A stretch of DNA of 32,625 nucleotides, from assembly GCA_031291305.1 (NCBI GenBank), contig JARLJH010000055.1, positions 1-32,625 on the forward strand, written 5' to 3'. How positions within the stretch are numbered: position 1 is the stretch's first letter; each line of letters opens with the position of its first letter. Source of the DNA: Rhodoferax sp. Its GTDB lineage: Bacteria > Pseudomonadota > Gammaproteobacteria > Burkholderiales > Burkholderiaceae_C. The notes beneath the pieces were generated by a model. It was given only the letters and a program-made list of their open reading frames with translations. It did no database searches and was not told the origin of the DNA. Below are positions 1 through 32,625 of this stretch, in pieces. The position numbers and the translations under genes are program-made.

Positions 1-364
1 CCTCTGGCGAAAATTTTCGATGGGCGTCAAAGCCTTCAGCGCAAGCAACAACGGTGGTTCCGGGCTGGCGCAAAACCTCGGCGTTCAAGTCGTCAAGGTG
101 TTTGATGCGTTCCCAGCTCAGCATCATCTCGTCCGGCTGACGATATAGGTACATCGTATGGACGATGGGTCCAGCCTCCACGACAATCCCGCTCCCCCAG
201 ATCGCGGAATCGAAGCCGACCACCCGACTCGCCGCCGACATCACAGCCTCCTGGAATGTTTCAGCACTCTCAGAATCACTCAATCGATAGAGATCTAAGA
301 GCAGGTCACCGAGGCTGGCCAACAGCCCTGGCGGGGAGTCATCTCTTGGCAACACGTCATTCAT
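1..364 (-). CDS. LuxR-type transcriptional regulator, amino-terminal part
   Basis: An open frame runs on the minus strand from an ATG at 364 to the window edge without a stop, so the carboxy-terminal part is outside. About 121 residues are visible. The start follows an AGGGGG ribosome binding site. The visible part contains a stretch around residue 55 with GFDSAIWGSG and a later stretch with MYLYRQPDEM and LSWERIKHLD. I recognise these from the sensor-like amino-terminal domain of helix-turn-helix LuxR-type regulators in Burkholderiales. The DNA-binding helix-turn-helix, normally at the carboxy end, is not in the window, so the class rests on the amino-terminal resemblance only. No ligand can be inferred. 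Confidence 0.6.
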   Translation of the reverse strand, partial: MNDVLPRDDSPPGLLASLGDLLLDLYRLSDSESAETFQEAVMSAASRVVGFDSAIWGSGIVVEAGPIVHTMYLYRQPDEMMLSWERIKHLDDLNAEVLRQPGTTVVACAEGFDAHRKFSPE

Positions 365-633
365 GCACACCCCCTAGGTTTCAGGAAAAAAATGATGCAG
401 ATGGGCTATTTCTTGCACCCGCCGTAGCTTCTACGATCAAAGCGCGATGGTTGCATTCTGAGGAGTTTATCTGGCGGCGCAGATTAGTGGAACGCAGGGT
501 CAAACACGCCAGCAGGTTAATGTCTCTGCATAGAACTTTGGGGACATCAATCTCAACCAGACATCCTATTGCGATCACGCCCAAGCTCGAGCTCCCTCCG
601 AGCAGTTCAGAAAAGTCTATTTAGGGAACCCGT

Positions 634-2394
634 ATGCAGCCAGTCCATAACCCTGTCATTGCCCGTGTAAATGTCGACGGACCATCGGTGAGACTCCGCC
701 ATTGGCGCGGCACGCGCACGGTGTTGTTGTGGTTGGCAGCATGCCTTGTTTTGCCACTGTGGGTTGCAGCTTGTGGTGGTAGCGACAGTTCCGCGCCTGC
801 GACACCAATCGCGACCACCATTGGTGCAGCTGGGGGCACTGTCAATGGCCCCGACGCTTCCCAGGTCATCATTCCGGCTGGTGCTCTTACGGCAGACACA
901 GCCATCGCTATTGCCAAACCGAGCACCACCACCCCAAGCTTTCCCCCCCCAAACATCACTGCAGCAGGTGTGGCCTATGAGTTCACGCCCCACGGCACCA
1001 CCTTCGCGCAGCCGGTCACGATTCGTGTGCCCTTTGATCCCACGCTGGTACCCGCCGGGGTCACACCCAAGCTTTATCACGGGCTATCAGACGGCACCTA
1101 TGTTGAAGTGCCTGGGACGACGGTTGACGGGAATTTTCTGGTGGGCAACGTGACCAGTTTCTCGCCGTTTGGGCCAGGTTATCCGACGCCGACGTCGCCA
1201 ACGGGCAACGCGTTGTTGTTTTCAGAACTCAGCGATCAGTGCGCACGTGAATCCTTATCTGGCAATGTCTGGTGCTGGGGTGATCAGGGCGACATTGCCT
1301 ATGGCACAGGTTTGACCGTGGGTACTGATACGGTGAATCCTAACTACGTGACCGTGTTTTCTGAGCCGACGGCGCTGCCGCCGAAGTCGCTGACCAGCAT
1401 TGTCGGCGGCAACGGTTGGGTTTGCGGTTTGGATGTCGTTGACACCTGGTGTATGGGTGGTCCCGGCAGCTACGTCACCAATGCCAGCGGCAACACTGCC
1501 GCCCCACCGCGTCAGTGGATGAAGATTGTCCTGCCGACCGGAGTCGTTTTGACGAATCTCGTGGGTGGTGGCTATTTCGCATGCGGTATTGGCGCGGCGA
1601 ACTCACCTGATCAAACCACGGTGGGGCAGGTCTATTGCTGGGGAAATAATCTGCGCGGCTACCTTGGACGCGGTAATTTGGCTGATGGAAATGTGGTCCT
1701 GCCGATTACCAGCATCTACAAATACGCGACCATGGCTGCGGGTGCCAATTTTGCCTGTGCAGCACGGGTTGGCACCGGCGAAGTGGATTGCTGGGGTGAG
1801 AACGCCTGGGGCCAACTGGCGGCGCACAGCCTCGGTGCCTTTGATATGTCTTCAACTCCGATACCTCGGAACTTGACAGTTGATCCCCGTCAGGGTGCAT
1901 TGATGGCCGCCGACTCGAACGCCTGCGGACTCAAAACCGATGGCACAGCTTATTGCTGGGGTGATAATTTTTACGGCCAGTGGGCAAGCGGTACCGCTGG
2001 GACCGGAAACGCAGGTCAGAACTACCGGGATCCCGGTCTAGTCCCGGGATTCACCTTCAAATCGATCTGGCCTGGGCAGACCATGTGCGGTATTGCCAGC
2101 GACAACTTGACCTATTGCTGGGGCGAGGCTACAGACGGGTCTCTGGGCAATGGTTTGGATCGCACAGCTGACGGCAAGCAAACCACACCCGTGGCGGTAT
2201 CCGGTGGATTCTTGTTTGCTTCCATGTCCAACTTGCAATATGGCGGCAAATGTGCGCGCACCCCCGGCAATGAAGTCTATTGCTGGGGTTCCAACCGCTT
2301 TTACAACCTTGGTCTGGACAGCGCCACTCCGGCAATCTCGAATGTACCGGTCCATATCAAGAACACTTATCTGACACGCCAGGTCCTTCCGTAA
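634..2394 (+). CDS. RCC1-repeat beta-propeller lipoprotein
   Basis: A predicted exported protein of 586 residues. A hydrophobic segment (about 29-46) ends in a lipobox, VAAC, with Cys47 as the lipidated residue, followed by Gly-Gly-Ser. Residues about 55-175 form a domain with AAGGTV and IPAGAL, typical of ZU5-like modules placed before bacterial propellers. From about residue 210 there are seven RCC1-type signatures with a CWG core, near residues 213, 271 (degenerate, CMGG), 333, 384, 439, 493 and 548, several followed by a GQ or LG pair. Seven matches the usual blade count of an RCC1 propeller, so a complete propeller is likely. A cell-surface binding role is inferred; the ligand is unknown. 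The start has a weak AGGGAA site seven bases upstream. Confidence 0.8.
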   Translation: MQPVHNPVIARVNVDGPSVRLRHWRGTRTVLLWLAACLVLPLWVAACGGSDSSAPATPIATTIGAAGGTVNGPDASQVIIPAGALTADTAIAIAKPSTTTPSFPPPNITAAGVAYEFTPHGTTFAQPVTIRVPFDPTLVPAGVTPKLYHGLSDGTYVEVPGTTVDGNFLVGNVTSFSPFGPGYPTPTSPTGNALLFSELSDQCARESLSGNVWCWGDQGDIAYGTGLTVGTDTVNPNYVTVFSEPTALPPKSLTSIVGGNGWVCGLDVVDTWCMGGPGSYVTNASGNTAAPPRQWMKIVLPTGVVLTNLVGGGYFACGIGAANSPDQTTVGQVYCWGNNLRGYLGRGNLADGNVVLPITSIYKYATMAAGANFACAARVGTGEVDCWGENAWGQLAAHSLGAFDMSSTPIPRNLTVDPRQGALMAADSNACGLKTDGTAYCWGDNFYGQWASGTAGTGNAGQNYRDPGLVPGFTFKSIWPGQTMCGIASDNLTYCWGEATDGSLGNGLDRTADGKQTTPVAVSGGFLFASMSNLQYGGKCARTPGNEVYCWGSNRFYNLGLDSATPAISNVPVHIKNTYLTRQVLP

Positions 2395-2481
2395 AAGAGT
2401 CGCATTTGGGATGTGTAACGTGCCTGAATGTGCCGAATTGAACTTCTCTCAAAACAATCTGACATGAAAGTGAGGCTTCCC

Positions 2482-3573
2482 ATGACCCCAATTTCCATGG
2501 CCCGAGGAGTCCTGGCCGCGATCATATTTACTACTTTGGCTTTGATAGGTAATTCTGCTTCAGCCGAAAGAGTAAACATAGTTGCGTTTCACAGTGACAA
2601 ATGCCTTCAGCCGGAAGGCATCCCGGCGGATGGTGTCAGGGTCGTCCAAGCGACCTGCACGGGAGCCGACAACCAGGTCTGGGAAGCCAACACTTTTAAT
2701 GGACGAATGTCGTTCACGATAAATGACAACAAAGGTGGGCCGAATCTCTTTTTGCTGGACGGAAGAAACCTTACCAACTCCGACCCCAGTCAAAGAATCG
2801 CAGTTTTAGGAAAACAGGCAATTGAATATTTACCGCAGGAATGGAACCCCCTTGCCAAGGGAAAAATCAATGGTCGCGATGCCTATTTTTTCTCTGTTGA
2901 CGTTGCTATATCAAATAGTGGGACCAATGCCAGCGGTTGTCTGGATCTGGAGCAAGGGAATCTGGCCGATGGAGCAGTCGTGCTGCTTAAAGATTGCTCA
3001 GCCGGTTATAACCAATATCAGGAGTTTGCATTGGTTCCCGCCGCACCCCTGAAATTTCCGTCCAATGAACCCATCGCTTGCAGTGTGTTCGATGACGGGT
3101 ACAGCAGCCCAGTAGGTCCATCCGGCGCGATTTTCATTTCAGGTCGCAAAGTCAATCAAGAGCAAGGCAAGGCCTGCGTTCCAGGTGGCCAATATGGGCA
3201 GTGCCGCAAATGGTTTGGCCGATGCTTCACCAAGCAGTCTGGCAAGCCCGTCTACTTCAAAGTATTCAACGACGGTCTGTCCAGTCCAACAGGCTTATTT
3301 GATGCCATTTACGTTTCGAAGTCTGGGGGCAAAGCCTGTATTCCTGATGGAACGGTGGCGGGAACGTGTAGAAAATGGTTCGGCGAAGGGCAGACAGAAG
3401 ATGGTCGTCATGTCACGTGTAAGGTATTCGACGACGGCACATCAAACGCAGCGGGACCAAGCCGTGCTATCTACATTCCCGCTCCAATTCCAGGGGGCGG
3501 GACAGCTTGCATCCCGGACGGTACGGGCCGCGGCGCCTGCCGACGGTGGTTTGGACAATGCACCACCGACTAA
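2482..3573 (+). CDS. Secreted ricin-like protein with three Cys-rich repeats
   Basis: From the ATG at 2482 (GTGAGG ribosome binding site just upstream) the protein has 363 residues and a clear signal peptide, about residues 1-28, ending in SASA. An ATG at 2428 is in frame but would put extra polar residues before the signal peptide. Residues about 30-185 resemble a ricin-type beta-trefoil: SDKCLQPEG early and CLDLEQGNLADG late. Then come three tandem repeats, about 198-248, 257-304 and 311-360, each running VFDDG, AIYI, ACIPDGT, G, CRKWFG. The paired Cys suggest disulphides in the periplasm or outside. Carbohydrate binding is inferred from the ricin-like part. The gene follows the propeller lipoprotein by 87 bases and may be co-transcribed. 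I do not recognise a named family for the repeats. Confidence 0.7.
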   Translation: MTPISMARGVLAAIIFTTLALIGNSASAERVNIVAFHSDKCLQPEGIPADGVRVVQATCTGADNQVWEANTFNGRMSFTINDNKGGPNLFLLDGRNLTNSDPSQRIAVLGKQAIEYLPQEWNPLAKGKINGRDAYFFSVDVAISNSGTNASGCLDLEQGNLADGAVVLLKDCSAGYNQYQEFALVPAAPLKFPSNEPIACSVFDDGYSSPVGPSGAIFISGRKVNQEQGKACVPGGQYGQCRKWFGRCFTKQSGKPVYFKVFNDGLSSPTGLFDAIYVSKSGGKACIPDGTVAGTCRKWFGEGQTEDGRHVTCKVFDDGTSNAAGPSRAIYIPAPIPGGGTACIPDGTGRGACRRWFGQCTTD

Positions 3574-4081
3574 TCTAATTTCTTACATCCATCAACTGGC
3601 CCGGTGCCGATGGTGACCGGAGGCAGCTTTCGACAGACATCAGCGTTGCCAAGTCAATGGGTTGCGTGGACATGAGACTTCGACGGACGTAACAAGCATC
3701 AAAAAGAGAGGACTCCAAGCGTCTCTAGGGAGAACGTTGTTGGCAAATCGCTTTTGACGATGAGTATTCCAGACGGTGGCGCATGCGCGCCACACTTTGC
3801 CAGCTGCGTCTGGCCCTCAAGAGTCATCCCCAGTCAAAAAACATGCCTTGCCACACCCAGCTCCCATCGGCAAACCACTGGCTCTCCTCCTGAATTTTGT
3901 CTTCCCGTTCGAGTTCAAAAGACGCAATCCAACGGAACAAAATTTGAAGCCCTTTACGCCTCTAGTCCAGGTGAATCAATTGCATGCAGCTACAAATAGC
4001 GGAGTGGATTGACGGTGTTTGTGAGCATGACAACGGAGGACCAGCTCATCTGCCTGGAAGCGGATTCCTACACTTCACAAA
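3574..4081. other. Intergenic stretch without a convincing gene
   Basis: Two short open frames near 3754-4012 overlap each other, have no clear ribosome binding site and encode low-complexity Pro/Ser-rich sequence, so neither is called. A perfect inverted repeat, GTGGCGC-ATGC-GCGCCAC, lies at 3776-3793; no T-run follows it, so it is not an obvious terminator. Nothing else is visible. Confidence 0.5.
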
Positions 4082-4681
4082 CTAATCATCAAGCCCGAGC
4101 CCCTTCAAAATCCTCGGCACATGTTGGCTCACCCGTGCGGCACGAGTAACCGATTGCTTTGCGCCGGAGAAATGCAGCAAGTAGCCTTTCTGCCGCCCCG
4201 GGGTGAGCGCATGGAAGGCTTCTGCCAGCTTGGGGTCTTCCTCCAGACGCGTCTGGAACTCATCCGGCACGTCGAATTGGGCAATGCTTTTCATTTCAAC
4301 TTTGGCGCCGGATGACTCCACCGCAATCGCTTCGTTGATATAGGCCTTGAGCACCGCCTTTTGACGGTTGATATCTGCCAAAGACTTGAACCTGATTTGC
4401 CTTGCCGCCTGGACATTCTTGGTTTGCTGGATGAGGATGCCTCTCGTGTCCTGAAGCAAGGCACCTTTCATGAAAAGCAACGCGCAATAGTCCTTGAAGC
4501 CATGGATCAAAACCACGTTGTTGCCACCCAAATCGTAGCAAGCCTTCCCCCATTTGAGTTCTTCATTGAGGCCAGACGCAAGGCAAAGTTGACGGAGCGC
4601 TGCCAATTCTGCGGCCCATCGCTTTTCATTGCCAAGCACCTCAGTAACGAGTGGATTCATGTTGTTACGGATTTGATTCAA
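4082..4681 (-). CDS. YdeI/OmpD-associated family protein (DUF1801 plus YdeI tail)
   Basis: A cytoplasmic protein of 199 residues. The first part (about 15-120) matches the DUF1801 fold, with LKWGKACYDLGGNN and LLFMKGALLQD, and the last 50 residues match the YdeI/OmpD-associated tail (PDEFQTRLEEDP, ALTPGRQKGYLLHFSGAK). This two-part arrangement is usual for the family. The biochemical activity is not established. ATG 4681 is taken as start; an in-frame ATG seven codons later (4660) is possible. It ends convergently to no close gene and is divergent from the reductase-like gene at 4827. Confidence 0.8.
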   Translation of the reverse strand: MNQIRNNMNPLVTEVLGNEKRWAAELAALRQLCLASGLNEELKWGKACYDLGGNNVVLIHGFKDYCALLFMKGALLQDTRGILIQQTKNVQAARQIRFKSLADINRQKAVLKAYINEAIAVESSGAKVEMKSIAQFDVPDEFQTRLEEDPKLAEAFHALTPGRQKGYLLHFSGAKQSVTRAARVSQHVPRILKGLGLDD

Positions 4682-4826
4682 ATGGTCTTGGGGTTCAAAC
4701 TGCCTTGGTTCTCACCGCCGTCAATAACCACCGCCCCAGAATGCCCTTCGGCGATGATTATGATGTCCTGACAAGCTCGGTGCACACCGACGCGGCCTTA
4801 TTCCCTGTCCTCAAAGGAAATCGAAT

Positions 4827-5480
4827 ATGCAAAAACTGGTGGTACGCGGCTACGCCTTGTCACTCGACGGTTTTAGCTCTGCGCCGGAGCAGAGTCTGAA
4901 AAATCCGTTCGGCGTGGGGGGACTGACGATCATGGACTGGGCTTTTCAGACCCGCACCTTCAGAACCATGTTCGGACAGGAAGGTGGCAGTACCGGACTT
5001 GATGACCGTTTTCTGGCCAAGGCCATGGACAACATCGGCGCCAATATTTTGGGACGCAACATGTTCGGGCCTGTGCGTGGCCCCTGGACGGATGATGAAT
5101 GGAAAGGCTGGTGGGGCAGCAACCCGCCCTACCATACGCCCGTGTTTGTGGTGACCCACCACGCGCGGGAGTCATTGCCCATGGAAGGCGGCACAACTTT
5201 TCACTTTGTGACTGACGGCATCGAGTCTGCATTGCAACAGGCATTTGCCGCCGCGCAGGGCAAGGATGTGCGCCTGGGCGGCGGCTCAACTCTGGTGCGC
5301 CAGTACTTGAGGGCGGGACTGGTCGATGAGCTGCATCTGGTCATCACGGCCAAATTGCTGGGCGCAGGGGAACGTTTGTTCGACGGCATTGACAACATCG
5401 CACGCGACTATGAATGCGTGGAGCTGATCGCCTCTGAAGCAGTCACCCACGTGCGCCTAGTCAAGAAGAGCCCAGCCTAA
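4827..5480 (+). CDS. Dihydrofolate reductase-like protein (RibD C-terminal domain family)
   Basis: 217 residues, the usual length for single-domain proteins of the RibD carboxy-terminal/dihydrofolate reductase-like family. Visible signatures are the amino-terminal strand ending ALSLDGFSS, ILGRNMFGP in the middle, VTHHAR, and the nucleotide-binding stretch RLGGGSTLVRQYL followed by GLVDELHLVITAKLLG and GERLFDG. These fit an NAD(P)H-binding reductase fold. The substrate is not predictable; such stand-alone genes are not true folate or riboflavin enzymes by default. The start follows an AAAGGAAA ribosome binding site. It stands alone between two divergent or unrelated units. Confidence 0.85.
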   Translation: MQKLVVRGYALSLDGFSSAPEQSLKNPFGVGGLTIMDWAFQTRTFRTMFGQEGGSTGLDDRFLAKAMDNIGANILGRNMFGPVRGPWTDDEWKGWWGSNPPYHTPVFVVTHHARESLPMEGGTTFHFVTDGIESALQQAFAAAQGKDVRLGGGSTLVRQYLRAGLVDELHLVITAKLLGAGERLFDGIDNIARDYECVELIASEAVTHVRLVKKSPA

Positions 5481-5561
5481 ACACGGGACAGCGCATTCAA
5501 CCCAATTTTGATGGAATGACGGCTGCCAAAATTTGCGCCATGTCGCTGCCACAACAAGCCA

Positions 5562-5591
5562 TGTAACCTTTCACCCTCTCACCGGTATAAA
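5562..5591 (+). promoter_or_regulatory. Candidate promoter of the ECF sigma factor operon
   Basis: TGTAACC at 5562-5568 and CGGTATAA at 5583-5590 resemble the -35 and -10 elements of autoregulated ECF promoters. The same region also reads as a sigma-70 -10 (TATAAA, 5586-5591). It lies about 55 bases before the sigma gene. This is pattern recognition only. Confidence 0.35.
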
Positions 5592-5646
5592 GCACAGACA
5601 CTCCCGTCTGTCACCGTAAAGGCTTTATGACCCCGACGATCCGCTT

Positions 5647-6219
5647 TTGGAGCTGGCCTTGAGCATTGAGGCCATTTTGCAGCGCCTGGCCCAGGGTGAG
5701 CAGCGGGCGTTTGCAGAGCTGGTGGACCTGTACCAACGCCCGCTGTTTGGCTTTTTGGGCCGCTTGGGGCTGGGCCAGGCGCACGCCGAAGACATTGCCC
5801 AGGAAACCTTTTTACGCGCCTGGACGCATTGGCCAGAGTTTCAGCCCGAGCGGGCGCAGTTTGCCACCTGGCTGTTCACCATCGCCCGCAACCTGGCCTA
5901 CAACGCGATGCAAAGCGCGCCCCAGCAGCGCGAGGTCACGGGGCAGGAACTGCCCGAGCTGGCGTGCCCGCAATCCGGCCCGGCACAAGCGCTGGACCGC
6001 GCCCAGCAGCAAGCACGACTGCAAAACGCGCTGCGCCAGTTGCCCATGAAAGAGCGCAGCGCGCTGGCCTTGGTGTATGTGCATGAGCTGGGGCTGGCCG
6101 ACGTGGCCCGTATCGAGGGCGACAGCCTGCCCGCCATCAAGACCCGCTTGCACCGGGCTAAACAGCGGCTGCGCGAACTGCTGCAACCCGCCACCCCACC
6201 GGAGACTTTCCATGAATGA
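5647..6219 (+). CDS. ECF-type RNA polymerase sigma-70 factor
   Basis: About 190 residues. Region 2 is clear: LVDLYQRPLFGFLGRLG, EDIAQETFLRAW and WLFTIARNLAYN. Region 4 follows with RNALRQLP-like helices (QNALRQLPMKERSALALVYV) and a recognition helix ending IKTRLHRAKQRLRELL. The frame has no ATG: TAA at 5617 closes it upstream, and TTG at 5647 or 5659 are the only usable starts. An ATG with a good AAAGG site at 5627 is in another frame and meets a stop 11 codons later; one more T in the TTTT run at 5645-5648 would join it to this gene. The stop overlaps the next gene (ATGAATGA), so translation is probably coupled to the small membrane protein, a likely anti-sigma factor. Confidence 0.85.
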   Translation: MELALSIEAILQRLAQGEQRAFAELVDLYQRPLFGFLGRLGLGQAHAEDIAQETFLRAWTHWPEFQPERAQFATWLFTIARNLAYNAMQSAPQQREVTGQELPELACPQSGPAQALDRAQQQARLQNALRQLPMKERSALALVYVHELGLADVARIEGDSLPAIKTRLHRAKQRLRELLQPATPPETFHE

Positions 6220-6460
6220 CGACCTGGACACCTTGTTGCAGGACGCTGGTCTGCAGCCCCCGCCAGCTTTTACCCAGCGGGTGATGCTGGCCATTCACCA
6301 GCGCACGCCTACACCGGCGCCTGCCCGCGTGGTCCACAACCCCTGGCAACGGCTGCGCTGGCTGGCCGCGGCCAGCGGCCTGATCGGCACCGGGCTGCTG
6401 GGTTTGAGCCAACTCGCCAGTTTTGTCTTTGGGCTGTGGATCGCCTCTGCCGCTCTTTGA
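6212..6460 (+). CDS. Small single-pass membrane protein, putative anti-sigma factor
   Basis: 82 residues from ATG 6212, overlapping the sigma factor stop by eight bases. A soluble amino-terminal part begins MNDDLDTLLQDAGLQPPP and includes PPPAFTQRVMLAI, a style often seen at the start of short anti-sigma factors. After a basic stretch (WQRLRWLAA) one hydrophobic segment fills about residues 48-80. Position directly after an ECF sigma gene supports an anti-sigma role, but no zinc-binding or ASD motif is visible, so the function is inferred from context. Confidence 0.65.
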   Translation: MNDDLDTLLQDAGLQPPPAFTQRVMLAIHQRTPTPAPARVVHNPWQRLRWLAAASGLIGTGLLGLSQLASFVFGLWIASAAL

Positions 6461-6494
6461 CACCACCCATGATTTTGAAATGAAGGAATTCACC

Positions 6495-7454
6495 ATGATG
6501 AACGCCACCCTGCCCCCCCGCCGCCCGCTGCTGGCGGCGCTTGCCTCGCTGGTTCTGCCCGGCTTTGGTCAGTTTTACAACGGCGACCTGAACCGTGCCA
6601 TCTGGCTGTTTTTGATCTTTGCGCTGTTGTGCATTCCGGGTGTGGCGCTGGTCGCGCTGTACCTGCCCGATCAGTGGATGCTGCCCACCCTGCTATTGGG
6701 TCTGGCGGCCACGCTGGGGTTGTGGGTGTATGCGGTGGCAGATGCCTGGCGCACGGCACGTCGTCAGCCCAATGTTCCGGCCAAGGGGTGGCAAATCAGC
6801 GGGGTGTACGCGCTGGTGTTTGTGTTGTGCGACCTGCTGACCCTGCCCTTGCTGAGCCTGTATGTGCGGCAACACCAGGTGGAGCCGCTCAGGATTCCGT
6901 CGAGCAGCATGGCACCCAGCGTGCAGGCGGGCGACATGATCTGGGCCGACAAACGCTACAACTGCCCAGGCTGCAAGAGCGGCGTGCACCGGGGCGACAT
7001 TGCCATCTTTGCCTATCCCAACGACCGCAGCGTGCGCTACATCAAACGGGTGATTGGCTTGCCCGGTGACCAGATTGAGCTCAAGGACCGGCAGGTCTGG
7101 GTCAACGGCCAGGCGCTGAGCAGCACCGGGGCCAGCCCGGCCAACGGCGTGGTCACCGAGACGCTGGACGGCCGCCAGTGGCAGGTGCAGTGGGTGGAGC
7201 CGCCCGCCAGTGCCCAACCCGCCGCCAAGTTGCCCCCGATGAACCGTGTCAGCCACGCCCCCGCCCAGACACTGCAACTCACGGTGCCCGACGGTCAGGT
7301 TTTTGTGCTGGGTGACAACCGCCTGGGCAGCGTGGATTCACGCAGTTTTGGCACCGTGCCCATGCAGGACATTCTGGGCCGCGCCCGCCAGGTCTGGTTT
7401 TCTTCAGATGCACACGGGGTGAACTGGTCGCGGCTGGGGCTGGTGTTGCAGTGA
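6495..7454 (+). CDS. lepB: Signal peptidase I with an added membrane domain
   Basis: 319 residues from ATG 6495, preceded by AAGGA eight bases upstream. The catalytic core is complete. The nucleophile is Ser138 in PSSSMAPS and the general base is Lys184 in YIKRVIGLPGD; the conserved GDNRLGSVDSR box is at 273-283. The enzyme removes signal peptides on the periplasmic face of the inner membrane. Before the core, residues about 12-125 hold an LPGFGQFYNGD motif and three to four hydrophobic segments, more than the two of a standard LepB. A Cys pair (NCPGCKSG, about 156-162) sits between nucleophile and base. The gene follows the sigma and putative anti-sigma genes by 34 bases and is likely in their operon, which suggests an accessory peptidase under ECF control rather than the housekeeping copy. 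Confidence 0.9.
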   Translation: MMNATLPPRRPLLAALASLVLPGFGQFYNGDLNRAIWLFLIFALLCIPGVALVALYLPDQWMLPTLLLGLAATLGLWVYAVADAWRTARRQPNVPAKGWQISGVYALVFVLCDLLTLPLLSLYVRQHQVEPLRIPSSSMAPSVQAGDMIWADKRYNCPGCKSGVHRGDIAIFAYPNDRSVRYIKRVIGLPGDQIELKDRQVWVNGQALSSTGASPANGVVTETLDGRQWQVQWVEPPASAQPAAKLPPMNRVSHAPAQTLQLTVPDGQVFVLGDNRLGSVDSRSFGTVPMQDILGRARQVWFSSDAHGVNWSRLGLVLQ

Positions 7455-7476
7455 CCCGCCGTGGCGCGGTAGGTGC

Positions 7477-8949
7477 TCACAACAACCCAGTGACGATCTG
7501 CCCCAGCCGCCGCAACGCCTGCTCCACATCTGCATCCACCGGCCAGCCACAGCTGATGCGCAGAAAGGGGTCAAAGCGCAGCGAGTTGGAGAACATCAGG
7601 CCGGGGCTGACCAGAATCTGTTCTTTCAAGGCGGCATCAAACACCCGTTTGCTCGACAACTGCTGAGGTAGCTCCACCCATAGCGACAAGCCACCATCGG
7701 GCACGGTCAAGCGCGTACCGGGTGGGAAATGGCTGGCAATGGTTTCCGCCGTGCGTTGCCGCTGCACCTGCAAGGTGGCGCGCAAGCGGTGCAGGTGGCG
7801 GTCATAGGCCGGAGAAGCGATGAAGTCTGCCGCCGCCAGTTGTGACAGCTCCTCGTTGCTGCGGGTTTGCGTGAACTTGAGCATTTCCACCCTGGCTTGC
7901 CAGCGTCCGGCGGCCATCCAGCCCAGCCGCATGCCGGGCGCAAGGATTTTGTGCAGCGAGGCGCAGTAAATCACATTGCCGGTGGTGTCCCATGACTTCA
8001 TGGCCCGCAGCGGCACATCACCGCGCTTGCTTTCATTGACCAACTCGCTGTAGGTGTCGTCTTCAATCAGCGTGATGGCGCTGGCCTGGCACAACTGCAC
8101 CAGCCGCTGCTTGTGCGCGTCGGGCATGATGCTGCCCAGCGGGTTTTGCAGGTGCGGCACCACCACCACCGCCTTGATGCTGTCGTCGGTCTGGATGGCC
8201 AGTTCCAGCGCGTCGATGGATATGCCAGTGTGCGGGCTGGTGGGGATCTCCAGCGCGCGCAGGCCCAGAGCTTCAAGCACTTGCAACAGGCCATAAAACG
8301 AGGGGGATTCGACGGCAATGGTGTCGCCTGGTTGCGTAGCCGCGCGCAAGGCCAGGTTCAGCGCCTCCATGCAGCCATTGGTGATTTGTACGTCGTCAGG
8401 TGACAGAGTCATGCCCAGCGCCATGGCGCGTTTGGCCAGAACCGCGCGAAACTCGGCGTTGCCCCTGGGCGACGTGGCAGATACCAGGATGTCTGGCTTC
8501 TTGCGCAACACTCGCATGGCGGCCTGCTTGAGGGCTTCACCGGGGTACAGCGCGGGCGAGCAGCGGGCCACCGCCAGATTGGTTTTCACCATGTGCAGCC
8601 GACCGCGCGAGACGAAGTCGGACACCCGGGCGTGGATGCCGACATACTGTGCCGGGTCCGGGGCGCGGTCCATCCGGGGTTCGGTCACCGCCGCTAGTGT
8701 GCTGCGCAGCGGCCGACGCACAAAGTAACCCGAACGCGGTCGTGCTTCCAGCCAACCCTCGCTCTCCAGATGCCGACTGAGCTGCATGGCGGTGGACAGA
8801 CTGATGTCGTGCTGGCGCATCAGGCCGCGCAACGAGGGCATGCGGTCGCCCGGCACCAGCGAACCGGCATGGATGGCGCCGCGGTAATGCGAAGCGAGCC
8901 GCTGGTAAAGCGGTGCCGTGGAAGGGGTTGGAGGGCTGGGGGTGTTCAT
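7477..8949 (-). CDS. MocR-type regulator (GntR helix-turn-helix plus PLP aminotransferase fold)
   Basis: 490 residues from ATG 8949, which follows AAGGAT on the minus strand; an upstream in-frame extension to 9126 adds non-conserved sequence and is rejected. Residues about 12-80 form a GntR winged helix (LYQRLASHYRGAIHAG, PGDRMPSLRGLM, GYFVRRP). The rest is a class I aminotransferase fold, with the expected PLP-binding Lys near residue 334 in ASLHKILAPGMRLGW. MocR proteins bind pyridoxal phosphate and usually regulate a neighbouring or divergent gene. Here that is the DUF2917 gene at 9154. It is convergent with lepB, 22 bases away. Confidence 0.9.
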   Translation of the reverse strand: MNTPSPPTPSTAPLYQRLASHYRGAIHAGSLVPGDRMPSLRGLMRQHDISLSTAMQLSRHLESEGWLEARPRSGYFVRRPLRSTLAAVTEPRMDRAPDPAQYVGIHARVSDFVSRGRLHMVKTNLAVARCSPALYPGEALKQAAMRVLRKKPDILVSATSPRGNAEFRAVLAKRAMALGMTLSPDDVQITNGCMEALNLALRAATQPGDTIAVESPSFYGLLQVLEALGLRALEIPTSPHTGISIDALELAIQTDDSIKAVVVVPHLQNPLGSIMPDAHKQRLVQLCQASAITLIEDDTYSELVNESKRGDVPLRAMKSWDTTGNVIYCASLHKILAPGMRLGWMAAGRWQARVEMLKFTQTRSNEELSQLAAADFIASPAYDRHLHRLRATLQVQRQRTAETIASHFPPGTRLTVPDGGLSLWVELPQQLSSKRVFDAALKEQILVSPGLMFSNSLRFDPFLRISCGWPVDADVEQALRRLGQIVTGLL

Positions 8950-9104
8950 GCGCAATGATCCTTCAAGCGGTCTGCAGAAAACAGATGCAGATAAGCCGAA
9001 AACGTACCGTAACAGATGCCGAATTTTGGCGCTGTCATGGTCAAGAAACTGCCCGTCTGTGGCTGTTGCCTTGACGCCCTTCCCTCTACGATTTTCTGAC
9101 CAGA

Positions 9105-9122
9105 CCATTGACCTTTCAATGG
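9105..9122. promoter_or_regulatory. Inverted repeat in the MocR/DUF2917 intergenic region
   Basis: CCATTGA-CCTT-TCAATGG is a perfect seven-base inverted repeat in the divergent region, 31 bases before the DUF2917 start. It is a candidate operator for the MocR regulator. MocR sites are often direct or inverted repeats near the target promoter, but no consensus confirms it. Confidence 0.35.
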
Positions 9123-9153
9123 CCAAAAATCACAGCACAGCAAGGACTTAGCC

Positions 9154-9504
9154 ATGCAGAAAATCGGGACACAGACGAGTCTTTTACGCGGGCAGTCGCA
9201 TGCTGCGCACTTCAGGCGGGGCGAGGTAATTGCCATTGCCGCAGGGTCGGTGCGGGTCATCAGCCGGATAACGCTGGAGCACGACACACTGACGGTTCAA
9301 ACGCTCGTGTCACGCGGTGGCGTATTTCAGGCTCCCTGTTCCGGCTGGCTGGAGATCGCCGCGGACAGCGATGCGCTGATTGGCCTGGAGCAAAAACCGG
9401 GGGGCCTGGTGTTGGTCAAGCGCCTGTGGCGGTCTGTGGTCAAAATCTGCGAACGTTTTCAGCCTCCAGCCCCCGTGTCATCTTGGCAAGAAGCTACTAA
9501 CTAA
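9154..9504 (+). CDS. DUF2917 family protein
   Basis: 116 residues, start supported by AAGGA upstream. The sequence (GEVIAIAAGSVRVIS, LVSRGGVFQAPCSGWLEIAA) fits the short DUF2917 beta-rich family, which in betaproteobacteria is commonly found beside MocR-type regulators, as here. No catalytic motif and no signal peptide are visible, and the function is unknown. A stem-loop at 9519 may end its transcript. Confidence 0.65.
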   Translation: MQKIGTQTSLLRGQSHAAHFRRGEVIAIAAGSVRVISRITLEHDTLTVQTLVSRGGVFQAPCSGWLEIAADSDALIGLEQKPGGLVLVKRLWRSVVKICERFQPPAPVSSWQEATN

Positions 9505-9518
9505 ATAGCAATTAGTCG

Positions 9519-9544
9519 CTTTGCCGTTCGGCAAAGACTTTTCT
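9519..9544 (+). terminator. Candidate terminator after the DUF2917 gene
   Basis: CTTTGCCG-TT-CGGCAAAG gives an eight-base perfect stem, followed by ACTTTTCT. The loop is very short (two bases) and the T-run broken, so it may fold with a four-base loop and work only partly. Confidence 0.45.
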
Positions 9545-9584
9545 GGCAAACTGCCGCTTCCGTAACCCCAAGAGGCCTATCTCC

Positions 9585-9809
9585 ATGAACTCGGCACCTC
9601 CAACACCATCGCAACCGCCAGACGGCTTACCAATCTACCGCCTGCTCACGGGGCCGGACGACGCGGCGTTTTGCCGCCGCGTCAGTGAGGCGCTGGCACT
9701 GGGCTATCGGCTCTACGGCTCACCGGCTGCCACGTTCAATGGCGTGAATGTGATCGTGGCGCAAGCCATCCTCTGGCCCGAAATCGGTCATACGGTGGCT
9801 GGGCGCTAG
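9585..9809 (+). CDS. DUF1737 family protein
   Basis: 74 residues. The signature IYRLLTGPDDAAFCRRVSEA followed by LGYRLYGSPAATFNG and IVAQAILWP is the core of the DUF1737 family, small cytoplasmic proteins of unknown function. An AGAGG site precedes the start. It lies 71 bases upstream of the LOG-family gene and may share its transcript. Confidence 0.75.
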   Translation: MNSAPPTPSQPPDGLPIYRLLTGPDDAAFCRRVSEALALGYRLYGSPAATFNGVNVIVAQAILWPEIGHTVAGR

Positions 9810-9880
9810 ACTTTGGGTGTGGCACGGGCTGCACCTCAAAGCACTTCAATCCCCCCTTTTGTCAATCATCCAAACAACCC

Positions 9881-10465
9881 ATGAAAAACATTTGTGTGTA
9901 TTGCGGCTCCAACCCTGGGCGACTGGAGGCCTATGCAGACGGTGCGCGTGCACTGGCCAAGGCATTGGTGACGCGGGACTTAGGGCTGGTCTATGGCGGT
10001 GCCAGCGTGGGCATCATGGGCCGGATTGCCGACGCGGTGCTGCAGCTTGGCGGGCGGGCCGTGGGGGTGATTCCCGAAGCGCTCAAACGTAAGGAGATCG
10101 AACACAAGGGGCTGACCGAGCTGCATGTCACAGCGTCGATGCACGAGCGCAAAACCTTGATGGCCGATCTGTCTGACGGCTTCATTGCCCTGCCGGGCGG
10201 CATCGGCACGCTGGAAGAGATTTTTGAGGTCTGGACCTGGGCGCAATTGGGCTTTCATGCCAAACCCTGCGGCTTGCTCAACGTAGCGGGCTACTACGAC
10301 GGTCTGACCACGTTCCTGGACCACACGGTGGCCGAACAGTTCGTGCGCCCCGACCACCGCAGCACCTTGTTGGTTGAGCCCACGCCCGACGCGCTGCTGG
10401 ACCGCTTTGCCAGCTACCAGGCGCCCAGCGTCCAGAAGTGGGTGGAGAAAAGTCAGGCCTTGTAA
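9881..10465 (+). CDS. LOG family phosphoribohydrolase (TIGR00730)
   Basis: 194 residues, the usual length. It has the amino-terminal VYCGSNPG motif, GLVYGGASVGIMG, a conserved MHERK element and the diagnostic LPGGIGTLEEIFE near residues 103-115. LOG proteins hydrolyse nucleoside 5'-monophosphates at the N-glycosidic bond; the plant-type members release active cytokinin from its riboside monophosphate. Bacterial homologues of this type are often described as putative cytokinin-activating or general nucleotide hydrolases. It is cytoplasmic. The start at 9881 begins MKNICVYC, as in homologues. Substrate in this organism is unknown. Confidence 0.9.
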   Translation: MKNICVYCGSNPGRLEAYADGARALAKALVTRDLGLVYGGASVGIMGRIADAVLQLGGRAVGVIPEALKRKEIEHKGLTELHVTASMHERKTLMADLSDGFIALPGGIGTLEEIFEVWTWAQLGFHAKPCGLLNVAGYYDGLTTFLDHTVAEQFVRPDHRSTLLVEPTPDALLDRFASYQAPSVQKWVEKSQAL

Positions 10466-10536
10466 CGTGTCTCGGATGGCCGCCCATTTTTGCAAACAAA
10501 ATTCCCATCTAGCCCCGGAAAAATCTTGGTATTAAG

Positions 10537-10551
10537 CTATCTAATAGATAG
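10537..10551. repeat. Short palindrome in the LOG-nifV gap
   Basis: CTATCT-AAT-AGATAG is a perfect six-base inverted repeat in an AT-rich patch between the LOG-family gene and nifV. It is not followed by a T-run. Role unknown. Confidence 0.3.
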
Positions 10552-10606
10552 TAAATAAATCTCCACCGGATGCACGGCAAGTGCATGGCGCTGAGCGACT
10601 AGGCTC

Positions 10607-10622
10607 TGTCCGAAACACCACA
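10607..10622. promoter_or_regulatory. NifA-type upstream activator sequence for nifV
   Basis: TGT-CCGAAACACC-ACA matches the NifA enhancer consensus TGT-N10-ACA exactly. It lies about 105 bases before the -24 element of the sigma-54 promoter at 10727, a typical distance. NifA bound here would activate nifV with sigma-54. Confidence 0.7.
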
Positions 10623-10726
10623 ATTCCGACAAGCCGCATCGGCCAGGTGGTCTGAAAACCCCGCCAAGATCCGACAAACTGGCCCTCAAAACGGGTTAAG
10701 TGGCCCGACAAGCGGCCAAAAATGGA

Positions 10727-10742
10727 TGGCATGCACCTTGCA
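10727..10742 (+). promoter_or_regulatory. Sigma-54 promoter of nifV
   Basis: TGGCATGCACCTTGCA has the GG-N10-GC spacing required by RpoN (GG at 10728-10729, GC at 10740-10741) and agrees with the TGGCAC-N5-TTGCA consensus except at one base. It is 26 bases before the nifV start, and together with the upstream NifA-type site it makes nifV a probable NifA/RpoN target. Confidence 0.8.
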
Positions 10743-10768
10743 AAGAGGTAGGCAAAGGAAGCCACACC

Positions 10769-11926
10769 ATGCCTCTGAACCTCATCATCAATGACACGAC
10801 CTTACGCGACGGGGAACAAACCGCCGGAGTGGCTTTCACCGTCGATGAGAAATGCGCCATTGCCTGCGCTTTGTCAGCAGCCGGTGTGCCAGAGATGGAA
10901 ATCGGCATCCCCGCCATGGGTGATGAAGAGATCGACTGCATCAACACCATTGCGTCACTGGAGCTGCCCGCCGCACTGATGGTTTGGGGCCGTTTGACCG
11001 AAGGTGATTTGGCCAGCGCCCTGCGCTGCCAGGCCGACATCATTCACCTGTCGATTCCTGTGTCCGACATTCACCTGCAACACAAACTGCGCCAGTCACG
11101 CGAATGGGTGCTGGAGCAGGTCACGCGGGTGATCGAGAAGGCAGTTGCCAGCGGCCGCAAGATTTCGTTGGGGTGCGAGGATGCGTCGCGCGCCGATGCC
11201 GACTTTTTGGCATTGGTGGCCCGCCGGGCGCAGGCCTGTGGCGCCAGCCGAATCCGCTTTGCGGACACGCTGGGCGTGCTGGACCCATTCACCACCCATG
11301 ACGCGGTGGCGCGGCTGCGCGACGCGGTGGAGATGGAGATTGAAATCCACGCCCACAACGATCTGGGTCTGGCCACCGCCAACACGCTGGCCGCCCTGCG
11401 CGCCGGAGCCACCCACGCCAACACCACCGTCAACGGCCTGGGTGAGCGTGCCGGCAACGCCGCGCTGGAAGAAGTGGTCATGGGTGTGCGCCACCTGCAC
11501 CACGCCGACACCGGTGTGGACACGCAAGCGCTGGTATCGATCTCGCGTCTGGTGGCGCGTGCGTCGGGCCGCCAAGTGGCCTTCAACAAAAGCATTGTGG
11601 GCGAAGCGGTGTTCACGCACGAATCCGGCATTCATATTGATGGGCTGCTGAAGAACGCGTCAACTTATGAGAGCTTTGACCCCTCCGAGTTGGGTCGCCA
11701 GCGCCGCACTGTGCTGGGCAAACATTCGGGCTCGCAAGCGGTTCGCCAAGCCTACGCCTTGATGGGTGTGGTGCTGGACGACGAAGCGCTCACCGCCCGG
11801 CTGCTGGCACGTATCCGAGACCATGCCATGCGGATCAAACAAGAAGCCACACCTGACGAACTGCGCAGCTTCTTGCTGGAGTCGCTGGCGCACCCTGCAC
11901 CCCTTGCCTTCGCGCTTGCCGCATGA
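10769..11926 (+). CDS. nifV: Homocitrate synthase NifV
   Basis: 385 residues. NifV condenses acetyl-CoA with 2-oxoglutarate to homocitrate, the organic ligand of the nitrogenase iron-molybdenum cofactor. The protein starts with [17 protein letters not shown], the metal and substrate motif of the alpha-isopropylmalate/homocitrate synthase family. It carries the second metal-binding motif [15 protein letters not shown] near residue 195 and the following [32 protein letters not shown] appears at about 286. The first ATG at 10700 lies upstream of the sigma-54 promoter, so ATG 10769, with AAAGGAA ahead, is chosen. The nif context and NifA-type control separate it from leucine or lysine pathway relatives. 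Confidence 0.95.
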
Positions 11927-12012
11927 ACTTGGTCATGTCGCAACTCACCATCAGTACCGTGCCGAACCACTGGCACTGACCCTATCCCACTGTCACACAC
12001 CGGAGCCTTGCC

Positions 12013-12351
12013 ATGGAAACTTTTCTGCAACAACTTAAAGCCCTGTCCTCGGCAGAGGACTTCTTGCAATACTTTGGCGTGCCGTTTGACCAGGCTGTGG
12101 TCAACGTCAGCCGTTTGCACATCCTGAAGCGCTTTTTCCAGTACATCCGCCAGGAAAACCTGCTGACCGAGGGGAACGAGGTGGGGCTCTACACCTCCTA
12201 CCGCGAGCAACTGGTGAAGGCCTACAGCGACTTTGTCCGCTCCACACCGGCGCAGGAAAAAGTGTTCAAAGTATTTCAGGATGTCGGTGGCCGCCAGCAC
12301 GTGACGCTGGACAGCCTCAAGTCGTCTATGCCACGGCGTGCGATGGCCTGA
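12013..12351 (+). CDS. nifW: Nitrogenase-stabilising/protective protein NifW
   Basis: 112 residues, the usual NifW length. The family pattern is visible: LSSAEDFLQYFGVPFDQAVV, LHILKRFFQYIRQ and YREQLVKAYSDFV. NifW associates with the MoFe protein and protects it from oxygen or helps its maturation; the exact mechanism is not settled. GGAG lies seven bases before the start. It follows nifV by 86 bases with no sigma-54 element of its own between them, so it probably shares the nifV transcript. Confidence 0.92.
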   Translation: METFLQQLKALSSAEDFLQYFGVPFDQAVVNVSRLHILKRFFQYIRQENLLTEGNEVGLYTSYREQLVKAYSDFVRSTPAQEKVFKVFQDVGGRQHVTLDSLKSSMPRRAMA

Positions 12352-12369
12352 GGTGACTGGATAGGCACT

Positions 12370-12385
12370 TGTCACGTAGCAGACA
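12370..12385. promoter_or_regulatory. NifA-type upstream activator sequence for the apbE-rnf operon
   Basis: TGT-CACGTAGCAG-ACA matches TGT-N10-ACA exactly. It is about 60 bases before the -24 element at 12446, somewhat closer than usual but workable. Confidence 0.6.
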
Positions 12386-12445
12386 AACATCGACAAAGTT
12401 CACGCCAAAGCCGACAAGCAAAAGCCTTTTCAAGCACCAAAAGCC

Positions 12446-12461
12446 TGGCATGTTCTTTGCA
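12446..12461 (+). promoter_or_regulatory. Sigma-54 promoter of the apbE-rnf operon
   Basis: TGGCATGTTCTTTGCA has GG-N10-GC spacing (GG 12447-12448, GC 12459-12460) and resembles the nifV promoter closely; both read TGGCAT then TTGCA. It lies 41 bases before the apbE start and would drive the ten-gene block up to rnfH. Confidence 0.8.
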
Positions 12462-12501
12462 AAAACACTGACGACACTGAAACGCCAAAGGATGATTCGT
12501 G

Positions 12502-13551
12502 ATGAGTAACTCTTCCTCCCCTATGCCACAGGCCACTGTTGCAACTCCCTTAGCCAAGACCCGTAGCGTGGGCCGTCGTCGCTTGCTGCTGATGGCGGCG
12601 ATCTTGCCTGTGGCCGGCTGGCGCATGGTCCAAAACGCCCATGCAGAGCCGCTTGAATGGCATGGTATGGCTTTGGGTGCACCGGCCACTCTGATACTGC
12701 ATCACGGTGGCGACACAGCGGGTGCACAGGCAGCACTGGAGGCCACGTTGGCTGAGGTTAATCGGCTGGAATCCATGTTCAGCCTGTTTCGTGCGGACTC
12801 GGTCATATCCACGCTCAACCGCGTCGGCCGTGTCGACAACGTACCGCCCGAATTTATCGATTTGCTGGGCACCGCACTCACCATGTCCGAGCTGTCCCAT
12901 GGCGTGTTTGACCCCAGCGTTCAACCGCTTTGGAACTTGTACTATGACTACTTTGTCGTCGGTGGCAACACGCTACGGCCCGATGCCGAAAAAGTGAAAT
13001 TGGCAAAGGCCTTGGTTGGCTGGCGTGGCGTCAAAGTGTCTGGCTCAAGCGTGAGCTTGGCACAAACCGGCATGGGCCTGACGCTCAACGCCGTTGGACA
13101 AGGCTTTATTACCGACCGCTGCGGCGGCGTGTTGCGCGCCCATGGATTCCAGCACATGTTGGTGGACATGGGTGAACCACGCGCCATGGCCCCCAAGCCC
13201 GATGGTTCGGCATGGGAAATTGGTCTGGCTGATCCCCGCAATCCCAGCCGGTCGTTGACCACCCTGTCTGTGTTTGATCAGGCGGTGGCGACATCCGGTG
13301 GTTACGGCACGATGCTGGACGCCGCCGGTCTGTACACCCACCTGATTGACCCATATTCCGGCCTCACAGCACCCGCTTATGAAAGTGTCTCGGTCATAGC
13401 ACCTACGGCCACCCAGGCAGATGCGTTATCCACCGCACTGGCGCTGATTCCGATTAGCAATACGCCAGCGCGTCTGGCCTTGCTGCACACCCAGCCGGGC
13501 TGCCGCGCCATTTGCATCAACAACGCCGGTCAAGTGAGTGAGTTGTCATGA
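12502..13551 (+). CDS. apbE: FAD:protein FMN transferase (ApbE/RnfF)
   Basis: 349 residues. ApbE proteins attach FMN by a phosphoester bond to Thr in RnfD and RnfG (and NqrB/NqrC). A twin-arginine-like leader (RSVGRRRLLLMAA) precedes a hydrophobic stretch, so it should act outside the membrane, where its substrates' flavin sites lie. Family motifs seen are LESMFSLFR, FDPSVQPLWNLYY, LNAVGQGFITDR (around residue 195), ATSGGYGTM and HLIDPYSGL. It starts the operon that encodes its targets, as rnfF does in Rhodobacter. The start follows AAAGGA; a GTG one codon earlier (12499) is an alternative. Its stop overlaps the next gene by four bases. Confidence 0.93.
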   Translation: MSNSSSPMPQATVATPLAKTRSVGRRRLLLMAAILPVAGWRMVQNAHAEPLEWHGMALGAPATLILHHGGDTAGAQAALEATLAEVNRLESMFSLFRADSVISTLNRVGRVDNVPPEFIDLLGTALTMSELSHGVFDPSVQPLWNLYYDYFVVGGNTLRPDAEKVKLAKALVGWRGVKVSGSSVSLAQTGMGLTLNAVGQGFITDRCGGVLRAHGFQHMLVDMGEPRAMAPKPDGSAWEIGLADPRNPSRSLTTLSVFDQAVATSGGYGTMLDAAGLYTHLIDPYSGLTAPAYESVSVIAPTATQADALSTALALIPISNTPARLALLHTQPGCRAICINNAGQVSELS

Positions 13552-14078
13552 ACACGCCGCACGAACCTGACGCTGCCTTGATCGAGGGTTTGGCCCGTGT
13601 GGTGGGGGTTGATGGTGATCAAGTTTGGCTAGCCGCTGAAAAGGCCGCCGCTTGTAGCAGTTGTGGCACGCGCAGTGTGTGTGGAACTGGCAGCAGCAAA
13701 CGCTCCGCAGGCTGGCGCGTTCCACGGATCATGGATGGCAACCAAGCGCCCTTGGTATTGGGTGACATCGTCCACATTGGGCTGGATCGCCAGGCGCTGA
13801 CCCGTGCCGCTTTTGCCACCTATGCACTGCCACTGTTCACGATGTTGATTGCAGCCAGTTCGCAGCAAGGTGAGGGTGATGCCATGGCCATTGGCGCAGC
13901 ACTGGTTGGCTTGATTGTGGGTGCTGTTATTGCCAAGGTTTGGGTACGACGTTGGAAAGACGCCTTGGCACCGGTGGTGCTGGGCCGTGCGACCAACACC
14001 GGTTCGTCATGTTCGCCAGTCAGCCCCCCTGGCTTGCATGCCATCGACATCCCAGTGATTCACCAACGGAGCTTGTGA
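13548..14078 (+). CDS. RseC/SoxR-reducing-system family protein
   Basis: 176 residues, with a soluble part followed by two hydrophobic segments (about 88-103 and 109-128). The amino-terminal region has [17 protein letters not shown] and the Cys cluster [12 protein letters not shown], the pattern of the SoxR_RseC family, inner-membrane proteins tied to Rsx/Rnf complexes. ApbE and RnfA both overlap it at their ends, so it is co-translated with the complex. It may help assemble or tune Rnf; that role is inferred. It is not called rseC because no rpoE-rseAB genes are nearby. Confidence 0.85.
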
Positions 14079-14659
14079 TGCAAGATCTTCTACTCGTTTT
14101 GCTCAGTACGGCCATCGTCAACAACATTGTGTTGACCAAGTATTTGGGCCTGTGCTCGTTCATGGGCACATCGACGCGCATTGATACGGCCATCGGCATG
14201 GCGCTGGCGACCACCTTTGTGTTGACCATGTCCAACGGCTTTGTCTGGATGGCCGAGACCTGGTTGCTGGCGCCACTTGACCTGTCCTACCTGCGCACCA
14301 TGACCTTCATTTTGGTGATTGCAGCGGTGGTGCAGTTCACCGAGATGGTGGTTCGCCGCATTTCACCGCCGCTGTACGAAGCGCTCGGTGTTTACCTGCC
14401 GCTGATCACCACCAACTGCGCAGTGCTGGGTGTGGCGTTGCTCACTGCACAAGGTGGCTACGGATTTTTGCCCGCCCTATTACGCGGCTTTGGCACATCG
14501 GTTGGTTTTTCGCTGGTGTTGGTGATCTTTGCCGGTTTGCGTGAGCGACTCACCATTGCTGAGGTACCCAAAATCTTTGAGGGTCCGCCGATAGGCTTTA
14601 TCACTGCTGGCATCTTGTCGCTGGCGTTCATGGGCTTTGCCGGACTGGGGGTGAAATGA
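14078..14659 (+). CDS. rnfA: Rnf electron transport complex subunit RnfA
   Basis: 193 residues of almost entirely hydrophobic sequence with about six membrane segments. The start [19 protein letters not shown] and the motif [11 protein letters not shown] are diagnostic of RnfA/NqrE; the two half-membrane Cys of this family, which hold a [2Fe-2S] cluster between RnfA and RnfE, are represented by Cys26 and Cys108 (TTNCAVLG). ATG 14078 shares a base with the stop of the preceding gene; a longer upstream frame to 13940 is rejected because it reads through that gene in another frame. Overlaps rnfB by four bases. Confidence 0.95.
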
Positions 14660-15228
14660 TGGCTGCAAACCTGATCATTCAAGCCACGCAGGCGGTCTCG
14701 GCGTTTGCCGTGGTGGGCACCGGACTCGGTATGGTGTTGGGTGTGGCGGCACGCTACTTGTCGGCACCGGTCGATGACCGCACCGAGGCCGTTATCGCGC
14801 TGCTGCCGGGCTCCAACTGTGCGCAGTGTGGTTATGCCGGTTGCAAACAAGCCGCTGCGGCCCTGGTGGATGGACGCGCAGCGCCTGATGTCTGCCCGCC
14901 AGGGGGTGCTTCTACCGCACTGCGTGTGGCCGAACTGCTGGGTGTCAAGCTGGCGGTAGATGGTGCTGAAGAGGCGCTGCCTACCGTAGCTTGGGTCGAT
15001 GAGGCGCGTTGCATTGGTTGCACGCGCTGCATTCGCAAATGTGCTTCCGACGCCATCGTTGGTGCAGCCAAGCAAATGCACACCGTGCTGCCGGATGCCT
15101 GTTATGCCTGTGGCCTGTGTGAAATTGAATGCCCGACCCAGGCCATTGTGATGAAACCAGTGATGCCCACCTTGTCAACCTGGCATTGGCCGAAACCCAC
15201 GGTCAACCGCCCCGTGGCTGTGGGTTGA
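14656..15228 (+). CDS. rnfB: Rnf electron transport complex subunit RnfB
   Basis: 190 residues. A membrane anchor (about 12-33) precedes the Fe-S part. The first cluster motif is [14 protein letters not shown] followed by a Cys in VCPPGG. Two 4Fe-4S ferredoxin motifs follow: [16 protein letters not shown] (about 122-137) and [16 protein letters not shown] (about 152-167). RnfB is the likely entry or exit point for electrons exchanged with ferredoxin or flavodoxin at the cytoplasmic face. The total length is typical of the proteobacterial form. Confidence 0.95.
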
Positions 15229-15240
15229 AAGGACGTAGCT

Positions 15241-16767
15241 ATGGGAATCTTTCAAGTTCGCGGTGGGGTTAAGCTGAGTTACCGCAAGGAACTCAGCAGC
15301 AACAAGACCATCGTCCCCATGCCTGCGCCGAAGCAGGTGTGTATCCCCTTGCTGCAGCATGTGGGCAGCCCGGCCGAGCCGCTGGTGGAAGTCGGTCAGT
15401 GGGTTGGCAAGGGCCAGTTGATCGGGCGAGCCGGTCGGGGCATTTCAGCCAACGTCCATGCATCGACCTCAGGCACCGTGATGGCTGTCGAGGAGCGTAT
15501 CGCCCCGCACCCGTCCGGGTTGAACCAGCTCTCTGTGGTGATTGAGGCCGATGGGCAAGACCGCTGGGCTGAGCTGGCTGAGCCCATCACCGCCGACTTT
15601 CCCCTGCCCGTGACGCCTAAGGAACTCAACGAGCGGGTAGCGGCTGCAGGCATCGTGGGCCTGGGCGGTGCGGCATTTCCGTCGGCCGTCAAGCTCGACA
15701 TGCGCTACAAGTACAGCATCGACACGCTGGTGATCAACGGTGCCGAATGTGAACCCTACATCACTTGTGACGACCGCTTGATGCAAGAGGCCGCTAACGA
15801 GATTGTGGATGGGGTGCGCATCATGGCCTACGCACTGGCGGTTGAGCGCATCATCATTGCCATCGAGGCTAACAAACCCAAAGCCGTGAAAGCCATGCGC
15901 GAGGCGGCCAAGATCGACCGCAGCATCGAGGTGGTGACCGTACCGACACGCTTCCCAATGGGCTCGGCGCAGCATTTGTTGCTGGCTGTCACCGGGCGCG
16001 AAACGCCAGCCGACAAACGTACCGCCGAGGTGGGTGCCGTGGTGCACAACGTGGCCACCGCCCGTGCTGTGAGCAGCGCCATTCGCCGGGGCGAGCCGCT
16101 GATCAGCCGGGTCGTGACGGTCTCTGGTCTGGGTGTGCGTGAACCTGCCAATGTGGAAGTTCGGCTAGGTACCTCGGTAGAAGATTTATTGACCTTCTGT
16201 GGCGGTCTGCACCCGGTGCCCACCTTGGTCATCGGCGGTGGCCCCATGATGGGTTCACCTCTGCCGTCGGTCCATGCGCCCGTGGTCAAAGGGTCCTGCG
16301 GTGTTCTGGCACTCACGGCCTCGGAAATCAATGACGGCCCGGAGTCTCCTTGCATCCGTTGCGGCAAATGTGTCACGGCGTGCCCGGCGGGTTTGGTGCC
16401 GGTGGAGATGGCGCAACTGATCAAACATGGCGACTTGCAAGGTGCCAAAGCCATCGGCAGCCAGGACTGTATTGCATGCGGTTCGTGCTCGTTCATTTGC
16501 CCATCGCATATTCCACTGGCGCACTACTTCAGCTTTGCCAACGGCAAGCTCGGCGCCCTGGACCGCGACGCCCGCAGACAAGACCGCATTCGTTCGCTGA
16601 TCCAGGCTCGCAACGAACGTGCAGCCCGCGAAGCCGAGGTGAAGAAAGCGGCAGCGGCAGCGCGCAAAGCAGCCAAAGCAGCCGCCACCAAAGCGGCCAC
16701 ATCTGACAGCACTTTGGCCACCACAAGCCCTGCAGCATCAAATGCTGTGTTGGAGGAAACCACATGA
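15241..16767 (+). CDS. rnfC: Rnf electron transport complex subunit RnfC
   Basis: 508 residues, cytoplasmic. RnfC carries the NADH- and FMN-binding module, seen here as GIVGLGGAAFPSAVKL (about 137-152), INGAECEPYITCDDRLM and the later GGGPMMGSP. Two 4Fe-4S motifs lie near residues 370-381 (CIRCGKCVTACPAG) and 410-421 (CIACGSCSFICPSH). The last 60 residues are rich in Ala and Lys, the repetitive tail common in proteobacterial RnfC. GAAAGGACG precedes the start; this is the only junction in the rnf block with a gap (12 bases) rather than an overlap. Confidence 0.95.
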   Translation: MGIFQVRGGVKLSYRKELSSNKTIVPMPAPKQVCIPLLQHVGSPAEPLVEVGQWVGKGQLIGRAGRGISANVHASTSGTVMAVEERIAPHPSGLNQLSVVIEADGQDRWAELAEPITADFPLPVTPKELNERVAAAGIVGLGGAAFPSAVKLDMRYKYSIDTLVINGAECEPYITCDDRLMQEAANEIVDGVRIMAYALAVERIIIAIEANKPKAVKAMREAAKIDRSIEVVTVPTRFPMGSAQHLLLAVTGRETPADKRTAEVGAVVHNVATARAVSSAIRRGEPLISRVVTVSGLGVREPANVEVRLGTSVEDLLTFCGGLHPVPTLVIGGGPMMGSPLPSVHAPVVKGSCGVLALTASEINDGPESPCIRCGKCVTACPAGLVPVEMAQLIKHGDLQGAKAIGSQDCIACGSCSFICPSHIPLAHYFSFANGKLGALDRDARRQDRIRSLIQARNERAAREAEVKKAAAAARKAAKAAATKAATSDSTLATTSPAASNAVLEETT

Positions 16768-17852
16768 GTACTTTGGCGAATCGCGCTGGTCCTTTCACCC
16801 ACACGGTGAGTACCGTCACCCGCACCATGGTGTGGGTGATCCTGGCCCTGATGCCAGGCACCGTTTATGGTCTGTGGCTGTTTGGCTGGCCGGCCGTGAT
16901 GTTGTTTGTGATCACCTTGGTGACATCCCTGGCTGCGGAGGCAGCGATGCTGGCGCTATTGGGGCAACCCGTGCGGGCACGTCTTTTTGACGGCTCCGCG
17001 CTGCTCACCGGCTGGTTGCTGGCGATGAGCCTACCGCCCTGGGCGCCCTGGTGGATTGGGGTGCTGGGCGGCTTTTCTGCCATTGTGATTGCCAAGCATC
17101 TGTTCGGTGGCCTGGGACAAAACCTGTTCAACCCGGCCATGGTGGCGCGCGTTGTGTTGCTGATCTCGTTTCCGGTACAACTCACGATGTGGGTGCCACC
17201 AACGCCCTTCGGCAGCGATACAGCACCCACGTTCAGCCAGGCACTCGCCTACGTCAGCGAACGCACCCCGTTGCCAGAACACATGAGTGCGGCGACCTCA
17301 ATGGGCCTTCTAAAAACCGAATTGACGCGCGGTATATCGGTCGCTAAAACCTCCGAGCAACTGGTACCGCCACAGCAAATGGCCATCGGTAACAAAGGTG
17401 GCTCCTTGGGTGAAACATCGTCTGTGTTGCTGCTGGCAGGTGGCCTTTTGTTGCTGGGCTTGCGCATCATCTCTTGGCATATTCCTGCGGCCTTGTTGGG
17501 CACACTGGCGGCACTGGCGGCCATCTTCCACGCGCTGGATCCGACCCGCTTCGCCTCCATGCCCATCCATCTGCTGTCCGGTGCGGCCATCTTGGGTGCC
17601 TTCTTTATCGCCACCGACTACGTCACCTCACCCGTGTCACGTAGCGGACAACTGCTGTTTGGCGCGGGCATCGGGGCCTTGACCTGGGTGATTCGGTCAC
17701 TGGGTGGCTACCCGGAAGGTCTGGCTTTCGCCGTGGTGCTGATGAATGCGCTGGTGCCGCTGATTGACCGTGGCTTTCGCCCCCGCGTGTTTGGCCGCAG
17801 CCGCCGTGGCAAGTCTCTGGAATCCAAGACCCAACCCAAGATTCACCTATGA
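16764..17852 (+). CDS. rnfD: Rnf electron transport complex subunit RnfD
   Basis: 362 residues with eight to ten hydrophobic segments, an integral membrane subunit related to NqrB. The covalent FMN site is expected at Thr178 in SAATSMGLLKTE, the target of ApbE. KHLFGGLGQNLFNPAMVARV (about 111-130) and the carboxy-terminal GYPEGLAFAVVLMNALVPLID are family signatures. It overlaps both neighbours by four bases. RnfD forms the membrane path that couples electron flow to ion movement; whether protons or sodium ions are moved cannot be read from the sequence. Confidence 0.95.
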   Translation: MSTLANRAGPFTHTVSTVTRTMVWVILALMPGTVYGLWLFGWPAVMLFVITLVTSLAAEAAMLALLGQPVRARLFDGSALLTGWLLAMSLPPWAPWWIGVLGGFSAIVIAKHLFGGLGQNLFNPAMVARVVLLISFPVQLTMWVPPTPFGSDTAPTFSQALAYVSERTPLPEHMSAATSMGLLKTELTRGISVAKTSEQLVPPQQMAIGNKGGSLGETSSVLLLAGGLLLLGLRIISWHIPAALLGTLAALAAIFHALDPTRFASMPIHLLSGAAILGAFFIATDYVTSPVSRSGQLLFGAGIGALTWVIRSLGGYPEGLAFAVVLMNALVPLIDRGFRPRVFGRSRRGKSLESKTQPKIHL

Positions 17853-18520
17853 ACGCCACAGATCACACACCATCTCCGGCCACATCGGCATCCGCCACGA
17901 CTCGTTTCGGTGCCTTGTCCGAACTCATTGGCGGCAAGCATGCCTTGGTTCTGGGTTGCTTTTCACTAGGTGCCACCTTGTTACTGGCTTTGGCCTACGG
18001 CCTGACCAAGGAGCCGATCCAGAAAAGCGAATTGGAAGATTTGCGCCACTCGTTGGAGCAAGTCATTCCGGCCGGTATCCATGACAACAATCCGGCGGCT
18101 GACACCCTGCAATTGCAGGTGGACGGTACGCCCTTGCTGGTGTACCGCGCGCGTCAGGGAAAACACGTGACTGGCGTGGCGTTTGAGGCCTCACGTCGAG
18201 GCTACAGCGGAGAGATCCGGTTGTTGCTCGGGATCGACGAGAACGGCAAACTACTGGGCGTTCGGGTCCTGAAACACACCGAAACCCCCGGTCTGGGCGA
18301 CAAAATTGAAGTCACCCGTTCTGACTGGATCACCCGTTTTACCGGCAAGTCACTGGGTGACCCACCTGAGGCGCAGTGGGCTGTCAAAAAAGATGGTGGG
18401 CCGTTTGATCAGTTTGCCGGCGCCACCATCACACCCCGTGCCGTGGTGAACGGCGTTCGTGATGGTCTTCGGCTGTTTGCCGCAAATCGCAAAACCCTGC
18501 TAGAGGAGGTTTCCCAATGA
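17849..18520 (+). CDS. rnfG: Rnf electron transport complex subunit RnfG
   Basis: 223 residues. One membrane anchor (about 32-52) and a periplasmic FMN-binding domain. The FMN attachment motif GATIT lies at 191-195 within FAGATITPRAVVNGV; the Thr of GAT is the expected ApbE target. GVRVLKHTETPGLGDKI (about 137-153) is the typical central signature. It is the second substrate of the ApbE encoded first in this operon. Confidence 0.95.
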   Translation: MNATDHTPSPATSASATTRFGALSELIGGKHALVLGCFSLGATLLLALAYGLTKEPIQKSELEDLRHSLEQVIPAGIHDNNPAADTLQLQVDGTPLLVYRARQGKHVTGVAFEASRRGYSGEIRLLLGIDENGKLLGVRVLKHTETPGLGDKIEVTRSDWITRFTGKSLGDPPEAQWAVKKDGGPFDQFAGATITPRAVVNGVRDGLRLFAANRKTLLEEVSQ

Positions 18521-19206
18521 GCCAAGCCAAAGACGTTCTTGCTGATGGTGTTTGGCGCAACAACGTGGTGTTTAACCAAATGTTGTCGCTGTGTCCCACC
18601 TTGGCCATCACTTCGGCTGCCGTCCAGGGCTTGGGCATGGGCCTGGCCACCATGGCCGTGCTGATCGCGTCCAACGCCTTTGTCGCCTTGTTGCGCAACG
18701 TGATCACCAACGAGGTGCGCATCCCGGCGTATGTGCTGATCATCGCCACACTGGTCACTTTGGTCGATTTAACGATGAATGCCTGGTTGCATCAACTCCA
18801 CCAAGTATTAGGACTCTTTATTCCACTGATTGTGGGCAACTGTCTGGTCTTGGGTCGGGCAGAATCTTTTGCTTCTAAAAACACCGTGGTCATGTCCGCG
18901 CTGGATGGTTTGGCCATGGGTGCAGGCCTTACCTTGGCACTGACCACGATGGGGGCGGTACGCGAGGTGCTTGGCAGCGGCACATTGTTTGCAGGCGCAT
19001 CGACCTTGCTGGGGCCCGCGCTGGCGGGATTGGAAATGCGGCTTTACCCCGGTGACGGCGCATTGGTGATGATTTTGCCCGCCGGAGGGTTTGTTGTACT
19101 GGGGCTATTGATCTCGGCCAAGCGGGCGCTCGATGCTCGCAAACCAGCGCCGCGCACGCAAACTGCAACAACACTATCCAACACGCCTGTGGCGACTGCA
19201 TCATGA
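18517..19206 (+). CDS. rnfE: Rnf electron transport complex subunit RnfE
   Basis: 229 residues, six predicted membrane segments, related to RnfA and NqrD. The signatures NNVVFNQMLSLCPTLAIT and VNCLVLGRAE-like GNCLVLGRAESFAS are visible, with the half-membrane Cys that pair with those of RnfA around the shared [2Fe-2S] cluster. The extended polar carboxy-terminal tail (after about residue 205) is rich in Ala, Arg and Thr. Overlaps rnfG and rnfH by four bases each. Confidence 0.95.
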   Translation: MSQAKDVLADGVWRNNVVFNQMLSLCPTLAITSAAVQGLGMGLATMAVLIASNAFVALLRNVITNEVRIPAYVLIIATLVTLVDLTMNAWLHQLHQVLGLFIPLIVGNCLVLGRAESFASKNTVVMSALDGLAMGAGLTLALTTMGAVREVLGSGTLFAGASTLLGPALAGLEMRLYPGDGALVMILPAGGFVVLGLLISAKRALDARKPAPRTQTATTLSNTPVATAS

Positions 19207-19475
19207 AAGTCAGTGTTACGTATGCCTTGCCCGAGCGCCAAGTCTGGCAGGATGTGGAAGTGGCCGAACACGCCACGGTGCGAGATGCGATCGAAGCCAG
19301 CGGCATCCCCCGTGCCTTCCCGAGCCTGGATTTGAGCGTCCAGAAAGTTGGTATTTTCAGCAAGCTGGTCTCCCTGGAAGCTCGGCTTGAAGAAGGCCAA
19401 CGCATTGAAATCTACCGCCCCATCACGGCAGACCCCATTGCACTGCGAGGTGGCGATGCCGACGATAGCGAGTAA
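19203..19475 (+). CDS. rnfH: RnfH family protein
   Basis: 90 residues, ubiquitin-like beta-grasp family. Motifs are VSVTYALPERQVWQDVEV, TVRDAIEASGI and RIEIYRPITADP, followed by an acidic tail (DADDSE). It is the last gene of the rnf block, overlapping rnfE. In diazotrophs rnfH belongs to the Rnf1 cluster; its role is not well defined. No clear terminator follows, and oxyR ends 30 bases away on the other strand. Confidence 0.93.
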   Translation: MKVSVTYALPERQVWQDVEVAEHATVRDAIEASGIPRAFPSLDLSVQKVGIFSKLVSLEARLEEGQRIEIYRPITADPIALRGGDADDSE

Positions 19476-19505
19476 ATCGCTGTGCTACCCGTTACAAATC
19501 TGGCT

Positions 19506-20444
19506 TCAACCCACCATTGACACATCACGATTTGTTACGCAATCCACCACCTGATAGGCCGGTTTGTTCATGGCACGAACCGCTTGCGCCAAGGCCTGGA
19601 CAACCGGCTCCTGCGCCGAACCACGCCGCCAAGCCAACGCCACACGCCGCATGGGTGCAGGTTCTTCAAACGCAATGGACACCACCAACTCCGACTGGTA
19701 CAACTCCGACAAGGCGCTTCGAGGCAACACCGAGACACCGTAGCCCGAGGCCACCATGGCCCGTATCGTCTCGATGGAATGGCCCTGGCGCATCGACGCG
19801 TCGTTGTGGCTGATTTCCGGACAGGCATCCAGCACCTGTTCGCGAAAGCAATTGCCAGCCTTGAGCACCAGCACATTCTGCGAACCAATCTCTGAGGTGG
19901 CAATCCGCTCACGCCCTACCCACGGATGGCCCTGGGGCACCACCGCCTCAAACACCTCGTCATACAGTATCTGGGTGTCGATGCCCGGAATATCAAACGG
20001 CAAGGCCACAATGGCAGCGTCAATGGTGCCGTATTTCAGGTAGTCGGCCAACAACGCGGTCATACTCTCCTCGATATATAGCGTCAGGCCAGGGGCGATT
20101 TGACGCAGCGCCGGGATCAGATCCGGCAACAAATACGGGGCAATGGTGTGGATGACACCGAGGCGGCAAGTTCCGCTCAAAGGGTCCTTGCCTGAATGTG
20201 CCACGGCCTCAATACGCCCTACTTCTTCCAGACTTTTGCGTGCCTGCGCCACAACCCGCTCACCCACTTCTGTCAGACCCACGTGGTGCTTGCCACGCTC
20301 AATCAGCAGGACACCCAACTCGTCCTCCAGGCGCTGCAGGGCAACACTCAAACTGGGCTGTGACACATGACACTGCTCCGCCGCACGGCTGAAGCTCAAC
20401 TGATCGGCAAAGGCCACCAGATAACGTAATGCTGATAGTTTCAT
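19506..20444 (-). CDS. oxyR: Hydrogen peroxide sensor OxyR (LysR family)
   Basis: 312 residues. The LysR helix-turn-helix covers about residues 4-62 (LRYLVAFADQLSFSRAAEQC, VSQPSLSVALQRLE). The redox pair of OxyR is present at Cys199 and Cys208 in GNCFREQVLDAC, the same spacing and the same numbering as in the Escherichia coli protein. Peroxide forms a disulphide between them and switches DNA binding. The protein is cytoplasmic. It is divergent from the cytochrome c peroxidase gene, and an OxyR-type site begins 20 bases before its start, so it should control itself and the peroxidase. Confidence 0.93.
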   Translation of the reverse strand: MKLSALRYLVAFADQLSFSRAAEQCHVSQPSLSVALQRLEDELGVLLIERGKHHVGLTEVGERVVAQARKSLEEVGRIEAVAHSGKDPLSGTCRLGVIHTIAPYLLPDLIPALRQIAPGLTLYIEESMTALLADYLKYGTIDAAIVALPFDIPGIDTQILYDEVFEAVVPQGHPWVGRERIATSEIGSQNVLVLKAGNCFREQVLDACPEISHNDASMRQGHSIETIRAMVASGYGVSVLPRSALSELYQSELVVSIAFEEPAPMRRVALAWRRGSAQEPVVQALAQAVRAMNKPAYQVVDCVTNRDVSMVG

Positions 20445-20464
20445 GGAATCTCACAAACAGTTAT

Positions 20465-20501
20465 ATAGACAAACACTATGACGGTCATAGTCAAAAAAAT
20501 G
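20465..20501. promoter_or_regulatory. OxyR-type operator
   Basis: Reading the plus strand: ATAG, seven bases, CTAT, seven bases, ATAG, seven bases, AATG. The OxyR consensus is four such tetranucleotides (ATAG, CTAT, ATAG, CTAT) with seven-base spacers. Three are perfect and the fourth keeps the spacing but not the sequence. It lies in the oxyR/peroxidase gap. Confidence 0.75.
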
Positions 20502-20511
20502 TTACAAATCA

Positions 20512-20525
20512 TTGACTTACGTCAT
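20512..20525. promoter_or_regulatory. FNR/ANR-type box upstream of the peroxidase gene
   Basis: TTGAC-TTAC-GTCAT fits TTGAY-N4-RTCAA at all but the last base. A -10-like GTTAAA at 20546-20551 lies at the spacing expected for activation from -41.5. Next to the OxyR site it suggests joint oxygen and peroxide control. Confidence 0.55.
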
Positions 20526-20630
20526 TAAGCCACATTCTCGTCATGGTTAAAGTTTGCGCGTGCCGGTTATTTTGGGTTCATTTGATCCACATCTAATTTC
20601 AGGCACAAATCTCAAACCTAGAGGAAAAAA

Positions 20631-21626
20631 ATGATGAAACAACGTCTTCTTGCAGCAGCCGTAAGCGCCCTGAGTCTTGCACCCATATATGCCAAAGCAC
20701 AGGAACTGATTCAACCTATCAAGCCCCCCGCACAGATCAATATTGGTATGGTCGACCTGGGCAAGAAGTTGTATTTTGATCCGCGTCTGTCCAAATCAGG
20801 TTTCATCTCCTGCAACTCTTGCCACAATCTGTCCATGGGCGGCAGTGACAACCTGCCAACGTCCATCGGTGACCACTGGCATCAAGGCCCCATCAACGCG
20901 CCTACCGTGTTGAACTCCAGCCTGAATGTGGCGCAGTTCTGGGACGGTCGCGCCGCAGACTTGAAGGCACAGGCAGGTGGTCCGATCGCCAACCCGGGCG
21001 AAATGGGCTTTACCCACACGCTGGCTGTCGGCGTGCTGCAATCCATTCCAGCTTATGTGCGTGAATTCAAGCAGGTTTTTGGCACTGATACGATCAATAT
21101 CGACGGTGTGACCACCGCCATTGCTGAATTTGAGAAAACCCTGGTCACGCCCAATTCACGCTTTGACCAATGGCTGCTGGGCAAAAAGGACGCCATCAAT
21201 GCCCAGGAGTTGGCTGGCTACACCCTGTTCAAGGAAAGCGGCTGCATTGCCTGCCACAACGGCCCGGCCGTGGGTGGCGCGTCTTTCCAAAAAATGGGTG
21301 TGGTTGAGGCTTACAAGTCTGCCAGCAAGGCGGAAGGCCGCAGTGCCGTGACCGGCAAAGATGCCGATCGCTTCAACTTCAAGGTGCCCACGCTGCGCAA
21401 CGTGGAGTTGACCTATCCCTACTTTCACGATGGCGCAGCCAATACGTTGCCCGAAGCGGTGGAAACCATGGGTCGCATTCAACTCGGCAAGAAATTCAAC
21501 GCCGACGAAAACGCCAAGATCGTGGCCTTCCTGAAGACCCTGACCGGCGACCAGCCCAGCTTTACCCTGCCGATCCTGCCGCCTGACAGCGACAAAACAC
21601 CGCGTCCGACACCATTCTCCCAATAA
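20631..21626 (+). CDS. Di-haem cytochrome c peroxidase
   Basis: 331 residues. It reduces hydrogen peroxide to water in the periplasm with electrons from cytochrome c. A signal peptide (about 1-23, ending IYAKA) is followed by the first haem-binding motif CNSCH at 61-65 and the second CIACH at 205-209, the arrangement of the CcpA/MacA family. GRAADLKAQAGGPIANPGEMG (family loop) and VPTLRNVELTYPYFHDGA near residue 255 are also typical. The start has AGAGGAAAA upstream; ATG codons at 20631 and 20634 are equivalent. It is divergent from oxyR and ends at a strong terminator. Confidence 0.93.
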   Translation: MMKQRLLAAAVSALSLAPIYAKAQELIQPIKPPAQINIGMVDLGKKLYFDPRLSKSGFISCNSCHNLSMGGSDNLPTSIGDHWHQGPINAPTVLNSSLNVAQFWDGRAADLKAQAGGPIANPGEMGFTHTLAVGVLQSIPAYVREFKQVFGTDTINIDGVTTAIAEFEKTLVTPNSRFDQWLLGKKDAINAQELAGYTLFKESGCIACHNGPAVGGASFQKMGVVEAYKSASKAEGRSAVTGKDADRFNFKVPTLRNVELTYPYFHDGAANTLPEAVETMGRIQLGKKFNADENAKIVAFLKTLTGDQPSFTLPILPPDSDKTPRPTPFSQ

Positions 21627-21648
21627 GGTGGCCGGTTGCGCCACACCC

Positions 21649-21674
21649 AAAAAGGGGCTTCGGCTCCTTTTTTT
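21649..21674 (+). terminator. Rho-independent terminator of the peroxidase gene
   Basis: AAAAAGGGGC, TTCG loop, GCTCCTTTTTTT: a stem closed by the very stable TTCG tetraloop and followed by a T-run, 23 bases after the stop codon. Confidence 0.85.
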
Positions 21675-21801
21675 CTGCCTGGGCATCCGCTGGGTGCGGG
21701 TCCTCACCAGGTCGCGCCACCCTACACTGGATATTTACATTGGGATGCAATAATTGCTCTCATCATCCGGCGCGTGGTGCGTCTTTTTTTATTGGGTTCG
21801 C

Positions 21802-23082
21802 ATGTTCACATCCATCCATTCCATCCGTTTGAAACTGGCTGCCGCCTCGGCTGCCGTCATGCTTGCTGCCTGTGGCGGCGGTGGCAGCTCGGCGCCGCCG
21901 CCCACCGGCGGTTTGACATTGGACCCCGGGGACGGACAGGTGACAGTCAGTTGGACAGCCACGTCTGGCGTGGATTACTGGCTGGGCTGGCTGGCTGCAT
22001 CAAGCGTCTCCCTGGAAATTGGCATGCCGCACACTTGGGTGCTCAACGTCAGTTCCCCATACGTGTTGAAGGGATTGACCAACGGCACCACCTACGCCTT
22101 CAGCGTGAATGGTCGGACCGACGGTGGCGCAGGCGGGGCGGCAACCCCGTCAATGGCCACCGCGCCGCGTCCAGGCGGCTTTACATGGAGTGCTGGCACG
22201 CCAACAACTTTGGGCAGTACCGCCATGCGCAGCTTGGCTTATGGCACAGCCGCCGACACATCCATCGATTACGTGGCTGTGGGTGATGGCAGCGCTGTTT
22301 ACAAAGGGACCGATGGCATTAACTGGACGGCAGTAAGCACCAGCGGGCTGCCAGGCTCAACGTTCAATTTCCGGGCGGCCACTTACACCCTGAGCAAGTT
22401 CATTGCGGCGGGCTCTGGCGGACAGATTTTTTACAGCACTGACATGGCCACCTGGACTGCGGCCACGTCCAATATCAGCAACGCGATCAATGTCAACGCC
22501 CTGGCCAGCAACGGTACAACCGTCGTGGCGGTGGGTGATGCGGGCACCATCCGCTATTCAACCGATGGCGCGACCTGGACTGCAGCCGCCAGTGTGCCGA
22601 CCAGCAACACGCTCAATGGGGTCACTTACGCTGCCAGCGGACTATGGATTGCCGTTGGGGCCAATGGAACATTGCTCACCAGTTCGGACGGAAGCTCCTG
22701 GACGGCGCAAACCAGCAATACCACCGCCAACCTGACCAGCGTTGCCACCCAGGTCACCACGGTGTATACCTATGTGGCTGTGGGTGACGCTGGCACGGTC
22801 CTCAAAAGCACGGACGGCAGCACCTGGACCAGCGCAACCGTGAGCCCGGCGGCCAACCTGACGGCTGTCGTGGTTCCGTCAACCAACTCCCAGTTCCTGG
22901 CCGTTGGCACTGGCGGGGCCGTCTTCACCAGCGCGGATGCCGTCACCTGGATAGATCGGAGCAGCTCTTCGTCAACGACGCCAAGCACCTGTGCAGCTGG
23001 TCATGATTGGCTGGGTCTGATCAGTGCGCAAGTGCAGTACGTGGCACTGGCCAGCGATGGAGCCAACTGCAACTCGCATTGA
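21802..23082 (+). CDS. Lipoprotein with fibronectin-like domain and BNR-type propeller repeats
   Basis: 426 residues from ATG 21802; a longer frame begins at a TTG (21754) but would spoil the signal peptide. The leader ends in a lipobox LAAC with Cys24, then GGGG. Residues about 36-115 look like a fibronectin type III domain (LTLDPGDGQVTVSWTATSG, LKGLTNGTTYAFSVNGRTDGG without a long run). The rest consists of repeated units with an S-DG-TW core: GTDGINWTA, STDMATWTA, STDGATWTA, SSDGSSWTA, STDGSTWTS, SADAVTWID, often after VAVGDAG. These are Asp-box/BNR-like blades, six visible, of a propeller. Surface binding is plausible; no enzyme residues are seen. Confidence 0.75.
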   Translation: MFTSIHSIRLKLAAASAAVMLAACGGGGSSAPPPTGGLTLDPGDGQVTVSWTATSGVDYWLGWLAASSVSLEIGMPHTWVLNVSSPYVLKGLTNGTTYAFSVNGRTDGGAGGAATPSMATAPRPGGFTWSAGTPTTLGSTAMRSLAYGTAADTSIDYVAVGDGSAVYKGTDGINWTAVSTSGLPGSTFNFRAATYTLSKFIAAGSGGQIFYSTDMATWTAATSNISNAINVNALASNGTTVVAVGDAGTIRYSTDGATWTAAASVPTSNTLNGVTYAASGLWIAVGANGTLLTSSDGSSWTAQTSNTTANLTSVATQVTTVYTYVAVGDAGTVLKSTDGSTWTSATVSPAANLTAVVVPSTNSQFLAVGTGGAVFTSADAVTWIDRSSSSSTTPSTCAAGHDWLGLISAQVQYVALASDGANCNSH

Positions 23083-23097
23083 GTCATGCCGTCTGTC

Positions 23098-23136
23098 TTG
23101 GGCCAGTAGCTCTATTTATCAGAGCTACTGGCCCAA
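23098..23136. terminator. Long perfect hairpin between convergent genes
   Basis: A 16-base perfect stem (TTGGGCCAGTAGCTCT and its complement) encloses a seven-base loop (ATTTATC). It sits between the convergent lipoprotein and DUF3422 genes and may serve both as terminator, though no T-run follows. Its right arm is also the left part of a dispersed repeat copy (23121-23163). Confidence 0.5.
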
Positions 23137-23163
23137 TGTTTATAAGGGCTAACGGCATATTTC
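23121..23163 (+). repeat. Dispersed short repeat, copy 1
   Basis: AGAGCTACT, 16 bases, GGGCTAACGGC and a T-rich end. It shares the spacing of AGCTNCT-N16-GGGCT with copies at 26668, 27331, 29465 and 30340. Confidence 0.5.
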
Positions 23164-23179
23164 TCATTGAAATATCGAT

Positions 23180-24574
23180 TCAGTGCTTGACTACCAGCTT
23201 GGCGTGGATTTTTTGCGTGGTGCGCCACACCACCCACAGCACCACCGGCACCATTGCGCCAGCAGCCATTTCGGGGTTGATCGGCAGGCCCGCTGCCTTG
23301 AGCGCCTTGCCGCCGTACAGCAGCAAGCTGATCACGTAGTACGAGATAGCGGCAATCGACAAGCCTTCCACCGTGCTCTGCAACTGCAGCTGCATCTCTT
23401 GGCCACGCGTGAGCTTGCCCAGCAGCACCTGGTTTTGATCCTCGGTCGCGATGTTGACCCGGGTGCGCAGCAAATCGCTGGCACGCGCCACCCGCTCTGA
23501 CAGCGAGGCCAGTCGCCGCGCCGTGGAGGCCACCGTGGCCATGGCAGGCGACAAGCGGTGCTGCAGAAACTCACCAATCATCTGTGTGCCCGGAATGGCT
23601 TTTTCGCGCAGCTCGGCCAGGCGCTGATTGACGATCGTGTAGTAGGCCTGGCTGGCAGAAAAGCGGTAGATGTTTTCCGCCGTGGCGCGCTCCACGGTGG
23701 CCGCCAGTGACACCAGGGTGTCGAGCAACTCCTGATCAGAAGCGCTTTTGCTTTCCAGGCGTGCCGTGATGACCGACAACTCATTTTCGGCCTGGGAGAG
23801 CATGGGCGCCAACGCCTTGACCGCAGGCAAGCCGCGCAGCGCCAGCAGGCGGTAGATTTCCAACTCCAGCAAGCGCGAGGCAATGCGCCCGGCACGGGTC
23901 TGACTGGTGCCCTCGGGCGCGATGACCAGCATGCGCTCAAAACCATCCTTTTGCAGGCGGAACTGCGTCACCGCCCAGGAGTGCCCCAAAGGCTGACCCT
24001 GGCCCGGCAAGCCCACCCGGACACTGCCGGGCTCGGCCACATTGAGCGCATTGCTGCCCATCAACGACGCCACCACCGTCTTGCCACCCAGCCAGGTAAC
24101 AGCCTGCGCCATCAGCGCTTGCGTGTCGTCCAGCGGGGCGTTGAGCATGACCAATTGCACCGCCGACACCGTGCGTCCGGGAATCTGCTGCAACCACTGC
24201 GTAGACACCGCCAGATGCTGCATCAGCTCGGGCTCCACCGCGCCCAGCATGGCGTGTCCGGGCAAGGCCTGCACCACGCTGTAGCGTGAAAACTCGCTAT
24301 GACGCTCCCACTTGACGGTACAGCCGTCCAGGCGCAGGCGCAAAAAGTTGTCCTGCAAGCTGTCAGCAGCCAGTTCAGACTGACCCGGCAGCAGGCGCAA
24401 ATGCGCACAGGCCATGTCACGCGTCACGCCCTCGTGCAGCACGGCCACATCCACCACCAGCGCAGGCAGGCGGATGCGCGCCGATGGTCGGGCGTGTACC
24501 TCGTTGTGCACCGAGATGCGCAAGGCGTCATCTGGAGGAAGAAAAGCTTGAGTGGGCGTGGCAGTGTCTTGCAT
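23180..24574 (-). CDS. DUF3422 family membrane protein
   Basis: 464 residues from ATG 24574 (MQDTATPTQAFLPPD); a longer frame to 24727 adds Cys-rich sequence unlike the family. Recognisable DUF3422 features are VHNEVHARPSARIRLPALV near the start, CAHLRLLP, VKWERHSEFSRYS, and a long helical region (about 270-405) before two hydrophobic segments near the carboxy end (GLSIAAISYYVISLLLYGG and MVPVVLWVVWR). The family is widespread in proteobacteria, resembles CorA-like membrane architecture with two terminal helices, and has no assigned function. The gene stands alone on this strand. Confidence 0.85.
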   Translation of the reverse strand: MQDTATPTQAFLPPDDALRISVHNEVHARPSARIRLPALVVDVAVLHEGVTRDMACAHLRLLPGQSELAADSLQDNFLRLRLDGCTVKWERHSEFSRYSVVQALPGHAMLGAVEPELMQHLAVSTQWLQQIPGRTVSAVQLVMLNAPLDDTQALMAQAVTWLGGKTVVASLMGSNALNVAEPGSVRVGLPGQGQPLGHSWAVTQFRLQKDGFERMLVIAPEGTSQTRAGRIASRLLELEIYRLLALRGLPAVKALAPMLSQAENELSVITARLESKSASDQELLDTLVSLAATVERATAENIYRFSASQAYYTIVNQRLAELREKAIPGTQMIGEFLQHRLSPAMATVASTARRLASLSERVARASDLLRTRVNIATEDQNQVLLGKLTRGQEMQLQLQSTVEGLSIAAISYYVISLLLYGGKALKAAGLPINPEMAAGAMVPVVLWVVWRTTQKIHAKLVVKH

Positions 24575-24755
24575 GAGGTCTATTTTGCAGGGTTTCAATG
24601 TCTGACGGCACCGTGCAAAGCTTTCCCCGCGCGAAAATCCTGGCCGACACCTGCTGGCGCAGCAGGTCACGACCGCTTTGGGTACATTCAGCGTATCGGC
24701 GGTTTTGGCGCAGCAGCCTGAACCCACTTGTCACCAGCACTTTCAGGATCACACC

Positions 24756-24809
24756 ATGGAATTCACCCCGGTCTTTTTTGTCCCGCATACCCTCGGCATG
24801 CCGTCATGA
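24756..24809 (+). CDS. Possible 17-residue leader peptide before the esterase
   Basis: ATG 24756 follows AGGATCACACC, a better ribosome binding site than that of the esterase. It encodes MEFTPVFFVPHTLGMPS and its TGA overlaps the esterase ATG by two bases. Translation of this frame could couple to the esterase. It may instead be a chance frame. Confidence 0.3.
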   Translation: MEFTPVFFVPHTLGMPS

Positions 24810-25501
24810 GCGCCTCAGTCTCGCGAACTGGCGATCTGCAAACCAACCCGGCGCTGGGTCTGTCATTCAGGTTGATGCAACCCGTTGCAGCCCAGCCGCG
24901 CCACTGCGTGATCCTGCTGCACGGTGTTGGCAGCAATGAGGCCAACATGGCTGAGCTGGCCCGTGGCATGCCCCCCGACACGCTTGTCATCCTGCCGCGT
25001 GGTCCCTTGACACTCGGCCCTGGCCAGTACGCCTGGTTTCGCGTGGCGTTTGGTGCCAACGGGCCCAGCATCAATGCCGAAGAAGCCGAGCGCAGCCGCC
25101 TGACGTTGATCCACTTTGTGCAGCAGGTACAACTCAAATACGGCATCACGCCGGCCAACACGGTCATTGCGGGCTTTAGCCAGGGCGGCATCATGAGCGC
25201 CAGCGTGGCCCTGAGCACGCCGGAATCCGTCGCAGGGTTTGGCCTGCTGTCGGGACGCATCCTGCCAGAACTTGATGCAAGTCTGGCCTCCCGCGAACGG
25301 CTGGCGACGCTCAAGGCCTTTGTCAGCCATGGCGAACAGGACCCAGTGCTGCCAGTGGCCTGGGCACACCGCTCGGACGCGATGCTGACGCAATTGGGTG
25401 TGCCGCACGAATATCATCTGTACCCCATGGACCACGGCATCAGCGATGCCATGCACGCCGACTTTTTGACATGGCTAACTTCGCTGAACACACGGCCTTG
25501 A
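24806..25501 (+). CDS. Phospholipase/carboxylesterase family hydrolase
   Basis: 231 residues from ATG 24806, alpha/beta hydrolase of the carboxylesterase (YpfH/Est) group. Visible residues: oxyanion region LLHGVGSNEANM (about 38-49), nucleophile Ser125 in AGFSQGGIM, the acid Asp in SHGEQDPVLP and the His in PMDHGISDAM. This family hydrolyses short ester bonds, including acyl groups on lipids or proteins; the natural substrate is not predictable. Cytoplasmic, as no signal peptide is seen. Its own ribosome binding site is weak, and the short frame at 24756 may drive its translation. The next gene starts 13 bases after its stop. Confidence 0.88.
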   Translation: MSASVSRTGDLQTNPALGLSFRLMQPVAAQPRHCVILLHGVGSNEANMAELARGMPPDTLVILPRGPLTLGPGQYAWFRVAFGANGPSINAEEAERSRLTLIHFVQQVQLKYGITPANTVIAGFSQGGIMSASVALSTPESVAGFGLLSGRILPELDASLASRERLATLKAFVSHGEQDPVLPVAWAHRSDAMLTQLGVPHEYHLYPMDHGISDAMHADFLTWLTSLNTRP

Positions 25502-25514
25502 ACCCAACCAAAAC

Positions 25515-26075
25515 ATGCAGACATTCAGCGTTCAAACTCTCATCACCATGCAATACTGCACGGCGCGCGCACTGCTTGCCAACGACGACGTGCTGGTTCT
25601 GCTGCATATCGGCGCAGAGCAGACAGGTATCGCTGTAGGTAACAGTGCTTTGCCGGAAGTGGCATTGACCCTGTCCATCGGGTCGCAAAAAACCGCCCGT
25701 GAGTATTTCAAACACGCGCCACCCAGCATGCTTGAACTCGAGAACGCCATCGTCACGGTGGAAGATGAAATCACCCGCGCACGCAGCCTGATGCCCACTG
25801 GCGCAAGTCTTGTCACCATCGACCCGACCATTCGCAAGATCGCCATCCTGTCTGGCATGGCCGCAGAGCAAGTCATGTGTTTGCCGATTGAAGCCATGGA
25901 GCGCACGTTTGACCAATTGGCACAGGTGTCCCTGGGCCGCCCGGCTTCCCTTGACAAGCTGCCTGCTGACAACGGCTTTGCCGCCACCTTGCTGATCCTG
26001 CGCGAATTCATGCACCATCTGCAATTTACCAACATCACCGCACTGCACGCTGATCGTCGAATTGCTTCAATATAG
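25515..26075 (+). CDS. Unrecognised conserved-looking protein
   Basis: 186 residues, not assigned to a family. It begins MQTFSVQTLITMQYCTARALL and later has AREYFKHAPPSMLELENAI and a carboxy-terminal FAATLLILREFMHHLQFTNI. There is no signal peptide, membrane segment or Cys cluster. Base use matches its neighbours and the frame is long, so it is probably a real gene, likely co-transcribed with the esterase 13 bases upstream. The ribosome binding site is poor and an ATG at 25548 is an alternative start. Confidence 0.6.
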   Translation: MQTFSVQTLITMQYCTARALLANDDVLVLLHIGAEQTGIAVGNSALPEVALTLSIGSQKTAREYFKHAPPSMLELENAIVTVEDEITRARSLMPTGASLVTIDPTIRKIAILSGMAAEQVMCLPIEAMERTFDQLAQVSLGRPASLDKLPADNGFAATLLILREFMHHLQFTNITALHADRRIASI

Positions 26076-26143
26076 ATAGCTGATAACGTTTAATTCACGA
26101 CTTGAGGAAATTCCCCTGTCCAGACATCAGCCGATTTGCGCCT

Positions 26144-26638
26144 TCAAACCTGATGCCGCACATGCGCCAGCAACCCCTCACACGCATCCTCCACCAAATC
26201 CAGCACGGTCTCAAAGCCTTGCCCGCCGCCGTAATACGGGTCGGGCACCACCGGGCTGTCGGAATGCTGGCAAAACTCGGTCAGGCGGCGCAGCTTGTGC
26301 TGGTGCTCAGCAGGGCAGTCGTCCTGCAGCAGCGCCAGGTTGTCCCAGTCCATGGCCAGGATCAGATCAAAGTTGGTGTAATCGGCCTCGGTGACTTGGC
26401 GGGCGCGCAGGGCTGACAGGTCATAACCGCGCTTGGCCGCCGCTGCTTGCGAGCGCGCATCGGGCGGGCTTGCCGGGTGGTAGTTGTGGGTGCCAGCCGA
26501 ATCGACGTGCACCTGGTTCGTCAGGCCGTGGTCCGCTACTTTTTGGCGGAAAACGCCGTCAGCCGTGGGGCTACGGCAGATGTTGCCCATGCAGACGAAG
26601 AGAACCGAATAACGCACGGGTTTGTTCTGTTTGTTCAT
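26144..26638 (-). CDS. Low-molecular-weight protein-tyrosine phosphatase
   Basis: 164 residues. The active-site loop C-X5-R-S is at Cys16-Arg22 in VCMGNICRSP, at the usual place near the amino end, and the general-acid Asp is in PDPYYGGGQGFE near the carboxy end. Such cytoplasmic enzymes dephosphorylate tyrosine residues, or in related forms arsenate. The lack of a capsule or arsenate operon leaves the substrate open. ATG 26638 gives the expected short amino-terminal extension. The next gene upstream (rhodanese) is on the same strand, separated by 82 bases including a dispersed repeat. Confidence 0.9.
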   Translation of the reverse strand: MNKQNKPVRYSVLFVCMGNICRSPTADGVFRQKVADHGLTNQVHVDSAGTHNYHPASPPDARSQAAAAKRGYDLSALRARQVTEADYTNFDLILAMDWDNLALLQDDCPAEHQHKLRRLTEFCQHSDSPVVPDPYYGGGQGFETVLDLVEDACEGLLAHVRHQV

Positions 26639-26667
26639 ACCCGTATTGTGCCGGATATGTATAGGTG

Positions 26668-26713
26668 ATTTAGCCCCTCAGCCCCCGTATCAGCAGGGCA
26701 AGCAGCTAGTATT
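26668..26713 (-). repeat. Dispersed short repeat, copy 2
   Basis: Read on the minus strand: CTAGCTGCT, 16 bases ending in ACGG, then GGGCT and an AT-rich end. It lies between the phosphatase start and the rhodanese stop. Confidence 0.6.
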
Positions 26714-26720
26714 TGTATAG

Positions 26721-27194
26721 CTACGAGCGCGGCACCGGGGTGGTTGGGTTGGCAGCATTCAGGCCACCCTTGACCTTCCACTCGTTGAAGCCACCCTGCA
26801 GGATGCGCACGTTTTCATACCCCGCCACGCGCAGGGCAAAACCGGCCTGGGCCGACAGCGAGCCGGTGTTGCAGTACAGCAGCACGGGTTTGTCTTTGGG
26901 GATGCGGCTGCGTTCAGCCAGCACGCGGCGCCATTCGATGTTGATGGCGTTGGGGATGTGGCTTTTGGCGAATTGGTCGGCGTCTCGCGTGTCGATCACC
27001 ACCAGTTTGCTCCAGTCGCCAGCGGGAATCTGCTCGGCCAAAATGGTGGCGCCGCTGTAATCGGCAAAGTCCAGATAGGCGGCCATGGCGTCCATGGTGA
27101 CGCTGTCGTCTGCCAAAGCCAGCGTGGGAGCAGCATGCAAACCCAGAGCCAACAGAATAAGCACCAGGTTTCGTCTGCCTTTGAAGTGATTCAT
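26721..27194 (-). CDS. Exported rhodanese-domain protein
   Basis: 157 residues. A signal peptide (about 1-28: positively charged start, hydrophobic core, ending LALA) places it in the periplasm. The rhodanese domain spans about 48-145, with VVIDTRDADQFAKSHIPNAI and the active-site loop CNTGSLS at Cys108. Single-domain rhodaneses transfer sulphane sulphur; the acceptor is unknown. It is divergent from the permease operon across a region with a perfect FNR palindrome. The stop codon lies within a TATAGCTAC stretch resembling the dispersed repeat's edge. Confidence 0.88.
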   Translation of the reverse strand: MNHFKGRRNLVLILLALGLHAAPTLALADDSVTMDAMAAYLDFADYSGATILAEQIPAGDWSKLVVIDTRDADQFAKSHIPNAINIEWRRVLAERSRIPKDKPVLLYCNTGSLSAQAGFALRVAGYENVRILQGGFNEWKVKGGLNAANPTTPVPRS

Positions 27195-27214
27195 GCAAAG
27201 CGTCTTTCAAACCA

Positions 27215-27228
27215 TTGATCTGGATCAA
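27215..27228. promoter_or_regulatory. Perfect FNR/ANR-type palindrome
   Basis: TTGAT-CTGG-ATCAA is an exact FNR consensus. Its centre (27221.5) is 28 bases before a -10-like CATATT at 27250-27255 reading toward the permease genes, the geometry of activation from -41.5. Toward the rhodanese it lies 21 bases before the start codon, where bound FNR would more likely repress. Confidence 0.75.
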
Positions 27229-27330
27229 TTTTAAGTCGCTGGTCACGCGCATATTTCACACAGACATGGCTGCCTGTGTGACATTTCTGGCATTCTGGTG
27301 GGTTTTCAACCTGTTTTTGAGTTCGTGATT

Positions 27331-27374
27331 GATAGCGCTATGTTCTTTATTGATAAGGGCTGGAGCCCTATTTC
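27331..27374 (+). repeat. Dispersed short repeat, copy 3
   Basis: ATAGCGCTA, 16 bases, GGGCTGGAGCCC then T-rich sequence. It lies in the predicted leader of the permease transcript. Confidence 0.5.
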
Positions 27375-27429
27375 TTATAAATTTCAGGCCAGCCTGCGTC
27401 TTTTACAACTCGTTACCGTCTTCCCTGGC

Positions 27430-28476
27430 ATGAACACCATCGCCGCTCCTTTGAAAAACTGGCCCACGCGCCAGCCCGTGCTGTTTTTGATCCTGGCCGC
27501 CGTGGCCTGGCTGCTGCTGTACAACCTGCTCAACGCGGGGTCTGAAGCGCTGGTAGCCGCCCTGCCCGTGGACCGCGACAGCCATCTGGGCGGCGCGCTG
27601 CAGTTCTTCTTTTACGACACGCCCAAGGTGCTGATGCTGCTGACCGGCGTGGTGTTTGTCATGGGCATGATCAACAGCTATTTCACGCCAGAGCGCACCC
27701 GCGCCATGCTGGCCGGGCGCAGCGAAGGCGTGGCCAATGTGATGGCCGCCAGCCTGGGCATCGTGACGCCGTTTTGCAGTTGCTCGGCGGTGCCGCTGTT
27801 CATTGGTTTTGTGCAGGCGGGCGTGCCGCTGGGGGTGACGTTCTCGTTTTTGATCTCGGCGCCCATGGTCAACGAGGTGGCGCTGACGCTGCTGTTTGGC
27901 ATGTTTGGCTGGAAAGTCGCCCTGCTGTATTTGAGCTTGGGGCTGAGCGTGGCGATTGTGGCGGGCTGGATCATTGGCCGCCTGAAGATGGAAGCCCACT
28001 TGGAAGACTGGGTGCGCGACATGCCCAAAACCTCGGCAGACTTTGACGCCGGCGCGATGACGCTGGGCGACCGCATCGAAGGCGGCGTTGACTCAGTGCG
28101 GCAAATTGTTGGCAAGGTCTGGCCGTACATCCTGGGCGGCATTGCCGTGGGCGCACTGATCCACGGTTACGTGCCCGAGGATTTCATGGCCAGCTTCATG
28201 GGCAAAGAGGCTTGGTGGAGCGTGCCGCTGGCGGTGATCATGGGTGTGCCGATGTACACCAACGCCGCTGGCGTGATCCCGATCGTGCAGGCGCTGCTGG
28301 CCAAAGGCGCGGCGCTGGGCACGGTGCTGGCGTTCATGATGAGCGTGATTGCCTTGTCGCTGCCTGAGATGATCATCCTGCGCAAGGTACTGAAAGTCCG
28401 GCTGATCGCCACCTTTGCCGGTGTGGTGGCAACGGGTATCCTGCTGGTGGGTTTTGTGTTTAATGCTGTACTTTGA
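27430..28476 (+). CDS. UPF0718-type permease
   Basis: 349 residues from ATG 27430 (MNTIAAPLKNWPTRQP). A frame open to 27298 would translate the dispersed repeat in the leader, so the later start is chosen; its ribosome binding site is weak. About eight to ten membrane segments are visible. The family signature TPFCSCSAVPLFIGFVQAG is near residue 115, and PMYTNAAGVIPIVQALLAKG is in the second half, the two-fold repeat expected of these permeases. The substrate is unknown; related proteins are found with thioredoxin-like partners in bacteria and archaea, as here. A soluble loop (about 178-215) separates the halves. Confidence 0.88.
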   Translation: MNTIAAPLKNWPTRQPVLFLILAAVAWLLLYNLLNAGSEALVAALPVDRDSHLGGALQFFFYDTPKVLMLLTGVVFVMGMINSYFTPERTRAMLAGRSEGVANVMAASLGIVTPFCSCSAVPLFIGFVQAGVPLGVTFSFLISAPMVNEVALTLLFGMFGWKVALLYLSLGLSVAIVAGWIIGRLKMEAHLEDWVRDMPKTSADFDAGAMTLGDRIEGGVDSVRQIVGKVWPYILGGIAVGALIHGYVPEDFMASFMGKEAWWSVPLAVIMGVPMYTNAAGVIPIVQALLAKGAALGTVLAFMMSVIALSLPEMIILRKVLKVRLIATFAGVVATGILLVGFVFNAVL

Positions 28477-28516
28477 GCACCGCCAGCCGCCGCACCATCG
28501 ATCACCCGGAGACTTC

Positions 28517-29455
28517 ATGGCCAACCGCTTTCTCACTGTCGCCATCACCCTGACCAGCACGTTGGTCGCCAGCCTTATCGCCCTACCCGCCTGGGCGGTC
28601 GAGGTCAGCTTCAAACCGGTGGCCAACGGCGTCTACGCCTACATCGGCGACACCGAGGGCCGCACCTATGACAACGAAGGTCTGAACGCCAACATCGGCC
28701 TGGTGGTCACCCCGGCAGGTGCAGTGCTGATCGACAGCGGACCGACCTTTCAGGTGGCAGCCAAGATCGAGGCGGCGGCTCGCCAAGTGACTGATCAGCC
28801 GATCAAATGGGTCATCAACACCGGCGGGCAGGACCACCGCTGGCTGGGTGACGGCTATTTTTCGGCCAAAGGCATGGCCACCATCGCCCACGCAGACGCG
28901 CAAGCTGACATGAAGGCACGCGCCCGTGAGCACATGGACGGCCTGAAGGTCTTGAAAGAACGGCTGGACGGCACCGTGCCGACACTGCCTACACGCTTTA
29001 TCAGCGGGCCGGTCACACAGCTGGAACTGGGCGGCACGGTGCTGCAACTCCAACACGCGCACGGCGGCCACACCCCCGGCGACATGCTGGTGTGGCTGCC
29101 GCAACAGGGTGTGCTGTTTTCAGGGGACATGGTGTATGTGGACCGTGTGCTGGGCCTGATCGATGTCAGCTCCGGCAAGAACTGGCTGGAATCGTTCGCG
29201 CTGATTGATGCGCTGAAGCCGCCGATCATCGTGCCCGGTCATGGCCACGTCACCAACCTGCCCACCGCCCAGGCGCAAACGCGTGACCTGCTGCTGGCGC
29301 TGCGTGCACACATGAAAAAGGCCCTGGACAACGGTGTGAATGTGGATGCCGCGGTGAAGAGTTTCGACGGCAAACCCTACGCCCAGCTGATCCACGCCGA
29401 CGTGTGGATACCCCAACTGGCCAACCACACCTACTTGGAAATGGAGCGCGAATGA
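28517..29455 (+). CDS. Exported metallo-beta-lactamase-fold protein with degenerate metal motif
   Basis: 312 residues from ATG 28517 (GGAG upstream). A signal peptide ends near LPAWA (residue 27), giving a periplasmic protein. The fold is clear: GVYAYIGDTEG, VVTPAGAVLIDSGPT (about 63-77), GHTPGDMLVWLP (about 184-195), LFSGDMVYVDR (200-210) and VPGHGHV (239-245). The usual HxHxDH box is instead TGGQDH (102-107), so two site-1 His are missing while Asp106, His107, His185, Asp204 and His242 remain. Zinc-dependent hydrolysis may be altered or limited to one metal. Its place between the permease and thioredoxin-like genes suggests a shared pathway. Confidence 0.85.
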   Translation: MANRFLTVAITLTSTLVASLIALPAWAVEVSFKPVANGVYAYIGDTEGRTYDNEGLNANIGLVVTPAGAVLIDSGPTFQVAAKIEAAARQVTDQPIKWVINTGGQDHRWLGDGYFSAKGMATIAHADAQADMKARAREHMDGLKVLKERLDGTVPTLPTRFISGPVTQLELGGTVLQLQHAHGGHTPGDMLVWLPQQGVLFSGDMVYVDRVLGLIDVSSGKNWLESFALIDALKPPIIVPGHGHVTNLPTAQAQTRDLLLALRAHMKKALDNGVNVDAAVKSFDGKPYAQLIHADVWIPQLANHTYLEMERE

Positions 29456-29464
29456 TTGATCAGG

Positions 29465-29511
29465 AATATGGCTCTAGCCCCCGTATTCATTGCGCAAGCA
29501 GCTATTTTTTT
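29465..29511 (-). repeat. Dispersed short repeat, copy 4
   Basis: On the minus strand: AAATAGCTGCTTGCGC, ACGG, GGGCTAGAGCC. It fills the gap between the metallo-beta-lactamase-fold gene and the thioredoxin-like gene. Confidence 0.6.
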
Positions 29512-29524
29512 GAAAGAGGACATC

Positions 29525-29761
29525 ATGGACATCAAAGTACTCGGCACCGGCTGTGCCAACTGCAAAAACACCTTGGCGCTGATTGACCAGGTGGCCAAAG
29601 CCAAGGGCGTGGCCGTCACCTTGACCAAGGTCGAGGAACTGCGCGACATCATGGGCTACGGCGTGATGAGCACGCCCGGCGTAGTGATCAACGGCAAGGT
29701 GGTGCACGCCGGTGGCGTGCCCAGCCGCGACAAGGTAGAGCAGTGGTTCGCTGCCGCTTGA
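29525..29761 (+). CDS. Small thioredoxin-fold protein (redox-active disulphide type)
   Basis: 78 residues from ATG 29525, with AGAGGA just upstream; the longer frame to 29456 passes through the dispersed repeat. The motif GTGCANCKNT gives a redox CxxC at about Cys11-Cys14, and MSTPGVVINGKVVHAGGVPS is the cis-Pro region of the Thioredoxin_3 family. No signal peptide, so it is cytoplasmic. Such proteins occur beside UPF0718-type permeases and probably supply electrons to or take them from the transported compound or its handling enzyme; that is an inference. Confidence 0.88.
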   Translation: MDIKVLGTGCANCKNTLALIDQVAKAKGVAVTLTKVEELRDIMGYGVMSTPGVVINGKVVHAGGVPSRDKVEQWFAAA

Positions 29762-29788
29762 ACCGTCTGATCGCAACTTGAATCTGGC

Positions 29789-30310
29789 TTGAACTGCCTG
29801 ACCACCGCCTGGACCGCCCACGCGCCCGAGTTGCGTGGCTGGCTGCGGCATCGCACGCGCAATACGGCGCTGGCCGATGACCTGCTGCAAGACCTGTTTT
29901 TGAAGGCATTGCGCCAGGGCGAACGCTTCTGTGAACTGAACAACGCCCGCGCCTGGCTGTTCGAGGTAGCGCGCAACCTGCTGGCCGACCACCTGCGGGT
30001 GGCGCATCACATGGTCGATCTGCCTGACGATCTGGTGGCACAGAGCGACGACATCGACACCGTCGATCACCTGACCGGCTGCCTGCCGCGGGTGCTGTCG
30101 GAACTGAGTGCGCCTGACCGCGAAGCCATCACCCTGTGCGACCTGCAAGGCATGGCGCAGGCCGACTTTGCGCGCGCCAAGGGCTTGACGCTGAGTGCCG
30201 CCAAGTCGCGTGTCCAGCGTGCGCGGGTCAGGCTGCGCGCGCAGATGAGCGAGGCTTGCCAGGTCACGCTGGATGAGACCGGCCGGGTTGCTGACTTTGT
30301 ACCGCGTTGA
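29789..30310 (+). CDS. SigZ-like ECF RNA polymerase sigma factor
   Basis: 173 residues. Region 2 has LADDLLQDLFLKALRQG and NNARAWLFEVARNLLADHLR; region 4 has LSELSAPDREAITLCDLQGMAQADFAR-like helices and AAKSRVQRARVRLRAQM. These match SigZ-type ECF factors. The frame begins at TTG 29789: a TGA at 29768 closes it upstream and no ATG is available. A short Cys-containing carboxy-terminal part (SEACQVTLDETGRV) follows region 4. It ends the permease, hydrolase-fold and thioredoxin-like block, 27 bases after the latter, without an anti-sigma gene, so it may respond to the pathway's own redox state. Confidence 0.83.
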   Translation: MNCLTTAWTAHAPELRGWLRHRTRNTALADDLLQDLFLKALRQGERFCELNNARAWLFEVARNLLADHLRVAHHMVDLPDDLVAQSDDIDTVDHLTGCLPRVLSELSAPDREAITLCDLQGMAQADFARAKGLTLSAAKSRVQRARVRLRAQMSEACQVTLDETGRVADFVPR

Positions 30311-30339
30311 CATGCGGCATTGGCACACGATATTGTTTG

Positions 30340-30382
30340 TATAGCTGCTCACCCTGATCAATCAAGGGCTAGCAGCCAAAAA
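30340..30382 (+). repeat. Dispersed short repeat, copy 5
   Basis: TATAGCTGCT, 16 bases, GGGCTAGCAGCCAAAAA. The GCTGCT and AGCAGC arms can pair. It follows the sigma factor gene. Confidence 0.6.
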
Positions 30383-30453
30383 CACTTCATGGTGCGGAGG
30401 TCACACCGCCCGCAGTGAACCAGCGCCTACTGCCGCAGGAAACAGTAGCGGCG

Positions 30454-30879
30454 TTATTGCACCACCAGTTCGACGCGCCGGTTACGCGCGCGTCCGGCAT
30501 CGGCGTCATTGCTGGCAACCGGCGCCAGGTTGGCCACGCCACGTGCCAGCAAGCGTTTGCCGTCGATCTGGTATTGCCGGATCAGCGCGTCCGCCACCGC
30601 CTGGGCGCGCTGTTGCGACAAGGCCAGGTTGGCGTCCAGGCCACCCTCACTGTCGGTATGGCCAACCAGATAGACCTTCAGAGCAGGCTGTTGGCGCAGC
30701 AACTTGGCGATTTCATCGAGCTGCGCCTTCGATTCGGCTTTCAGCACGGCCTTGGCGGTATCGAAATAGATGCCATATAGCGCGATTTTTCCATCGCTTT
30801 GCAGACCCTTTTTCAGGGCAGCGGCATCGACCGTCACTTGACCGCCGAGCATCGCCTGCGGTTCGGCGATCTCAAGATA
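30454..30879 (-). pseudogene. OmpA-like carboxy-terminal half of a disrupted DUF4892-OmpA gene
   Basis: The OmpA peptidoglycan-binding domain is intact: GIYFDTAKAVLKAES, VYLVGHTDSEGG, LSQQRAQAVADALI and the end RARNRRVELVVQ. It lacks its own start and signal peptide. Joining it across the IS630 element, with one TA kept, restores an unbroken frame: the upstream fragment ends FTAT-, then YLEIAEPQAMLGG continues into this domain. It was therefore the anchoring half of an outer-membrane-associated protein. An internal ATG (30852) gives a 132-residue frame, but that product would not be exported. Confidence 0.85.
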
Positions 30880-31992
30880 TTGATCCGGCCCGATGAAGTT
30901 TTAAGCTGCATATTTGACGTGCCGATCCTGAAAGTAGCCAATGACCCGCTCGGGCGTGTGCTCCAGCATCGTCATATGTTCTGAGGCCGCCTGGCGTAAT
31001 TTGGCTTTGGTGCGCACCGGCACACGCTTGCTCATCTCCTGCTTCAAGTCTGCATTGAGCCGCTCCTCAGGATTGAGCTGCGGGCTGTAGCTGGGCAGGT
31101 AAAACAGTTCAATCTGTTCTTTTCTTTCGGCTACCCAGGCCTTGACAACCTTGCTGTGATGTACCCGCAAGTTGTCCAGAATCAGGAACACCTTTTTGCC
31201 TGCATCCTTGATCAGGGCTTGCAGGAATTCACAGAATTTGTCAGCGTCAAATGATTCCTCAATGATCATCCAGCGGGTCTTGCCTTGATTGGTGACGGTG
31301 GCGATCATGGAGAGCTTTTGGCGGGTGCCGCCCACAGTCAAAGCCACAGGTGTTTTGCCTGCTGGAGCGAAGCTTCTGCCACGCACATCAGTGTTAGTCA
31401 GGGCGGTCTCGTCACCCCAGTGGATCTCAGCACCCTCACGTTTGGCTCGCTGCTCAATGCCGGGGTATTCACCCTGCAACCAAGCCTGCACCGCCTCAGG
31501 GTTTTGCTCGTAGGCGCGTTTGATGGGTTTTTGCGGTGTGAAGCCCCAGCGCGCCAAGTATTTGCCTATGCTGCGCACGGGCAGTTTGATGCCGTATTCC
31601 TGCTCGATGAGTTGACCTACGGCTGCGCGGCTCCACAGGAAGAAGTCCATCTTGAGTTGTTCAGGGCGCTTGTCGATGATGATGCGCTGGATGGCCTCTT
31701 CCTGCACAGCACTGAGGGCTCGACCGTCTCCCATGGGGCGACCACGCCGGGCTGGGCGTATGGCTGCCCAGCCACCTTCTTCGAATAGGTCAATGGTAGC
31801 GCGTACCGTCGGGTAGGTCAGACCGCTCAGTTCAACGATCTTCATGATCTTGATGGCCTTCTTGTGCAATCGCACGACTTGCTTGCGCCGCTCGTGGAGT
31901 TGCTCCAGGGTTTGATTTCTTGCGCTTTCTTTTTCCATGCGGGTTGGATCAGGAAATTCATGGAAAGTTCAAACTTATTTGGGCCGGATCAA
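30880..31992 (-). mobile_element. IS630-family insertion sequence, complete
   Basis: 1113 bases flanked by TA at 30878-30879 and 31993-31994, the target duplication of IS630 elements. The ends are inverted repeats: TTGATCCGGCCC perfect, then 9 of the next 13 bases match. It carries one full-length transposase gene and lies inside the DUF4892-OmpA gene. The intact ends suggest recent insertion. Confidence 0.92.
30901..31938 (-). CDS. IS630-family transposase
   Basis: 345 residues, uninterrupted. A helix-turn-helix region (about 20-70: SGLTYPTVRATIDLFEEGG) and a winged-helix segment precede the DDE domain. Catalytic Asp in IHWGDETAL (about 175), Asp in FLILDNLRVHHS (about 255) and Glu in YSPQLNPEERLNADL (about 292) are present, so it should be active. 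It recognises the element's terminal repeats and inserts at TA. The stop codon falls 21 bases inside the left end of the element. Confidence 0.95.
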   Translation of the reverse strand: MEKESARNQTLEQLHERRKQVVRLHKKAIKIMKIVELSGLTYPTVRATIDLFEEGGWAAIRPARRGRPMGDGRALSAVQEEAIQRIIIDKRPEQLKMDFFLWSRAAVGQLIEQEYGIKLPVRSIGKYLARWGFTPQKPIKRAYEQNPEAVQAWLQGEYPGIEQRAKREGAEIHWGDETALTNTDVRGRSFAPAGKTPVALTVGGTRQKLSMIATVTNQGKTRWMIIEESFDADKFCEFLQALIKDAGKKVFLILDNLRVHHSKVVKAWVAERKEQIELFYLPSYSPQLNPEERLNADLKQEMSKRVPVRTKAKLRQAASEHMTMLEHTPERVIGYFQDRHVKYAA

Positions 31993-32486
31993 TAGGTGGC
32001 GGTAAAGTCCGTTTGGTACACCTTGGCGGTGTGCAACATGACATGCACCGGACCGGCGTTGCCTGGCAGCGTGCCATAGGTCAGGTAAGCGTCCTCCGTG
32101 CCCACCATGTTGGGGCCACCCAGGCCACGCATCTGGTCACCCAGGGCCGACCCTGCGGGTTGGCGACTGCGGCTGGAGGCGAAATCAGCCTGCTTCATCG
32201 TCTCGTAACGGCTCTCAAGGCCGTTGTGCTCACTGTCGCAGCCGCGGTCTTGCGGGGTGCACCGGAACACCGTCTTGAAACCGGCGCTTGCCAGCGCCTG
32301 TTCGTAATTGCGCTGCACCTCCAGGCGTGTCTTTCCGGGCGGGGCGAAATAAACCAGACGGGTGATGCGCCCTTCCACCGTAACCGGTGACAGGAAATGG
32401 AGCTGCCGATCAAAACCGATCTGACCAGGAAAACTGGTTGTATCGAAAGGCAGTTGCTGGTAAGCCAACAGCCAGGAGTTTTGATA
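31993..32486 (-). pseudogene. DUF4892 amino-terminal half of the disrupted gene
   Basis: The visible frame has the DUF4892 signature: an opening YQNSWLLAYQQLPFD, then TVEGRITRLVYFAPPGKTR, EVQRNYEQALASAGFKTVF, and the conserved Cys in FRCTPQDRGCD. At its downstream end it runs into the IS630 element and stops at once (TAT then TGA). At its upstream end the frame continues into the 3' end of a group II intron rather than into a signal peptide, so an amino-terminal piece of the protein lies beyond the intron, outside the window. Both ends are thus interrupted. Confidence 0.8.
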
Positions 32487-32625
32487 ATCGAGATAGGAAG
32501 AAGCCTCACGGCCCCTCCCTCTCACACCACCGGACATACGGGTCACGTATCCGGCGGTTCCTTGAAACTTTGTTGATCTCATGCTGCCTTGGCCCTCGCC
32601 AATTCGGGCAGCCCCATTTGACGAA
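32487..32625 (-). mobile_element. 3' end of a group II intron (domains V and VI)
   Basis: On the minus strand a domain V hairpin covers 32558-32526: a nine-base stem (ACCGCCGGA with TCCGGTGGT), a two-base TG bulge on the 3' side, and a four-base upper stem. The CGC triad is in the lower stem. Domain VI follows as GAGA-GGGAG-GGGCC, a GTGA loop, GGCTT-CTTCC, a bulged TA, and TCTC; the bulged A (32494) is the expected branch point, seven bases before a GAT end. A minus-strand frame ending at 32579 (RQMGLPELARAKAA then stop) could be the tail of the intron protein. The element continues outside the window. Confidence 0.75.

Follow-up and report, generated by a model that had tools for sequence, protein, structure and literature searches.

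A gene at the right end of the window, by which we mean the whole stretch of 32,625 nucleotides that was analysed, appears to have taken two independent insertions. It would code for an exported protein whose N-terminal domain is DUF4892-like and whose C-terminal domain is OmpA-like. The gene seems to have been entered by a mobile group II intron, in sense orientation and between CGT and T. This site separates two codons, so that neither exon is damaged and a spliced transcript would regain the reading frame. An IS630 element has entered a TA 494 nt downstream of the intron, parting the N-terminal from the OmpA domain, and this would be the step that broke the gene. To this explanation as a whole, two independent insertions with a spliceable-looking intron and a gene-breaking IS630 element, we assign a probability of about 90%. 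The intron, the IS630 element, and the interrupted gene represent an essentially ordinary case of known elements.

The OmpA-family gene and its homologues

The window is the entire contig C21 of the genome (G000), whose assembly comprises 4,984,719 bases in 69 contigs. The last part of the gene (30454..30879, reverse strand) encodes an OmpA-like domain, which is complete (PF00691, positions 1-98 of 98, 73.7 bits at a cut-off of 27.2). The N-terminal domain is encoded by the first part of the second exon (31993..32486, reverse strand), which could be aligned with 14 homologues. It is DUF4892-like, but its match to PF16234 reaches only 16.1 bits, compared to a Pfam cut-off of 28.8, and two homologues scored 12.9 and 25.3 bits. 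Thus, the OmpA half of the label DUF4892-OmpA, which a reading of the sequence alone had given to the gene, holds, whereas the DUF4892 half stays below threshold. The predicted protein comprises 344 residues and has the same length as the homologue L009. The homologues were found among 54 candidate stretches, 14 of which encode a relative. In all 14 the gene is one continuous open frame, whose start is uncertain in L014 and L015, and none contains the intron segment, so that the comparison with uninterrupted homologues proposed in the sequence-only reading came out in its favour. Identities to the homologues are 22.6-35.8% in the N-terminal part, which is too distant for a selection test, and 36.7-73.0% in the OmpA part. 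The gene is rare. A protein search of the genus and order detected it in one of 60 genomes, its own, and a profile search in two of 89 genomes of the genus, the second of which (G088) matches at positions 3-65 only. Within its own genome the second exon is encoded at a single place according to the profile search.

The domain order is that of PA1624 of Pseudomonas aeruginosa, in which a DUF4892 region at the N-terminus precedes an OmpA-like domain at the C-terminus, as described in part of PMC7716261, with the difference that DUF4892 is sub-threshold here. The same part of that paper presents the OmpA-like part of PA1624 as devoid of glycan-binding motifs, while the OmpA domain of the gene studied here covers the whole profile.

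The IS630 element

The two halves of the gene are separated by an IS630 element of 1,113 bp (30880..31992, reverse strand), which is delimited by its matching ends and by the flanking TA, the two copies of the target duplication being located at 30878..30879 and 31993..31994. The outer 12 bp of the ends are identical, as are 23 of the outer 30. The transposase, an open frame of 345 residues (30901..31938, reverse strand), has the same orientation as the interrupted gene and is recognised by NF033545 (transpos_IS630, 239.7 bits at a cut-off of 100) as well as by PF13358 and PF13592. In its transposase, matching ends, and TA target the element resembles the IS630 family, and no difference was seen. 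It is present once in its own genome. Matches were found in 26 of the 89 genomes of the genus, own included, and in three of the others they extend over the full 1,113 positions at 96, 95, and 87% identity, with the same length and ends.

The N-terminal frame ends at the edge of the element (31989), and no export signal is seen by eye at the start of the OmpA half. Removal of 30880-31992 together with one TA rejoins the halves in a frame that is open to the final stop, as had been predicted from the sequence, while the other three offsets tried are not open. With the gene divided in this way, it very likely no longer gives rise to a working product.

The 3' end of a group II intron at the contig end

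Upstream of the second exon the window contains the last 139 nt of a group II intron (32487..32625, reverse strand), and with these the contig ends. The stretch is identical at five contig ends (C8, C14, C21, C22, and C33). C21 stops at 32625 because the intron occurs at least six times in the genome and the assembly breaks at it. In the assembly, the copies extend only 133-138 nt from the 5' boundary and 139-140 nt from the 3' boundary. Domains V and VI were located at 32487..32559 (reverse strand) with RF00029 (38.8 bits, E 4.2e-6). This score is just below the Rfam gathering score of 40, and a search of the window at the gathering threshold accordingly gave no match. The assignment of the whole segment 32487-32582 to domains V-VI, as made earlier, thus stands up to 32559 but fails for the remainder, where the intron-encoded reverse transcriptase/maturase has its stop codon at 32579-32581. 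The last codons of this protein extend from there to the contig end (32579..32625, reverse strand).

The related full-length intron L057 carries matches to domains D1-D4 (112.9 and 57.9 bits), a domain V match of 40.8 bits, and an open frame for a reverse transcriptase/maturase (TIGR04416, 418.2 bits; also RVT_1 and GIIM). The end of this frame and the window at 32579-32625 encode a nearly identical peptide up to the stop (by eye). Judged from this likeness at the peptide level, the window copy is assigned to a putative reverse transcriptase-encoding intron, and the open reading frame start at 32582 is an artefact. It was rejected as spurious, the exon starting at 32486 and 32579-32625 being the end of the reverse transcriptase. 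An RVT_1 search of the own genome revealed two reverse transcriptases other than this one, as well as a fragment that stayed under the cut-off, and the body of the window intron is not among them. A different reverse transcriptase gene lies at G000:C51:218697-219286 (L006) and is, in pieces, 68-72% identical to the DNA of the related intron.

Further copies of the intron in the genome

With the 5' end of L057 as query, six contig ends were matched in the own genome (C3, C13, C18, C7, C69, and C20), besides two weaker matches on C51. There are thus at least six insertions, of which three are in sense and in frame, one is antisense in a gene, and two are located elsewhere. Six 5' ends stand against five 3' ends, so that one 3' partner was not found. 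Apart from the OmpA-family gene, a sense and in-frame copy resides in the last codons of nadC (start of C20, L066 and L077; end of C22, L004), a gene for which the only other match in the own genome is 27% identical. The third such copy (end of C7, L064; end of C8, L002) interrupts a gene that is found in 6 of the 89 genomes of the genus and that, by eye, seems to encode a thioredoxin-fold or binding protein. The antisense copy (start of C69, L065; end of C14, L005) is in a gene that by eye resembles those of BON-domain proteins. The copy on C18 directly follows a terminator-like hairpin behind a pckG-like gene (by eye), and the copy on C13 borders on an imperfect hairpin repeat (L115:7765-7806 and 7350-7391), whose second copy is 81% identical and starts 415 bases upstream. 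This repeat may resemble an integron attC site.

In general, most bacterial group II introns are found outside housekeeping genes, according to parts of two papers (PMC4424553; PMC6003770). A genome with several sense and in-frame insertions, one of them in a conserved metabolic gene (nadC), is of interest in this respect. For Azotobacter, part of PMC4465626 describes a group II intron located at the end of groEL or close to it. It resembles the nadC copy in occupying the end region of a conserved gene, but it differs in the gene and, according to that paper, in the lineage (5' insertion). The sense copy in the tail of nadC suggests that splicing is likely but is no proof of it, and an altered tail translated from an unspliced transcript might be tolerated. 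As the antisense copy reveals, genes in which splicing would be of no use are entered as well, and the mere presence of the intron in a gene therefore does not suffice to show that splicing makes it tolerable.

The first exon and the intron boundaries

The sequence-only reading had placed the missing first exon upstream, beyond the window. It was found on C3 (G000:C3:139-255, reverse strand), where it adjoins the intron 5' end at C3:1-138. This exon is an open frame of 39 codons, which appears signal-peptide-like by eye, continues with the conserved stretch of the family, and supplies exactly the N-terminus that is missing from C21. By eye, it is unlike the other five 5' exons. The hydrolase gene beside exon 1 has some match in 55 of the 89 genomes of the genus, the best two pieces being 52-53% identical in one genome and the rest at most 36%.

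C3 and C21 were joined by homology, not by reads. The exons could therefore stem from different gene copies or have been rearranged by recombination between intron copies, given that contig ends alone are seen, that the intron is repeated, and that one 3' partner was not found. However, the second exon is encoded at only one place in the genome, C3 carries just the absent N-terminus with the junction on the residue expected from the homologues, and three other contig pairs also match each other. A false link is thus highly improbable.

The exons and the intron meet at CGT followed by GTGTGCC at the 5' boundary and at CGAT followed by T at the 3' boundary. CGT precedes the intron at all six sites, and T follows it at all five. 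Group II introns have the end consensus 5' GUGYG and 3' AY, with which the ends of the window intron, 5' GTGTG and 3' CGAT, agree at the boundary fixed by uninterrupted relatives. These relatives were taken from two other genes. nadC was matched in 58 of 89 genomes, own included, and in 19 of 19 loci inspected, taken from the best ones, it continues past the intron site without an intron. The nadC exons abut at zero spacing in all three loci tested of these 19 (30, 21, and 21 of 45 bases identical), while the next best spacings give only 16, 15, and 14 of 45 bases. Three of five loci from other genomes aligned well enough to the gene split between C7 and C8, one of them ending short of the junction, and in both loci tested of the five the exons abut at zero spacing as well (39 and 35 of 45 compared to 16 and 16 at the next best spacing). 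The zero exon spacing in 5/5 comparisons (three for nadC, two for the C7 and C8 gene) means that the intron inserts without target duplication. Placing the 5' boundary two bases earlier, within the GTGTGTG run, was rejected because none of the three sense pairs would then be in frame. That one base on either side belongs to the intron is ruled out by the uninterrupted loci of relatives, both for nadC and for the C7 and C8 gene; the run hides two exon bases.

When the same boundary rule is applied to the OmpA-family gene, its exons meet in frame, and the intron, in sense, separates two whole codons. Of the 14 homologues aligned, the seven that were displayed have a conserved Arg before the junction, replaced by Lys in L022, and Tyr or Phe after it. 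The case illustrates cleanly how comparison with uninterrupted relatives can fix the boundaries of a group II intron even when the contigs end inside it.

Probable independence and consequences of the two insertions

The stretch between the intron and the IS630 element (31993-32486) measures 494 nt, in agreement with the earlier estimate of about 500 bases. That one gene carries two elements only 494 nt apart might suggest that the gene or the site attracts mobile elements. We regard such a hot spot as very doubtful: the targets differ (TA versus CGT followed by T at six sites), TA is common in the gene (1, 12, and 10 occurrences in its three pieces), the homologues are uninterrupted in 14 of 14 cases, and the intron is found at five further, unrelated places. 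Independent insertion remains the preferred reading, and the double insertion as such is a coincidence that carries little general significance. By a calculation by hand, one of six introns evenly spread over 4.98 Mb would hit a given gene of 1.03 kb with a chance of about 0.1%, and with an assumed tens of IS elements per genome the coincidence would be met somewhere in a few per cent of cases.

It is also conceivable that decay of the gene, under relaxed selection, preceded both insertions. These would then be neutral events in a gene that was dead anyway, and splicing would not be required of the intron. This would fit the rarity of the gene, which makes it dispensable at the genus level, and the IS630 element certainly interrupts it. 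But the three coding pieces contain no further stop or frameshift, and the OmpA domain is complete, so that we consider prior decay unlikely. Relaxed selection or a hot spot, the two causes put forward in the sequence-only reading, are therefore not demonstrated, while its view of one gene with two insertions is supported by the delimitation of both elements and the alignment of the exons with the homologues.

Returning to the reading of two independent insertions, the intron can probably be spliced because its position, compared to the uninterrupted relatives, is exactly in frame, in sense, and between codons, and we think it reasonably likely that it splices in vivo. The exact junction at a codon boundary also supports the earlier suggestion that the IS630 element inactivates the gene while the intron need not, splicing being presumed here. 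The IS630 element and not the intron is thus probably the inactivating event. It is more tentative, at slightly less than even odds, that all of the following apply together: that this intron family is tolerated in conserved genes of this bacterium by splicing, that the normal end of nadC depends on splicing, and that the OmpA-family gene was alive until the IS630 element arrived.

Related introns in the genus and on plasmids

The 139-nt 3' end was matched in 15 of 89 genomes of the genus, own included (E up to 0.001). Among the matches listed and the ten stretches fetched, L057 is 88% identical to L051 over 1.9 kb. On plasmids, 36 records match the intron 3' end, the best being Polaromonas sp. 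E19S with 79.1% identity over 96%. Compared to bacterial reverse transcriptase-encoding group II introns (RF02001, RF01998, and RF00029; TIGR04416) the intron is alike in its 5' GTGTG and domains V-VI, in having a related full-length copy (L057) with D1-D4 and the reverse transcriptase/maturase frame, and in inserting without target duplication. There is no categorical difference; what stands out is that a single genome has three sense and in-frame insertions, including that in nadC.

Two minor observations were made. In a relative, three intron 3' ends in the same orientation are found within about 6 kb (G094:C37:31784-37991), perhaps in a tandem or nested arrangement. In the own genome, a few kb upstream of exon 1 on C3 (L070:2367-4332), there is a row of genes that by eye resemble those for ArsR, ArsC, and an Acr3-type transporter.
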